Below are positions 1 through 64,000 of a DNA stretch of 64,000 bases, one piece after another. This DNA comes from Akkermansia muciniphila (lineage in GTDB: Bacteria > Verrucomicrobiota > Kiritimatiellia > RFP12 > JAAYNR01), in contig CAMBQN010000007.1 of the NCBI GenBank assembly GCA_945870025.1, positions 1 to 64,000 of the forward strand. The letters run 5' to 3'. The translations under genes and the position numbers were made by a program. The notes below the pieces were generated by a model that saw only the letters and a program-made list of their open reading frames with translations, made no database searches and was not told the DNA's origin. Numbering within the stretch: the stretch's first letter is position 1; every line of letters starts with the position of its first letter.

Positions 1-130
1 TGACAGCCGCTATCGGGATCCAAATCGGGATCGGGACCGAAATCGACGAGAAAGCAAGGAATTCGACCCCGATAGCGATAGCGATTTCGATTTCGACTGT
101 ACAGATGTGCCATAATTAGAAATGCTGGCC
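1..130. mobile_element. Truncated (by window edge) copy of the 46222-46363 element
   Basis: Matches 46237-46366 with one mismatch seen. Confidence 0.95.
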
Positions 131-227
131 GACGGACGCATTACCCTTCACGTTCCAGCACGCATCTGCTAACATACGGCTTGGAATTATACGTTCAGGT
201 TCAGAAACGGACAAAGGGGGGATCAAC

Positions 228-1391
228 ATGCACGAAAGGAATGCCGGTGTCATCGCGAACACGCATTCTCCCCTGCCTGCCGGAAAACCGTCGCTGGCTT
301 CCATCGTGCCGTTGCGTTGTCATACCAGAACACACCACCCGCTTTTCGGCCGTCTCGTTTTCATCTGTCTGCTGGCACTCGGTGGGACCGCCGCGCCTGC
401 CACAGCCAGCTTGACCAATCTCGTGGTCGCGTCGTGGAACGTCGAGAACCTGTTCGACGCCGTGAATGACCCCGACAATCCGGGCGACGATGACTTCACA
501 CCGCGCGGCAAGATGTATTGGACCGCCGCCCGCTATGCGCAGAAGCTGACCAATCTGGCGGAGGTGGTCGCAGCGATGAAGCCCGACATTCTCTGCCTAG
601 TGGAGGTTGAAAACCGCCGCGTGCTCGAGGATCTCTCCCGTGTGACAGCCACGGCGTTTGGCTGGAATCTGCCGGTCATCATCCACCGTGAGGGGGGCGA
701 CAAGCGCGGCATCGACGTGGCCATTCTCTCCCGCCAAGCGCCGAGCAACATCGTTTGGACGACCCCCGTCACCGGCATGCGCGATCAGCTTGCCGCGACG
801 TTTGACTTCGACGGCCGCGAACTGACCGTCTTTTGCAATCATTGGAAATCAGGGTCGGGCAATCCCGAAACCAATGCCTCGATTCGCATCCGAGAAGCCA
901 GCCATCTGGCGCGGCAGGTACGCACGATTCTGGCCCGCCAGACCAATGCCGCCGTCATCGCCACCGGCGACTTCAACGACCTCGTCGACAGCGATATTCT
1001 GGTCCATTCGGCGGGTTTCGTCCCCTGGCCGCCCGCGCCCGGTTCCCCGACGAATGCCCTGCTGAACAACCTCTCGGGCCTGCTGCCGCCCGCGAGCCGC
1101 GGCACGTATTACTTCAGCCGAAACCGGGTGTGGAACTCCTTTGATTCCATCTCCGTCAGTCCCGGCATGCTCCCCGGCGCGGACAAGCCCGCCGCCTGGC
1201 AGGCGACGACCAACACCTACGCGATTTTTATTTCCAGCGCGCAAACCAACTCTGCGGGGCGACCGCTCTCCTATTGGCGGGCGCGGTCCGAACACACGAG
1301 CGGCAGACGGCGGATCGGCTACTCCGATCACTTTCCGGTGCGCGTTGAATTGCGTTCGTTGTGGACGGAAGCAACCACCAGCCCGCGATGA
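228..1391 (+). CDS. Endonuclease/exonuclease/phosphatase family protein, secreted
   Basis: ORF with hydrophobic N-terminus and EEP motifs (VVASWNVENLFD, LVEVENRRVLEDL, NHWKSGSG, IATGDFND, YSDHFPV). Confidence 0.85.
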   Translation: MHERNAGVIANTHSPLPAGKPSLASIVPLRCHTRTHHPLFGRLVFICLLALGGTAAPATASLTNLVVASWNVENLFDAVNDPDNPGDDDFTPRGKMYWTAARYAQKLTNLAEVVAAMKPDILCLVEVENRRVLEDLSRVTATAFGWNLPVIIHREGGDKRGIDVAILSRQAPSNIVWTTPVTGMRDQLAATFDFDGRELTVFCNHWKSGSGNPETNASIRIREASHLARQVRTILARQTNAAVIATGDFNDLVDSDILVHSAGFVPWPPAPGSPTNALLNNLSGLLPPASRGTYYFSRNRVWNSFDSISVSPGMLPGADKPAAWQATTNTYAIFISSAQTNSAGRPLSYWRARSEHTSGRRRIGYSDHFPVRVELRSLWTEATTSPR

Positions 1392-1409
1392 GGGAGAACA
1401 GGAAGGCCC

Positions 1410-2771
1410 ATGAGCTTATTTAACCGCGTCATTCAGGATCCCGCTTCCTTTTGCTTGGATGTTGAAACGCTCGGTGAATGCCAGATTGAATCACCGGCGC
1501 GTCTGCGCCAATTCGTCACCAACGGGTCCCGCGCCGTGATGGCCTATGAGGTTGAGTTGCTCAAGACCGCCATGAGTAAACTCAATGGAGCCTTGCCGTC
1601 GTTCGAGATGGCCGGCCCGCACAGTAAGATCTACCATGACCCGGCCTGGAGCCGCGCGGCGATCCTCACGGCGGGCGGCCTCTGTCCGGGCCTGAACCAT
1701 GTGATCAAGGGGCTGGTCGAGATTCTGGCGTTCGACTACGGCATCAGGCTGATTTACGGCATCCGCTACGGTTACAGCGGCCTCATTCCGCGCTTTGCCC
1801 ATGCGCCGATCATGCTCAATCCCGATGAGGTCGACACCATCCATGAAATCGGCGGTACGATTCTCGGCTCCTCGCGTGGCGAGCAGGACACCCGCGAGAT
1901 GGTTGACACCCTGACGCGCATGAACATCAACCTCCTCTTCTGCATCGGGGGCGACGGCACACTGCGCGCGGCGCGGGATGTCGCCGATGAGTGCCGCAAG
2001 CGTCGGCTGGCCGTGAGCGTCGTGGGAATACCCAAGACGATTGACAACGACCTCAACTTCGTTGGCCGCAGCTTCGGCTTCGAAACCGCCGTCGCCGAAA
2101 CCTCGCCCATTCTCAGCTCGGCCCATACCGAGGCTAAGGGCACCAACCATGGCATCGGCCTCGTGAAGCTCATGGGCCGCGATTCTGGTTTTATTGCCGC
2201 CTATGCCACGGTTGCAAACCCGATCGTCAACTATTGCCTGATTCCTGAAATGGATTTTGAAATGGATGGGCCAAGCGGGCTGCTTGCGGCTCTGGATGGT
2301 CGGTTCAATTCGGGAAAGAATCACGCCGTGATCGTCGTCGCCGAAGGCGCCGGGCAACGGCTGATCAGCGGCGCGGCGGAACTGCGCGATGCATCGGGTA
2401 ATCTGCTGAAAAAAGACATCGGCGAATTTCTCAAGCTCGCGATAGATGCCCATTTCAAGCGGACGGGGCGGGATGTCTCGATCAAATATTTTGACCCGAG
2501 CTATTCGATCCGAAGCGTGCCCGCCAAGGGGACGGACGCCATCCGCTGCTACCTCCTGGCGCGCAACGCCGTCCATGCCGCGATGGCCGGGCGTACCAAC
2601 TGCGTGATCTCGAACATTTCAGGAAACGCCTATACGCTCGTGCCGACGCAACTCGTCTGCACGGAGCGGCAACAGGTGGATCTGGACAGCGATCTCTGGA
2701 AAGCGGTTCTGGACGCCACGGGACAGCTCCATTCCTTCAACCCCAACATCAACGTTAGGCAGGCTCTATGA
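1410..2771 (+). CDS. 6-phosphofructokinase (long TP0108/plant-like type, probably ATP-dependent)
   Basis: AILTAGGLCPGLN, GGDGTLRAARDVADEC, VVGIPKTIDNDL motifs. Confidence 0.9.
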   Translation: MSLFNRVIQDPASFCLDVETLGECQIESPARLRQFVTNGSRAVMAYEVELLKTAMSKLNGALPSFEMAGPHSKIYHDPAWSRAAILTAGGLCPGLNHVIKGLVEILAFDYGIRLIYGIRYGYSGLIPRFAHAPIMLNPDEVDTIHEIGGTILGSSRGEQDTREMVDTLTRMNINLLFCIGGDGTLRAARDVADECRKRRLAVSVVGIPKTIDNDLNFVGRSFGFETAVAETSPILSSAHTEAKGTNHGIGLVKLMGRDSGFIAAYATVANPIVNYCLIPEMDFEMDGPSGLLAALDGRFNSGKNHAVIVVAEGAGQRLISGAAELRDASGNLLKKDIGEFLKLAIDAHFKRTGRDVSIKYFDPSYSIRSVPAKGTDAIRCYLLARNAVHAAMAGRTNCVISNISGNAYTLVPTQLVCTERQQVDLDSDLWKAVLDATGQLHSFNPNINVRQAL

Positions 2772-3703
2772 CCCCTTGCGAAACCATTCCGACCCTTAAG
2801 CCGCGGTGTGCCGTGGTCGGCGTCGTAGGCCGCACCAATTCAGGCAAATCGACACTCGTCAACCGGCTGGTCGGTGAAAAGGTTTCCATCGTCAGCCCCG
2901 TCGTGCAGACCACGCGAAACACGATCCGCGGCATTCTCTCGGAACCCCGCGGTCAGTTGGTCTTCCTCGACACGCCGGGGCTACACAAGGCCGAAGGGCA
3001 TCTCGGCACGCTGATGAACCGGATGGCCCGGCAGACGGCGTCGACTGTCGACATCGTACTGCTGGTGATTGACGGTTCACACCTGCCACAGATTGAGGAC
3101 GACGGCTGGCTGCGGCGGCTGGCGCATACCGAGCAGCCGTGCGTGTTCCTCCTCAACAAGTCCGACCGCGAACCGCTCTACACCGCCGAATACCAGACGC
3201 TGTGGGCGACGATCCTCCAGGAAAAGGGCGTGACCAAAGAGGTCCTCTGGCTGAGCGCGTCAGCGGCGGGCGGCGCGGGCGTCGACGCGGTTACCGACAC
3301 CCTCTTCACACTGGCCGCCCCGGCGGACGAGTTGCTTTTTCCGGAAGATGTGGTATCCGATTACCCCCGAAAACTGGCGATCTCCGATGTCATCCGCGAG
3401 AAGCTATTCGCCAAACTCATGGATGAATTGCCGCACGAGATCGCCGTGCGAGTGGACGAGATCGTCGAAGAGGGAACCGACTGGCACATCACCGCCACCA
3501 TCCTGGTCAACCGCTATTCCCAGAAGGGAATCGTCATCGGCGACAAGGGGCGGACGATCCGCTACGTCAAACGCGGCGCCGAACCCGAGATCAGCGACAT
3601 GTTCGGCGTCCACGCGCATCTGGAACTGTGGGTCAAGGAAGAGAAGAATTGGATGAAAAACTTCTTTCTCCTTCGCCAGCTCGGCTATATCGGCGACCGG
3701 TGA
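2768..3703 (+). CDS. era: GTPase Era
   Basis: GRTNSGKSTLVNRLVGEKVSIVSPVVQTTRNTIRGI, DTPGLH, NKSD and C-terminal KH domain (GIVIGDKGRTIRYV); ATG overlaps upstream stop. Confidence 0.95.
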   Translation: MTPCETIPTLKPRCAVVGVVGRTNSGKSTLVNRLVGEKVSIVSPVVQTTRNTIRGILSEPRGQLVFLDTPGLHKAEGHLGTLMNRMARQTASTVDIVLLVIDGSHLPQIEDDGWLRRLAHTEQPCVFLLNKSDREPLYTAEYQTLWATILQEKGVTKEVLWLSASAAGGAGVDAVTDTLFTLAAPADELLFPEDVVSDYPRKLAISDVIREKLFAKLMDELPHEIAVRVDEIVEEGTDWHITATILVNRYSQKGIVIGDKGRTIRYVKRGAEPEISDMFGVHAHLELWVKEEKNWMKNFFLLRQLGYIGDR

Positions 3704-3773
3704 GCGACCGCTTGATACTGGGCCAGCTTTTGAGGGTGTGGCAGCAAACGGAAAGAGCAGGGTTCAGGGTTCC

Positions 3774-3882
3774 GATCCTAATCGTAATCGTAATCGTAAT
3801 CGTAATCCGTTTTCCACCAGGAGATTAAAATCAAGATTAGGATTACGATTAAGATGGCAATAGCCCCTTAAGTAAGCGCCAT
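3774..3882 (-). repeat. Degenerate hexamer (AATCGT) hairpin element with conserved flank; reverse-oriented copy of the element at 19491-19596
   Basis: Arms (TAATCN)n and (NGATTA)n around a short loop; flank TTAAGATGGCAATAGCCCCTTAAGTAAGCGCCAT matches the reverse complement of 19491-19525. Confidence 0.85.
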
Positions 3883-3887
3883 CCCGG

Positions 3888-4328
3888 TCAGAAGGATTCC
3901 GTCTCGATGCACGTGTATCCCAGAACTTTCAAGAGCAGGACGGCTTGATTCCAGTACGGACCGGGGCTGTCGACGTACTCTTGCTTGATCAACCGATAAG
4001 AATCGGTGCGATTCTCCTTCCGCTCGGCGAGCAGCTTCAACACGGTCTGCCCCGCACGGACCTCGGCTGTTTGAATAGATACCTGTCCCTGCGCATCGAT
4101 GGGTTTCTTTTTTAGCGTCGCTTTCATCTTGGCCACATCGTCAACGCGCGCATGCAGACACTCGGTCAGAAAGACCTCGACCGCCCGCTCCAGCACCGGA
4201 TCTTGCTTAACCCGACCGCCGACGCCGGTCGGTGATCCCCCCGTGGTGGCACATCCCGCCAGCATCAGCGCGGTCATTACCACCGCGCACACGGCGACGC
4301 CAAAACCCGCTCTGCCTGAGTGATTCAT
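3888..4328 (-). CDS. Putative lipoprotein of unknown function
   Basis: N-terminal lipobox-like ALMLAGCATT. Confidence 0.6.
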   Translation of the reverse strand: MNHSGRAGFGVAVCAVVMTALMLAGCATTGGSPTGVGGRVKQDPVLERAVEVFLTECLHARVDDVAKMKATLKKKPIDAQGQVSIQTAEVRAGQTVLKLLAERKENRTDSYRLIKQEYVDSPGPYWNQAVLLLKVLGYTCIETESF

Positions 4329-4444
4329 TAATCAGCGCTCCCTTCAGCATCTGCCAGAAAAGCCGGCTAGGAGAAAATAATACCAGATATCTGTTGTGCC
4401 GTGTGAAAATGATGTCGGGAGCATCAGATTGTCACGACTGGGCC

Positions 4445-4478
4445 CAAAAAGCCGGCGAACCTCATCGGTCCGCCGGCT
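4445..4478 (-). terminator. Rho-independent terminator downstream of the small lipoprotein gene
   Basis: On minus strand AGCCGGCG...CGCCGGCT stem followed by TTTTT. Confidence 0.75.
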
Positions 4479-4502
4479 GGGGCAATCAGCGTGTCGCCTG
4501 AC

Positions 4503-4733
4503 TTACTTCTCCATGGCTTTATCGACGCTCTTCTTGGCGTCATCTCCAGCCTTCTCGGCCACCTTCGCCGCGTCCACTGCCTCCTTCTTGACCTGCTCGG
4601 CGGCGCCACTCATCCGCTCCGTCAGCGTGGGCTCCTTTTTCTTGCAGCCCGTGAACGCGACAGCGACAGCGACTACCAACGCAAACATGACAATACGCTT
4701 CATATGTGAACTCCTGCTTGTAGTTGAACTCAC
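4503..4733 (-). CDS. Small lipoprotein, Lys/Ala-rich
   Basis: MKRIVMFALVVAVAVAFTGCKKKEPT signal/lipobox followed by amphipathic KEAVDAAKVAEKAGDDAKK; likely start 4703. Confidence 0.6.
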   Translation of the reverse strand: MSSTTSRSSHMKRIVMFALVVAVAVAFTGCKKKEPTLTERMSGAAEQVKKEAVDAAKVAEKAGDDAKKSVDKAMEK

Positions 4734-4798
4734 GACGTTTTACCGTCGTATCCTGGGGTGAAAATGAAACCTGATCATCCTCTCCCCAAAAATCCTTT

Positions 4799-6988
4799 TC
4801 ATTTGTCTTTGGGCGCGAGCGGTGCCTCGGCTGTGACACGGCCCACAGCGGCAGGCGGATTCTTCTTCATCGAGGTCGGCAGCACGCTGTCCAGCAAACC
4901 GCCAAACCAGAGCGAGACCGCAAGCGCGACGAGTATCAGGATCGCGATGATCCGGTTGCGCACGCTATTGTCGTCGGCAAACGGGTCGGTCAACTGACGC
5001 TCCGCATTGGCCGGAAGCACCGCCTCGGTGGTGAATATACGCCCCAGCTTGAGCGAGAGACGCAAACGCCGGTTGATCGCCCATCCGCATGCATTGAGGA
5101 TCGGGGCCACGTCACGGGCGCGCAGCTTGAACCAAGTCACGATCATCGAAGGCCCTGATATCAGCAGGAGGATGGCGACCAGTCCCACTGCGGATTTCCA
5201 TAAGGGCATGCCGGCGATGGCGCTGACCATGCCGCCGATGGCCGTGCTGATTAAACCGACCGCGATGCCGAGAGCCGCAGCCGTCGACGCGAGGGCCGCG
5301 CCCTCCATTTTTTTGGGCGCTTCGGCCACAGCCGCACTCGGAATATCAATTTTTTTGGCGGCGCTGATCAGCGCGGCGTCATGCTTGGCGGCCAGCAGCT
5401 TTCTGACCTGTCCACCGATCATGGCGGCGAACTTGCGCCACGGATCCCAGAAGGCCTCTTTCAGACTGATGGAGTTGTCCACCATTCTGACGATGACCGC
5501 GTCCCAGTCCTTGCCGTCGAGGTCGTAAAAGATGCCGTTGCGTCCGACCCAGAGCGAATGTGCAAACCCCGATGTGAAGGTCGCGCAGATGGTGCGCGTC
5601 TCCTTCGTGCCCGGGCGGGTCAGTGTGCAGTAGGCCAGACAGCACTTACTGGCACCGGCCTGTCCCGCGTGCGCGGCGATGTCGTCCACGTGGAAACAGA
5701 GGTGGCAGGCGCGGGCATCCATATAGAGCGTGCCCACCTGAAAGATCGAGACGGTCTTCGGATCATAGAGGCGCCCCATGTTGACGTAGTTGCTGATCAG
5801 GGTGAGCATATTCGCATGGTAACGGATCAGCCGCTCGACCTCCGCGATCTGAGCGTTTTCCGTCGAGAGAGCGGCATCCCTGGCGATCAGACCAGTAATC
5901 TCAGCTCGGGCTTTTCCGGCGACCATGTCGGCGAGGCGGGCGACGCCCAGACCGGCCACTTCAACGCCCGTCTGGGCGGCGATCCACGCCGTGTAGGGCG
6001 CGAACGTGGCCTTGAGCGACTGCCACTGCACGGCCGAGAGCGCGGCGCAATCCGCCCCGATCAGCGGCGCAACCACCGTGCGCGCAAAGCCGGCCAGAGC
6101 CTCCGCCCAATACGGGTTGACGCCTTCCAGCAATGGCAGGTCACGACCGGCGGCGATTTTTGAAAGCGGAAAGGCTGCGATCGCGGGCAGGCCGTCACGG
6201 AGTTCCTGCGGCGCGAGCGCGGCGAAGTCGGCGTCCGTCCGATTGAGCGGTCCGGCGGCACGAGCGTCGAAGGCTGCCAGGCGGCAGCGGGTGAAGTAGT
6301 CGTCGAGCTTCGCGCGGACCCCCTCCAGCGCGGCGGCCGCGGCGGCGGTTTTGTCGCCCAGCGGCAGCACCGCAGCGTCCGCTCGCCGGGTCCAGTCGAG
6401 GTGCGCGGCGGCGGCCGCAAAGAAGGCGTCGACCGTGGCCTGATTCACACCCGGCTTGCCGCTGCGGTCGGTGAGTGCTCCGAATGCGGCAATAATCGCC
6501 TCGATCGCCTGGCTCGTGGCCGCGTCATCAGCGGCGTCGGCGGGCACGATGCCGTCGCCGTTGAAACGAGTCCCGGCAAAAATCTTGGCGGTGTCGCCGA
6601 CGTCGGCCAGACTGATCGCGTCGGCCGACTCTTTTCCCAGATTAACCAGGATGCGCTTGGCACTCGCCAGCAGGGTCCGTCCCTCGGGCGTAGCGGCGCT
6701 GATCGACGCGAGACGCAACGTTTCGGATCCGTCCATCAGAGGATCGAGCGTCACGAGACGGACCGACAACCACTGGACCGCCGCGAGCAGTTCGGGGACG
6801 CGGATGCGCCCGTCCTTGTCGGTATCGAGCCATTCGAGTGTCTTGGGGTCGAAACGGATGCCTTTAGTGGGACAACTCAGCGCCGTCCAGAGCTTCTGGT
6901 CTAGTTCTGCCAAGTGCGCAATGTCCGCACCGTTACGGAAGAGGACCTGATCCAATCCGCCCGAACGATAAAATTTCCACGTGTGCAT
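4799..6988 (-). CDS. Large membrane-anchored protein of unknown function with EF-hand-like segment
   Basis: Long ORF; DTDKDGRIRVPE EF-hand-like motif near N-terminus; hydrophobic segments at C-terminus; start at MHTWKF. Confidence 0.6.
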   Translation of the reverse strand: MHTWKFYRSGGLDQVLFRNGADIAHLAELDQKLWTALSCPTKGIRFDPKTLEWLDTDKDGRIRVPELLAAVQWLSVRLVTLDPLMDGSETLRLASISAATPEGRTLLASAKRILVNLGKESADAISLADVGDTAKIFAGTRFNGDGIVPADAADDAATSQAIEAIIAAFGALTDRSGKPGVNQATVDAFFAAAAAHLDWTRRADAAVLPLGDKTAAAAAALEGVRAKLDDYFTRCRLAAFDARAAGPLNRTDADFAALAPQELRDGLPAIAAFPLSKIAAGRDLPLLEGVNPYWAEALAGFARTVVAPLIGADCAALSAVQWQSLKATFAPYTAWIAAQTGVEVAGLGVARLADMVAGKARAEITGLIARDAALSTENAQIAEVERLIRYHANMLTLISNYVNMGRLYDPKTVSIFQVGTLYMDARACHLCFHVDDIAAHAGQAGASKCCLAYCTLTRPGTKETRTICATFTSGFAHSLWVGRNGIFYDLDGKDWDAVIVRMVDNSISLKEAFWDPWRKFAAMIGGQVRKLLAAKHDAALISAAKKIDIPSAAVAEAPKKMEGAALASTAAALGIAVGLISTAIGGMVSAIAGMPLWKSAVGLVAILLLISGPSMIVTWFKLRARDVAPILNACGWAINRRLRLSLKLGRIFTTEAVLPANAERQLTDPFADDNSVRNRIIAILILVALAVSLWFGGLLDSVLPTSMKKNPPAAVGRVTAEAPLAPKDK

Positions 6989-7016
6989 GGGATCCTCATT
7001 GAAGAACAGATAGTCA

Positions 7017-8246
7017 TCAATCCACGGCGCCAGCATACCGGTCCCCATGAATCGAGCAGGAGGGGTGCTCATTCGCGGGATTAATGGAATAGACACCGCC
7101 CTGAGGACAGCGCGGCAAAGCTCCGTGAAGTTGGGCTTCAACCGCAGCACGGGGAACGGCGCTGGTGTCGCTCAACTTCTGATCTGCGATTACTGCTTCT
7201 TTCGCAGACTCGATCTCGCTGAGCTGGTTTAAGCATTTCTGGGGTTCCGGAACGGTTTCATCCCCGGATGTTTCGGAGACACCGTCTTCCTCCTCGTCGG
7301 CCTGCAAGGCGAGTTCAGCGGATCGGGCCAGTGCCTTTTCCTGAGCCGTTATCATGGCCGGCATGGCGACGGCCGCCAGCATGGCGATGACACACACCGT
7401 GACCATGGCGTTGGCCCCGCCGCCGCCAGCCCCGCCAAACGTGAAGAAGGCAAAAAGATAAGCCCAGAAATTGCGAGGCGCGCGCGGCGGGGTGCCGCCG
7501 TTCTGCAGGGCAATCAGATGGGCCACGCGCTGCGACAGCGTCGGATAACCGGAGATCAGTTCATACCACGAAACAAAAAATCCGCGTTGTTCCATGTACT
7601 GACGGGCGAACAATTCCGGGCTCATGGTCTCACGGGCTTGTTTGCCGCCAGCCAGAATCATCATGGCCCGGACCGCGCCCGCCGCATCGCGGGCGGCAAA
7701 GGACCCGTGACGGTCAGAACTGCGTTCGCAGGCCCGATGATAGGCATTGCCCAAAAGCGGAAGCAGCAGGCCGGGAAAGAGCAGAATCCGCTTTTGCAGA
7801 TGGCTGCGCCGAATATGGCCGATCTCGTGCCCGATGAGAAACTCGATCTCCGGGCTATCCGCGCCATAGGTCTCCAGTATTTCCGAATACAGGACCACGA
7901 AATTGCGGCCGCAGTGGCGGGTGGCAAAGGCATTCAGCATGCCACCGGACTGCGCCACGTAGAGATCCGGAACCGGCGTCACGCCGAGCTTGGCGCACAC
8001 CCGGACACAGGCCTGCGCCAGAGCCGGAAACTGCGTGGTGTCCACCTTGACCGCCTCGGCTTTGAGGCTTGCTATCAACAACCCATTGCCCAGCCAGACG
8101 AACAGACTGATGCCCAGCACATACAGAATCGGAATAATCGTGACCACGCACACGATCCAGACGAGGATCGAGAATACCAAGGCAAAACAAAAATAGGTCT
8201 CTTCTCGCGGATCGCTCAATGAAGAGAGTGTTAAGGGTTGATTCAT
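7017..8246 (-). CDS. M48 family metallopeptidase, membrane protein
   Basis: HEIGHIRRSH zinc motif, ERSSDRHG, N-terminal TM helices. Confidence 0.85.
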   Translation of the reverse strand: MNQPLTLSSLSDPREETYFCFALVFSILVWIVCVVTIIPILYVLGISLFVWLGNGLLIASLKAEAVKVDTTQFPALAQACVRVCAKLGVTPVPDLYVAQSGGMLNAFATRHCGRNFVVLYSEILETYGADSPEIEFLIGHEIGHIRRSHLQKRILLFPGLLLPLLGNAYHRACERSSDRHGSFAARDAAGAVRAMMILAGGKQARETMSPELFARQYMEQRGFFVSWYELISGYPTLSQRVAHLIALQNGGTPPRAPRNFWAYLFAFFTFGGAGGGGANAMVTVCVIAMLAAVAMPAMITAQEKALARSAELALQADEEEDGVSETSGDETVPEPQKCLNQLSEIESAKEAVIADQKLSDTSAVPRAAVEAQLHGALPRCPQGGVYSINPANEHPSCSIHGDRYAGAVD

Positions 8247-8505
8247 CGCGTCCTCCTGATGTGATTACAAAATAGCGGCCTGCCTCTTCAGAATGCAAAC
8301 CGAACGGTTGAATAGTATCACGCCCCACCGCAAGAGGCAATGCCAACGATCCGGTTAATCGCATTGACACCTGCCATCCAACTGACTATCCTTTCTCTAC
8401 CTTCGATCTCTGAATAGCGCTGGACTGTCGACGGTCATCCACCCATCGTCCGTTTGCTGCCTTCACTAACCCATACTGGTAACCCCCTTACAAAAGAAAT
8501 TGCTC

Positions 8506-9807
8506 ATGTCCTATGCACTGTCCCCTGATGAACACAGCTATCTGAGAAGTCTCGCCAGACGCCAGGCGGCAATCGCGGCGCTCCCGGTGATGGCGCAGCG
8601 TCGCCAGATGTGGACCGACATGAATGACGGCAAACCCGGCGCCCGGCCACCGTTCGTCATCGAAACGTGGACCTTTGACCGCGATTTCATGCCCTCCTCC
8701 ATCTTCCGCTGCCAATCCGACTTCGGGCGTCATCTGGAAGGACAGTTCCTGCGAAACATCCGCCACCACGAGATTCTGGACGATGATCACGTCTGCCCCG
8801 ACACGCTCGACATGGGGTGGCATGTCTGGTGCAATGAGTTCGGCATCGACATCCCCATGACCTTCGCGAAGGATGCGGAGGGTGTCGTCACCGGATACCA
8901 TTTTGAGTGTCCCATCCAGGATCTTCAGGATGGCTTCGACAGAATTCAACCGGCCACCTTTGGCGTGAATCGCGACTCGACCCGGGAAGAGCAGACGTTT
9001 CTGCAGGAGACCTTTGGCGACATCCTGCCCGTCGTCATCCGTTCCGGAACCTACGGCAATAACTGCCTGACCCAGCGATTGATGCGGCTGATGACCATGG
9101 AGACGTTCTTCCTGGCGATGTACGACTGCCCGGACAAGCTTCATGGCGTGATGGCCCTGCTGCGGGATAATGCCAGTCGCATGGCGCACTGGGCGGAGCA
9201 GGAAGGACTGCTGGTGCTCAACAACAGCAACCAATGCACGTGCGGCACCTGTTTTAACTTCACCACCCTGCTGCCAAAGTCGGCGGTGGCCCCCGGACAG
9301 GTCAAACTATCCGATATGTGGAGCGGCATGGACAGCCAGGAAACCGTCGGCGTCTCCCCTGAGCTGTTTCACGAGTTCTGCTTTCCCTACTACCGCGATC
9401 TGGCCGCCATGTACGGCCTGGTCTACTGGGGGTGCTGCGAACCGGCCGACCCGATCTGGGAGACGTCGCTCAGCAAACTGCCCAACCTCAAGGCCGTCTC
9501 CATCTCGCGTTGGGCCAATCAGGCGTACATGGCCGAGGCGATGGCCGGCAAGGGACTCATCTTCTCGCGCAAGCCCAATCCCAATCTGCTCGGCGTGGAT
9601 GTGCAGTTGAACGAAGAGGCCTGGGCCACGGAGATCCGCGAAACGCTGGAGATCACGGCCGGCAAGAACCTCCCCCTCGAATTTGTCGTGCGCGATGTCT
9701 ATTCCATGCACGGCAACCTGGACAAGCCTCGCCGCGCGGTCGAGATCGCCCGGCGCGAGATTGACCGGTTCTTCCCGCACACCTGCGAGGCATCAGGCAG
9801 AACGTAG
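8506..9807 (+). CDS. Uroporphyrinogen-decarboxylase-fold protein
   Basis: Overall UroD-like pattern (MSGMD... FHEFCFPYYRDLAAMYGLVYWGCCEPADPIWE); family call by general resemblance. Confidence 0.55.
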   Translation: MSYALSPDEHSYLRSLARRQAAIAALPVMAQRRQMWTDMNDGKPGARPPFVIETWTFDRDFMPSSIFRCQSDFGRHLEGQFLRNIRHHEILDDDHVCPDTLDMGWHVWCNEFGIDIPMTFAKDAEGVVTGYHFECPIQDLQDGFDRIQPATFGVNRDSTREEQTFLQETFGDILPVVIRSGTYGNNCLTQRLMRLMTMETFFLAMYDCPDKLHGVMALLRDNASRMAHWAEQEGLLVLNNSNQCTCGTCFNFTTLLPKSAVAPGQVKLSDMWSGMDSQETVGVSPELFHEFCFPYYRDLAAMYGLVYWGCCEPADPIWETSLSKLPNLKAVSISRWANQAYMAEAMAGKGLIFSRKPNPNLLGVDVQLNEEAWATEIRETLEITAGKNLPLEFVVRDVYSMHGNLDKPRRAVEIARREIDRFFPHTCEASGRT

Positions 9808-9822
9808 ACACGTGGGTTAGGA

Positions 9823-10818
9823 TCATTGTTTGGGCGGCGCGAGCGGCAACGCCAGCCACGCGAGCCCGAGGTCGCGTCCCATGTGACTGGTACTATCGCC
9901 GCCGGGGGCATCGTAAAACATCGCCAGACGTTTGCCGACGACGATTACCGACGGCAATCCGATGCATTTCTTCGACCACGTGCAGTTTCTTCCATCCAGC
10001 ACCACGGCCTTATCTTTTTCGTCCCATCGGTTCAGGTCTTTGGACCAATACACCCAGATCGCGTCGGTGTACTCGCCGTTACGATCATCCAAGCCGATGT
10101 GATTGGTAAACAGAAACCACGTCTGGTTGGACGGCTCGAAGTAGAGCGAGGAATTCTCAATCTGTTCTTCCGGCGAAACAATGGGCTGCGGGTCGACCGC
10201 CCATGGCCCGTTCAGATCCCTGGTGCGCGCGATGCCGAGTGTGCGCTTGATCGAGGCGCTGAAGAACATCAGGTAGTCGTCACCCTGCTTGACAATGTGT
10301 CCGGGACTCGCGGTATCGGCATAGTAGGTTCCCGGCTTTGTCCGGAATGGAATGACTTCCGGCTGTTTGACCCACGGTCCGGCCAGGGACTTGCTCCGCG
10401 CTTTCATCGTCAAATAAGGCAACGCGGGTATATATTCCGGGCCGCCATAGGTATTGGGCGTGGCAACATAGAACATGTGCCAGTTGTGGCCATCGAAGTA
10501 GACCCACGGGGAGGAAGCCGAGGCGGAATCATCCTCGCCTGGTTTGCCGAAGTCCAAGACGGGCCCTTTCTTCTCCCAGGTCTTCAGATCCTTGCTGGTG
10601 GCCAGACAAGCCAGCCACCCCTTGGGTCCGGCGCCGTCGTAGAAAAGATGGTAAACGCCATGCTCCTCAAAAATCAATGCTTCCCGCGCGCCGAGATAGT
10701 CGCACTGCCGCGGCCCGTCGCCGTGCCGCAGAATCACGCCCTGATCGCGCGCCTCCATCCTAAGCTTCGCGGACGGTCGCCCATCCGGGTAGGTCGTGTC
10801 CTGTTCAATGCTGCTCAT
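9823..10818 (-). CDS. Five-bladed beta-propeller glycoside hydrolase (GH43/GH32-like)
   Basis: Repeated blades (HLFYDGAGPKGWLACLATSKDLKTWEKKGPVL, DDYLMFFSAS, GIARTRDLNGPW). Confidence 0.65.
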   Translation of the reverse strand: MSSIEQDTTYPDGRPSAKLRMEARDQGVILRHGDGPRQCDYLGAREALIFEEHGVYHLFYDGAGPKGWLACLATSKDLKTWEKKGPVLDFGKPGEDDSASASSPWVYFDGHNWHMFYVATPNTYGGPEYIPALPYLTMKARSKSLAGPWVKQPEVIPFRTKPGTYYADTASPGHIVKQGDDYLMFFSASIKRTLGIARTRDLNGPWAVDPQPIVSPEEQIENSSLYFEPSNQTWFLFTNHIGLDDRNGEYTDAIWVYWSKDLNRWDEKDKAVVLDGRNCTWSKKCIGLPSVIVVGKRLAMFYDAPGGDSTSHMGRDLGLAWLALPLAPPKQ

Positions 10819-10911
10819 CGTTTATCCCGCCTTGTGGTGTTTGTTTATTGGCATATTGGGTCTTGCAAGGTTTAATCTTATAGGGAATATAGGCGTAAAC
10901 TAGAGGCCTGA

Positions 10912-13704
10912 TCACATCCCCGCTCCCTCGGCTTGCACCACCACCCTGAACCCGACGCCCGCGCGGTTCATGCCGCGCTGGGCGATGTTCAGGTCGGGGT
11001 GTCCCCAGGAGCGCCGGGCCGACCTGGCAAACTCCGCGTTGCGCCTGCCCAGGTTGTCGGCGGAACCGCTCCGTAGCACGCGGAACATGCCGCTATCCGG
11101 ACCGGCCGGATTGTCGATCGGACTCACTGGGTAGTAGTCCGCTCCGAACCGGTCCAGGCACCATTCGCTCACGTTGCCGTGCATGTCATACAGACCCCAT
11201 GCGTTGGGCTTCTTCCCACCCACATCCCTTGGCCCGCCGCGGGCGTCCTGCCCGAACCATGCGTGGTCCTTCATCTCATCGATGCGGTCGAGATCCCCGA
11301 ATGACCACACTGTCGTCGAGCCCGCGCGGCACGCATACTCCCACTCGGCCTCCGACGGAAGTCGCACATTCCGGCCGGCACTGGCGGAAAGCCTGGCGCA
11401 GAAGTTTGTCGCCTGGAGCCATGAGACGCTTGCCGCGGGTCGGTTTGAGCCATCGCCAGCGGTGGCAGTGCCCATCACGGCGTCATACTGCGCGCGGGTC
11501 ACCTCGTGAACACCCATGAAGAACGGCTTCGTGATACGCACGCGGTGCTGCGGGCTCTCGTTGGGATGGTATCCCCAGGCATTCGTCACGCTGCCCATCA
11601 GGAACTCGCCCGGCCGGATGAGCGCAAGCTTGAGCGTTGTCCCGCCGCCTAGGTCGAGCGTGACAGTTTCCGGCAGTCCCTCCACGGATCCGAACGGCGC
11701 GGCGCGCGTCTCCCGTACAAAGTCGGCGGGAAGGCGCCGATGGACCGTCGCGGCCTCCTCGAGAAAGGCGTCGAAGGTCCAGGTCCAGTACAGCAAGGCC
11801 CGGCGGGCGTCCGTGTCACCGGCCTGATCGATCTCTGTGAGCGCGGCGGCGCGAAGTTCCTTCATCTGCTCCACGACGTTCGTGGGCCAGATCGCGGCGA
11901 AAAGGTCGGCCGGCAGGCGGTTTTCCAGCGCGAGCGTTCCAATCCCGTCGCATCCAGGAAGTTGATCGCGGTGCAGGTTGTCCGATTGCAGCGGGCGCGG
12001 CAGGGGTGTCTTCTCCCACCGGTCGCACTGAAGCCGCATGAGTTCGCGGGCGGATTTGGCCCCCTTGCCGAAGAGGCGTCGACACATCTCGTCCAGTATC
12101 GCCTCGACGTCGATCTCGGGGTTCCAAAGCGCACGCTGCCACACGTAGTAAGTGGGCGCCTCGGAGACCAGGATCGGCGCGCTGAAGATGGCCAGCTCCG
12201 TCCCCGTAATGTACCGCCGATTCCGCTGGTAGAAGTCCTGGACGAGGTGCGGATACTGAACCGGGCCGTAGGTCCAGTCGCCCGGGCTGGCGCACGAGGC
12301 CCAGATCAGGACCTGGCCCCATCCGCGGATGGTGTCGTCGAACGTGGAGCCGACGGACGGATGGAAGCCTCGTCCCAGCACGAACCCCTCCGGCCACACG
12401 CAAGCCACTCGCAGGTTCTCCGGGAACTTCACCCCCTGCGGCGGCTTACGATCGCCGGCGTTCAGGACAACCCTCTTGTCCGGCCAGCGATCCTTCACCG
12501 CTTCGCACAGCCGCTGCACAAACAACCCGAAGACCCATTCGTGGGCCCGTTCTTCGATGATGGCATCGGCACGCTGCTCACCAAACTCCTTGGTCAGCGC
12601 CGCCCGCAGGTTGCGGTCGTCCCGCATCCGGGCAGCCGTCTCCGAGCACCGCGGGCAGTTGCAGACGAGCCCTGGCGTCCGCGGAAAGTAGACGGTGCAA
12701 CTGTTGTCCGTCATGATCTTGTGCGGCGGCCAGTTGCCGGCTTTTTCGTCCCAGTGCCGGCTCAACCGTGCGAGCAGTGCGTCCAAGGTCTCCGGCGCGC
12801 TGAAGCAAATCCAGCGCTCATGACGGGTGCCGTCCTTGTTCATGGCCCGCGCCGCTTCACCCGCCTTCCGAACATCGCTCTCGTGAGCCCAGAGAACGAG
12901 CCACCACGCCATCACTTCGCTCCCCTGGATGATCCCCGGCGTGAAGTCGAGACACTCGCCGTGCCGCAGCAACGCCTCCATGCGGGGCATATACCACCAG
13001 GTCTCATCGCGCGGCATGACGCCGGGCGCCAGGGGCAGCGGCATCCGATCGCCCCAATTGTGGCCTTCGGTATTGAGCGGCATCAGCGACGTTTCAATGA
13101 AGTCAATACGCCGGCGGAAGACCGGCTGGTCAGTGTAGTGGACCGGCGGCGCAACGAGCGAGGCCGTGCGCCGGATCGAGCGCCCGGCGGCGTCGGCCGG
13201 CCAGTACCAGCGCACGCCGGTGAACCGCTCCAGAAAATCCGCCACGGCCCACGCCGCGCCGTCCGGGTTACCTGCCCCGCCCACGAGATAGACGCGGTTG
13301 GCGGCCGTCTTGACCACGAAACCCTCCGGTGGAATCTTCGCCGGATCGATCCCCGCCCCGCGGGTTTCCTCACAGTCGCCGATAATGATGGCGGGCCGGT
13401 CCTGGGCCGGAGGCTGGGCAACGCGTTCAAGCGTTGCGCCAGTGCTGAGCCGGATCACCTCGATCAATTCGTCGGTCAGCCGCCTGAGCTTCTCACCAGG
13501 CTTGCCTTCCGTCACGTAGACCACGGCGCACGGCTGCCCGTCACGCACGATCTCCACCGGCGCGTGCGTCGGCGCCTTCAGCCACGTCACGGGCGTCAGG
13601 TCGCGCGGCTTGAGGTCGTCAAGCGCCCTCGCCGGCAGCGCCAGCAGCGCCATCAGGACTGTCGCTCGCAGCAAATCGCCCGCCCGGATATCCGATCGCT
13701 TCAT
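10912..13704 (-). CDS. Secreted DUF4838-type glycosidase-like protein fused to C-terminal SUMF1/formylglycine-generating-enzyme-like domain
   Basis: Signal peptide; DUF4838-like middle region; C-terminal GEFLMGSVTNAWGYHPNESPQHRVRITKPFFMGVHEVTRAQYDAVMG...WEYACRAGSTT...NVSEWC. Confidence 0.75.
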   Translation of the reverse strand: MKRSDIRAGDLLRATVLMALLALPARALDDLKPRDLTPVTWLKAPTHAPVEIVRDGQPCAVVYVTEGKPGEKLRRLTDELIEVIRLSTGATLERVAQPPAQDRPAIIIGDCEETRGAGIDPAKIPPEGFVVKTAANRVYLVGGAGNPDGAAWAVADFLERFTGVRWYWPADAAGRSIRRTASLVAPPVHYTDQPVFRRRIDFIETSLMPLNTEGHNWGDRMPLPLAPGVMPRDETWWYMPRMEALLRHGECLDFTPGIIQGSEVMAWWLVLWAHESDVRKAGEAARAMNKDGTRHERWICFSAPETLDALLARLSRHWDEKAGNWPPHKIMTDNSCTVYFPRTPGLVCNCPRCSETAARMRDDRNLRAALTKEFGEQRADAIIEERAHEWVFGLFVQRLCEAVKDRWPDKRVVLNAGDRKPPQGVKFPENLRVACVWPEGFVLGRGFHPSVGSTFDDTIRGWGQVLIWASCASPGDWTYGPVQYPHLVQDFYQRNRRYITGTELAIFSAPILVSEAPTYYVWQRALWNPEIDVEAILDEMCRRLFGKGAKSARELMRLQCDRWEKTPLPRPLQSDNLHRDQLPGCDGIGTLALENRLPADLFAAIWPTNVVEQMKELRAAALTEIDQAGDTDARRALLYWTWTFDAFLEEAATVHRRLPADFVRETRAAPFGSVEGLPETVTLDLGGGTTLKLALIRPGEFLMGSVTNAWGYHPNESPQHRVRITKPFFMGVHEVTRAQYDAVMGTATAGDGSNRPAASVSWLQATNFCARLSASAGRNVRLPSEAEWEYACRAGSTTVWSFGDLDRIDEMKDHAWFGQDARGGPRDVGGKKPNAWGLYDMHGNVSEWCLDRFGADYYPVSPIDNPAGPDSGMFRVLRSGSADNLGRRNAEFARSARRSWGHPDLNIAQRGMNRAGVGFRVVVQAEGAGM

Positions 13705-13827
13705 GTGGTCCTCCTTGTATAACCTGCAAGACACGGCATTGCGCGGACGATCATTTACCTGATCCGGCATTCCAGATCGCCTTGATCGTCTCTTCCTGAT
13801 TGCTGAACGTGTAGTGTGCATCGTTGA

Positions 13828-15102
13828 TTACCTCTTTCCCAAAAACACCTCATTCACCCGCCGCAACCGATCAGGATATTCATGCCACGTGGGATCTTCC
13901 GGGCCGGAATTGGTCCGCGCCACCGCGCCCCACAGGCCGTGTTCCCGACAGGCGCGCGCGGCGTGTTCGACCACCTCCCAGTAGGCGTCGGAGCGTTCTT
14001 CCCAGCGCAAGCGCGCATCGGCGCAATAGCTCGCGCCCTCCCCGATCACCAGCGGCACGCCGGGGTAGTGTTGGTCCCGCAGTTTCACGGCCTGCGCCAC
14101 CCCCTCTTCCGCCTTCAGCTTGAACGGCCCGATGTTCTTGACCAGGTTGTCCTCGAGCATCCGCTCGAGCTCCGGCAGCGCGGCAGGCTCCAGGTTCCGA
14201 TAGAGCCAGACCCGATGATACCAGTCGTCAATGATCGGCGGCCGGCCTCCGCGACAGTTCCGGACCACGCGATACGGCACCAGATCGCGGCGCAGGAACC
14301 GACGAATCGATTCGTCCACCACCGGCTCCTCAACTGGCGAACTCCAGTTCCAGGTGACCGCGCGCTCCAGCACATCATAGGCCGACCACAGGTAGTAGCT
14401 GTGGAAGTTCCAGACCTGCATGTTCCTCGGCACGTGCTCCGGGTTGACGTACGGCGTGTAGGTGTCCAGCGCGAACCGAACTCCGGGATGGCGCGCCTTC
14501 ACAAACTCCAGCGCATCCTCGTGCCAGCTCCGCCAGCTGTTCAATTGCTCCTTCGGCTGCGTCTTCTCCCCGTAAAACCCCACAAAGTCCAACCCGTCGG
14601 CCTCATTGAAGATCTCAGCAAAGGCGATCGTATCCTGCAAGCCCCGCTGCTCCAGTTCGTTGAGGAGGTAGTCCAGCGCCCGCGCGAAGTACATGAACCG
14701 CTCCTCCGGCGGGAGCCCCATCAGCTCGGCATTGATGGCCTCGTCCGTGAACCAGAACGTGTGCAGGTAGTACCAGCTCGACAGGATAACTTTCACCTCG
14801 TACCGTTTCGCCAGCGTGCAGAGCTCGATCAATCGCTTCAGCGGATCGCACCGCCCTGTCAGACAACGTTCCATCTGGCGGATCAACCGCCCGTGTCCCG
14901 GCACGGCTTCCTGAAAGTTCAGTTCTCCGCGCGGTTTTCCATGCCGGTCGTGACACAAGCCCGCGCCACTTTCGAGGCGGATGCAGTTGAATCCCCGTTC
15001 CTTGAGATCCACCATCCGCCCCTCAAGATCGTCAAAAAAGCCATTGGGCGCGGTATCGAACAGGCCCCAGATCCAAAATGAAATCGCCAATCGGTCCGTC
15101 AT
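13828..15102 (-). CDS. Cellulase-like (beta/alpha)8 glycoside hydrolase
   Basis: Pattern of RGFNCIRLESGAG, AFAEIFNEADG, VIGEGASYC. Confidence 0.6.
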   Translation of the reverse strand: MTDRLAISFWIWGLFDTAPNGFFDDLEGRMVDLKERGFNCIRLESGAGLCHDRHGKPRGELNFQEAVPGHGRLIRQMERCLTGRCDPLKRLIELCTLAKRYEVKVILSSWYYLHTFWFTDEAINAELMGLPPEERFMYFARALDYLLNELEQRGLQDTIAFAEIFNEADGLDFVGFYGEKTQPKEQLNSWRSWHEDALEFVKARHPGVRFALDTYTPYVNPEHVPRNMQVWNFHSYYLWSAYDVLERAVTWNWSSPVEEPVVDESIRRFLRRDLVPYRVVRNCRGGRPPIIDDWYHRVWLYRNLEPAALPELERMLEDNLVKNIGPFKLKAEEGVAQAVKLRDQHYPGVPLVIGEGASYCADARLRWEERSDAYWEVVEHAARACREHGLWGAVARTNSGPEDPTWHEYPDRLRRVNEVFLGKR

Positions 15103-16619
15103 GTTCTCAATCCTTCCTCTTTGCTTCCGTCTCCTCGCTCGCCACCACTCTTGAAGCGCACATCCGCCACATGCTCATTCATTCGCAAACCCATGCCTGC
15201 CGCATTGGTGACCGGCTTGTCACCGTAGCGCAGCCCTTCGATGCTGACATTCTCGATCCGCTTATTCGGCGCGTAGCCGGTGAACTCACTGCGGGGCCCG
15301 CCCTTCTGGTGAAGCACGGTGACGTCGCGGATGGTGACATTCGAGATCCCACCGGCAAAGGACTGGTCACCCGGGATTCCCCAGATGTTGTCGAGGAACC
15401 GGAAACAGAACAACTGCTCCTCGCAGTGCTCGACGCGGATGTTCTCATAGACAATCCCGCTGATCTCCGTGCCATGCAGCGGCACGATGCCGAACACCCC
15501 CAACCCCTCGTGCGCATAATGAAAGAGCACGTCGCAGTCGCTGATCAGAATGTTGCGAATGTGCCGGGCCCGTGTTTCGCAGCCGATGGCGATCACTTCG
15601 TTATGGTCGCTCCAGAAGATGCAGTTGCGAATGAGAATGTTCTCCACCGCCGGCTGGGAACTGGGCGGGATGTGCGGCAATTTCAGGATATTACCACCAG
15701 TATTCCCTTTGATGGCGATGCTGTCGTCGCCGGAGCGGATGAAGCTGCGTTCCAGGGTTATATCCCGGCTATTGCAGGGGTTGAAGCCGTCGGCGGACCA
15801 GACCACGGACGCCAGCACGTGATAGTCCTGCAACCAAACCCGCTCGCAGTTGGAGAGCATGCTGCACCAGCCGCCGATGCCGCGCGTCTCGACAATGCCG
15901 CTGATCGAGACATCCTGGCAGTCGCTCAGCACAATCCCCGCCGGTGCACTGACCCCGCCCGCATAGTCCGCGCTTCCGGGCCGACGCTGGGCCAGCACGC
16001 CACGCCCCATGATCCGGATATTGCGGGCGCCAGAAATGCGAATCACGCCCTCGACCCAGGCGCCCGGCGCGAGGTAAAGTGTCTGGTTGTTGGTCAGGGT
16101 AATCGGCTTGTCATAGCCCAGATCGTGAAAGCCAGGCCCAAAGACGATCGCGTCCTGCGGCGGGGCTTCCAACGGCGGCGAGAAAAACAGGTGCAACGGG
16201 CGGGTGCGATGGTCGCCATTCACGACCAGTGTCACGGTCCCTGGCTGCTCCACGGTAAAGGTCACGCGCGTCCCCTCGCGTGTCACGGCGATGCCGCGCG
16301 ACAGCGGATGGGCCGTCACCGTACGAATATCCTCAGCAGTCAGGAAACTCAACTCCACTGACACCGGCACCGGGCCGGGAATGTCGGCGCAGGCGAAATA
16401 CATCGGCTGGCGCCACGCCTGCCCACCGTAAACCGGCATCGGTTGGCCGTTTTGATACGGCACGTCATAGCGCGTCGGCATGATGTAGACCGGCGCGGAT
16501 ACACCGTTCACATGCACGCGATAATCGACGCTCAATGGTATTCCGTTCACCTGCACAGATGGCCCGGCTTCCTGCACATTCATCTCCAGGCGAGCAGGAG
16601 GGTTGTCGATCATCGGCAT
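15099..16619 (-). CDS. Right-handed beta-helix glycoside hydrolase (GH28-like)
   Basis: IRIMGRGVLAQRR, SADGFNPCNSRDITLERSFIRSGDDSIAIKG typical polygalacturonase-like motifs. Confidence 0.75.
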   Translation of the reverse strand: MPMIDNPPARLEMNVQEAGPSVQVNGIPLSVDYRVHVNGVSAPVYIMPTRYDVPYQNGQPMPVYGGQAWRQPMYFACADIPGPVPVSVELSFLTAEDIRTVTAHPLSRGIAVTREGTRVTFTVEQPGTVTLVVNGDHRTRPLHLFFSPPLEAPPQDAIVFGPGFHDLGYDKPITLTNNQTLYLAPGAWVEGVIRISGARNIRIMGRGVLAQRRPGSADYAGGVSAPAGIVLSDCQDVSISGIVETRGIGGWCSMLSNCERVWLQDYHVLASVVWSADGFNPCNSRDITLERSFIRSGDDSIAIKGNTGGNILKLPHIPPSSQPAVENILIRNCIFWSDHNEVIAIGCETRARHIRNILISDCDVLFHYAHEGLGVFGIVPLHGTEISGIVYENIRVEHCEEQLFCFRFLDNIWGIPGDQSFAGGISNVTIRDVTVLHQKGGPRSEFTGYAPNKRIENVSIEGLRYGDKPVTNAAGMGLRMNEHVADVRFKSGGERGDGSKEEGLRT

Positions 16620-16639
16620 GTGCTTCTCCTTTGAGTATT

Positions 16640-16668
16640 CCGTCCTGAGATTAAGCCCTGAGACAAAG
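16640..16668. repeat. Short degenerate 13-mer array (CCTGAGATTAAG/CCTGAGACAAAG)
   Basis: Same unit as the 27561-27657 hairpin. Confidence 0.6.
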
Positions 16669-16682
16669 ACCTTCTGTACGCC

Positions 16683-19148
16683 CTATCCCTGCGCCGACAC
16701 CGGCACCGCCAACCACCGGCCACCTTTCTTGAGCAGCCGCCAGGAGGCGATGCGATGCCCTTCCACCGCATCCAGCTTCACTTTGCTGCCCAGCCAAGTC
16801 AGCACCGGGCGCCCATCCTTGCCGGCCGTCTCCTGCACCCGCACGATCCACCCTTTGCCATCCTGCGCCGGTTTGATGGCTAGGAGCCGGAATGTTTCCG
16901 GCGCGAGCGACGCCAGCGAACCGGTGCGCGGCAGTTCGCCGGGGTGCGGCGCAGCGGTCACGGTCACCGGCGGCATCTCCAGCTCCGTCGCCAGGCGCGG
17001 CAACTCCTGCCCGCCCGGTGTCAGCACAAACCGGAAGCGGTGTTCGCCCACGTCCGTGGACGGCAACCGGTACTCCGCATCCTGCGCGGTCTTGACATCG
17101 TTGGCGTAGCGCGAGGCGCGCACCAGCGTGGCGCGCAGGGCGCCCTGGGTCAGATCAAAGCAATAGAGCGCATCGCTGGCAAAGCCAAGCTTCGCCCCGC
17201 GCGTCCGGACCCAGCGTCCACCCGGCACTTCGCCTAGTTCGCCACGCTGCACCGTGCCGCCCGGGACCTCGTACTCCGCGCCGGTGGCACCGACGGGCAT
17301 GACCAGCTTGAGCCGCGCCGAGCGCTCGTTCCAGAAAAGGCGCGCCGCCACATCCACTGCCCCGCGCTTGCGGCTGAGCGCAAACGTCAGGTCCAGCCGC
17401 GACGCCCCGCCTTCCAGGCGCACCCGCAGCGCGGCACGCTCGGGCCCTGGCTCCACGATCTCCACCTGCGTCACGGTCCAGGCGTGTCGCACCTCCGAAA
17501 GGTTCATGGCCTCCGGCAGTTCCTCCATGTTGCCCCAAGAGCCCCAGGGATCGTCCACGGTGATCGCATGCAGTCCAGCCGTACCTAAGACCGGCTTGCC
17601 GCGCAGCAGGATCTGCACCCCCGCCGCCCCCTTAACAGCGGACACGGTATAGACGCCGTTCGAGATCCGGTTTCCTTCCGCCAGCACCGGCGCCAGCGTC
17701 TTCGGCTTGCGCGCACCTTCCAGCCACTGCATCTCAAAGACGCTCCAGCCCAGGGGTGGCAGCGTGGCCGACAGGACCACGCGCTTGCGCCAGGGCAGCG
17801 AGGGCATGCTCGAGTGCTCGGTTTGGATGGCCTGATGCGAAAGCGGTTTCTTGTCCGGCCCGCGTACTTCCACCGGCAATTCGTCAGCCCGATCTTTGTA
17901 ACCCCACATGGGACGGTAATCGAGCGATGCCTCAAGTTCAATCGGCCCGTGATATTCGTGCGGATGCGGGTTGAAAACGGCAAACACGGCAGGCCCCGGC
18001 ATATCCCCTTTGGGCATCACTACGCGGGTGTCCAAGTGCGCGGTCAACGCATTGAGAGCCGTATGCTCAACGCCGCGGGCCGCGTGCAGCGCCCCGCCCA
18101 GCCATTCGCGCTGGTCGTCGTATGCGCGCTCGATGCTGCTGCCCGGCAGGATGTCGTGGAACGAGTTGAAGAGCACCGCTTCCCAGGCGGCCTGGAGATC
18201 GGCCGGTTTGCGTCCGAACCGCGCCGCAACAAGGGCGTCCACGCGCTCGGCCCGGTTGATCAGCGCCTCGGCCTTGCGATACAGGGTCTTGAACCCGAGT
18301 TGCGATGCGTAGCAACCGCGCAGGCAGAAGTTCAGTTCACCCCGGTGCACCGGGAGGAACCCGTCGCCCTGCTTACGCGCCTCGGCCCGCACCGCATCGA
18401 GCAGCCGGTGCAGCGTGGAGAAGCGCACCTCGACCTCCGGATGCGCCTTGGCCCAGGCGTAGACATCGAGAATCTGCCGCCGCGTGGGTCCGCCGCCATG
18501 GTTGCCGAGTCCGAAGTAGACACCTACGTTGCGCAGATCCGACTGGCGCGCGATTTCAAGCGTGCCGTTCAGCTTCCCGGCAATCGAATCACGATCGCAG
18601 CAGTAGCCGCCATCCGGCACGCGATAGGCCAGGACACGCGATCCACCGGACCCATCCCACCAGAAGGCGGGCTTCGCGAGCGGCAGCAGGTTTTGCGCGG
18701 GGCGGCTGAACGAGAACCCGTCCATGCCGGCGGCCGCCAGAATTTCCGGCAGGCCGGCGCTGTGACCGAACGAGTCGGCGGCCCACGCCACGCGCGGCCG
18801 AATTCCGAACCGGCTCGCGAAGTAGGCCTGGCCCAGCGCAAAATGACGCAGGAACGTTTCGGTGGCCGGCAGGTTCGTGTCGGGCTGGACCCACGTGCCA
18901 CCCACGACATCCCAGCGCCCCGCTTCGATCATGCGCTGCACGCGGCGGAAGGTGACGGGATCGTGATCCTCGATATGGCGGTACAGGGCCGCCTCGCCGC
19001 GCATGAAGGTCAGGTCCTGAAATTCATCCATCAGGTCCAGCACGGTCCGGGTGGTGATGATCCCCTCGTTAAGTCCCTCACGCCAGTCCCAGAGCCAGAC
19101 CGGATCGAGATGGGCGTTCGGCAGCAGATGAAACGTCATCGCGGGCAT
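16683..19148 (-). CDS. GH38 alpha-mannosidase-like glycoside hydrolase
   Basis: FHLLPNAHLDPVWLWDWREGLNEG, AWAADSFGHSAGLPEIL, NSFHDILPGSSI. Confidence 0.9.
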   Translation of the reverse strand: MPAMTFHLLPNAHLDPVWLWDWREGLNEGIITTRTVLDLMDEFQDLTFMRGEAALYRHIEDHDPVTFRRVQRMIEAGRWDVVGGTWVQPDTNLPATETFLRHFALGQAYFASRFGIRPRVAWAADSFGHSAGLPEILAAAGMDGFSFSRPAQNLLPLAKPAFWWDGSGGSRVLAYRVPDGGYCCDRDSIAGKLNGTLEIARQSDLRNVGVYFGLGNHGGGPTRRQILDVYAWAKAHPEVEVRFSTLHRLLDAVRAEARKQGDGFLPVHRGELNFCLRGCYASQLGFKTLYRKAEALINRAERVDALVAARFGRKPADLQAAWEAVLFNSFHDILPGSSIERAYDDQREWLGGALHAARGVEHTALNALTAHLDTRVVMPKGDMPGPAVFAVFNPHPHEYHGPIELEASLDYRPMWGYKDRADELPVEVRGPDKKPLSHQAIQTEHSSMPSLPWRKRVVLSATLPPLGWSVFEMQWLEGARKPKTLAPVLAEGNRISNGVYTVSAVKGAAGVQILLRGKPVLGTAGLHAITVDDPWGSWGNMEELPEAMNLSEVRHAWTVTQVEIVEPGPERAALRVRLEGGASRLDLTFALSRKRGAVDVAARLFWNERSARLKLVMPVGATGAEYEVPGGTVQRGELGEVPGGRWVRTRGAKLGFASDALYCFDLTQGALRATLVRASRYANDVKTAQDAEYRLPSTDVGEHRFRFVLTPGGQELPRLATELEMPPVTVTAAPHPGELPRTGSLASLAPETFRLLAIKPAQDGKGWIVRVQETAGKDGRPVLTWLGSKVKLDAVEGHRIASWRLLKKGGRWLAVPVSAQG

Positions 19149-19250
19149 ACAGGTTTCTTCCTTTCTCGTGACGGGTATTAAATCATATATAGCCTGCGCC
19201 AAGCGATCTAAATGATATCTGTTTTGTCCGTTTTGACATACCAAAATAAG

Positions 19251-19390
19251 CCCCATCGTTGTCCCCATCGTTGTCATAATCGTTGTCATAATCGTCGTCG
19301 TTGTCCCATCTTTGTCCCAATCGTTGTCATAATCGTCGTCGTTTTCCCATCGTTGTCAGAATCATTGTCGACAATGATTGCGACAACGAT
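19251..19390. repeat. Degenerate 12-mer array (ATAATCGTTGTC) with short opposing arm
   Basis: About ten CATCGTTGTC-type units on one arm; GACAATGATTGCGACAACGAT on the other, pivoting at ATTGTCGACAAT. Confidence 0.85.
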
Positions 19391-19465
19391 CTGAACCCCG
19401 AACCCTTCTCCTCTTCATTGGCCTGCGGCGCGGCGTGACGCCGCTGCCCTACCTCGCGCGAAGCG
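19391..19465. repeat. 75-bp dispersed repeat, copy 1 (other copy at 27174-27248)
   Basis: Same length, 4 mismatches by eye. Confidence 0.9.
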
Positions 19466-19490
19466 AGAGGTCGAGTAGAGCCGGGTCTGC

Positions 19491-19596
19491 ATGGCGCTAA
19501 GTTAAGGGACTATTGCCATCTTAATCGTAATCGTAATCTTAATCTTAATCTGCTGTTGTAGAACGGATTACGATTAAGATTATGATTATGATCGGA
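19491..19596 (+). repeat. Degenerate hexamer (AATCGT/AATCTT) hairpin element, copy of 3774-3882
   Basis: Flank ATGGCGCTAAGTTAAGGGACTATTGCCATC shared with the reverse complement of the 3.8-kb copy; variable hexamer arms. Confidence 0.85.
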
Positions 19597-19673
19597 AGCG
19601 ATCGCTTAACATAACGCCGGACGCAACATAAAGCGCCATTCGGGCCAGGTCTGAATGACGCAATTTAAACGAC

Positions 19674-19807
19674 TTTGAGCGAATGTTCGTTCCGCCCTCC
19701 GTGTATTCACGGGTGAGGCGGACGAAACATTCGCTGATTATTTGCGGTTTTCGCGAAAAGTTTTCATTTTTTGTAGCAGGGGCTCCCATTTAGATGCGTT
19801 CGCCCTG
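19674..19807 (+). repeat. Dispersed ~135-bp hairpin repeat, copy A
   Basis: Aligns along its length to the reverse complement of 32628-32763; internal inverted repeat AGCGAATGTTCGTTCCGCC / GGCGGACGAAACATTCGCT. Confidence 0.9.
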
Positions 19808-19877
19808 TGGAGGGGCTTGCTAACGGGAGGCAAAAGAGCTATTCTGTGGCCATCTAATAAGGAACGGAACCCGCAGC

Positions 19878-20159
19878 ATGAAGACGCCGATATTCAACGA
19901 TCAGGATGTCCCCTATTTCTGTTGGGACCGTAAGCTTACGGCCGGTGAGATCCGATCGCAGTTGCGCACTGCGGTGGGGCTTGACTGGGTGCGACTGGCT
20001 TCCTGGCTGATGCGCGAGGCGGCTACCGCCGACGTCTGGGCATTCATGACGCCCGCCGAGGTGAAGGCGCGCTTCGATGAACTGGCGCCTTTCTTGCATC
20101 GAAAACGCGGGTTCTGGACATACTTGATTGGAACATGGCATGAACTGGGAAGAGTCTAA
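19878..20159 (+). CDS. Small protein upstream of AbiEii-like gene (possible antitoxin partner)
   Basis: 93-aa ORF overlapping the start of the next ORF. Confidence 0.5.
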   Translation: MKTPIFNDQDVPYFCWDRKLTAGEIRSQLRTAVGLDWVRLASWLMREAATADVWAFMTPAEVKARFDELAPFLHRKRGFWTYLIGTWHELGRV

Positions 20160-20460
20160 GGCGCTCACGCCGCTGAAGCGCGATTTCCTGAAGGCGTTCT
20201 TTGATCGCAGCCAGGCATTCTTTCTCACCGGTGGCTCAGCACTGGGCATCTTCTATCTTCAGCACCGGTTGTCATTTGATCTCGACTTCTTCACGACTGA
20301 TGAACATCTGGAATGGCACATTCTCGACAACGAACACACATTGACGCTATCCCCGACTACATACTGGAACCGGTCAGCGTCGAGGAACTCGTCGGTTTTG
20401 TCCGGGACCTCCAACGCCGACTTTCCGAAATGGCTTTCCCAGAGATGCCGTCCTGACTGA
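20140..20460 (+). pseudogene. Internally deleted/frameshifted nucleotidyltransferase AbiEii/AbiGii-type toxin
   Basis: N-terminus LTGGSALGIFYLQHRLSFDLDFFT in one frame; typical C-terminus IDAIPDYILEPVSVEELVGFVRDLQRRLSEMAFPEMPS* in another frame directly after it. Confidence 0.8.
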
Positions 20461-20652
20461 ACCTTCGAGTAGGGACGGGCCTGAATGGCGCCTGCAGGCA
20501 AAAGTCGGGATAGCCGTCGCGCCACCCAATGCGGTCTGGACGAGCAGCGTGAGGCAGGTTGCAACCAAGAATCCGCGAGATAACGTCCATTTCATTACCG
20601 GTCTCCTGTGTAAATTACTGAACACCCACACACTCTCTCGCTTCTTCATCCG

Positions 20653-23600
20653 TCACTCCAGCTTCACCCGGTAGAATTTAGTTTCCGCACTGCCCACACT
20701 GTCCGTGTATACATTCATGGTGGGCGTGGCCTGGATGTTGGTCGCAAGATCGGTGAACCCGGTCAGCAGGTTCGTCGTGGCCATCACCTTATACATCTTG
20801 CTCGAGACGCTCTGCCAAGACACCACGAACTTTCCAGATGTTGATGGGTTGTTGGTTGCCGCGGAAATGGCCAGGCACGAGAGGGCGTTTGTCGGGTTTG
20901 TGCCGGCCAGGTACTCCTGTTCGTTGTTCAGTCCGTCCCCGTCCGGATCGGCTGTTGCGCTGCTGATCGCCGCATTGGTGAGTTGCGCAGCGGTGAAGCT
21001 TGTCTGCCGCCACGCTTCAAACGGATCCAGTGCGCCGGTCACGTACCGCACGATCACGATGCCGGAGCCGCCCTTGCCGCCATAGAATTGGGCGCCACTG
21101 CTCACGGCGCTGCCGCCACCACCACCACCGGTATTGGGGCTGGCGTTGGCACCGTGAGTTCCGTAGCCACCACCCGCACCACCGCCGCCCGTGGCCGAGC
21201 CGGCCGCATAGCCACTTTCCCCGCTTCCTCCTCCGCCGCCACCTGCATAGACCGTCTCAATTCCGCTTATGCTGTTCGTAAATCCAGCCCCGCCATTGCC
21301 GCCCGTTGTATTGACATTTCCAGCGGCACCGGCAGAACCCGCGCCACCGCCGCCGCCACCACCACCACCGTTGGCAGCCGTCCCGGCTCCCCCAGCGCCG
21401 CCGTTGCTTCCGTACCCACCGGAGCTTGATCCCGGTTGGGTCGCCGTCCCTGCAGCATTGGTAGGTAGGGCTCCGCGTCCGAACCCGCCGCCACCACTGC
21501 CACCATTGGTGGCCAACAAGTTTACCATCCGGCCGCCGTAGCCGCCGCCCAAGGCGGTCAGCGAACCGAAAAGGGAATTCCCCCCGTTCGCCGCCGTATT
21601 GGCGGGGCCACCATCCCCCACCGTAACGGCATAATTGCTGCCGAACAACACCGTGAAGTTCGTTAAGATTAGACCGCCGGCACCACCACCGCCACCAGCG
21701 CCACCAGGCCCATTGTCCGCTTGGCCGCCACCACCACCGCCGCCTACTACCATCACCTCGACATTGCCGCCAGCAGTGACATTCAGATTCGTCACTCCAA
21801 CGGTCGTGAAGATATGGGCCGTCCAGTTGGTGTTGTTCAGCGTGTAGTTCGTCACTGTCCCGCCCGCAGCCACTACCGTGCCGGCAGGCACCGCATTCAC
21901 CGTCAGTGTCGCCACGGCGGACGTGACCGCGCCATAGGCGTTGGTCACGATCACCTTGAACGCCGCGCCGCTGTCGTTGGTCGTCGTCGCCGGCGTGGTG
22001 TAGCTCGATGCCTTGGCCCCTCCAATCGCCGCGTTGTTGGTGTACCACTGATAGAGCAGTGTCGGCGAACCGCTGGCGGTTACGCTGAATGTCGCTGCCT
22101 GGCCAGCCGTGACTGTGGCAGGAGCCGGTCCCGTTGTGATCGCGGGAGGCGTATTCGATACCCACCTGGCGTAGAGAATCACGTCCGCGCTGGCCGTATA
22201 ACTCGCGCCAGGCGCGTAGCCCGAGCCCGTGCCGTTCGAGGCCGTGTTCCAGCCGGAGAAGGTGTAACTGATCCGCGCCAAGTTCCCGGTATTGCCGGAA
22301 ACCACAACCGCCACGTTCTGTGTCTTGATCTGGATCGCCGGCGCCGTGCCGCTGTCTTCGCCGTTGCCGTTGTAGACCACGGTGTAGGTGGAGGTGGCTG
22401 AACTGCTGTCCACCGCATACCGGATGACCACAATGCCGGAGCCGCCTGAGCCGCCACCGGAATCCCCCGAATTGAGACCGGTGCCCAGACCACCGCCGCC
22501 GCCACCGCTGTTCGGTCTGCCGTCGCGTAAGCCGTTCTGCGGGCCGCCACCGCCCGCCCCGGCCTGGACCGTACCCGCCTTACCTCCATAGATGCTGTAG
22601 TCCAGCCCCGATCCCGCCCCGCCGCCGCAGTAGCCCGTGTAGACACCGGATATGGCACTCCAGTACCCGTTGCCGCCATTGCCGCCCTGCTTTGATGCTC
22701 CAGCCGTCCCGGCAGAAACGTAACCACCACCGCCACCACCCGCGGAAGAAGCGCCGCTCTCATATCCAGCGCCACCGTCATTCCCATACCCGCCAGTGGC
22801 GCTTCCCTTGGTTAGCTGAGGTGAAGCTCCGCCGCCGCCGCCGCCGCCCGATCCGCCCGCGCTGCTGTATCCCGCGCCGCCACCGTCGCGACTGGCGCCG
22901 CCGCCACCACCCGCGGCCGTAGTGCCGAATACACTGGAATCCCCGCCGTTGGTTCCTCGCCATTGCCCGCTCACAACCACCTGCGTAGCCCCTCCACCCA
23001 CGACAATCGGATACGAGGTTGTGCTTAGGTCGACCGTGCCCGTCCGCGCCCCACCCGCGCCGCCGCCACCACCGCCGTTGCTCCCCGCGCTACCACCGCC
23101 GCCGACGATCAGGTACTCGACATTGGTGAGCGCTTGACTGGGCGTGAACACCGCGCTGCCGGTATTCATGAACAGGTGCGCCCAATAGTTGGTGCTGTTC
23201 AGCGTGTAGTTCATCAACGTGCCGCCGGTGGCAGACGGCGGATATTGCGGCATCTCCAGCACCGTCAGCGTCGCCACACTGGATGTGACCGCGCCATAGG
23301 CGTTGGTCACTGTGACCTTGAACTGCGTGCCGCTTTCGTTCGTGGTCGTGGCCGGAGTGGTGTAGGTCGTCCCCGTCGCCCCGCCAATCGCCGCGTTGTT
23401 CGTGTACCACTGGTAGAACAGCGGCGGAGTGCCCGATGCCGTCACACTGAACGTGGCGGTCTGACTCGCGTACACCATAACATTGGCCGGTTGTGTCGTG
23501 ATCGTCGGCGCCTCGGGCAAAGACATGGATGCGAGCGCACCGTTTGCAAATAGACAGGAGGCCACATCCCGACCGGTCGAGTCCCAAATCCGCGCCGTGC

Positions 23601-25788
23601 CATTGGCCACCAGGCCGCGAAAATGGCGGCTGGGCAGGTCACGGGCTGCGGGATAGGTGTCCCATTGCGACTCAAGCCGTTTGCGGCCATTGCTCCACCA
23701 GTGCGTCCAGGTGCTGACGTTATTGGTCGGGTCGTGATTCCAGCTCCAGACCTTCTCGCCATTGGACGCCCATACGGTTTCCTCACCCGTGCGTCTGCCG
23801 CTGGCCCAGGTCACCACCCGCTGCGCAATGCCGCTTTCGTTGTAGTTGGTCTCCACGCCATCCAGGAGGTAGCGGCCATTGGGGCAGATGCGCGCACTCC
23901 AGGTTGCCTTGATCGCGCCACCAAGATAGTTCTCGCTGTAGGACTGAATCGAGCCGCCGCCGGTCTCCGGCGTAATGTCGCCCTCCGCCGAATAGACCCA
24001 CGCCTCATTGAACTCGTAGTGCAGGCATGGTTGCGTCATGGTCGCGAGCACGTGAATCACGCCGTTGGGCGCCTGTCGCACGGTCGTGTAGCCCAGCGTC
24101 AAATGCGGACGGTCTTCGTGCTTGAGCGCCACGGGCAACGCTTTGAAATGCCAGCTCGTGCCGTTGTCGGCCGACAGAGCCACATACGGCCCGGCGCCGT
24201 GCGTCCAACCGGCAGGCGCACCCGTACCTATTGGGTTTGACACGGCGGCATCACCAACCATGATCAGTTTGCCGTTGGCAAGCCTATACAGACTGGGACG
24301 CTGGTTCATCGCCAGTTGCGGGAATGGACTTTGCGTTTCCGCCTGCCAGGTTACGCCGCAATCCGTGGAGATCTCCCACGGCATGTAGCCGCTGCTGTTG
24401 AAGTTGACGTTTTTGCCGCTTACACACAACAACCGCCCGGTTCCATCCAGCGGCACAATCGTAGAGTGACGTGCAGCCGTTCTTCCTCCCTGATCGTTCC
24501 ACGTAACCCCGTTGTCCTGACTCCGCCAGAGTACACTCTGCAACAGGCCGGGACCAGCGTCAGTAGTCATATACATCGATCCGTTCGGCGCACGGAAGGC
24601 GCTGTTGATAGGTTGCGGGGACACCGTGTTGGCGGGGAACGTCGGCCTGGGTATGTCCATGGTCCACGTCGCACCATTGTCCAGCGACTTGGAGATCCTG
24701 AAAGGGCTGGGATTATTCGTCCATCCTGTGAACAGCCAGTTCGTGGTCCCTTCCCTCCACAGCAGCGGCGCAATATCCTGATCCTTCATCTGGAAGAGCA
24801 GTTCCGGCATATCGAACTCCTCGGCGCCATAACGCAGCCGGGCTTGCACGATCCGGATCTTCGACCCGTATTCCGTGCCATTGCCACCGCTGAAATAGAT
24901 AGCCAGCGCATCGCCGTTGGGCATGACCTCGAAACCGGGCGAATGGTTGTGATCCACCACCGCTGGATCCAGCCCCACCAGCGCCGCATTGAACTGACGG
25001 TCGTTGTCCTGTGGAATCGGCATGGCGAAGCGCACGGTGAAATACGGCACATTCGTGAGCGGTCCCTGCAAGGCGGGCGCCGCGCTCTGCTTCACGCCCA
25101 TCTGGTTGAATGGCAGGGGACTGTAGACGAAACGGTTTGTTGACGCCGTGTCCAGTACCACTCGAAACATGCCTTCACCCTCGCCGACCGGCGGCCGGCC
25201 CAGGCGATTGATCGCGTCGCTGCGAATAACCTTCAGCACCCCGGCCGCCGGTCCGGCCGGATTGGTCAGACTGAGATTTCGATACGAGCCATGCCAGTCG
25301 GCGACCCACTCCGAGCCGAAGTCCCCGACACTCCCCGGGGTCCGGCGCACATATTCCCATTCCGCCTCGGTCGGCAGGCGATAGGTAAGACCATCCTGCT
25401 GGCTCAGCCAGGCGCAGAACGCCGCGCCGCGATCCCAACTCACGCGGCCATCGACAGGCGCCGCACCCAGCCCCGCGAGAGCGAACTGCGCCTGAGTGAC
25501 CCGGCCCGTCAGCACGTAGAACGGCGCGGTGAGGGTGACCGAATGCGCCGATTGTTCGTCGTAGTCCAGACTGTTCGTGTCCACGATACGCAGGTCGGTG
25601 CCCACGCCCATGGTGAACGTGCCCGGCTCGAACCGGACCAGCCCCATGCCGAGCGAATTGGTGTAAGTCGCCCCGGTCGGCGGATCCGCGGCCAAGACTC
25701 TCGTCACTCCCGCCAGCCAGAGGGCCATCATGGCCGCTGCGCCCAGCGCAAAAACCGTCAGTTCGTTTTGGTTTCGCTTTCTTGTCAT
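20653..25788 (-). CDS. Giant secreted mosaic protein: SUMF1-like, sialidase/BNR-like, Ig-like, Gly-rich modules, InlB B-repeat-like module
   Basis: GLVRFEPGTFTMGVG...WEYVRR; DNGATW/DNGVTW Asp-box-like motifs; PATVTAGQAATFSVTASGSPTLLYQWYTN; GGGGGGAGG runs; YNGNGEDSGTAP...SGWNTASNGTGSGYAPG...ILYARW. Confidence 0.85.
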   Translation of the reverse strand: MTRKRNQNELTVFALGAAAMMALWLAGVTRVLAADPPTGATYTNSLGMGLVRFEPGTFTMGVGTDLRIVDTNSLDYDEQSAHSVTLTAPFYVLTGRVTQAQFALAGLGAAPVDGRVSWDRGAAFCAWLSQQDGLTYRLPTEAEWEYVRRTPGSVGDFGSEWVADWHGSYRNLSLTNPAGPAAGVLKVIRSDAINRLGRPPVGEGEGMFRVVLDTASTNRFVYSPLPFNQMGVKQSAAPALQGPLTNVPYFTVRFAMPIPQDNDRQFNAALVGLDPAVVDHNHSPGFEVMPNGDALAIYFSGGNGTEYGSKIRIVQARLRYGAEEFDMPELLFQMKDQDIAPLLWREGTTNWLFTGWTNNPSPFRISKSLDNGATWTMDIPRPTFPANTVSPQPINSAFRAPNGSMYMTTDAGPGLLQSVLWRSQDNGVTWNDQGGRTAARHSTIVPLDGTGRLLCVSGKNVNFNSSGYMPWEISTDCGVTWQAETQSPFPQLAMNQRPSLYRLANGKLIMVGDAAVSNPIGTGAPAGWTHGAGPYVALSADNGTSWHFKALPVALKHEDRPHLTLGYTTVRQAPNGVIHVLATMTQPCLHYEFNEAWVYSAEGDITPETGGGSIQSYSENYLGGAIKATWSARICPNGRYLLDGVETNYNESGIAQRVVTWASGRRTGEETVWASNGEKVWSWNHDPTNNVSTWTHWWSNGRKRLESQWDTYPAARDLPSRHFRGLVANGTARIWDSTGRDVASCLFANGALASMSLPEAPTITTQPANVMVYASQTATFSVTASGTPPLFYQWYTNNAAIGGATGTTYTTPATTTNESGTQFKVTVTNAYGAVTSSVATLTVLEMPQYPPSATGGTLMNYTLNSTNYWAHLFMNTGSAVFTPSQALTNVEYLIVGGGGSAGSNGGGGGGAGGARTGTVDLSTTSYPIVVGGGATQVVVSGQWRGTNGGDSSVFGTTAAGGGGGASRDGGGAGYSSAGGSGGGGGGGASPQLTKGSATGGYGNDGGAGYESGASSAGGGGGGYVSAGTAGASKQGGNGGNGYWSAISGVYTGYCGGGAGSGLDYSIYGGKAGTVQAGAGGGGPQNGLRDGRPNSGGGGGGLGTGLNSGDSGGGSGGSGIVVIRYAVDSSSATSTYTVVYNGNGEDSGTAPAIQIKTQNVAVVVSGNTGNLARISYTFSGWNTASNGTGSGYAPGASYTASADVILYARWVSNTPPAITTGPAPATVTAGQAATFSVTASGSPTLLYQWYTNNAAIGGAKASSYTTPATTTNDSGAAFKVIVTNAYGAVTSAVATLTVNAVPAGTVVAAGGTVTNYTLNNTNWTAHIFTTVGVTNLNVTAGGNVEVMVVGGGGGGGQADNGPGGAGGGGGAGGLILTNFTVLFGSNYAVTVGDGGPANTAANGGNSLFGSLTALGGGYGGRMVNLLATNGGSGGGGFGRGALPTNAAGTATQPGSSSGGYGSNGGAGGAGTAANGGGGGGGGGAGSAGAAGNVNTTGGNGGAGFTNSISGIETVYAGGGGGGSGESGYAAGSATGGGGAGGGYGTHGANASPNTGGGGGGSAVSSGAQFYGGKGGSGIVIVRYVTGALDPFEAWRQTSFTAAQLTNAAISSATADPDGDGLNNEQEYLAGTNPTNALSCLAISAATNNPSTSGKFVVSWQSVSSKMYKVMATTNLLTGFTDLATNIQATPTMNVYTDSVGSAETKFYRVKLE

Positions 25789-25805
25789 CGTCGCACTCCA
25801 CATCC

Positions 25806-25845
25806 ATCTGACTTCTGAATACTGACTTCTGACTACTGAATCCTT
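25806..25845. repeat. Degenerate heptamer array (WCTGAMT)
   Basis: tctgact tctgaat actgact tctgact actgaat. Confidence 0.75.
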
Positions 25846-25855
25846 CTTCCGCCGG

Positions 25856-27040
25856 CTACTTTCCCTGAGCCTGTTTCGATACGCTGAGCCTCTTGTTCTG
25901 CTTGTCGTATATCAGGACATGCGTCCACGGGACATCTTTTCCGTTGACGGCAATCGCGACGGCGTTTCGCCCCGCCCCATCATTGAAATAGCGCACGTCG
26001 GCAACCTTCACCCGTTCATCCTGCGGCAGCTCATTGATATAGTCGTTGTAGTCGGTGATGACGGCTTTGTCCGGCAGGCCCGCGGTCGTCTGCCAACCCT
26101 TCAACTCGGCAGGCACGGCACTGGCCGGCTCGGCATTGGTTGTCGCGACAGGTTCCACCTTGGCGGCTCCCTGGGGCTTGGCAACTTTCTTGATGCCTGC
26201 GTACGGGTATTCCGAGACGGTCTCCCAGGCAATCTTCTGCAGGATGGCCAACTGTTCATCCGTGAAGCCTTTAAGCGGCAGTCCCGTCGGCGGCATGTGG
26301 TAAAGCACCGCAAAATGGCAGTAAGCCTGAAGAGCCATGACGTGCATGCCGGGATGTGGCATTGCGTCATTCCACAACTCCGACTGCTTGGTCAACCCTG
26401 GGTACGTTCCCGCCACGATCATGGCGCGGAGCTTGGTCACAGCGTCACCGACCGGGACAATAAAGACGACCGACTTGCCGTATTGTTGATTGATCTTATC
26501 GACCGCATCTTCCACGGACTTGCGCGTCTTTGAGATTGCATTCTGTACGTCGGCGGGATCCGACAGATCATAGTCGGCGATTACTTTGATGGGGTCGCGC
26601 CGCCCTTCGGGGAAAAAATGTCGCCCATCGCCCACAAGCCAGGCGGCCTGGTAATAGACGCGGAAGTTCGGATTGCTCTGCAACCCTGACGCCAATAGTT
26701 TTGGCGCTCCAGCGATCGGTTGCGTCCACCAGTGGACGCCGTGCGTGTAGACATCCACATCGCCGGCAGCGATAGGATTGGGTTCGTTGGGCTTCGATCC
26801 CTTCACCGCCTGATGGCCCTGAATACCAGCGGTTTTAATCAGTTCGCCCACAAAACTTTGAACCGTAACAGGAAGCCAACTGTTGCCATCGAACATCACA
26901 CGCAACCCCGCTGGCGGAGCTGCAACTTTTCCGGAGTCGTTCGTTGACGTTCCACCTGTCGCCGCCACCGACTCTGCGGCGCTGACCGCAGAGGCCAGTG
27001 TTCCAATCAACAGAATTGAACCCCATTTTTTCCGATTCAT
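25856..27040 (-). CDS. Secreted protein of unknown function (SGNH-like region possible)
   Basis: Start at MNRKKWGSILLIGTLASAVSAAES signal peptide; GLRVMFDGNSWL, DAMPHPGMHVMALQAYCHFAVLYHMPPTGLP. Confidence 0.6.
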   Translation of the reverse strand: MNRKKWGSILLIGTLASAVSAAESVAATGGTSTNDSGKVAAPPAGLRVMFDGNSWLPVTVQSFVGELIKTAGIQGHQAVKGSKPNEPNPIAAGDVDVYTHGVHWWTQPIAGAPKLLASGLQSNPNFRVYYQAAWLVGDGRHFFPEGRRDPIKVIADYDLSDPADVQNAISKTRKSVEDAVDKINQQYGKSVVFIVPVGDAVTKLRAMIVAGTYPGLTKQSELWNDAMPHPGMHVMALQAYCHFAVLYHMPPTGLPLKGFTDEQLAILQKIAWETVSEYPYAGIKKVAKPQGAAKVEPVATTNAEPASAVPAELKGWQTTAGLPDKAVITDYNDYINELPQDERVKVADVRYFNDGAGRNAVAIAVNGKDVPWTHVLIYDKQNKRLSVSKQAQGK

Positions 27041-27080
27041 ACTGCTCTCCTTGACCGTGTCTTTTGTACTTTTTGTGGCC

Positions 27081-27153
27081 ATCCAAACATCCAACGTCCA
27101 ACATCCAACACACAACATCCAACACCCAACGCCAAACGCCCAACGCCAAACGA
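27081..27153. repeat. Degenerate heptamer array (CATCCAA/CGCCAAA)
   Basis: About ten consecutive 7-nt units; encodes spurious FGVGCWMLCVGCWTLDVW. Confidence 0.85.
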
Positions 27154-27173
27154 AGACGCTGGCGAGGTGGGCC

Positions 27174-27248
27174 TGAACCCTGAACCCTTCTCCTCTCCAT
27201 TGGCCTTCGGCGCGGCGAGACGCCGCTGCCCTACCTCGCGCGAAGCGC
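27174..27248. repeat. 75-bp dispersed repeat, copy 2
   Basis: See 19391-19465. Confidence 0.9.
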
Positions 27249-27388
27249 CTTTCCTTAAACTGACAGTGATCGGTGCGGGCGCGAAGCAATCGGCAGCGCG
27301 AGTCTCTCGTCCTCGTCGTCGTCCTCGAATCGTGAAATCGCGGACGAGGATGCTGATGGGCGGCCCGACCCTAATCCGCCCCGCTGGG

Positions 27389-27462
27389 TTGACGCGATGA
27401 CCCGTTGACCTGATGACGCCCGGACATCATCTGCTTTGGCGTCATCGGGTCATCGCGTCACG
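27389..27462. repeat. Degenerate octamer (RWTGACSY) hairpin
   Basis: gttgacgc gatgaccc gttgacct gatgacgc versus ggcgtcatcgggtcatcgcgtca; left arm has an extra unit. Confidence 0.8.
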
Positions 27463-27560
27463 ATCACAACCTCCCGCCCTGACGCGACGGGGACGTCGCG
27501 TCTACCAAGACAAAACCGGGTCGGGCCCGTTATCGCCAGACCCGCCCCGCGTCGCTTCCT

Positions 27561-27657
27561 TCTCAGGTCTTAATCTCCGGTCTTTGTCTCGGGTCTTTGT
27601 CTTTCCTCGGAAAGATTAAGACTGGAGATTAGGACCTGAGATTAAGACTCAAGACAA
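27561..27657. repeat. Degenerate 13-mer (CCTGAGATTAAGA) hairpin array
   Basis: TCTCAGGTCTTAA TCTCCGGTCTTTG TCTCGGGTCTTTG ... ATTAAGACTGGAGATTAGGACCTGAGATTAAGACTC. Confidence 0.85.
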
Positions 27658-27714
27658 CGACACACTGATTCCTGACTCCTGTCCGCTGGCACCCCGCGCC
27701 CGTGGAGCGCCGTA

Positions 27715-27777
27715 GCCCCCTGGGCGAAGCGGCCCCAGGCGCGCCGTAGCCCCGACTACCCCGTGGGAGGTCGGGGC
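27715..27777. repeat. Pair of GC-rich hairpins built on a GCCGTAGCCCC motif, directly downstream of the Gly-rich gene; possible terminator
   Basis: CCCCGAC..GTCGGGG and CCCTGGG..CCCAGG stems. Confidence 0.7.
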
Positions 27778-27785
27778 GAAGGCGG

Positions 27786-30700
27786 CTACCGCATCATGAT
27801 CACGGTGCCTTTGGGTGGCGGGGTCTCGTAGCGGATGATCACGATGCCGGAACCGCCATTGCCTGCCTGGCTCTTACCGCCACCACCGCCACCGCCGCCG
27901 CCCGTGTAGGCTTGGCCGTTGATACCGGCCGTGGTGTCATATCCACCGTCCCCGCCGCCTCCTTGCCCACCAAGACCACGCTGGCCGATCGTGGAATTTC
28001 CGCCGCCACCACCGCCGCCGGCATAGTACACATTGGTGCCGGAGATCGAAGACACCACACCAATTCCACCGTACCCCGGATTCGATCCGGCGTTGGCATT
28101 GTTTCCTGGCGCTCCGCCTCCGCCGCCGCCACCTCCAGTGTCTAGTACGCCTCCAGTGCCTCCGCTGTACCCCTGTCCGGGTGTACCGGAGCCCTGGCCT
28201 CTTTGGTGCCACCCACCCCCACCGCTGCCGCCCGTGGCGGCGTTTCCACCGCCAGCGGCGCCGGCACCGCCACCGCCGCCTATGGCAACAAGATTGGTCA
28301 GTGAAGAATTGGTGAATGAAGAGTTCCCTCCGGGAAATCCGTCCTGGACACTGCCGCCCCTCGCGCCGTAGTTCCCAACGACAATGGCATAGACTTGAGC
28401 CAGAACCGATGTTGAACCCGTGAGCAATCCGCCGGCCCCGCCGCCGCCGCTGCCGTAGTTGTTCGCGTCATACCCACCACCGCCGCCGCCGGCGACCACC
28501 AGGTACTCGACCTTGAGATCCGTCTTCGGCGTGAAGGTGCCGTTGTTCGTAAAGACATGCACGTAATAGTCGGTGCCGGAGACTGTTCGGATGTAGATCG
28601 CGTCTCCGCCGGTAGACGTCTTCGACCCATAGGCCACCCCCGTCCCTGTCACCTCTTGCAACGCATTCACAGCCCCGGCGCTGCTGTTAGCGATGGATGC
28701 GCCTGCGTAGGATTGAGCCAGCGTCGGAACGAAACGGACGTACACCGTCGTGGGCGCCAGCGTTCCGCCACTCTGGGTCAAGGTCAACGACGTCCCAAAC
28801 CCCGAGCCGCTGCTCGCGGAAACCTGGAAGCCCGCCGGCGGGTTCACCGTCACGTTCGCCGTGAGATAGCTGCCGCTCACTGTGTAGCTTGTGGCGACCC
28901 AAGAGAATTTTCCTGTGACCACGCTCCCAAGGTCGAGCGTTCCGCCGCTAATGTAGATCGTCTGCACAACCCCGGTCCCGCTGACCCCCGCCGTCTGCGT
29001 GGCCGCGCCGGCGCTGCTGTTGGCGATGCTGCCCGAGTACTGCGCCGAGCCCGCTCCCGCCGACGGCGTGAACCGCACGTAGACCGGCGTGGAGGCCAGG
29101 CTTCCGCCCGAGGGTGACGACACATTCGCCACACTCACCGTGCAGGACTGTCCAAAACCCGTTGCGCTATTTGTGGAGACCGCGAAAGCCGCCGGCGCGG
29201 TCACCGTCACGTTGTCTTGGAGATTGGAACCCGACAGCGTGAAGCTCTGATTCGACGAGGTCGTGTTCGTGACCACACTGCCGAAGGTGACCGTCCCGGC
29301 GCCGACGCTGATGCCCGGCACCACTCCGACGCCGGTTAGCGCCACCATCTTGTTTGCGGCGCCGCTGCTGGAGTTGGTGATGCTGCCCGCGTACGGACCC
29401 GACCCGTTCGACGGCGTGAACTGCACGTTGATCGTCGTGGCGGACAGTGAACCGGGCGCGTTGGTCGCCACAGTCACCGTGGACCCGAAGGTCCCTCCAT
29501 TCGTGGCGACCTTGAAATACGACGACGGCGCGGTCACTGTGACGTCACCTTGGAGTAGAATGCCGGACAGCGTGTAGGTGAAGTCGGCCGAGGTCTTGTT
29601 CGTGATCACGTTCCCCAAACCGAGAGAATCCGGCGAGACGGTGAGCAACGGCGCGCCGGCATCGATCGCCGTGCCGGCCAGCGTCACCGTCTGGGTCACG
29701 GACCCGCTGATGTTAGTGATGGCTCCGGGGTACGACCCAGCCGACGTCGGGGTGAACCGGACGTAGATGTTTGTGGCGGGAACTGCGCCCGACGCATTGG
29801 TGGTCAGCGTCAATGACGAGAAGTAGTCCACGGCATTCGTGCTGATCCCGTATACCGATGACGGCGTCACGGTAATGGTGATGTTGTCGGTCAGGCCCAC
29901 CCCGGACACCGTATTGGTCAACACATTGGTCGTGTTCACAAACACAGTGCTGCCGAAATCGAGCAAGTTGGTGCCAACGGCGATGCCGGGCGTGACATAC
30001 CGCACGATCACGATGCCGGAGCCGCCGAGCCCGCCAGTGCTGGTGGTCCATACACCGCCGCCGCCACCACCACCACCAGTTCCATCTGTTCCTGCGGTAC
30101 CCTTGGCGGAGGCACTATTGGCACCACCCGCACCACCGCCGCCCAACCCACCAGTACTTGCACCACCAGTATCCGCGCCACCACCACCGCCGCCAGCGTA
30201 ATTAGTCATGACGCCGCTTATGTCATAAGCCAGCCCATTGCCACCCTTCCCACCTACGGTAGTGGTGCCATTTGAGCCGGCTGCGCCTGCTCCACCGCCG
30301 CCACCACCGCCGTCGTTCGAGCCGTTATTACCCGCCTTACCACCATTAGATCCTTGGCCGACTGTATTTGTTCCTTCAGCAGAGCCGGAACGGTATCCGC
30401 CACCACCAGAGCCACCATTGCCACCTGTCCACGGGGAAACTTGTCCGCTAAATCTCGCTCCACCTCCACCACCGATTGCTGTGAATCCAAATGCTGTAGA
30501 GTCTGAGCCCTTTCTTTGGGTGCTAGTGTATTGGCCGTCAGTACCGCCTAGGCCGCCAGCCCCAACGGCGATCGTATAGTTGCTGACAACCGCCGTGAAG
30601 TTCGTATAGATCAAACCACCCGCGCCGCCGCCGCCGCCCCCGCCATTGGCGTTATCACCACCATTACCGCCGCCGCCGCCGCCCACCACCAGCACCTCCA

Positions 30701-30974
30701 CATTGCCGGCGACCGAGACATTCAGGTTTGTCGTACCCGCGGTCTTGAAAATGTGGGCCGTCCAGTTGGTGCCGTTCAGCGTGTAGTTCGTGACCGACCC
30801 GCACGTGGCCGACACCGCCTCCGCCTGCGGCGCGAGCGCGGCGAGCATTCCCGCAGCCAGCGCGACGCCAACCGCCATCGACAACCGATTTCCGACGTGT
30901 CCGCCATAGCTCTCCAAGCGACGGCGAATCATCGGCAACCATCCTCGATTTCTGCTTCCTGTCTGCTTTCTCAT
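27786..30974 (-). CDS. Secreted glycine-rich / choice-of-anchor-D repeat protein
   Basis: Signal region; repeated ISVGAGTVTFGSVVTNTTSS..FTLSG modules between Gly-rich blocks; shares VTNYTLNGTNWTAHIF module with the 20653-25788 product. Confidence 0.8.
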   Translation of the reverse strand: MRKQTGSRNRGWLPMIRRRLESYGGHVGNRLSMAVGVALAAGMLAALAPQAEAVSATCGSVTNYTLNGTNWTAHIFKTAGTTNLNVSVAGNVEVLVVGGGGGGNGGDNANGGGGGGGAGGLIYTNFTAVVSNYTIAVGAGGLGGTDGQYTSTQRKGSDSTAFGFTAIGGGGGARFSGQVSPWTGGNGGSGGGGYRSGSAEGTNTVGQGSNGGKAGNNGSNDGGGGGGGAGAAGSNGTTTVGGKGGNGLAYDISGVMTNYAGGGGGGADTGGASTGGLGGGGAGGANSASAKGTAGTDGTGGGGGGGGVWTTSTGGLGGSGIVIVRYVTPGIAVGTNLLDFGSTVFVNTTNVLTNTVSGVGLTDNITITVTPSSVYGISTNAVDYFSSLTLTTNASGAVPATNIYVRFTPTSAGSYPGAITNISGSVTQTVTLAGTAIDAGAPLLTVSPDSLGLGNVITNKTSADFTYTLSGILLQGDVTVTAPSSYFKVATNGGTFGSTVTVATNAPGSLSATTINVQFTPSNGSGPYAGSITNSSSGAANKMVALTGVGVVPGISVGAGTVTFGSVVTNTTSSNQSFTLSGSNLQDNVTVTAPAAFAVSTNSATGFGQSCTVSVANVSSPSGGSLASTPVYVRFTPSAGAGSAQYSGSIANSSAGAATQTAGVSGTGVVQTIYISGGTLDLGSVVTGKFSWVATSYTVSGSYLTANVTVNPPAGFQVSASSGSGFGTSLTLTQSGGTLAPTTVYVRFVPTLAQSYAGASIANSSAGAVNALQEVTGTGVAYGSKTSTGGDAIYIRTVSGTDYYVHVFTNNGTFTPKTDLKVEYLVVAGGGGGGYDANNYGSGGGGAGGLLTGSTSVLAQVYAIVVGNYGARGGSVQDGFPGGNSSFTNSSLTNLVAIGGGGGAGAAGGGNAATGGSGGGGWHQRGQGSGTPGQGYSGGTGGVLDTGGGGGGGGAPGNNANAGSNPGYGGIGVVSSISGTNVYYAGGGGGGGNSTIGQRGLGGQGGGGDGGYDTTAGINGQAYTGGGGGGGGGKSQAGNGGSGIVIIRYETPPPKGTVIMMR

Positions 30975-31053
30975 GGCTTTCGTCTCCTGTTTGGGTTTTG
31001 TTTGACTGGTCAGATGAGTCTTGCCGGTCGCTTTGTACAGCCTGTAACGGCAG

Positions 31054-31198
31054 TTTTCACCACGAAGAACACGAAGAACACGAAGGAATTTTTTGAATGG
31101 CCTCGCCAGGAACGGTTTCACCCTATGGCGCCAGGTCCTCATTACTTTTCACTCTGCATTTCTTTCTTCGTGCACTTCGTGTCCTTCGTGGTGATTTC
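31054..31198. repeat. Degenerate nonamer (AACACGAAG) hairpin
   Basis: ttcaccacgaagaacacgaagaacacgaagg ... ttcttcgtgcacttcgtgtccttcgtggtga. Confidence 0.85.
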
Positions 31199-31500
31199 AA
31201 CTCCCGCATCCAGCCTTCAGCCTTTCAGCTTTTGTCCTTCTTCTTCTTCCCAACTCCCGCTTGGTATAGTTGCGATTGCGTGTGCGGGGGTGATGCCGGC
31301 CTCATGGCCTGCATTCCCAGACGCCGAGAGCGGAAGTCCCGCAGCGCCGCCACCTCACGCAACCCTCATGTAAGGTTGGATTGCTTGGCGTGGCATTCGC
31401 CTCGCAGTCCGCCCAGTGTGTCCATCCGGCCGGTTGCCCGGCCTTTGTCGATTTGCAAACATGTTACACCCACTCGCGAAGACGGAGCAAGTGAAATATT

Positions 31501-31518
31501 ACCAATATATTTTTTGGT
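31501..31518. promoter_or_regulatory. Possible operator: inverted repeat ACCAA-N8-TTGGT upstream of the regulator gene
   Basis: Seen in sequence; function inferred. Confidence 0.3.
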
Positions 31519-31581
31519 AGACCAATTGTTGAAAACCTGATATGCTCATTTCGTTTTCTGATCCATGAAAGGAGTGTCACG

Positions 31582-32697
31582 ATGACCGCACACTATCAGA
31601 TTGCGATGGAGCGAATCCGGGCTTACCTGCTCGATCAACAGCCGCTGCGCGACACGCGCCTGCCGTCGGAGCGGGATTTCGAGCAATTGTTGGGGATCAC
31701 CCGTCCGGCGGTGAACAAGGCGATCGCCTGCCTGGTCGCAGCGGGCGTGCTGCGCCGGGAGGGATACAAGCTGTACGCCGGCGCGCCGCCTCCCCTGCCC
31801 GGCCCGCCACCCGTGCACGTGCTGATCCCGCGCGGCATCATGGTCAACCAACTGGGGCCGCTGGAGGCGGCCCATGATGTGGCCCGCGAGCGCCTCAGCC
31901 ACGCGATCCCGGTGCTGACTCGGGACGCGGCCGATGAGCGCGAGGCGCTCGTCCGGCTCCTGCGCGAAAAGATCAACGGCTTCGTGATCTGGCCCAATGG
32001 CCCGGACTGCAACGTCGATCTGCTCACCCAGTTCCGACAGCAGGGCACGCCGTTCGTGGTCTGCGATCAGGACGTGGACGACTTCGACTTTGTCGGGATC
32101 GACAACGAGTTGGGGGCCGCGCTGGCTGTGCGGCATTTGGTCGCGCAGGGCCACCGAAACCTCGCCTACCTCACCCGACCGCGGACCTTACCCAGCCTCG
32201 TCCGCCGCTGCGCCGGTTATCGCAACGCCTGCCAGGTTGCCGGACTGCAGGCGGCCGCCGATCAGGTCATTGATGTGGCCTCCTTCTCCGAAGCGCATTC
32301 CGTGGAATCCTTGGCCGCGATGCGTAAGCGTTACCCCAAGGCCACGGCCTTTGTGGCCAGCAACGACATCATCGCCCTGCAGGTGATCGCGACCGCCCAA
32401 GCCGCCGGACTGCGCATTCCGAAAGATCTCTCGGCCGTCGGGTTCGACGACATTGCCGCGGCCGCGCAGGCGACGCCGCCCCTAACCACCATCCGGCAGG
32501 ATTTCTACGAGATCGGCTACCTCGCAACGGAGCTGCTTTATCAGCGCCTCACCGCGACGCCCCCGCGCGACCCGCTGCAGTCCGTGCGCATGCGACTCCA
32601 GCCCCGCCTGATCAGCCGCGGATCCGTCAGGGCGAACGCATCTAAATTTCTGCCCCTGCTGCAACAAAAAGAACACTTTTCGCAAAAACCGCAATAA
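31582..32697 (+). CDS. GntR-HTH/LacI-type sugar-binding transcriptional regulator; C-terminus encoded by dispersed repeat
   Basis: N-terminal wHTH (LPSERDFEQLLGITRPAVNKAIACLVAAGVLRR) plus periplasmic-binding-like domain (FDDIAAAAQATPPLTTIRQDFYEIG). Confidence 0.85.
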   Translation: MTAHYQIAMERIRAYLLDQQPLRDTRLPSERDFEQLLGITRPAVNKAIACLVAAGVLRREGYKLYAGAPPPLPGPPPVHVLIPRGIMVNQLGPLEAAHDVARERLSHAIPVLTRDAADEREALVRLLREKINGFVIWPNGPDCNVDLLTQFRQQGTPFVVCDQDVDDFDFVGIDNELGAALAVRHLVAQGHRNLAYLTRPRTLPSLVRRCAGYRNACQVAGLQAAADQVIDVASFSEAHSVESLAAMRKRYPKATAFVASNDIIALQVIATAQAAGLRIPKDLSAVGFDDIAAAAQATPPLTTIRQDFYEIGYLATELLYQRLTATPPRDPLQSVRMRLQPRLISRGSVRANASKFLPLLQQKEHFSQKPQ

Positions 32698-32763
32698 ATC
32701 AGCGAATATTTCGTTCGACTCACCCGTGGATACACGGACGGCGGAACGAACATTCGCTCAAAA
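32628..32763 (-). repeat. Dispersed ~135-bp hairpin repeat, copy B
   Basis: Reverse-complement match to 19674-19807. Confidence 0.9.
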
Positions 32764-32900
32764 CCTTTATTATTGCGTCAACCCACCACCAATCCGGAAG
32801 CGCCACAAAAATAGGTTTGATGTCACGCCCGATTTCGGCTAATATAATACGCCTTTTATGACAATTTCCGCACGCGTGACCGTCGAACAAGGAAAATCGC

Positions 32901-33503
32901 ATGAGCCAGGATGTACACCTGCAGGCGCTGCTGGATAAAATTCGCACCGAGGGTGTGGAGAAGGCGGCCGCCGAAGCGCAAGCCATCACGGCAGCGGCCG
33001 AGGCGCGGGCGCGTGAGATCATCGCCGCCGCCGAACAGCGGGCCGCCGCCGAGCGGGACCGGGCTGAGCGCGATGCCAAGGCCTTCCAACAACGGGCAAC
33101 CGACGCCGTCCGCCAAGCCGCGCGCGATGTCGTGCTATCGGTCGAAATATCCGTCGCCGCCTATCTCCGCGCACTGCTGCTCGCGCAAACCACGATCACC
33201 CTCTCCGACCCCGCCCGCCTGGCCTCGCTGGTCGAGGCCGCGGTGGCCGCCTATCTGGCTGGCGGCGAACAGGCGCTGACCGTCTGTCTGGCCGAAAAGG
33301 CCTCGGCAACGGCGGATGCCCTCCGCGCCGCTCTTGTCCGTCAGGCGGTCTCCGGCGTGACGCTGGTGCTTGACGAGAACACCGGCGCCGGTTTTCGCGT
33401 GCACCTCGACAACGGCCGCGTGGAGCACGACTTCACGGCCGCCGCCGTCACAGAGGCGCTCGCCAGGCACCTCCGGCCGCAGCTTGCGGCCTTGCTGAAG
33501 TAA
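32901..33503 (+). CDS. atpE: V-type ATP synthase subunit E
   Basis: Ala-rich coiled N-terminus, C-terminal LDNGRVEHDFTAAAVTEAL; first gene of V-ATPase operon. Confidence 0.85.
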   Translation: MSQDVHLQALLDKIRTEGVEKAAAEAQAITAAAEARAREIIAAAEQRAAAERDRAERDAKAFQQRATDAVRQAARDVVLSVEISVAAYLRALLLAQTTITLSDPARLASLVEAAVAAYLAGGEQALTVCLAEKASATADALRAALVRQAVSGVTLVLDENTGAGFRVHLDNGRVEHDFTAAAVTEALARHLRPQLAALLK

Positions 33504-33525
33504 GCCGCCCGTTTACCCTTCGCCC

Positions 33526-34074
33526 ATGAGCATCTATTACCTCATCGCCAGCCTGCCCGCGCTCGATCTGGAGACCGCTCCGGCCCTCACGCCCGACGCG
33601 TTCGCCCAGTTGTGCCGCGAACAACTCGCCCCGGCCGAGGCGGATGCCGCCGAAGCACTGATGGCCGACCGCGACGACCATCATCCCTTCGTCCGGGACT
33701 GGCGTGATCGTGACGCCCTGTTGCGCAATGCCGCGGCCCGCCAACGCGCGGCCCGGCGCACAACCGACCCGGAGCCTTACCAGAAGCCGACCTCCGGATG
33801 CGACCTGCGCATCGAGCGTGATGTGGAAGCCGCCTTTCAGGCCGCCGATCCGCTGCAGCGCGAACGCCAGCTCGACCGCATCCGCTGGCGTGTCGCCGAC
33901 GAGTTGCAAGGGCCCGATCCCATGACCCCGCGCGCCGCGCTCGCCTATGCGGTCAAGCTCCGCCTCGCCTGTCGCTGGGCGGCACTCACCCCCGGCGCCG
34001 GCCGAGCCGCAGCCGCCAGACTGCTCGACATCCCCATCGATTTGAATGATCACGCACGAACCGAACAGGCCTGA
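33526..34074 (+). CDS. DUF2764-type protein of the V-ATPase operon
   Basis: MSIYYLIASLPALDL; position between E and A as in Chlamydiae. Confidence 0.75.
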   Translation: MSIYYLIASLPALDLETAPALTPDAFAQLCREQLAPAEADAAEALMADRDDHHPFVRDWRDRDALLRNAAARQRAARRTTDPEPYQKPTSGCDLRIERDVEAAFQAADPLQRERQLDRIRWRVADELQGPDPMTPRAALAYAVKLRLACRWAALTPGAGRAAAARLLDIPIDLNDHARTEQA

Positions 34075-34078
34075 ACGT

Positions 34079-35821
34079 ATGGAAAAAACAACCGGAACCA
34101 TTATCGGCGTCAACGGCAACATGATCACAGTGGCCTTCACCGGCGCCGTGGCTCAGAACGAGGTCGGCCACGCCGAAGTCGCGGGAGCCACCGGGACGTT
34201 GCGGTTGATGGCCGAGGTGGTTCGCGTCCGCGGCCGGAAGGCCGACATGCAGGTCTTCGAAGATACCCGCGATCTGGCCGTCGGTAATCCCGTCACCTTC
34301 ACCGGAAACCTCCTCGCCGTCGAACTCGGCCCGGGGTTGCTGAAGCAGATTTACGATGGTCTGCAAAATCCCCTGCCCCAGCTTGCCGCGCAATGCGGCT
34401 TTTTTCTCCAGCGTGGCGTGACGCTGCAAGCGCTTGACCGGAACGCCGAGTGGGCGTTCACACCCCGTGTCAAACCCGGCGACCGCGTCAGCGCCGCCGA
34501 GACCCTCGGCACCGTTCCCGAGGGAATCTTCGCCCACCGCATCATGGTCCCCTTTGCGTTCCAGGGACTGTGGACCGTCCGCTCGGTCGTGCCCGAGGGG
34601 TTTTATCAGATCGACGACACCATCGCCGTGCTCGCCGACGCCAACGGCCGAGAGACCGAGGTTTCGATGGTGCAGCGCTGGCCTGTCAAACTTCCCATCA
34701 CCTGTTTTTCCGAGCGCCTCCGCCCCACGGCCACCCTGGTCACCCGCATTCGCAGCGTCGACACCTTTTTCCCCGTCGCCGTCGGCGGCACCTACTGCAT
34801 CCCCGGTCCCTTCGGCGCCGGCAAGACGGTGTTGCAGCAGCTCACCAGCCGCTTTGCCGACGTCGACATCGTGGTCCTCGCCGCCTGCGGCGAACGCGCG
34901 GGCGAGGTGGTGGAGACCTTGCGCGAATTTCCCGAGCTGCCTGACCCGCGCACCGGAAAATCGCTGATGGATCGCACGATCATCATCTGCAATACATCGT
35001 CCATGCCTGTCGCGGCCCGCGAAGCCTCGGTCTATACCGCCGTCACACTGGCCTCCTATTACCGGATGATGGGGCTGAATGTTTTGCTGCTCGCCGACTC
35101 AACCTCCCGCTGGGCGCAGGCGCTGCGGGAAATGTCCGGCCGCCTCGAGGAGATTCCCGGTGAAGAGGCGTTCCCCGCCTATCTCGAATCGGTGATCGCC
35201 GGCTTTTACGAGCGGGCCGGGCGGGTGCGCCTCAAGGACGGCTCCATCGGCTCGGTCACCATCGGCGGCACCGTTTCGCCAGCGGGCGGCAATTTCGACG
35301 AGCCGGTCACGCAGTCCACGCTGAAGGTCGTCGGCGCTTTCCACGGCCTCTCTCGCGCCCGTTCTGACGCCCGCCGCTTCCCCGCCATCGACCCGCTTGA
35401 ATCCTGGAGCAAGTACCCGTCCATCATCGAGACCTCCCGTGTCGAGGTCCTCCGCACCGTCCTTCGCCAGGGCAACGATGTCGCGCAGATGATGAAGGTC
35501 GTCGGCGAGGAAGGCACCGCCATGGACGACTTCGTGACCTATCTCAAGAGCGAGTTGATTGATCGCATCTATCTCCAGCAGAACGCCTTCAGCGACGTCG
35601 ACGCCGCCTCGCCGCTGGAGCGCCAGCGCGCGATTTTCGACCTGCTCGAACGCGTGGTGGCCATCCCCTTCTCGTTCAACGACAAGAACGAGGCCCGCCA
35701 CCGCTTCGCCCGTTTCACCCAAAGCTTCATCGACTGGAATACGACTCCGGCCGAGACACCGCAGTATGAGACGGCCCTCGCGGCCATCGCAACCCTCGCC
35801 ACGGAGGCCTCCCACTCATGA
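34079..35821 (+). CDS. atpA: V-type ATP synthase subunit A
   Basis: [13 protein letters not shown]-loop, [29 protein letters not shown]. Confidence 0.97.
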
Positions 35822-37131
35822 ACACGGTTTATCATCAGATTGACCAGATTTCCGGATCGGTGATCACCCTGCGTGCCACCGGCGTGAAGTACCGCGAGCT
35901 GGCCGAGGTCACCTCGCGCATCGGCACCTCCCTCGCCCAGGTGATCAAGCTCGACGGCGACACCGTCTCGCTCCAGGTCTTCGCTGGCGCCCGCGGTGTC
36001 GCGACCGACGCGCAGGTCCGCTTCCTCGGCACCGCAATGCGCGTTCCCTTTTCCGACGCGCTCCTCGGCCGTGCCTTCACCGGTTCAGCCAAGCCCCGCG
36101 ACAAGGGGCCGGAACTCACGGACAACCTCATCGAAATCGGCACGCCGTCGGTCAATCCCGCCAAGCGGATCATTCCTCGCAACATGGTTCGTACCGGCAT
36201 CCCCATGATCGACGTCTTCAACACCCTCGTCGAATCGCAGAAGCTGCCGATCTTCGCCCGCGCAGGCGAGCCTTACAATCCCCTGCTCGCCCGCATCGCC
36301 CTGCAGGCCGAGGTTGATGTGATCGTCCTGGGCGGCATGGGCTTGAAGTACGACGACTACCTGTACTTTCGTGACACGCTCGACGAGTCGGGCGCGCTTT
36401 CGCGTACCGTCATGTTCGTTCATACCGCGGCCGATCCCGTCGTCGAATGCCTGCTCGTGCCCGATATCGCCCTCGCCGTAGCCGAGCAGTTCGCGCTGCA
36501 GGGGAAAAAGGTGCTCGTTCTCCTCACCGACATGACCGCCTTTGCCGACGCCCTGAAGGAGATCGCCATCACCATGGAGCAGATCCCCGCCAATCGCGGC
36601 TATCCCGGCGACCTCTACTCGCAGCTCGCCGCCCGCTATGAAAAGGCCGTCGACTTCGAAGGCGCAGGATCCATCACGATCCTGACCGCCACAACCATGC
36701 CGGGCGACGACGTCACCCACCCCGTTCCCGACAACACCGGCTATATCACCGAGGGACAGCTTTATCTTCGCCAGGGCCGCATCGAGCCGTTCGGCTCGCT
36801 TTCGCGTCTCAAGCAACTGGTCAATAAAAACACCCGCGCCGACCATCGCACCATCATGGAAACGATGATCAAGCTCTACGCCTCCTACCGCGAAACTCTG
36901 GAGAAACAGACGATGGGCTTCCGCATGACCGACTGGGATGTCAAACTCCTCAAGTACGGCGCGCGCTTTGAAACGGAGATGATGGATCTGAACAGCGACA
37001 TCCCCCTCGAAAAATCCCTCGATTGCGGCTGGGCCATCCTCTCCGATTGCTTTGATGCCGATGAAGTCGGCATCCCATCGAAAATGACCGCCCAGTACTG
37101 GGTTCCCACCCCCGGCAAGAGCCGGGGGTAG
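35818..37131 (+). CDS. atpB: V-type ATP synthase subunit B; stop codon lies at the edge of a degenerate octamer array
   Basis: [49 protein letters not shown]. Confidence 0.97.
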
Positions 37132-37156
37132 GCTGTAAGGCTGTGAGACTGTGAGG
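37129..37156 (+). repeat. Left arm of octamer (AGGCTGTR) array flanking the four-helix-bundle gene
   Basis: taggctgtaaggctgtgagactgtgagg. Confidence 0.9.
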
Positions 37157-37164
37157 AAATAGCC

Positions 37165-37515
37165 ATGCGCGATCATCACAAGCTAAAGGCTTTCGAACTG
37201 GCAGATCTTGCCGCTCTGAAGATCTACCAGATCACCCGTTCGTTTCCTAAAGATGAAGTCTACGGCCTGTCGTCTCAAATGCGGCGGGCAGCTATCTCGG
37301 TGCCGTCGAATATCGTTGAAGGTTGCGCCCGGACAACCCAACAAGAGTATCTCCGATTCCTGGATATCGCCTTTGGTTCGTTGAGAGAGCTAATCTACCA
37401 ATTGTCGGTAGCTCAAAGGCTGAACTATATCAGCGAATCTGCAGCAAACGAATGCCAAACAAATCTTACTGAAACAGAAAGAGTTTTAAGTGCTCTTATT
37501 CGATCTTTGCGTTAA
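37165..37515 (+). CDS. Four helix bundle protein, S23/23S rRNA-intervening-sequence protein family
   Basis: MRDHHKLKAFELADLAALKIYQITRSFP..YGLSSQMRRAAISVPSNIVEGCARTTQQEYLRFLDIAFGSLRELIYQL. Confidence 0.95.
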   Translation: MRDHHKLKAFELADLAALKIYQITRSFPKDEVYGLSSQMRRAAISVPSNIVEGCARTTQQEYLRFLDIAFGSLRELIYQLSVAQRLNYISESAANECQTNLTETERVLSALIRSLR

Positions 37516-37543
37516 CATCTCTTCTTACCTAAAGGATCTCTCT

Positions 37544-37660
37544 CCTCACAGCCTCACAACCTTATAACCTCACAGCCTTACAGCCTAGAACCCTCACAGC
37601 CTCACAGCCTTACAGCCTAGGACCCTCACAGCCTTACAGCCTTACAGCCTCACAGCCTTT
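37544..37660 (-). repeat. Right arm of octamer (CCTYACAG) array flanking the four-helix-bundle gene
   Basis: About 14 degenerate CCTCACAG/CCTTACAG units, inverted relative to the left arm, with higher-order ~32-35-nt periodicity (CCTAGAA/CCTAGGA). Confidence 0.95.
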
Positions 37661-37664
37661 CTCT

Positions 37665-38300
37665 ATGTCCACGATCAAACATACCAAGACCGAGTTGAAG
37701 GCGCAAACGGACGCGCTCCGGCGCTTTCAGCGGTTTTTGCCGATGCTGCAGCTCAAGAAGCAACAGCTCCAGATGGAGATTGCCGCGATCACCGTTCGCC
37801 GCGACTCAGTGCGAGACCGCGAAAAGCAGGCCCGTGCCGCCGTCGATGGGTGGTCGCGCATTTTTGCCGACACCGCCGGAGCCCCCGATCTGGGCGACCT
37901 CGCCGTCCTGCAACGCATCACGACCGCCCCAGGCAACATCGCCGGCGTGCCGATTCCGATTTATTCGGGTGTGACCGTCATCCGCAAGCCCCTCGACCTG
38001 TTCGACACCCCGCCCTGGCTGGACGACGCCCAGGACGCCGTCGAGCAGATCATCGCCCTCCGTGCCGAAGCGACTGTTCTCGAATGCCAGCGCGAACGGA
38101 TCGCCCGCGAACTGCTGACCACCTCGCAGCGTGTCAACCTCTTTGAAAAGGTGAAGATTCCCGAGTGCCGGGATAACATCCGCGTGATCCGTATCTTCCT
38201 CGGCGACGAGCAGACCGCCTCCGTCGCCCGCGGCAAGATCGCCAAGCGCCGTTCGGCCTCTCCAAACACCGCGCAGCCGCATGAGGAGGACGCCGCATGA
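37665..38300 (+). CDS. atpD: V-type ATP synthase subunit D
   Basis: IKHTKTELKAQTDALRRFQRFLPMLQLKKQQLQ and C-terminal RRVNLFEK-like region. Confidence 0.9.
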   Translation: MSTIKHTKTELKAQTDALRRFQRFLPMLQLKKQQLQMEIAAITVRRDSVRDREKQARAAVDGWSRIFADTAGAPDLGDLAVLQRITTAPGNIAGVPIPIYSGVTVIRKPLDLFDTPPWLDDAQDAVEQIIALRAEATVLECQRERIARELLTTSQRVNLFEKVKIPECRDNIRVIRIFLGDEQTASVARGKIAKRRSASPNTAQPHEEDAA

Positions 38301-40093
38301 TCGTCCCCATGAAACACCTGACCGTGCTCACCCGCACCGCCGACCGCGCGGATGCGGTTGAACGGCTTCGCGACGTGGGCGTGTTGCATCTGGTCGACGC
38401 CGCGCCCGACACCCCGGCCATCCGCGAGGCGCTGACTCGCCTCCACGAGGCCGAGCAGGCCGCAGCTCTGGTCGCCGCCCAAGCGGCGAAAGTGAAGCGC
38501 TCCGCCCGCGCGGTGGGCTCGGTGTCGGCTGGAGTGCCGGGTTACACACCGCCCGCCGATCCCGCCGCCATCCTCGCCATCGCCCGCGAGCAGGAGGCCG
38601 CCGAGGCCGAAATGCAGGCGCTCAACCGCGACTGTGCGCGCTACAGTCCTTTCGGTGATTTCGACCCTTCCGCCGCTATTTCGCTGGCCGCATCCAACAT
38701 CCCCGTCATTCTCTTCAAGGCCCCCCCCGGCACGACCGACAGCGCGGACGGCACCGCCTTTCGCACCATTCTCGGCCACAGCCTGGACGCCTGTTACGGC
38801 GTGCAGATCGGCGCCACGGCGCTTCCCGACGGATTCGAACCTGTCGAGCCTCCCGCACGACGTCTGGCTGAAACCATCGCCGCCCGTGACGCCGCCGCTG
38901 TCCGCGTGACGCAAGCCGGCGAACGTCTCGCCGCTTTCGCCCCGGCCCTCGCCGCGCTGCACCGGCACCGCGATGCCCAGGCCGATGCCTTTGATTTCGC
39001 CACCGCCTGCGAAGGGATGTCGGCCGACAGCGGCGTGGTCTGGCTGACCGGCTTCGCCCCCGTCGATAGCGTCCCCGCCGTTCTGGACGCCGCCAGCTCG
39101 CACGGGTGGGGCGTCCTCGCACGTGATCCCGAAGCGGATGATCGCGTCCCCACCCTGCTTCGTCCACCGCGCGTGTTCCGTCCGATCCTCAGACTCTTCG
39201 GCTTTCTCGGCATCAGTCCGGCCTACACCGAGGCCGACATCAGCGGTACGTTCTTCATTTTCTTCACGATCTTTTTCGCCATGCTCGTCGGCGACGCCGG
39301 TTACGGCGTGCTTTTGCTCGCGGGCAGCCTCTGGGCGCGACACCGGGCGACCGGCGCAGCACGCGAGGTGTTCACGTTGTTCACCGTCTTCTCGGCGGCG
39401 ACGGTTGCGTGGGGCGTCCTCACCTGCTGCTATTTCGGCATCGCGCCCGACGCGCTACCCGCGCTGCTCAACCATGGCGCGGCCCGCTGGCTCGGGGTCC
39501 AGAACAACATCATGCTCGTTTGCTTCGGCTTGGGCGCCGTGCACCTATCGCTCGGCCACGCCTGGAATGCGATCGGACTCTTCCCCGACAGCCGCTTTCT
39601 TTCCCAAGTCGGCTGGTTCGGCGTGATCTGGACCATGTTCTGCGTCTCGTGTTCGATCATCGGTATCTTCGCCTTCCCGTCCTTCATGTACCCGGTGACC
39701 GTGATCTCCATTCTGCTCATCGCCTGTTTCATGCTCAAGCGCAGCGAGCTTAAGACCAACGGCGTCGATCTGGGGATGCTGCCGCTCAACATCGTCAGCA
39801 CGCTGGGCGATGTGATTTCCTACGTCCGTCTCTTCGCCGTGGCGACGGCATCGGTCAAGCTCGCCGAGACGTTCAACGGCATGGCGATCGGGTTGACGCT
39901 CCCCTGGTTCATCAAGATTCCCGCCGTGCTGGCGATACTCTTGCTCGGCCACGGACTGAATCTGGCCATGAGCGCGCTCAGCATTCTCGTTCACGCGGTG
40001 CGTCTCAACACCCTCGAATTTTCAAACCACAAGGGCATCTCCTGGTCCGGCTTCGCCTACAAGCCGCTCCGCCGGAGACAGCCCGCTTCTTAA
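38297..40093 (+). CDS. atpI: V-type ATP synthase subunit I
   Basis: MKHLTVLTRTADRADAVERLRDVGVLHL; C-terminal multi-TM with GDVISYVRLFAV. Confidence 0.95.
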   Translation: MIVPMKHLTVLTRTADRADAVERLRDVGVLHLVDAAPDTPAIREALTRLHEAEQAAALVAAQAAKVKRSARAVGSVSAGVPGYTPPADPAAILAIAREQEAAEAEMQALNRDCARYSPFGDFDPSAAISLAASNIPVILFKAPPGTTDSADGTAFRTILGHSLDACYGVQIGATALPDGFEPVEPPARRLAETIAARDAAAVRVTQAGERLAAFAPALAALHRHRDAQADAFDFATACEGMSADSGVVWLTGFAPVDSVPAVLDAASSHGWGVLARDPEADDRVPTLLRPPRVFRPILRLFGFLGISPAYTEADISGTFFIFFTIFFAMLVGDAGYGVLLLAGSLWARHRATGAAREVFTLFTVFSAATVAWGVLTCCYFGIAPDALPALLNHGAARWLGVQNNIMLVCFGLGAVHLSLGHAWNAIGLFPDSRFLSQVGWFGVIWTMFCVSCSIIGIFAFPSFMYPVTVISILLIACFMLKRSELKTNGVDLGMLPLNIVSTLGDVISYVRLFAVATASVKLAETFNGMAIGLTLPWFIKIPAVLAILLLGHGLNLAMSALSILVHAVRLNTLEFSNHKGISWSGFAYKPLRRRQPAS

Positions 40094-40118
40094 ACCACCA
40101 CAACCAGGAGACTCAGAC

Positions 40119-40574
40119 ATGACAGCAGACACAGCACTCGGTATTTCCGGCGCCGTTGCCGCACTCGCCCTCAGCGGCGTGGGATCGGGCATCGGAACCG
40201 GCATCGCGGCATCGGCGGCGGTCGGCGCGTGGAAAAAATGCTACGCGCAGAAAAAGCAGGCACCTTTCCTTCTGCTTGCCCTCGTGGGCGCGCCGATCAC
40301 CCAGACGCTCTACGGCATGATCCTGATGTTCACCATGATCGGCCAGGCCAACAAGGGCGCGCCGGGACTTCCCCTCCTCATCCTCGGCATCTTCGCGGGG
40401 CTGGCCATCGGCGTATCAGCGTGGTTTCAGGGCGTCGCCGCGGCGGCCGCCGCCGACGCCCAGGCCGAGACCGGGCAGGGCTTCACCAACTATCTCGCCG
40501 CCATGGGCATCATCGAGACCGTCGCCATCTTCGTCATGGTCTTCGGCCTCATCGCCGTCCTCGGCATGGCCTAA
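40119..40574 (+). CDS. atpK: V-type ATP synthase subunit K (proteolipid)
   Basis: Two-hairpin proteolipid with GIGTGIAASAAVGAWKK, GAPITQTLYGMI, MGIIETVAIFVMVFGLI. Confidence 0.92.
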   Translation: MTADTALGISGAVAALALSGVGSGIGTGIAASAAVGAWKKCYAQKKQAPFLLLALVGAPITQTLYGMILMFTMIGQANKGAPGLPLLILGIFAGLAIGVSAWFQGVAAAAAADAQAETGQGFTNYLAAMGIIETVAIFVMVFGLIAVLGMA

Positions 40575-40577
40575 GTA

Positions 40578-40717
40578 TAGGCTGTGAGGCTGTAAGGTTG
40601 AAAATGAACCGGTTACGGTTAGATTCGCACGCACCCCATGGTGAACCGACCCCATTTGCATAACCGATTGCCATCCAAACCTTACCGCCTTACAGCCTTA
40701 CAGCCTCACAGCCTTAC
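40578..40717. repeat. Solo octamer (AGGCTGTR/CCTYACAG) hairpin without ORF
   Basis: taggctgtgaggctgtaagg ... ccttaccgccttacagccttacagcctcacagcc. Confidence 0.9.
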
Positions 40718-41881
40718 TTTGGCCCCACGAGGGGCAGCCTGCACGCTCGCTAATTGGCTGACCAGGGGTTGGTCCCGTTCCGTCACAAAATTAATCACCT
40801 CGCCGGGACGGCCCGCGCGAGCCGTCCGACCCACCCGATGGAGGTAGTTTTCCATTTGCTGGGGAAGGTGATAGTTAATGACTCGTCCGACATGTTCAAC
40901 GTCAAGACCTCTGGACGCCAGATCGGTCGAGATCAAGAGATCGACGTGACCTTCGCGGAAAGCTTTCAAATTGGACCGTCTTTCTAACTTGTCCATCTCA
41001 CCACGATAAATCGCACAATCATGGCCCTTGGTTTTGAGTTCTTGGGCGAGGGTGTCGCATTGTTCACGGGTGTTGGTGAAAATGAGCGTTCCCCCTTTTA
41101 CGGCTTGGGCAAGCAACGTCTCTAGTACCGGCAACCGTTTTCCATTGATCACGGTGCGATTCGTCGTGGTGAGGCTGGCCACCACTTTATGGTGACCGTC
41201 ACTTCGGATGACTTCGGCATCTGCGAAAAGAGTCGAGATGAGTTGCTGTACAGCCGGGGACACGGTTGCAGAAAACAGAGCCATTTGTCGTTGAGGCGGA
41301 CACGCCTTCACAATACAGTTAGCATCGGGCAGAAAGCCCTGGTCCAGCATCTGATCCACTTCATCAAACACCAGGATACGAACGTCCCCCAGATTGACGA
41401 GACCCCGTTCAAGTAACTTCACGAGACGCCCCGGCGTGGCCACGAGAATCTCAAAAGGACCCGTGATGTTTCTTTTGGCGACGTCGAAAGTGGTTCCGCC
41501 GAGCACCGTTCGGACCCGCAGACGGGTGGTGTGGGTAAATAGCTTAAAGACCCGTGCGACCTGCTCGCCGAGTTCTCGCGTCGGGACAATAACGGCGGCG
41601 CGGGGTTGGCTGTCCAGGCTCACGGGTTCTCCGGCATCCTCCAGAGATTTTAATTGATGGAGCACCGGCAGCGCATAGGCCAGTGTCTTGCCACCTCCGG
41701 TCTCTGCGACGCCCACAACGGAGCGGCCCGCCAGTAAGGCGGGCAATACCCGGTCCTGTATATCGGTTGGAGTGACAATCGCTTTCTCTGTGAGCGTTTC
41801 CTGTAGGGAAGGGAGCAAGGTGAATCGGGTGAATCGAGACATATGAAAAACGACCCTTCTAAATGCAGCATGAGATAACAA
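40706..41881 (-). CDS. DEAD-box RNA helicase
   Basis: PTDIQDRVLPALLAGRSVVGVAETGGGKTLAYALP, FDEVDQML, ISTDLASRGLDVEHVGRVINYHLPQQMENYLHRVGRTARAG; start likely 41842 (MSRFTRFTLLPSLQE). Confidence 0.93.
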   Translation of the reverse strand: MLSHAAFRRVVFHMSRFTRFTLLPSLQETLTEKAIVTPTDIQDRVLPALLAGRSVVGVAETGGGKTLAYALPVLHQLKSLEDAGEPVSLDSQPRAAVIVPTRELGEQVARVFKLFTHTTRLRVRTVLGGTTFDVAKRNITGPFEILVATPGRLVKLLERGLVNLGDVRILVFDEVDQMLDQGFLPDANCIVKACPPQRQMALFSATVSPAVQQLISTLFADAEVIRSDGHHKVVASLTTTNRTVINGKRLPVLETLLAQAVKGGTLIFTNTREQCDTLAQELKTKGHDCAIYRGEMDKLERRSNLKAFREGHVDLLISTDLASRGLDVEHVGRVINYHLPQQMENYLHRVGRTARAGRPGEVINFVTERDQPLVSQLASVQAAPRGAKVRL

Positions 41882-41957
41882 GAAAACCGGTGTGATTGGT
41901 GATCATATCACAAAATTTCAAAATCTTGTTGAAATAGTGGAGAAGCGACCGCGACCT

Positions 41958-42005
41958 GGGCGCATCCCCGTTTATGTTGCGCGCAACATAAACGGGGATG
42001 CGCCC
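41958..42005. repeat. Perfect 48-bp palindrome
   Basis: GGGCGCATCCCCGTTTATGTTGCG/CGCAACATAAACGGGGATGCGCCC. Confidence 0.95.
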
Positions 42006-42022
42006 CCGCGACCGTCATCGGT

Positions 42023-42220
42023 TAGCTAGAGCCTGCCTGAAAAGGATTTGAGGAGTTGGGAGGCTGGAAACAGCGGCTCCGCCGCCCTTTATCGCGAGCT
42101 TTGTCGTAAAAGAAAGGTGAAAGGGGAAGAATTCGACAAAGCTCGCGACAAAGCTCACGACAAAGCTTAAGAAATCCAGCGTTCAGGAGGCTTGAACCCT
42201 TTTCGGACAGGCTCTAGCTA
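42023..42220. mobile_element. MITE-like element with ~22-bp TIRs and internal 12-mer (CGCGAGCTTTGT) array arms
   Basis: TAGCTAGAGCCTGCCTGAAAAG ... CTTTTCGGACAGGCTCTAGCTA; CTAG at both element borders. Confidence 0.75.
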
Positions 42221-43729
42221 GGATTCAGCGCGATCTTGAAGGATGGGGTAGGTCGCGGCGAACAGCCGCTCGTAGCGCTCGAATTGGCGGCGATAGTGGG
42301 CGTGATTGCGCGCGTTGGGTTCGAAACGCCGGGCCGGTTTCACAAAGACGGCGACGGCCGCTTCGGGTGTGTCGTACACCCCGGTCGCAAGGCCCGCGAG
42401 CATCGCCGCGCCCAGAGCGCCGCATTCGGTCAGCTCGGGCCGCACGAAGGGCACGCCCAGCACGTCGGCCATGATCTGCAGCCAGACGTCGGACCGCGCC
42501 CCGCCGCCCGTGGCGACAAACTCCTGCGTGGCCAGGTTCAACCCCGCCAATGCGTCGAGACTGCGCACAAAGTAGAAGGCCACGCCTTCCATGATTGCCC
42601 GCAAAATCTCGCCCCGCGTCGTGTGGGTCCGCAATCCCGCGATCACGCCGGACGCATCGGCGATAAAATCAGGGGCGCCGGACGGTTCAAAATAGGGCAG
42701 GACCAATAGATTCGTGGGGATACGTGGGATCTCGGCGTCGAGCGCCGCATAGATGTCGGCATCCGGCCCCAGCAGTCGCCGGTCGGCAGAGGCAAAGGCA
42801 TCGCGGAACCATCGGACGAGCGACCCGGCCTGATTATAAATAAAAGAAACGTAGAGACCCGGCACGGCGTGGTGTTCGCTGTTGAGGCCGGTGCGGAGCA
42901 TGGCCCCGGGATCGGGCAGCGCCCCGTAGACCGGCGTGATGCAGGCAAAGGTGCCCATGCCGCAAACGGCCTTCCCCGCCTGGATAATGCCAGCCCCGAG
43001 CGCGCCGCAGCACTGGTCGTGCGCGCCAACCACCAACGCGACCCCCTCCGGAAGCCCCAGCGCGCTCGCCGATGCGGCATCCACCCGGCCGGCACGCGTG
43101 CCGCTGGCGACAGGATGCGGCAGCTTGGAACCGTCGAGGCCGCTCGCTTCCAGCAGGCACGATGACCAGGCTTCCCGTCGAACATCAAAGAGCAGAGTCC
43201 GGTTGGCCTGCGCGAAACTGGTGCATGGCTCGCCGCCGAGCAGAAACGCCGCGCAATCGCCCCACGGGAGGAACAGGTCGGCCGCTGCATACATCTGCGG
43301 CGCGTTGTCGCGCAGCCACATCAGCTTGGGCAGGGAGTAGGTGGCGGCGGGGATATTCCGGTTGATCGCATAGAACGCATCCCGGCCGACGCGCGCGACA
43401 ACGGCATCGGCGTATTCGCCGCCCCGAAGGTCGAGCGACGCGACAATCGCGTTGCCGAGGATGCGACGGTCGCGCGAGACCGGCACCAGCGTCTCCCCCA
43501 TGGAGCTGAACGACAGCGCGGTCACGGGATCGGTCGCCGCAGCGACCGCCGCCTCACGGATCACCTCCTGAATCAGGCCGAACACCCGGACGCTGTCCAG
43601 TTCCACCCGTCCCGGCTCCGGATGCAGCACCGGATACTCGCGATAGGCGCTCGACAGCAGACGGCCATCCGTGGCATAGACAGCAGCCTTGCACCCCGTC
43701 GTCCCTACATCCACTCCCATCAGGCTCAT
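42218..43729 (-). CDS. FGGY-family carbohydrate kinase (xylulokinase-like)
   Basis: MGVDVGTTGCKAAVYATDGRLL, GAHDQCCGALGAGI, ATGGGARSDVWLQIMADVLGVP. Confidence 0.9.
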   Translation of the reverse strand: MSLMGVDVGTTGCKAAVYATDGRLLSSAYREYPVLHPEPGRVELDSVRVFGLIQEVIREAAVAAATDPVTALSFSSMGETLVPVSRDRRILGNAIVASLDLRGGEYADAVVARVGRDAFYAINRNIPAATYSLPKLMWLRDNAPQMYAAADLFLPWGDCAAFLLGGEPCTSFAQANRTLLFDVRREAWSSCLLEASGLDGSKLPHPVASGTRAGRVDAASASALGLPEGVALVVGAHDQCCGALGAGIIQAGKAVCGMGTFACITPVYGALPDPGAMLRTGLNSEHHAVPGLYVSFIYNQAGSLVRWFRDAFASADRRLLGPDADIYAALDAEIPRIPTNLLVLPYFEPSGAPDFIADASGVIAGLRTHTTRGEILRAIMEGVAFYFVRSLDALAGLNLATQEFVATGGGARSDVWLQIMADVLGVPFVRPELTECGALGAAMLAGLATGVYDTPEAAVAVFVKPARRFEPNARNHAHYRRQFERYERLFAATYPILQDRAES

Positions 43730-43736
43730 CAGGCAC

Positions 43737-45146
43737 CTACAGCTCGGTTACGGTGTAATCCAAATAACGGACAAAGGCCTCGCGCACCGCCTCGGCCGCG
43801 TGCCCGGTCGTCACGCTGACGTGATGCCGGTAGCCCTGGCGCCCAATGGCCAGAAGCTTGCGCTGCAGATCGGCGATCTGCGCCACGCCGGCGCAGCCGA
43901 AGAAGTCGTCGGCAATCGGATCCGCGGTGAACGCGCCCTCGCCGAGATAAAAGACGAGCCGTCCGTCCTCGGTCTTGGCGCTGGCAAAGGTCAGCGGCGC
44001 AGGCGCGATGCGACCGACGTTACAGCCAAATCCGCATCCCGCCCCCATCGCCTTGGCGAACATCGGGTGGTCAATGACCCGGCCCTTCGCCGTCATCAGG
44101 CTCTGCGGAACCGGCCCGCAATGGAAGAGAATGCATTTATCGGGGTCATCGCCGTAATTGTTGTTCCAGTCCAGACAGGTCGCCGGGCGGCCCGACGCCA
44201 GCCGCAGCGCATGCATGGCGACGGCGTTGCAGACGTCCAGTTCGCAGGCCGCCGGGATGCCGCGGTCGTTGATCTCGCTCAGCAGGACGCAGGGTGAAAT
44301 CCGCAGTTCCTGCTCCAGCTCAATCCAGCAGCGCAGGGCCAGGGCGTCCATCTGGTATTCGGCGATCAATTCGTCCAGCACCACTCCCAGACGCGCCAAC
44401 GTCTCGCGCGCCTCGGCCGGCACGCCGTCCCAGCGGGTGTAGACGCGTAGCCGTTCGGCCTTGTCGCGGAAGGCCGTGCCGGTCGTGTTGACGCTGCGGA
44501 CACGGCGGATCACCTCGGACAGATCGAGCGCCTCGGTGGTGATGCCATACCGCTGCAGCGCCAGCTCGTCAAAACGAACCGTCTTGAACGCCGTGGTGCG
44601 CGCACCGACCGCGCCCACGGTCATCCGCCGCATCCCGCCGGCCACCCGGCACACGGCCGCAAACGCATGAAGGTGCGAGCGAAACACCTCCGACGTTGGA
44701 TGGACCACATGCGGTGTGAACGCGGTGAAGGGCAAGCGGTATTGGCAGAACACGTCCATGATCGAGAACTTGCCGCAGAAGGCGTCGCGCCGTTCGGAGA
44801 AGCCCATCTTGTCCAGCTCGTCGGGATAGGCGGCCACGAGTATCGGAACGCCCGCGTCGCGCAACGCGGCGACGGCGCCGGTCTCGTCGCCGAAATTCGG
44901 CAGGCACAGGATGACGCCGGCAAAGCGGCCGCGGTTGCGAGCCAGAAAATCGGCATACACTGCCCCCTCGGCTACCGTCTCAACCGCGCCGTAGCGGGTC
45001 GCTCCGGCATCCAGAATCAGAGTGCCATATCCGGCGTGCTTCACGGCGGCGTCGAGTTCTTGCCGGGCGGCGGCGATCAGCGTCTCCGGAAAGAAACCGC
45101 GGTTGCCGAAATAGAGAGCAAAGGTCACGGGTGTGGATGGTGTCAT
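43737..45146 (-). CDS. L-fucose/L-arabinose isomerase-like protein
   Basis: Sugar-isomerase pattern (RFAGVILCLPNFGDETGAV, CDVCNAVAMHALRLASGRPATCLDWNNNYGDDPDKCILFHCG). Confidence 0.75.
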   Translation of the reverse strand: MTPSTPVTFALYFGNRGFFPETLIAAARQELDAAVKHAGYGTLILDAGATRYGAVETVAEGAVYADFLARNRGRFAGVILCLPNFGDETGAVAALRDAGVPILVAAYPDELDKMGFSERRDAFCGKFSIMDVFCQYRLPFTAFTPHVVHPTSEVFRSHLHAFAAVCRVAGGMRRMTVGAVGARTTAFKTVRFDELALQRYGITTEALDLSEVIRRVRSVNTTGTAFRDKAERLRVYTRWDGVPAEARETLARLGVVLDELIAEYQMDALALRCWIELEQELRISPCVLLSEINDRGIPAACELDVCNAVAMHALRLASGRPATCLDWNNNYGDDPDKCILFHCGPVPQSLMTAKGRVIDHPMFAKAMGAGCGFGCNVGRIAPAPLTFASAKTEDGRLVFYLGEGAFTADPIADDFFGCAGVAQIADLQRKLLAIGRQGYRHHVSVTTGHAAEAVREAFVRYLDYTVTEL

Positions 45147-45148
45147 GA

Positions 45149-45183
45149 GGGGCCTCGTTTCAGGTTTCAGGTTTCAGGGTTCA
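45149..45183. repeat. Degenerate heptamer array (GTTTCAG)
   Basis: gtttcaggtttcaggtttcagggttcaggg; covers the stop codon of the aldolase gene. Confidence 0.85.
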
Positions 45184-46114
45184 GGGGGCGAAGCAGCGCG
45201 TCGGCGCTACCAGCCATATCGAGTTCGTCTGTGATCACGCGCACCGTTTCGGCATACACGGCGTCGCAGGCCGCAGCTTGGGATACACGCAGATTCCGTT
45301 CATAGGGCTGGCGGATGGCGGTGGCAATGTTGATCTTGGCGATCCCATTGCGGATGGCCTCGCGCACGCATTCGCGGGCGATGCCGGTGCCGCCGTGCAA
45401 CACGAGGGGAATGCCGCACCGGGTATTGAGCGCCGCCAGATGCGCGATGTCGAGGCGGGCCCTGATTTTGTCCTGGGTCTTGCCGACGGCGGAAATGGCG
45501 CCGTGGATGTTGCCGATGGCAACCGACAGCCAGTCGCACCCCGATTCCCGGACAAACCGTTCGGCCTGATCCAGATCGGTAAAGCCCTTGCGGGATTCGA
45601 ATAACGTCTCGTAAGGAGGCAGCGGTCCTGACTCGTGGCCCAACACCGCGCCGAGTTCGGCTTCGACGGGAATACCGGTCGCGTGCGCCAGAGTAGCGAT
45701 GCGCGCTGTGCAGGCGATGTTCTCATCCAACGCCAGGCGTGATCCGTCTACCATCACCGATTCATACCCGGCGCGGATCGCATCCCCGATGTCCGCCGCA
45801 TAGTCAACCACCTGGTCATCCTCGTCAATCACCGGCACATGGTCGAGGTGAAGCCGGGTGAACCGCCGGTCAGCCACGGCCTCATACTGGTCGCGGATTG
45901 CCTGCACGCCGCCGGCCGCAAATTTGACCCATTCCAGACGGGCGACCATGATCAGGCCGGCTGTGCGCGTATCGGCCAACGCCTGCACGACGGGCTTCAT
46001 CATAGGCAGGTAAGGGATGTTGAATGCGGGTATGACGCGTTTCGTCTGCCAGGCGCGCCAGACCCATTCGCGTGTCGTCGCATCAGCTTTCACGAGAGGT
46101 GTTTTTGATTTCAT
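45167..46114 (-). CDS. Class II fructose-bisphosphate aldolase-like protein
   Basis: AFNIPYLPMMKPVVQAL, VEAELGAVLGHE, DWLSVAIGNIHG, GIPLVLHGGTGI. Confidence 0.9.
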   Translation of the reverse strand: MKSKTPLVKADATTREWVWRAWQTKRVIPAFNIPYLPMMKPVVQALADTRTAGLIMVARLEWVKFAAGGVQAIRDQYEAVADRRFTRLHLDHVPVIDEDDQVVDYAADIGDAIRAGYESVMVDGSRLALDENIACTARIATLAHATGIPVEAELGAVLGHESGPLPPYETLFESRKGFTDLDQAERFVRESGCDWLSVAIGNIHGAISAVGKTQDKIRARLDIAHLAALNTRCGIPLVLHGGTGIARECVREAIRNGIAKINIATAIRQPYERNLRVSQAAACDAVYAETVRVITDELDMAGSADALLRPLNPET

Positions 46115-46221
46115 GACTAAAGTATGACAGATTTTGCGGCCCTGTTCAACCCATTGCCGGAATCTACGGAATCGTCGGCGTACGACATGGGCGCCTTGCT
46201 AACCGATTGCGCCAAGGGATT

Positions 46222-46363
46222 CAGCAATTCTAATTATGACAGCCGCTATCGGGATCCAAATCGGGATCGGGACCGAAATCGACGAGAAAGCAAGGAATTC
46301 GACCCCGATAGCGATAGCGATTTCGATTTCGACTGTACAGATGTGCCATAATTAGAATTGCTG
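46222..46363. mobile_element. 142-bp MITE-like element with perfect 17-bp TIRs and hexamer (GATCGG/GATAGC/GATTTC) interior
   Basis: CAGCAATTCTAATTATG ... CATAATTAGAATTGCTG; second copy at 1-130. Confidence 0.9.
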
Positions 46364-46430
46364 GCCCGGGGCCAGCGTTTACTTGTGTCGGCGTTTACTT
46401 GTCGCCAGCCGGGGAGACATGGTAAGCTGC

Positions 46431-46523
46431 TGGGGTCTGGGGTTCAGGATGGAATATTTTCGTTTTTTTCCTGAACCCTGATCCCTGAACCCCGAAACCT
46501 GAACCCTGAAACCCGAAACCTGC
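46431..46523. repeat. Degenerate heptamer (CCTGAAC/CCTGAAA) hairpin array
   Basis: tggggtctggggttcagga ... tcctgaaccctgatccctgaaccccgaaacctgaaccctgaaacccgaaacc. Confidence 0.85.
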
Positions 46524-46569
46524 TTTCACAAATCCGGCTGACGGCAAGAGCCTGGGGGACGATTGAGCC

Positions 46570-47358
46570 ATGAGGGAACGTACGATGGATGACCGCACAC
46601 AACAGGAGGGCCGGGGCCTGGCGCGGGGACACGCCGCGCCGTTTCTGGTGTGGGTCGGATGCATTGCGGCGCTGGCCGCGGCGGAGCGGCTGGTCAATCT
46701 CCCGGCGCTGGCCCAGCCTTGGGTCTATGCGGCTAAGTCGGCGGCCTGCGCGGCGCTGTTCCTGTGGTGGCGGCCGTGGCGGATCTATCCCGCATTGCGC
46801 CTTCGCAACGCGCTGTGGGCGGTCGCGGCGGGGCTGGGCGTGGCGGGACTGTGGGTGCTACCCGAAACGGTGTGGGTCGGCCAGGCGTTCCCGGCGGCGC
46901 AGGCGTTCTACCATCGCTGGCTGATCCTGATGCCCGGCGTCTATCCCGACTATTATGATCCCGCGTTGTTCCCGCGGCTGCCGCCGGGTTTCGCGGGGGC
47001 TGTCTATGATCCGGCGGTCTGCGGCTGGGGGCTGACCCTGGCGCGGCTGGCCGGTTCGGCTCTGGTGATCGCGGTCATTGAGGAGTTCTTCTTTCGCGGG
47101 TTTCTTTATCGCTGGCTCCGCCAGGAAACGTTCTGGAAAATCCCCCTGATCCGATGGGACCTGGCGACGTTCTGGATCGTCGTGCTGGTTTTCGGAATCG
47201 AGCATGACCGCTGGCTCGTGGGGATGGCGGCGGGCGCGGTCTACGGACTGCTGGCGGTTCGCACGGGAGACATCTGGGCCGCCGCCGTGGCGCACGGGCT
47301 GACCAATCTTGCGCTCGGGGCCTACGTGCTGCTTTGCGGCCGCTACGGTTTTTGGTAA
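46570..47358 (+). CDS. CPBP-family intramembrane protease (CAAX prenyl protease-related)
   Basis: IAVIEEFFFRGFLYRWLRQETFW, FGIEHDRWLVGMAAGAVYGLLAVRTGDIWAAAVAHGLTNL. Confidence 0.88.
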   Translation: MRERTMDDRTQQEGRGLARGHAAPFLVWVGCIAALAAAERLVNLPALAQPWVYAAKSAACAALFLWWRPWRIYPALRLRNALWAVAAGLGVAGLWVLPETVWVGQAFPAAQAFYHRWLILMPGVYPDYYDPALFPRLPPGFAGAVYDPAVCGWGLTLARLAGSALVIAVIEEFFFRGFLYRWLRQETFWKIPLIRWDLATFWIVVLVFGIEHDRWLVGMAAGAVYGLLAVRTGDIWAAAVAHGLTNLALGAYVLLCGRYGFW

Positions 47359-47394
47359 AGTAAGACATCCATTTTTACGAAAGGAAACGCAACC

Positions 47395-48105
47395 ATGGCG
47401 GCGATAGCCAAGCTGAATCGGGAATATGCGCTCAGAATGCTGGGTGTCGGCGCGCTGATGTTCGGCCTGGCCGGCTGGTCGCTCTATGACGGCCTCGTGG
47501 GCTATCCGCGGCTGAACGCCCGCTACGTCGAGATCCGTCCGGATCTCATCGGCCGTGCGATGACGGCGGGCGAGCTGACCAAGTCCACAGGCGACGACGG
47601 CGTCTCGGTGTATGAGCGCGCCTTTCTTGAAAAAGGGATCAAGCCGCCCCATGCCACGCTCACCAAGCTCAAGGCGCTCAACGAACAGGCGCGCAGCCAG
47701 CAGGCGCCGGAGGGTCAGGCCGACCTCTTCCGCGCGCAACAGGTCGAGGCGGCGCGGCTCGTGCTCGACAAGCCCGCGCGCAGCGGGCATGAGATACAGT
47801 CTCAGTTTGTGATGACGGTTCTGGCGACGTTGGCGGCGCTGGCGGCGTGTGCCGCCGTCGGGTTCAAGGCGGGACGGCGCTTTATAGCGGACGATGCAGG
47901 GCTGCGGGGGTTTGCGGCGGATGTGATCGCGTATGACGCGGTCGCGTCGGCCGACTGGACGCAGTGGGACGACAAACGAATCATCCGCCTCAGCCTGCGG
48001 GACGGCCGCAGGCTGAAGCTCGACGGCTGGCATTTCAGCGGCGCCGAGGCGGTTGTGGAGGAACTGCTCCTGCGGCGCCCCGAGTTGAATCCGAAGAAAG
48101 GTTGA
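47395..48105 (+). CDS. Membrane protein of unknown function (two TM)
   Basis: Long ORF with two hydrophobic segments. Confidence 0.6.
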   Translation: MAAIAKLNREYALRMLGVGALMFGLAGWSLYDGLVGYPRLNARYVEIRPDLIGRAMTAGELTKSTGDDGVSVYERAFLEKGIKPPHATLTKLKALNEQARSQQAPEGQADLFRAQQVEAARLVLDKPARSGHEIQSQFVMTVLATLAALAACAAVGFKAGRRFIADDAGLRGFAADVIAYDAVASADWTQWDDKRIIRLSLRDGRRLKLDGWHFSGAEAVVEELLLRRPELNPKKG

Positions 48106-48112
48106 CCCGGAT

Positions 48113-49006
48113 ATGGTGGAGACATCGGATTACGAGTTGCTGGACAGCGGGGCAGGGCGCAAGCTGGAGCGCTTCGGCAGCGTGACGCTGTCGCGTCCCT
48201 GCGCGCAGGCGGTCTGGACGCCCCGGCTGGAGCCGCGCGAGTGGGAGCGCCGGGCAACGGCCGCCTTTGACCGCGAAGAGGGAAATCAGTGGCACAACCG
48301 CGGCGCGCTCCCCGACACGTGGACGATCATGATCGACGGGCTATCCTTCCGGCTATCGGGTACCAACTTCGGCCATCTCGGCATCTTTCCCGAACAGCGG
48401 GCGCAGTGGGCGTGGATTCGTTCGCTCCTGGCCACGACCGGTCCACAGCCTGGCGCGGGACCCGTATCGGTGCTCAACCTCTTCGCCTACTCGGGCGGGG
48501 CGACGCTCGCCGCCGCGCACGCGGGCGCAGAGGTCTGCCATCTGGACGCCTCCAAGGGAATGGTGCAGTGGGCGCGCGAAAACGCAGAGATCAACGGCCT
48601 AGCCGGCCGGCCGATCCGCTGGATCGTGGACGACACCCACAAGTTCCTCGCCCGCGAGATCAAACGCGGCCGGCGCTACGACGCCGTGATCCTCGATCCG
48701 CCGACCTTCGGCCGCGGCCAGAACGACGAGATCTACAAGATCGAGCGCCATCTCCCCGAAACGCTGGCCCTGTGCCGCCAGGTGCTGAGCGAGCGACCGC
48801 GCTTCATGCTCCTCAGCGCCCATACGCCTGGCTTCTCTCCGGTGGTGCTGGCCAACGTCCTGACCCAGGCGATCGACGGGCTGGGCGGCGGCATTGCCTC
48901 CGGCGAGATGATCCTCGCTGGCGCGCGGGATGTGCTGCCGCTGCCCAGCGGCGCCTTCGCGCGGTGGGATTCCAGAGCCGCCGGAAAACTGGGGACAGGC
49001 AAATAA
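48113..49006 (+). CDS. Class I SAM-dependent methyltransferase (RlmI/K-like)
   Basis: VLNLFAYSGGATLAAAHAGAEVCHLDASKGMVQWARENAEING, YDAVILDPPTFGRG. Confidence 0.88.
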   Translation: MVETSDYELLDSGAGRKLERFGSVTLSRPCAQAVWTPRLEPREWERRATAAFDREEGNQWHNRGALPDTWTIMIDGLSFRLSGTNFGHLGIFPEQRAQWAWIRSLLATTGPQPGAGPVSVLNLFAYSGGATLAAAHAGAEVCHLDASKGMVQWARENAEINGLAGRPIRWIVDDTHKFLAREIKRGRRYDAVILDPPTFGRGQNDEIYKIERHLPETLALCRQVLSERPRFMLLSAHTPGFSPVVLANVLTQAIDGLGGGIASGEMILAGARDVLPLPSGAFARWDSRAAGKLGTGK

Positions 49007-49175
49007 CAGCCGCTGTCCCCTTCATTCATGAGAAGAGAGCGGAGCCATCCGCCCTCTCCGTGACTTTCTATCTCTGAAGAATTGCAGTTGCCTCTGAAAC
49101 ATGGTGTATGGCATAATACCCGGATGGATGCATTGTGCAGAGATCCCATCCCTGAGCGAAAGGGGGGCGATTAAT

Positions 49176-49994
49176 ATGAAGCGTGGCACCTGGCGTGGAT
49201 TCACCCTAGTCGAGATGCTGGTGGTGATTGTCATCATTGGGATTCTGGCTTCCGTCGTCCTGAGCTCGGTCAGACAAGCGCGCGAGGCCGGCTATGCGGC
49301 GCAATGCAAGGCCAATCTCAAAAATCTGGCTAACGGAATCCAGATCTTGGCCGTGGAAGGGGGCGGCATTCGTCTGGCTTACGGAGGCGAGAGCGATAAT
49401 CCTCTGGCCGAGTTGCGCTACAGCGAGTTCAAAGGCTGGGTGAACTGGGTGCCATCGGCCAGCGCCACGGCACCACGGCCGACCTGGCCGACCAACCAAA
49501 GTCAATCCGCAAACATGGAACAACCGCCTTGGTATGGCGCCAAAGGGTTGCGCGGCATCAAGGACGGCACGCTGTGGGCGGATGGCGGGGTGACTGATTT
49601 GTCGGCCTACATCTGTCCCCGCTTCAAGCGGAAGGCGGTATGTGGGCAGACCGACGCCGTCCGCAGCTATGCGATGAATAAGATTGTCAGCGGTGCCGGG
49701 CTGCAGAGCCTCAACATGAGCCGGACGATGCTGTTCGCCGAGATACCGGTGCCCGGCGCTGGCGTCGCGCTGACAGCCGCCAACGGCGGGGACACTTGTC
49801 TAGACGCGGAAGGGCCTTTAAACACAGGTACGGACGTAACGCCTTACGAGACGATCGGGTTTCTTCACCGGTATGCCGGCGTGACTAACGGACATGTTGT
49901 TTTTATCGGTGGAAACGTGGATGTCGCGCGCATTTTGGGAACGACGGCAAGCCCGACGAACCCGACTCTAGGGTTGGCGAGGGGTGTGCTTTGA
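49176..49994 (+). CDS. Type II secretion/type IV pseudopilin-like protein
   Basis: [25 protein letters not shown] prepilin signal. Confidence 0.9.
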
Positions 49995-50071
49995 GGCGCG
50001 GGGTTACGTCAGGGATTATTCATTAAACGGGAGTGGATGCGCGTGATGCATTCCGGGGAAAAGGATCAAGC

Positions 50072-52339
50072 ATGGCAACGGTCAACAAGAAACACATGAC
50101 GACAAGTGGCAAAGCGGCTCCCAAAAAGGCCGCCAAGCCGGTTCCGGCGGTTCAGCGCCCGCCAGTCAAAAAAGTCGTCGGCAAGACGAAAACGAGTCCG
50201 AAGCCAGCCGCGCCGGCGGCGGTTGCCGCCAAGAACCACCCCAAGCACGCAAAGGGCGCCCCCGCGAAAGCCGTGAAGCCCGCGCCGGCGGCGGCTGCCG
50301 CTGGGCATCACGCGAAAGTATCGACCGCAAAAGCCGCAAAGCCCGTGAAGCCCACGTCGGGCAGCAAGCCGTTGGCCTTGGAGCGCAAGGCTGCCGGTTT
50401 GCAAGGTACCGAGGCCGTTGCGACGGACGTGTTGGAGGAAGGGATCGCCGATGTCACCGATGAGCACGATCTCGTGGCGATCGCCAGCATCGGCGATGAC
50501 TTTGATGCCGACGCCGGGGATGGGGGCGGACTGGATCACGACCCTGGGCACGGGAACGGACACGGAAACGGGCACGGAACCGAACATGAGCATGAGCATG
50601 AGCATGATGACGGTTTCGTGACTGAGGGCGAAGAGTTTGCCGGCCACAATCACATTGAATTCGATGTGGTCGAGAATGAGATCGTGATGGATCCAGACCG
50701 GGCTGCGCTGCGCGCCAAGCGTGAAGACCGCAACGAGCGGATCAAGACGCTGATCAAGCGCGCCGAGGCGCAGGGCTATCTCACGTTCGAGGACGTGAAC
50801 GAGTTGTTGCCGGAATCGGTGATCAAAGACACCGACATCGAGTCGTATCTGGCCATTCTGCGGGGGATGGAGATCGACATCATCGATGCGGCCGAGGTTG
50901 AAAAGTTCCGGAGCGAACATGATTTGGAGGCGCAGCGCACCCGGGGAAGCCGTCTGGATTTCTTCGACGATCCGATCCGGATGTACCTGCATCAGATGGG
51001 GCAGGTGCCGCTGCTGACGCGCGAGCAGGAGGTCGACATCTGCAAGCGGATCGAGTTCTCGGAAGTGGCGATCCGGGAGATGTTTAACGAATTCGCCTTT
51101 ACGGCGAGGCTTTATTTGGAGTTGATCGACCGGCTTGAGAATGGCACGGAGCGGTTTGACCGCGTGGTGACCGACAAGTTCGCTGACAGCCGTGATGTCT
51201 ACATGGAGGGCATTCACAAGCTGAAAAAGGCGCTCCATCTGGTCAAAGGCAAGATCATCCAGGCGCACAAGAGTGTCGAGGCGGCCGGGAATTCCGCAGT
51301 CAAGCGCAAACACGCCACCAAGACACTGGAAAAGGCCCGGCAGGCATTACAGAAGGTTTTTATTGATCTCAGCTTCAAGCAAAAGATCGTCGAGAGCCTG
51401 TGTGTCGAGGCCGATGAAAAGGTCTACAAGCCTTACCGGGCGTTGTTGAACGAGCAGCAGAAGCTCAACAAGCAGCGGGTAACGAAGAAACGCGACGTCG
51501 CTCTGGCCGATGGCGCGGCTCGGATGCGGGTGATGGAACAGGAGTTCGGTATGGCACCTGACGTGTTCATGCCTCGCTTCGAGCACCTGCGCAATGCGAT
51601 GCGTCTGGGACAGAAGGCGCGCACCGAAATGGTGGAAGCCAACCTGCGCCTAGTCATCAGCATCGTGAAGAAGTACATGAACCGCGGACTCTCTTTTCTG
51701 GATCTGATCCAGGAGGGAAATACGGGGTTGATGAAGGCCGTGGAAAAGTTCGAGTACCGCCGCGGCTACAAGTTCAGCACGTACGCCACGTGGTGGATCC
51801 GGCAGGCGGCCACGCGTGCGATCGCGGACCAGGCGCGAACGATTCGCATCCCGGTCCACATGATCGAGACGATCAACAAGCTGTTGCGCGTGCAGAAGAA
51901 ACTCGTGCAGGAGCTGGGGCGCGAGCCCACGCCAGAAGAGGCAGCCGAAGAGATGGCGATTCCCGTCGATCGCGTGCGCGCGGTTTACCGCATGGCCCAG
52001 CAGCCCATCTCGCTGCAAAGCCCTGTGGGTGACGGCGACGACGCTCACTTCGGCGACTTCATCGAAGACAAGTCGGCGGAAAATCCATCGGAGATGACCG
52101 CCTACAGCATGCTGAAGGAACGCCTTCAGGAGGTGCTTACCACGCTGTCCGACCGCGAAAAGCAGGTTTTGGATTTTCGTTTCGGATTGACCGACGGCTA
52201 TTCGCGGACATTGGAAGAGGTGGGCAAGCAATTCAACGTGACGCGCGAGCGCATTAGGCAGATCGAGGCCAAAGCATTGCGCAAGCTGCGTCATCCCACA
52301 CGGTTGCGTAAACTGGAAGGTTTTTTGGAGACGCGCTGA
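50072..52339 (+). CDS. rpoD: RNA polymerase sigma factor RpoD with Lys/Ala-rich and His-rich N-terminal extension
   Basis: [40 protein letters not shown]-terminal [50 protein letters not shown]. Confidence 0.97.
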
Positions 52340-52558
52340 GGCGGAGACGGCGGACCGGCCTGTTGCCGGCCCGCCCCAGCAGGCCGTTCTCCTGTTTATG
52401 AGCGGCTTGTGTTGCAGTGCGCGCTTCCGGTTGAAGCATCCGGAGTTTATTAACAGAAGCAGGGCCGAAAAGGCCCGTTGAGGAGGTTGGTTGTGCAAGA
52501 CGATGTGCAAGTATGTGTGGTTCCCGTTTGCGATGTTTCGAGTTTTCTGCAAAAGCCC

Positions 52559-52948
52559 ATGGTTAAAGAGATCGGATTATCGTTATTAGCGTTCATCCTG
52601 CTGGCTGTGCTGATCCGCAGCTTCATCGCGCGCGGCAAGAGGCGCGGCGGTGGACGGGGGCGTGGCGGCAGCACGGGCGGCGGGAACGGCTCCTGCGTGG
52701 AAATCTATGTCGGCAATCTGAGCTATGACATGACCGAGGCGCAATTGCGTCAAGCCTTCGAGAAGTACGGCACCGTCCAATCGGCTCGTATCATCGAGAA
52801 TCGCTATAACAAGAAGTCCAAGGGGTTCGGTTTTGTGGAGATGCCGGTGCGGTCCGAGGCCGAATCTGCGGTTAAGGCGCTGCATGACAAGGATGTCATG
52901 GGACGTAAAATGCGGGTCAACGAGGCCAAGAACAAGACGCGCGATTAA
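52559..52948 (+). CDS. RRM-domain RNA-binding protein with N-terminal TM helix and RG-rich linker
   Basis: LSLLAFILLAVLIRSFIARGKRRGGGRGRGG then IYVGNLSYDMTEAQLRQAFEKYGTV...KGFGFVEM. Confidence 0.88.
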   Translation: MVKEIGLSLLAFILLAVLIRSFIARGKRRGGGRGRGGSTGGGNGSCVEIYVGNLSYDMTEAQLRQAFEKYGTVQSARIIENRYNKKSKGFGFVEMPVRSEAESAVKALHDKDVMGRKMRVNEAKNKTRD

Positions 52949-52977
52949 TCCGGCGGGAGCACGGAGCGGGCGCGACC

Positions 52978-53601
52978 ATGGGGATATGGCAAGACATGCC
53001 GGCTGTCGAGGCCGAGATCACGGCGCTCGATTTCGAGACCACCGGTTCCGTTCCGGGCTGGCCGGTCGAACCCTGGCAGCTCGGTCTGGTCAGGTTACGC
53101 GGCGGACGGGTGATTGCCGAAAGCCGCGTGAGCCTGTTGCTTCGAATTGATGCGGGCCGGCCGTTCAACCCGCACGCGCCCGGACGCCATGCGCACCTGC
53201 GCGATGCGTTGGCGTGTGCGCCCGCACTGGCCGAACACTGGCGCGGATTGGTTGAGACGTGGCTAGGAGGACGGCCTCTGGCGGCGCACAATGTCGGCAC
53301 CGAACGGACCGTCCTGCGTCGCGCCGCACCGCTGCATCCGTTGGGACCCTGGATCGACACGCTGGCGCTGACCCGGCTGGCCTATCCAGGTCTGCCCGAC
53401 CACGGGCTGGAAGCCGTGATCGGAAACTTGGGATTGGAGGGTCGCCTGCGCGCGGTTTCCCCTCAGGGCGAGGCGCACGATGCCGGTTACGACGCCTGCG
53501 CTTGCGCCGTTCTGCTCGAGCACCTGCTGGCGCTTCCGCGCTGGGAACGGGTCACACTCGGCGCATTGGCCGTAACTTCCCGACGTCAGGCGGCTCGATA
53601 A
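52978..53601 (+). CDS. DnaQ-like 3'-5' exonuclease
   Basis: ITALDFETTGSVPGWP, LAAHNVGTERTVLRR, AHDAGYDACACAVLLEHLL. Confidence 0.8.
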   Translation: MGIWQDMPAVEAEITALDFETTGSVPGWPVEPWQLGLVRLRGGRVIAESRVSLLLRIDAGRPFNPHAPGRHAHLRDALACAPALAEHWRGLVETWLGGRPLAAHNVGTERTVLRRAAPLHPLGPWIDTLALTRLAYPGLPDHGLEAVIGNLGLEGRLRAVSPQGEAHDAGYDACACAVLLEHLLALPRWERVTLGALAVTSRRQAAR

Positions 53602-53618
53602 CCTCGATAAACACAAGA

Positions 53619-53645
53619 GGCGCTTGCAAAACCCCTGCAAGCGCC
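53619..53645. repeat. 10-bp stem hairpin GGCGCTTGCA-N7-TGCAAGCGCC
   Basis: Perfect inverted repeat; possible terminator or composite-element boundary. Confidence 0.8.
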
Positions 53646-53728
53646 GGTTTCAGGTTTCAGTGTTCAGGTTTCAGGAAGACGCAACATCGTGTGGTTCATT
53701 CTGACACCCGAAACCTGACACCTGAACA
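53646..53728. repeat. Degenerate heptamer (GTTTCAG) hairpin array
   Basis: ggtttcaggtttcagtgttcaggtttcagg ... gacacccgaaacctgacacctgaacac. Confidence 0.85.
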
Positions 53729-53730
53729 CT

Positions 53731-53759
53731 CCGCTTGCAAAACAGGGTTTTGCAAGCGG
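53731..53759. repeat. 12-bp stem hairpin CCGCTTGCAAAA..TTTTGCAAGCGG
   Basis: Perfect inverted repeat related to that at 53619-53645. Confidence 0.85.
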
Positions 53760-53867
53760 CTCACAAATAATGCACTTTCCCGCATCTTTGCGATTGCCAA
53801 TTGCAAAAAGGGTGGTATCATACACGGCGTTCACAACTGATTGAGTTTTTAAAGAGAAAGCAGAGCG

Positions 53868-54023
53868 ATGAGCCAGCATACCAGTCTCAGAGGTTCCGGG
53901 AAGATCACAGTCAAGCGCAACGTGCTCAAGCGTTTTGAGCGCGTCAATGTGCTCAAAGAACGCGGCCAGTGGAAGGTGGGCGACCGCGGTCTCGGTTTGC
54001 GCAAGACCAAGCCGTCCGCCTAG
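53868..54023 (+). CDS. Small basic protein (51 aa), Chlamydiae/Verrucomicrobia small basic protein family; absent from the supplied ORF track
   Basis: Manual translation MSQHTSLRGSGKITVKRNVLKRFERVNVLKERGQWKVGDRGLGLRKTKPSA*; AGAGAAAG upstream as possible RBS. Confidence 0.85.
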   Translation: MSQHTSLRGSGKITVKRNVLKRFERVNVLKERGQWKVGDRGLGLRKTKPSA

Positions 54024-54097
54024 TTGGCAGGGTAATAAGACTGTCTGGTTGTTGTTTGTCGGGCGACGCCAGCGCCGGGCGGTCAGGGGGTTTGCAG

Positions 54098-55303
54098 ATG
54101 GACAACCTCTTGCCGGCCAAACCTTGCCGTGTTGTCGACTCCCAAGTTCACGGCCCTCCCACGGGTGTCGCTTTTGCGCGTTGCAACGGATACGATTCCG
54201 GTGTGCTCTCGGCTGCGTTGGATCGGGTGCTCGCGCCGTTGGGAGGGATGACGGCCTTCGTGCGCTCTGGCTGCCGCGTTCTCGTTAAACCCAACCTCCT
54301 GACGGACCGGCCTCCCGAGGCTGCGGTCACCACCCATCCCGAGCTGGTGAGGCAGGTGATTCGGCGGCTCAAAGCCGCTGGCGCCGTGGTCGTGGTGGCC
54401 GACAGTCCTGCTTTTGTCACGCAAGTGGAACAGGTCTGGCGTGTCACGGGCATGCAGGCCGTCTGCGCTGAAGAGGGCGTTCCCCTGCTCTGCATGGAGG
54501 CTGCGCCGCTGACTACGCTCTCGCATGACGGCTACACGTTTTCCGTCAGCAACCTCGCCCTGAACGCCGACCTGATCGTCAATCTGCCCAAGGTCAAGAG
54601 CCACAGCCTGACGGTTCTCACGGCAGCCGTAAAAAATTTCTACGGCGTCATTCCCGGCCACCTGAAGACCGAACTGCACAAAACCCATGCCCGGCCGGAA
54701 CGGTTCGGCGGTTTGGTGCGAGCGATCTGTCGCGCGATGCCAACCTCGCTCACCATCGCCGACGGCGTGCTGGCCATGGAAGGTGACGGTCCCTCGTCGG
54801 GCACCCCGGTGCCGTTGAACTTTCTCGCCGCCTCGGCCGACCCTTTTGCACTCGATCTCGCGCTGTGCGATGTGCTGAGGATCGATCCCGAGCAGGTTCC
54901 GTATCTGGTCGGGCTGTCCCATACGCCCGATTACACCGCTCGCGTGCGATACGGCGAGTGTCCTGATGTGGCGCGCTTCCGTCTGCCCCGCAACACGTCG
55001 CGGCTGGTTTTAAACCTCCTGCCCGACTGGCTGGTGCGACGGATCGGAAAGCTCATCTGGTTCCGACCGGCGTTCGGCTCAGCGTGCGTGCGCTGCGGCA
55101 AATGCGTCACGGCCTGTCCCGTGCACGCTATAGCCTTGCGACCGCGCGGGGTGCCTATACTGAACGGTCCCGCCTGCATCGGATGCTGTTGCTGCCACGA
55201 AGTCTGTCCGGCGCACGTCATCACCATCCGGCCGAGTCCGATCGTGCGACTGGAGCGCCGCGTGGCGCGAGCCTTTGCTATGCCCACGCAAGATGATGCG
55301 TGA
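54098..55303 (+). CDS. DUF362-domain protein with C-terminal 2x[4Fe-4S] ferredoxin domain
   Basis: LVKPNLLTDRPPEAAVTTHPELVRQVIRRLK, NLPKVKSHSLTVLTAAVKNFYGVIPG; CVRCGKCVTACPVHAI and CIGCCCCHEVCPAHVI. Confidence 0.9.
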   Translation: MDNLLPAKPCRVVDSQVHGPPTGVAFARCNGYDSGVLSAALDRVLAPLGGMTAFVRSGCRVLVKPNLLTDRPPEAAVTTHPELVRQVIRRLKAAGAVVVVADSPAFVTQVEQVWRVTGMQAVCAEEGVPLLCMEAAPLTTLSHDGYTFSVSNLALNADLIVNLPKVKSHSLTVLTAAVKNFYGVIPGHLKTELHKTHARPERFGGLVRAICRAMPTSLTIADGVLAMEGDGPSSGTPVPLNFLAASADPFALDLALCDVLRIDPEQVPYLVGLSHTPDYTARVRYGECPDVARFRLPRNTSRLVLNLLPDWLVRRIGKLIWFRPAFGSACVRCGKCVTACPVHAIALRPRGVPILNGPACIGCCCCHEVCPAHVITIRPSPIVRLERRVARAFAMPTQDDA

Positions 55304-55356
55304 CAATCCCTGTCCCACTTCTGTTTCCCATCTCCGGATCGCCAAGGCCCTCCAGC

Positions 55357-57132
55357 TTACTCGAAGGTCAGCTCGTCCAGATTGGCGACGGTTCCAAAAC
55401 TCTGGAGCGCCGCGCCATAGCGGTAAGCGACCTCCAGGCAGAGGGCGCCCATAGCGGTGGTGAAGACGCGTCCTTGGGCCCATGACTCTTTTTCGGGACT
55501 CCAACTTCCCGACTGATGCCCACGCTTGGACTGGTGATCCAGCAACACTTCGCGGATCCGGCGGTTCCAAAAGAGGCGCGGTTCGCCGCCCATGTTGTGC
55601 ATGGCGTACGTGGCATAATACCAGTAGTAGAAGTCCTTTTTCTTGTCCCAGTCGGGCGGGTCTTTCTTGGTTAACTCCGCCGCCCGAACAAGCAGAGGAT
55701 GATTGACCCCCATCCCGTTGAACTGCCGGATCACCATGCCCGCACAGGTCAGCGCCGGACTCCCTCTCCCATAGGAAAGACTGGCGTTGTACTCATAGCT
55801 GACGCCGCCGCTGGAATCGGCCATTCCGCCACGATCCGTGCATTGATCGATGTAGGTCAGCCCCTTGGAGAACACGGCGTGGTCGAATTTGATGTTGGCC
55901 AGTTTGGCGGTCTTGAGCGCCTGCATGAACCAACTGGAAACGGACGTATCGCTCACTAGCCATTTCGTGCTCGGGCCATAATCATAACGCCAACCGCCGT
56001 CCTTTTTGACCGCGCCAACGCAGGCATCCACGGCTCTGCGGGCGGCAATGCCGACTGTCTCATCCGGCGACCGACCGAAGGCTTCGCACAAGGCGATGGT
56101 ACCAATGGCATGCTCGTACATGTTTTGGCTCAAGATCCCGGTTTTGCGATCCTGCTGACTGACGATATGATTGATGGCGCGCAGAACGGCCATGCGGTGC
56201 TCCCCTTTTCGCAAGGTGTTTCCACCGCCCATCAGGGCCAGCGTGGCGAGGCATGTGACTCCGAATTCAGAAACCCCCTTCTGGACGCTGCCCGTCACCG
56301 CTCCGCTCACCGGGACATCATCAGCATCCCATTTATACTGGATCCAAAATCCCTGAGGTTCCTGATGCAGCGCCAACCAGCGCAGGGCCGAGTCCACAGC
56401 CGTTCGCGTCTCCAGCTTGAACCCCCCTCCTCCGCCACCGTAACCGTCGCCGTTTCCAAACAGGTTGATATCCACGGCGCCCAGTTCACCGATCGTGGCT
56501 TGATCTTGATCGCCCAACTGAGCGAAGGCGACCATGAGCTTCGCCCCGGGATTGGGCGATGTGCTGACCAACCCGGCGCGGGCTGAGGGACGTGATATCG
56601 GCTCATCGTACGCCAAGATATCTCCTGGCGATGTCTTCAGCACGGCGATGGGAGTGAGCCGATCAACGCTCACGTCGCCCTGCTCATCCGCCATTTCCTT
56701 GGTTTCATTCAAGTCCAGTTGGGCGCCCTTGACGTTCGCAACGATGTCCATCGTCAATTTGGTTGTCTTGACAACTTCCGTCGGGTTCTCCACCTCCTGT
56801 GGATTGGTGCTGATCTGGATGTTCGGCGTTTGTTGCTCGTCCGAGAAGGCCGGTTGATCCACGACCGTTGGACGCATCATCGGCCGCAGCGGATCCTTGT
56901 ACTCAAACTTCTCAACCTCTTTCGGCGGACGCGGGGCTGAAATTTCGAAGTCTTGGAGCTTGGTCTTGATGCCACTTTTTTCGTGGTAGGCGATCTTCCA
57001 CAACGTAGCGCCGGTCAGCAGGAGCGCCGCCAATCCAACGCCAATCAGCAGGGATCTCTTGTCGAACATCGACTCTTCGTCGACCCTCAACGCGAGCGCT
57101 CCAGTGGAAAGATCCTGTAGAGCTTTTTTCAT
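55357..57132 (-). CDS. Single-TM protein with prenyltransferase/squalene-cyclase-like alpha-toroid C-terminal domain
   Basis: TM near N-terminus, linker, then SALRWLALHQEPQGFW, GGWRYDYGPSTKWLVSDTSVSSWFMQALKTAK. Confidence 0.7.
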   Translation of the reverse strand: MKKALQDLSTGALALRVDEESMFDKRSLLIGVGLAALLLTGATLWKIAYHEKSGIKTKLQDFEISAPRPPKEVEKFEYKDPLRPMMRPTVVDQPAFSDEQQTPNIQISTNPQEVENPTEVVKTTKLTMDIVANVKGAQLDLNETKEMADEQGDVSVDRLTPIAVLKTSPGDILAYDEPISRPSARAGLVSTSPNPGAKLMVAFAQLGDQDQATIGELGAVDINLFGNGDGYGGGGGGFKLETRTAVDSALRWLALHQEPQGFWIQYKWDADDVPVSGAVTGSVQKGVSEFGVTCLATLALMGGGNTLRKGEHRMAVLRAINHIVSQQDRKTGILSQNMYEHAIGTIALCEAFGRSPDETVGIAARRAVDACVGAVKKDGGWRYDYGPSTKWLVSDTSVSSWFMQALKTAKLANIKFDHAVFSKGLTYIDQCTDRGGMADSSGGVSYEYNASLSYGRGSPALTCAGMVIRQFNGMGVNHPLLVRAAELTKKDPPDWDKKKDFYYWYYATYAMHNMGGEPRLFWNRRIREVLLDHQSKRGHQSGSWSPEKESWAQGRVFTTAMGALCLEVAYRYGAALQSFGTVANLDELTFE

Positions 57133-57143
57133 GAGCTGAATTC

Positions 57144-57572
57144 CTATTCCGATACTTCGAGCGTGGCCGATACCTTGGTGATGCCGGCCTGAGCGCAGCA
57201 CCCCATGATCGCGGCGACATGGTCCCACTTGACATCCTTGTCGCCGCGGATGATCACTGACTGTTCACTGTTGCGAACCCGCGCCCGCGTCATGTTGACG
57301 GTCAACGTCGACAGCGTCATCTTCTCATTTTCCACGTGATAATAGGCGTTGCCGCCAGGCAGGTAACGCACATTGACCACGATAGGGCGCGCCGGCGGCT
57401 TGACGCCCGACATCTTCTTGCTCATCTCGGGAAGAGAAATATTGACATCCTGCTCCATCGATTCCACATAGGATGACGTAACCAGCAGGAACAGAATGAT
57501 GGCGAAAATGGCGTCCACCAGGGGCGTCATATCCACATGCATCTCGTGATCGCCTTCGTGACTAAAACCCAT
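57144..57572 (-). CDS. ExbD/TolR-family biopolymer transport protein
   Basis: MHVDMTPLVDAIFAIILFLLVTSSY, VIIRGDKDVKWDHVAAIM. Confidence 0.9.
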   Translation of the reverse strand: MGFSHEGDHEMHVDMTPLVDAIFAIILFLLVTSSYVESMEQDVNISLPEMSKKMSGVKPPARPIVVNVRYLPGGNAYYHVENEKMTLSTLTVNMTRARVRNSEQSVIIRGDKDVKWDHVAAIMGCCAQAGITKVSATLEVSE

Positions 57573-57634
57573 ATCCGGACCCTCCTCGTTGCGGCGCGCG
57601 GGGTTCCGCGCGCCGGGCATACTACGGAAAAAGA

Positions 57635-58813
57635 CTATTCACCCCGGGCTGCGCGCGGGTGGCCGTCCGAAGATTCCGACTCGCCCTGGCCCCTGGCGCG
57701 CTTAATCTTAGCGAGCAGGCTCATGAATCGCTCATGGATCAACTCGCACTCTCCCACGACGAGGCCGAACTTTTGGTTAAAGATAAAATACGCGAACAGC
57801 GCCGGGATGGCCACCATCAACGCCGTCGCCGTTGAGAACAGTTTAACGCGGATACCGGCGGCAAGGAGTGAAGCCTTGGCGGCACCGCTGGTTCCAGCGA
57901 CGCCCTCGAATACGAGCACCATGCCGACGATGGTTCCGAGCAGGCCGAGCAGCGGCGCCGCCACGGCAATCAGGTTCATGGCGCGGATCGGAATACGCAG
58001 GCGGTTGATGTGCGCTCCCGTGGCGACCTCCACCCGACTGCGCACGTCGGCCAGACTTCCATCATCGAAATCATGGGCCATGTGGCGGCAGATGAAGGGC
58101 ATCAGCCCCTTGGCGCCCGTTGACAACTCCTCAAACTGGCCCAAATCGCCCTTCCGCAGCGCGGCCTCTGCGGCAGCCACGAAATCGACCGGGCACTGCG
58201 CCTTCCGACGGTAGATCAGGCAGCCATTGGCGCAAAGAATCACCAGGACGACGAACAAGAAGGCGATGGGATGCAGAAACGGCCCGCCCTGCAGATAAAG
58301 GTCCAGCAGCGTGGTGCGCGTGATGATGGTTTTGGGACCCGCGCCCGAAACGAGCAGCCACCGGCGTGCCGGATCGCTCTGGCCAGCGATTCGCTGGGCG
58401 GTGAAAAGACCGCCTTTGGCGCTCTTCTGCTTGACGGCGACGATCTTGTAGGCCGTCTCCTCGTTCTTATAAAGATCGCCGACTTGCAGCGTGGTGATGT
58501 CGGTCTCGGTCCGGATTTCGAACGTCTTCAGATCGCCGGCCTTCTGGCCCAAATCGCCGCGCAGAATCTTTTCCGCCTCTTCCTGGTTGCCACCGTCGGC
58601 CTTGTCGCCAGAGGGCAGCATGTCCTCCAGCACGGCATCCTTCGCGCCAAGCGCGGCCTTCTCCGTTAAGGCCGTCTTAGCCTCCTTAGCCGGTGCTGGC
58701 GCGAGGGTGCTCTTCGTCTCCTTGGCCGGTGCTGGTGCCTGCGCCCTGACGGACGGAGACCCAAAAACCAAAGCCGCCAGAACCACAGCCACTATCACGA
58801 ATCTATGCTTCAT
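57635..58813 (-). CDS. MotA/TolQ/ExbB proton-channel family protein with signal peptide and long N-terminal periplasmic extension
   Basis: C-terminal AAPLLGLLGTIVGMVLVFEGVAGTSGAAKASLLAAGIRVKLFSTATALMVAIPALFAYFIFNQ. Confidence 0.88.
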   Translation of the reverse strand: MKHRFVIVAVVLAALVFGSPSVRAQAPAPAKETKSTLAPAPAKEAKTALTEKAALGAKDAVLEDMLPSGDKADGGNQEEAEKILRGDLGQKAGDLKTFEIRTETDITTLQVGDLYKNEETAYKIVAVKQKSAKGGLFTAQRIAGQSDPARRWLLVSGAGPKTIITRTTLLDLYLQGGPFLHPIAFLFVVLVILCANGCLIYRRKAQCPVDFVAAAEAALRKGDLGQFEELSTGAKGLMPFICRHMAHDFDDGSLADVRSRVEVATGAHINRLRIPIRAMNLIAVAAPLLGLLGTIVGMVLVFEGVAGTSGAAKASLLAAGIRVKLFSTATALMVAIPALFAYFIFNQKFGLVVGECELIHERFMSLLAKIKRARGQGESESSDGHPRAARGE

Positions 58814-58902
58814 GCTTCCGTTCTCCTTCCGCGCGTTCGCGCTACCCACACTGCTGCGGCGTGAAGCCGCATCTCTCTTCCGTCATGGCGCCCGGAAACC
58901 GG

Positions 58903-61900
58903 CTATCGAGCCGACCCCGCTTCCGCCTCCATCACTTTGCGGCGCAATTGCTGCGCCTGCTCAACACATTCACGGTCCGCCCGTGGAAATTCACGCAACA
59001 GCTGATCCAGAAAGCCTCGTGCGGCGGCCCATTCCTTTTTCTCGATGGCGCAGCGACCGGCCTCCAGCAATGCAGGCTCCGAAGGAAACATTTCCACACT
59101 CTTGCGCAGCAGGGCGAAGCCCCCGGACAGGTCGGGCGGCTTGGCGCCGAGTTTCCGCATCCCAAGCCGGTAGTACGCCTCGGCTTTGACGTCCGGATAC
59201 GTATCGGCCTGCGTCAGCTCACGGAGCGTCCTCTCGCCCGCTTCCACCTGTCCTTGGCCGATCTGCGCCAGTGCTTTGCACAGGTCCATGAAGGAACGCC
59301 GCAGGCCATCGGGATACTTCGCCACATACATCGTGTAGTATCGCGCGACGGGTTCCCAATCCGAGAGCTTGACGAACGACCGGACGAGCTCCACGTAGGC
59401 ATCTTCGCAGCCCTTATAATCCGCGTGATCCTTAATCAGCCGGTCCAGCACTACTTGACCGTCCTTAACCTGACCGAGATTCATCCGGCAGCGGCCCAGC
59501 GTAAACAAAGCATCGGCGCGGTTGGAGCTTTCGCGCAGGGAGGCGTCGGTCAGGAACGGCAGCAGCGTGGTTGCGCACAGTTCCCATTGCTCTTTCTGCT
59601 TGTAGAGGTAGCCCAGGCCGAAACGGATCTGCGCCACATCCCAGCCCTCCGGAGCCGTCATGCGAATACCATTCCAACTGCTTTTCTTACGCAGACGAGC
59701 CTCAGGAGGAACAACGGTACCCAGCTTCACGCTGGCGGCGGATGGCTGGATGTACTCGTCAAGGAGCGCGGCGTAGGCGTCGGCTGCATCGTTGTACAAT
59801 TCGGCCTGCGTACCGTAGTGCCCCACCATTTGCAGGGCGGCCGCTCTGAACTTCGAGTCGCGCAGGCCATCCAGATATCCGCGAAAAGCGTCCACCATGG
59901 CCACTGCGTCGTTCGCCAAGACGTATTCGCGGCCCACGGCAAATGCGGCCATGAAGAAGAACTCGTCCCGGGCGAACTTTCCGTTTATTCCGGCCTGGGA
60001 CGGGACATCAGCCGCGGGGTACAGTTTCAAGTACTGCTGATACATCTCTGCCGCGCGCCGGTGGTTACCCGCGTCAGCCGACAGTTGCGCAGCCTTTAAC
60101 ACCGCCACGCGGACAAAGGGCACGGCGTTAGGGTTGTGCACCCAGGGGTAGAAACCGCTTTGAAAAGCCTTGGATCCGAAATCGAGCGATGTGTTGACCA
60201 TCTGCGTCCACAAGTCGCGTCCGAGTTCCTCCTTCTTCGGCGGCGGCAGATCGGCAAGCTTCACACCCGTGATCAGCGACAGATACGTCGCCTCTGCCAC
60301 GCGCGGGTTATTGAAATTCTGGTTGGCCATCACCCATCGGTACGCCTTGAGCATGTTGACCGTGTGCCCTTGGCTGCGCCAGCATTGCGCCTCGCGCAGG
60401 CCCGCCTCGTAAACTTGATCCAGAACGGGACCCCCCTTGACCTTCTTCTCCCATCCGGCCACCACCACGCCATCGACCGTCTGGGTCGGGCCGTATATCC
60501 GCACAAAGTCCTTGTACGTTTTGGCCGCCTCGGACAGGCGCCCCTTCAGGAAAAACATTTCAGCGAGATTGAAACGCGCGTCCCGACTCTCCTCGCTTTG
60601 AGGCGGATTCTTGTCGATGATCTGCTGCATCAGATCGATGACCTCAGTCTCCATGTCCTTGCTCGTTGCGGTGGCCTTTAGGCCCGACATGTAGTCGGCA
60701 GGCTTGCGGCGTTGGGCCTTTGGATCCTGAGAGGTCAGCAAAAACAGTTTCTTGTAGGTATCGAACGACTTGCGGTCATCGCCCACGCGACCGGCGAGCA
60801 GGGCCAAAGCCTCCAGCGCTTCCACGCGGAACGGCGACACAGGCGCCGCCTCCAGCGCCTCTTCCAGCAACTGGATGCCGATTTTCATTTTGCCGACCCT
60901 ATCCGGCTCCGTTTCCTGCATATAGGCATACAGGCTGCCCATGCGAATCCGGATATAGGCACCTAGATCCTGCTGCGCGAGGACGTCTGCGGGGTACCGG
61001 GTGAGCAAGGACGAATACTCGTCCAGGAAGGGTTTGATCTGTGTCCATGCTATGGTCACGAAAGCCGTGCCTTCGCTCTTGGCCGCCGCTTGTCTCTCTT
61101 TCTGAAATTTAAACAGCTTCTGATCCATCAGATTGATTTCAAACTGCAGTGCCATCAGCGTGCGGGGATTTTCGGCGATGCGCTGGCGGATAAAGGCGAT
61201 TTCCTCTTCAGAATCAAACACAACGGCGCCGTCGTTGTTCATCTTGGACTGACATTTCATGAGGCGGCTGATGAGATTAATCTTGGATCCGATTTTCCGC
61301 AACTGGGCGTAGAGATCGTAGGCGCTGCTCCATTTCTCCTGCTGCATCAGGTACTCGGCCGAAAAAAACAGACTCTGTTCCAGAATCTCCTGCTGGCGCT
61401 GGGTGAGTCCATCGCGCGCCTTGGCGGCGGCCTGTTCATACAGGGCGAAGGCCCGATCCGGCTTGTTCAGCGTCTTACGGCAGATTTGGGCCGCCTCGAA
61501 CAGCGCCTCGCAGGTCACCACGGTGTCATGAGTCGCCTGCGGCATCTTGGAAAGAGCCTCCAAGCGCTCCACCGCTGCGTCATACTTTTCGGAATCGCGG
61601 AAACAAAGGGCAATAATAAATGCCGCATCGAGCGCCTCTGGCGCGGTCTTGAAATCGCGGAGGACCTGCTGACAGAGATCGCCCGCGCTCTTATAGTTCT
61701 TCTGGCCGAAGTAGGCGCGCGCCAAACGGATGAATAATTCCGGCACGCGCGGGTGTTCGGGGAACTGCATGGCGAACTCCTCGATGGAGTTCTTGGCCAG
61801 GTCGTACTTCTCGGCCTTTAGCCAGACGACGGGTAGCTTGTAGGCCGCTTCCTTGGCATACGCTGAGCCCGGCTTGTTGCGCTGGATGATGAACAGCATG

Positions 61901-62385
61901 GCCGCCTCATCGTACCGGCCATTGATCGTCAGGTAACTGGCTCGCAGGTTCTGGGCTTCGTCTTCGTACAGGCCGGTTCCCCCCTCCTTTAAAAACTTCT
62001 CCAGCGTGGCGGCGGCCTCCACATGCTTGGAATCAGCAGCCTGCCGCTTGGCCAAGCGCATGAAGCAGTCTGGGCGGTGCTTGCCCGTCGTTTTTTCTGC
62101 AGGGATGGCAAGCACTTGCTCGAACGCCACCGTGGCCCGATCAGACAGTCCGAGTCCGTCTAGATTGATCCCCATGCGATACAGAACCGCAGATCGCTGA
62201 ATGTGATCAGGGTTCTCCTTCAGAAACTGGTCATAGAGGTCAACCGCCTGCTGAAGGGCGCCGCCCTTCTCTGCCCGCTCGGCAGCGGCAACGGTTTCCT
62301 CGGGCGAAAGCGCGCGGGATGCCATGGGCAGCGCGGTGATCAGCAGGATCAGCGCACCTCGTCGAATGGTAGCGTAAACAGTCAT
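58903..62385 (-). CDS. Large tetratricopeptide-repeat protein, secreted/periplasmic
   Basis: Signal peptide, many TPR-like helices. Confidence 0.8.
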   Translation of the reverse strand: MTVYATIRRGALILLITALPMASRALSPEETVAAAERAEKGGALQQAVDLYDQFLKENPDHIQRSAVLYRMGINLDGLGLSDRATVAFEQVLAIPAEKTTGKHRPDCFMRLAKRQAADSKHVEAAATLEKFLKEGGTGLYEDEAQNLRASYLTINGRYDEAAMLFIIQRNKPGSAYAKEAAYKLPVVWLKAEKYDLAKNSIEEFAMQFPEHPRVPELFIRLARAYFGQKNYKSAGDLCQQVLRDFKTAPEALDAAFIIALCFRDSEKYDAAVERLEALSKMPQATHDTVVTCEALFEAAQICRKTLNKPDRAFALYEQAAAKARDGLTQRQQEILEQSLFFSAEYLMQQEKWSSAYDLYAQLRKIGSKINLISRLMKCQSKMNNDGAVVFDSEEEIAFIRQRIAENPRTLMALQFEINLMDQKLFKFQKERQAAAKSEGTAFVTIAWTQIKPFLDEYSSLLTRYPADVLAQQDLGAYIRIRMGSLYAYMQETEPDRVGKMKIGIQLLEEALEAAPVSPFRVEALEALALLAGRVGDDRKSFDTYKKLFLLTSQDPKAQRRKPADYMSGLKATATSKDMETEVIDLMQQIIDKNPPQSEESRDARFNLAEMFFLKGRLSEAAKTYKDFVRIYGPTQTVDGVVVAGWEKKVKGGPVLDQVYEAGLREAQCWRSQGHTVNMLKAYRWVMANQNFNNPRVAEATYLSLITGVKLADLPPPKKEELGRDLWTQMVNTSLDFGSKAFQSGFYPWVHNPNAVPFVRVAVLKAAQLSADAGNHRRAAEMYQQYLKLYPAADVPSQAGINGKFARDEFFFMAAFAVGREYVLANDAVAMVDAFRGYLDGLRDSKFRAAALQMVGHYGTQAELYNDAADAYAALLDEYIQPSAASVKLGTVVPPEARLRKKSSWNGIRMTAPEGWDVAQIRFGLGYLYKQKEQWELCATTLLPFLTDASLRESSNRADALFTLGRCRMNLGQVKDGQVVLDRLIKDHADYKGCEDAYVELVRSFVKLSDWEPVARYYTMYVAKYPDGLRRSFMDLCKALAQIGQGQVEAGERTLRELTQADTYPDVKAEAYYRLGMRKLGAKPPDLSGGFALLRKSVEMFPSEPALLEAGRCAIEKKEWAAARGFLDQLLREFPRADRECVEQAQQLRRKVMEAEAGSAR

Positions 62386-63977
62386 GGACCTCTGACTCCT
62401 CCCCCATTGGCTTTCTCTTGGTAAAGCGGATCCTGTCTGGCCAGAGCGGCGTAGGCCGAAGCGGGATACCGAGTGACCAGTTCATTCAAACGCCGGAACG
62501 CGGCATCGGAATCGCCGGCGGCCTTCAGACAGCCAGCCAGCATATAGGTGGCCTTCACGGTGGGTTCCACGGACTTGGTGGTAAAGAGCAGTTGTTCCAG
62601 GCACTCGCGCGCCTTGGGAAGCGCATTCGCCGCAAGATGGATCTTGGCCGACTCGTAGAGCGCTTCAGCCGCCAGGAATGAGTCCGGCGACTCGCTGGCG
62701 AGGTCGAATTTCTCCAGCGCAGACACGGTATTGCTTTCGACCAAATCCGCCCGGCCCTGGCTGTAGTAGATCCAGGTGGCCCGAGCCAGATCGTTGAGGT
62801 TCATCTCGGCGCGCTCCGCCGCCGTGGACTTCTCATACCCAGCCAGAAAAGCGGCCTCGTCCGGAGGAAGCGGCTTGCGGAGGCGCGGCGGCTTGCTCAG
62901 CGCGAACTCGATCCAGTACGCCGACATGACATAAATGGACCGTCGATTCGGTGCGGTTTCGCTCTGGAGATTGTCCCGAAAGAGGGCCAGGGCATCCCGT
63001 TCGCGGTGGTCCATCTGCAGGTACGTCTGCGCCAGTGCTTCCCGGATTTTGACCTTTTCTTCGGGATCCTGCGTGCCGGCCATAGCACTCGTCAAGCTCG
63101 TTTCGGCGTTCAAATAGTTGCACAGATCGAAGTGCACACGGCCCATCTCGTAGTCCAGTCGGAACGGTTCCACCTGGTCCCCCGCTCGGGTCTTGATCTC
63201 CTGCAGCGTTTCCAGCACGGCGCCGTAATCCCGCAATCCCTTTTGAATGTCCAGCTTGAGTTTGAGCGCGTCGAGCAAGCGCGCGGACTTCGGGAAGCGG
63301 GTCAAAAGCGTTTGGACGTTTTCGACAGCTTCACGCATCAGATTGTCTTCCTTATAAACCAGCGCCATCCGATAATAAGCCTTTTCGGCCACGGCCTTGT
63401 CTCCGTTATCGGTGCGCAGATCCAGAGCCTGATTCACCATCACCTGGTGAATCAGATCAATGCACGGCACGCCGGAGAAGGAATCCTGGTTAATCGGCGA
63501 GGTCCCTTGGACACTGGGGTCCAGTCCGAGCTCGATGTTGGCGTTGAATCGGATGAAACGCAAGAAATCGCCTTCCAGTGTGGCGTCCGTGAATTTGCCG
63601 CTGGCCTTGCGGGACAGGGTGAAGAGGGTGTCGTAACTCAGGCGCGACTTCACCTCGTCCAGCGTGGGAATCGGGGGATTGCCTTCCGGCTTGAAGAGGA
63701 CCACCTTTTCCTCGGAGGCCATCGCGTAGTATTTGACCGCTTCGCGATACTTACGATCGATTTCAAACAAGCGCCCCAGCCAGAAACAGGCGTCGTAGTA
63801 ATGGGCGAATGAGGGGTTGTCGTACGTTTTGAGATACTCGCGCAGCAGGAGCCTCATCTTCTCGTAGTCCTTGAGAATATACAAGTTGACGGCAATATTG
63901 AACATGGCGTCTTCGGCGTACACCGAGTCGGCGCCGAGCTTGCGCAGTTCGTCAAAGCAATCGATCGACTCCATCAA
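62382..63977 (-). CDS. TPR-repeat protein (likely continues beyond window end)
   Basis: TPR-like repeats; first methionine at 63977 sits close to the window edge so the true start is probably outside. Confidence 0.7.
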   Translation of the reverse strand: MMESIDCFDELRKLGADSVYAEDAMFNIAVNLYILKDYEKMRLLLREYLKTYDNPSFAHYYDACFWLGRLFEIDRKYREAVKYYAMASEEKVVLFKPEGNPPIPTLDEVKSRLSYDTLFTLSRKASGKFTDATLEGDFLRFIRFNANIELGLDPSVQGTSPINQDSFSGVPCIDLIHQVMVNQALDLRTDNGDKAVAEKAYYRMALVYKEDNLMREAVENVQTLLTRFPKSARLLDALKLKLDIQKGLRDYGAVLETLQEIKTRAGDQVEPFRLDYEMGRVHFDLCNYLNAETSLTSAMAGTQDPEEKVKIREALAQTYLQMDHRERDALALFRDNLQSETAPNRRSIYVMSAYWIEFALSKPPRLRKPLPPDEAAFLAGYEKSTAAERAEMNLNDLARATWIYYSQGRADLVESNTVSALEKFDLASESPDSFLAAEALYESAKIHLAANALPKARECLEQLLFTTKSVEPTVKATYMLAGCLKAAGDSDAAFRRLNELVTRYPASAYAALARQDPLYQEKANGGGVRGP

Positions 63978-64000
63978 CAGTTCACGACTGTAGTCCCGCG

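Follow-up and report, generated by a model that had tools for sequence, protein, structure and literature searches.

A dispersed 142-bp repeat with a hexamer-phased hairpin, very probably a MITE of an ISNCY-annotated insertion-sequence group

What kind of sequence is the 142-bp unit at 46222..46363 (+ strand) of the window, by which we mean the whole 64,000-nt stretch of DNA analyzed, and how did a near-identical copy come to lie at the window start? The unit could be a transposed element, a hairpin kept by selection, or part of a duplicated segment. The host assembly is a MAG of 59 contigs and 2.76 Mb, 81% complete, and the first base of its contig C7 is position 1 of the window.

The 46222 element and its family

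The element is bounded by a left terminal inverted repeat (TIR), CAGCAATTCTAATTATG, at 46222..46238 (+) and its reverse complement, CATAATTAGAATTGCTG, at 46347..46363 (–). Both are perfect over 17 bp, and the preliminary description had placed them exactly. At up to three mismatches, the window holds three TIR-like matches, versus 0.03 in shuffled windows. Between the TIRs lie a left arm at 46248..46283 (+; ATCGGG ATCCAA ATCGGG ATCGGG ACCGAA ATCGAC) and a right arm at 46307..46330 (+; GATAGC GATAGC GATTTC GATTTC). The arms pair with each other in predicted folds and carry the hexamers that had been claimed for them. Folding of the single strand gives much greater stability than folding of dinucleotide-shuffled controls (z = –6.0 as DNA, –6.3 as RNA). 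The element is non-coding; an ORF check of 46222–46363 found none of 80 aa or longer. A class II fructose-bisphosphate aldolase gene and a CAAX-protease-like gene, divergently oriented, flank the intergenic region that holds it. Arrays of 7-mers of the CCTGAAC type lie just downstream, at 46470–46522.

A search of the host genome for TIR pairs, as had been suggested, returned 129 TIRs at two or fewer mismatches, versus none for a reversed control pattern. From fetched stretches of the genome, 56 elements were parsed, 18 of them with both TIRs perfect. They occupy dispersed sites and form at least two subfamilies with a common TIR. Subfamily A, the window type, makes up the majority; subfamily B (∼10 copies) has the same TIR around other hexamers (GGGGTCGGGGTCGGTATCGG...), and type C is a single copy. 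Subfamily A lengths fall mostly in 6-bp steps (124, 130, 136, 142 and 148 bp), and an extra ATTCTA hexamer occurs inside some TIRs. Among the 23 subfamily A copies of 142 bp, mean divergence is 2.0% from the consensus and 3.7% pairwise, and the 46222 copy is identical to that consensus. Since several contig ends fall within copies (C7, C15, C18, C34 and C40 start or end in one), the real copy number is probably higher. The element thus interrupts the assembly, and the family merits masking or naming in genome annotation. No match to the element was found in plasmid and phage records, and a literature search on the TIR start gave only papers of apparently unrelated content. A chimeric-looking unit in a genome of the same genus (G001, L181 1463–1606) resembles subfamily C in its left half and the reversed left arm of A in its right half, which suggests recombination within the hairpin.

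Flanks carry the signature of insertion. Target-site duplications of 9 or 10 bp (one mismatch allowed) were seen at 26 of the 56 copies, against ∼0.5 expected from shuffled flank pairings. Duplications of 9 bp account for 18 elements (12 exact; 0.39 expected) and those of 10 bp for eight (four exact; 0.13 expected). Flank matches of 7, 8 or 11 bp gave no signal among the same 56 elements. The other 30 copies have no duplication at this stringency; several match over 9 bp at two mismatches, as expected if duplications decay. Flank exchange between copies, tested as a cause of absent duplications, was not found. Inspection of flanks, also suggested earlier, thus bears out target-site duplication for the family but not for the 46222 copy. 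There the flanks (CAAGGGATT / GCCCGGGGC) show no recognizable duplication and the element sequence itself is pristine; a neighboring deletion or rearrangement is possible.

Copies avoid genes, and insertions are mostly intergenic: 12 of 29 copies overlap an ORF, often close to its edge, versus 87% of random positions. In the same-genus genome G001, the flanks of one copy (L013) are continuous without the element, the immediate target having diverged. No clean empty site emerged when 50 flank pairs were compared with ∼400 kb from the sister species, most of the other pairs being too diverged.

A copy with only two differences in 142 positions, and with its own duplication (ggaaaagac), occurs in G008, a genome from a different family within the host's order. 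Contamination was rejected as its source: the contig matches G008's own repeats and a congener (G003, 74%), whereas its matches to the window genome are short (74–76%), plus a 26-base repeat stretch. A binning error is likewise unlikely. Sequence comparison therefore suggests, as the most likely history, that the element was transferred horizontally between families in recent times, after the hosts split, and this makes it useful for learning how MITEs cross host families. The same genome has another repeat of ∼130 bp in dozens of copies (L138 894–4500, query ∼2396–2528), with inverted ends at ∼2388–2414; the 26-base stretch is the only part that matches the window genome.

The hexamer-phased interior

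In copies from the whole genus and family, the hexamers largely conserve their ATCG skeleton and vary in the NN dinucleotides. As an alternative to a MITE, the unit could be a hairpin with a regulatory or structural role between genes, kept by selection (a terminator, an RNA-stability element or a protein-binding site), and would owe its many copies to transposition only secondarily. The strong folding fits this alternative. So do the mostly intergenic sites, yet selection against gene disruption already predicts them, and convergent gene pairs, which a terminator role would favor, flank only one of 17 intergenic copies. Within subfamily A, substitutions are more frequent in the TIRs (3.2%) than in the interior (1.6%), which is not a clear pattern of constraint. 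Consensus folding of divergent copies gave a covariation term of +0.39, with 6 of 29 pairs changed on both sides, weak support for a selected RNA, and Rfam returned no family match within the window. Also in favor of selection, ATCGNN-skeleton hairpins recur outside the family, both in another genome of the order, where these TIRs are absent, and inside a second MITE-like family with different ends. Overall, we consider it improbable that a selected function, rather than transposition of a MITE, accounts for the repeat.

The hairpins without CAGCAATTCTAATTATG were found in G003 (L277, L292 and L293), where they are apparently intergenic; that genome has zero TIR copies at one or fewer mismatches. 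The second multicopy family lies at 19488–19622 and 3781–3882 of the window (also L303–L308, L312, L313 and L291). Its ends, GCGCTAAGTTAAG / CTTAACTTAGCGC, are unrelated to CAGCAATTCTAATTATG, with GAATG/CATTC flanking, and some copies have 10–11-bp duplications (e.g. aaacaccgag, aggcccgtccc). Its interior is likewise hexamer-phased, with ATCTTA/ATCGTA hexamers in inverted arms, and it has 66 partly overlapping matches in the host genome. Because the hexamer hairpin is found in this second family and, free of TIRs, in G003, it is not specific to one transposon. Insertion-sequence ends may have captured hairpins that were already there, or else the hairpins are regenerated by slippage. One could go further and view the (ATCGNN)n hairpin as a cargo module that is retained or independently regenerated in this lineage and possibly serves transposition or the host, rather than as filler. 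We regard this as unlikely; if true, the module might, for instance, bind a protein or form a hairpin at mRNA ends.

Transposase-bearing elements with the same ends

The exact 17-mer TIR was found in at least 105 GTDB genome stretches, from Desulfobacterota, Kiritimatiellota, Cyanobacteria, Chloroflexota, Gammaproteobacteria and others. Many of these matches are short TIR-bounded elements of 80–350 bp with unrelated interiors and flanking 9-bp duplications (e.g. taaggtatt, ccaagccca, tatccccat). TIRs around unrelated interiors make this a good case for insertion-sequence ends recruiting local DNA into new MITEs. ABC-transporter ORFs beside some foreign TIRs were dismissed as neighbors by coincidence only.

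The same ends also bound insertion sequences of 1.6–2.0 kb with one DDE transposase, in the host phylum, in a Gammaproteobacterium and in closed cyanobacterial plasmids; 9-bp duplications flank four of them. An element of 2,018 bp from the order of the window genome (L190) has an intact 476-aa ORF, and one of 1,645 bp (L188) encodes 486 aa. In the Gammaproteobacterium (L140; 1,808 bp), the gene is frameshifted and the duplication is ctatgacac. Complete elements with exact 9-bp duplications lie on plasmids of Calothrix (L295, GAAATATAC), Anabaena cylindrica (L296, GGCAACGAC) and Nostoc edaphicum (L301, GGTAATCCC). Remnants occur as well: Pontiella sulfatireligans (L090) retains the 3' part of the transposase, and in a sister species (L217) a decayed transposase tail (FGHGEKHLANTLASLNIFAFL...) precedes the TIR. 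TIRs of the complete insertion sequences mostly differ from the MITE TIR at one to three positions.

An autonomous partner with the same TIRs, which the preliminary description had proposed to look for, is thus present in related and unrelated genomes but was not found in the host MAG. There, a search with queries from other families, in an assembly that is 81% complete and broken at repeats, detected no relative of the partner transposase. Two host matches to DDE_Tnp_1 (L166, L167) were rejected as partners, being fragments of another transposase with no TIR nearby.

The partner protein matches DDE_Tnp_1 and DDE_Tnp_1_assoc weakly, with intact proteins scoring below the curated cut-offs, and no NCBIfam family model reached cut-off for it. 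One relative (45% identity; Gloeothece) is annotated as an ISNCY family transposase. These matches bear on another alternative, a repeat of the REP/BIME type that a Y1 tyrosine transposase (RAYT) would mobilize. Such repeats share the palindromic, intergenic and multicopy character of the element, but its TIRs are long and perfect, its target duplications measure 9–10 bp, and the transposases linked to it match DDE models. To our knowledge, single-strand Y1 transposition yields no target duplications of this kind. We judge this origin very improbable.

The data instead show a set of common TIRs, 9–10-bp duplications, dispersed and mostly intergenic sites, and same-ended transposase elements elsewhere. 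On this basis, the 46222 element is very probably a non-autonomous MITE of the ISNCY-annotated DDE insertion-sequence group; its MITE-like character had already been proposed in the preliminary description from sequence alone. Most likely, it was or is mobilized in trans by the transposase of partner insertion sequences. In the proposed mechanism, that transposase would be supplied by another element that is now lost, decayed or unassembled in the host. It would bind the 17-bp ends, then excise or copy the unit, which would be joined to staggered cuts 9–10 bp apart; gap filling would leave the duplication. The palindromic hexamer interior would travel as passenger sequence, and replication slippage would be the simple explanation for its 6-bp shifts in length.

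The closest known systems are cyanobacterial ISNCY-annotated insertion sequences, such as that of Gloeothece verrucosa plasmid Cy782202 (WP_013335080.1), with relatives in Anabaena, Calothrix and Nostoc plasmids. They share the TIR core of the present element (CAGCAATTCTCATTTTG, compared with CAGCAATTCTAATTATG here), and three plasmid copies have 9-bp duplications. Unlike those elements, which span 1.77–1.89 kb and carry a transposase gene, the unit here is 142 bp and non-coding. The IS4 family is similar in that its transposase is of the DDE type and its duplications span roughly a helix turn (∼10 bp, versus 9–10 bp here), but its signature is Y(2)R(3)E(6)K (PMC2266710). In our transposase alignment (A2), the invariant residues are G351-R352-x-R354-W355-x-I357-E358 and K366, with G in place of Y and a spacing of E(7)K where IS4 has E(6)K. 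The partner transposase thus lacks the IS4 signature, although the duplication length fits.

A precedent for a bacterial MITE with internal tandem repeats is BrickBuilt of Porphyromonas gingivalis, which is also multicopy and intergenic and shares its TIRs with resident insertion sequences (PMC4596501). The tandem units of BrickBuilt are 23 nt long, its ends are of the IS5 family and its short duplications vary (PMC4596501), whereas the element here has 6-nt units in an inverted hairpin and 9–10-bp duplications. Nezha (Zhou et al. 2008), which PMC10969869 and PMC3733652 cite as a MITE of cyanobacteria, is a lead to a possible relative, as cyanobacteria also carry transposase-bearing partners of the present element. 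Compared with the cyanobacterial ISNCY-annotated insertion sequences, IS4 and BrickBuilt, the MITE family appears to be new and its kind ordinary; the six-base-patterned hairpin is unusual.

The copy at the contig start and other window repeats

The second window copy spans 1..127 (+) and is cut off where contig C7 begins. Its right TIR, at 111..127 (–), has one mismatch. The left TIR is supplied by contig C40: the first 149 bases of the window overlap exactly with the reverse complement of the C40 start, which runs on through that TIR. A target-site duplication flanks this copy, with its right half, GCCGACGGAC, at 128..137 and its left half, GCCGGCGGAC, on C40. The overlap and the flanking duplication indicate a complete copy that was inserted on its own and is not the margin of a duplicated segment. 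It looks partial simply because C7, and with it the window, starts inside the element. The one mismatch to the 46222 copy that had been reported is real, and the truncation is an effect of the contig cut: positions 1–130 and 46237–46366 are 99% identical, with a sole difference in the right TIR (agaaatgctg versus agaattgctg).

Such identity over 130 bp could arise if both copies belonged to a larger duplicated segment or had been equalized by gene conversion, but we give this idea almost no credence, since similarity ends at the element edges, the flanks of dozens of copies are unrelated, and joining C40 to C7 reveals a 10-bp duplication specific to the copy at 1–130. The earlier proposal of recent copying or conversion therefore holds for copying, as a MITE, and finds no support for conversion, given that every copy has its own flanks; with 56 parsed copies at different sites, a pair confined to one segmental duplication is excluded.

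The window contains further repeats. Arrays of 8-mers (CCTCACAG/CCTTACAG) lie at 37544–37659 and 40680–40717. An inverted pair of 115-nt repeats, at 19656–19770 and 32666–32780, is 86% alike across a distance of 12.9 kb and is possibly another dispersed repeat family.
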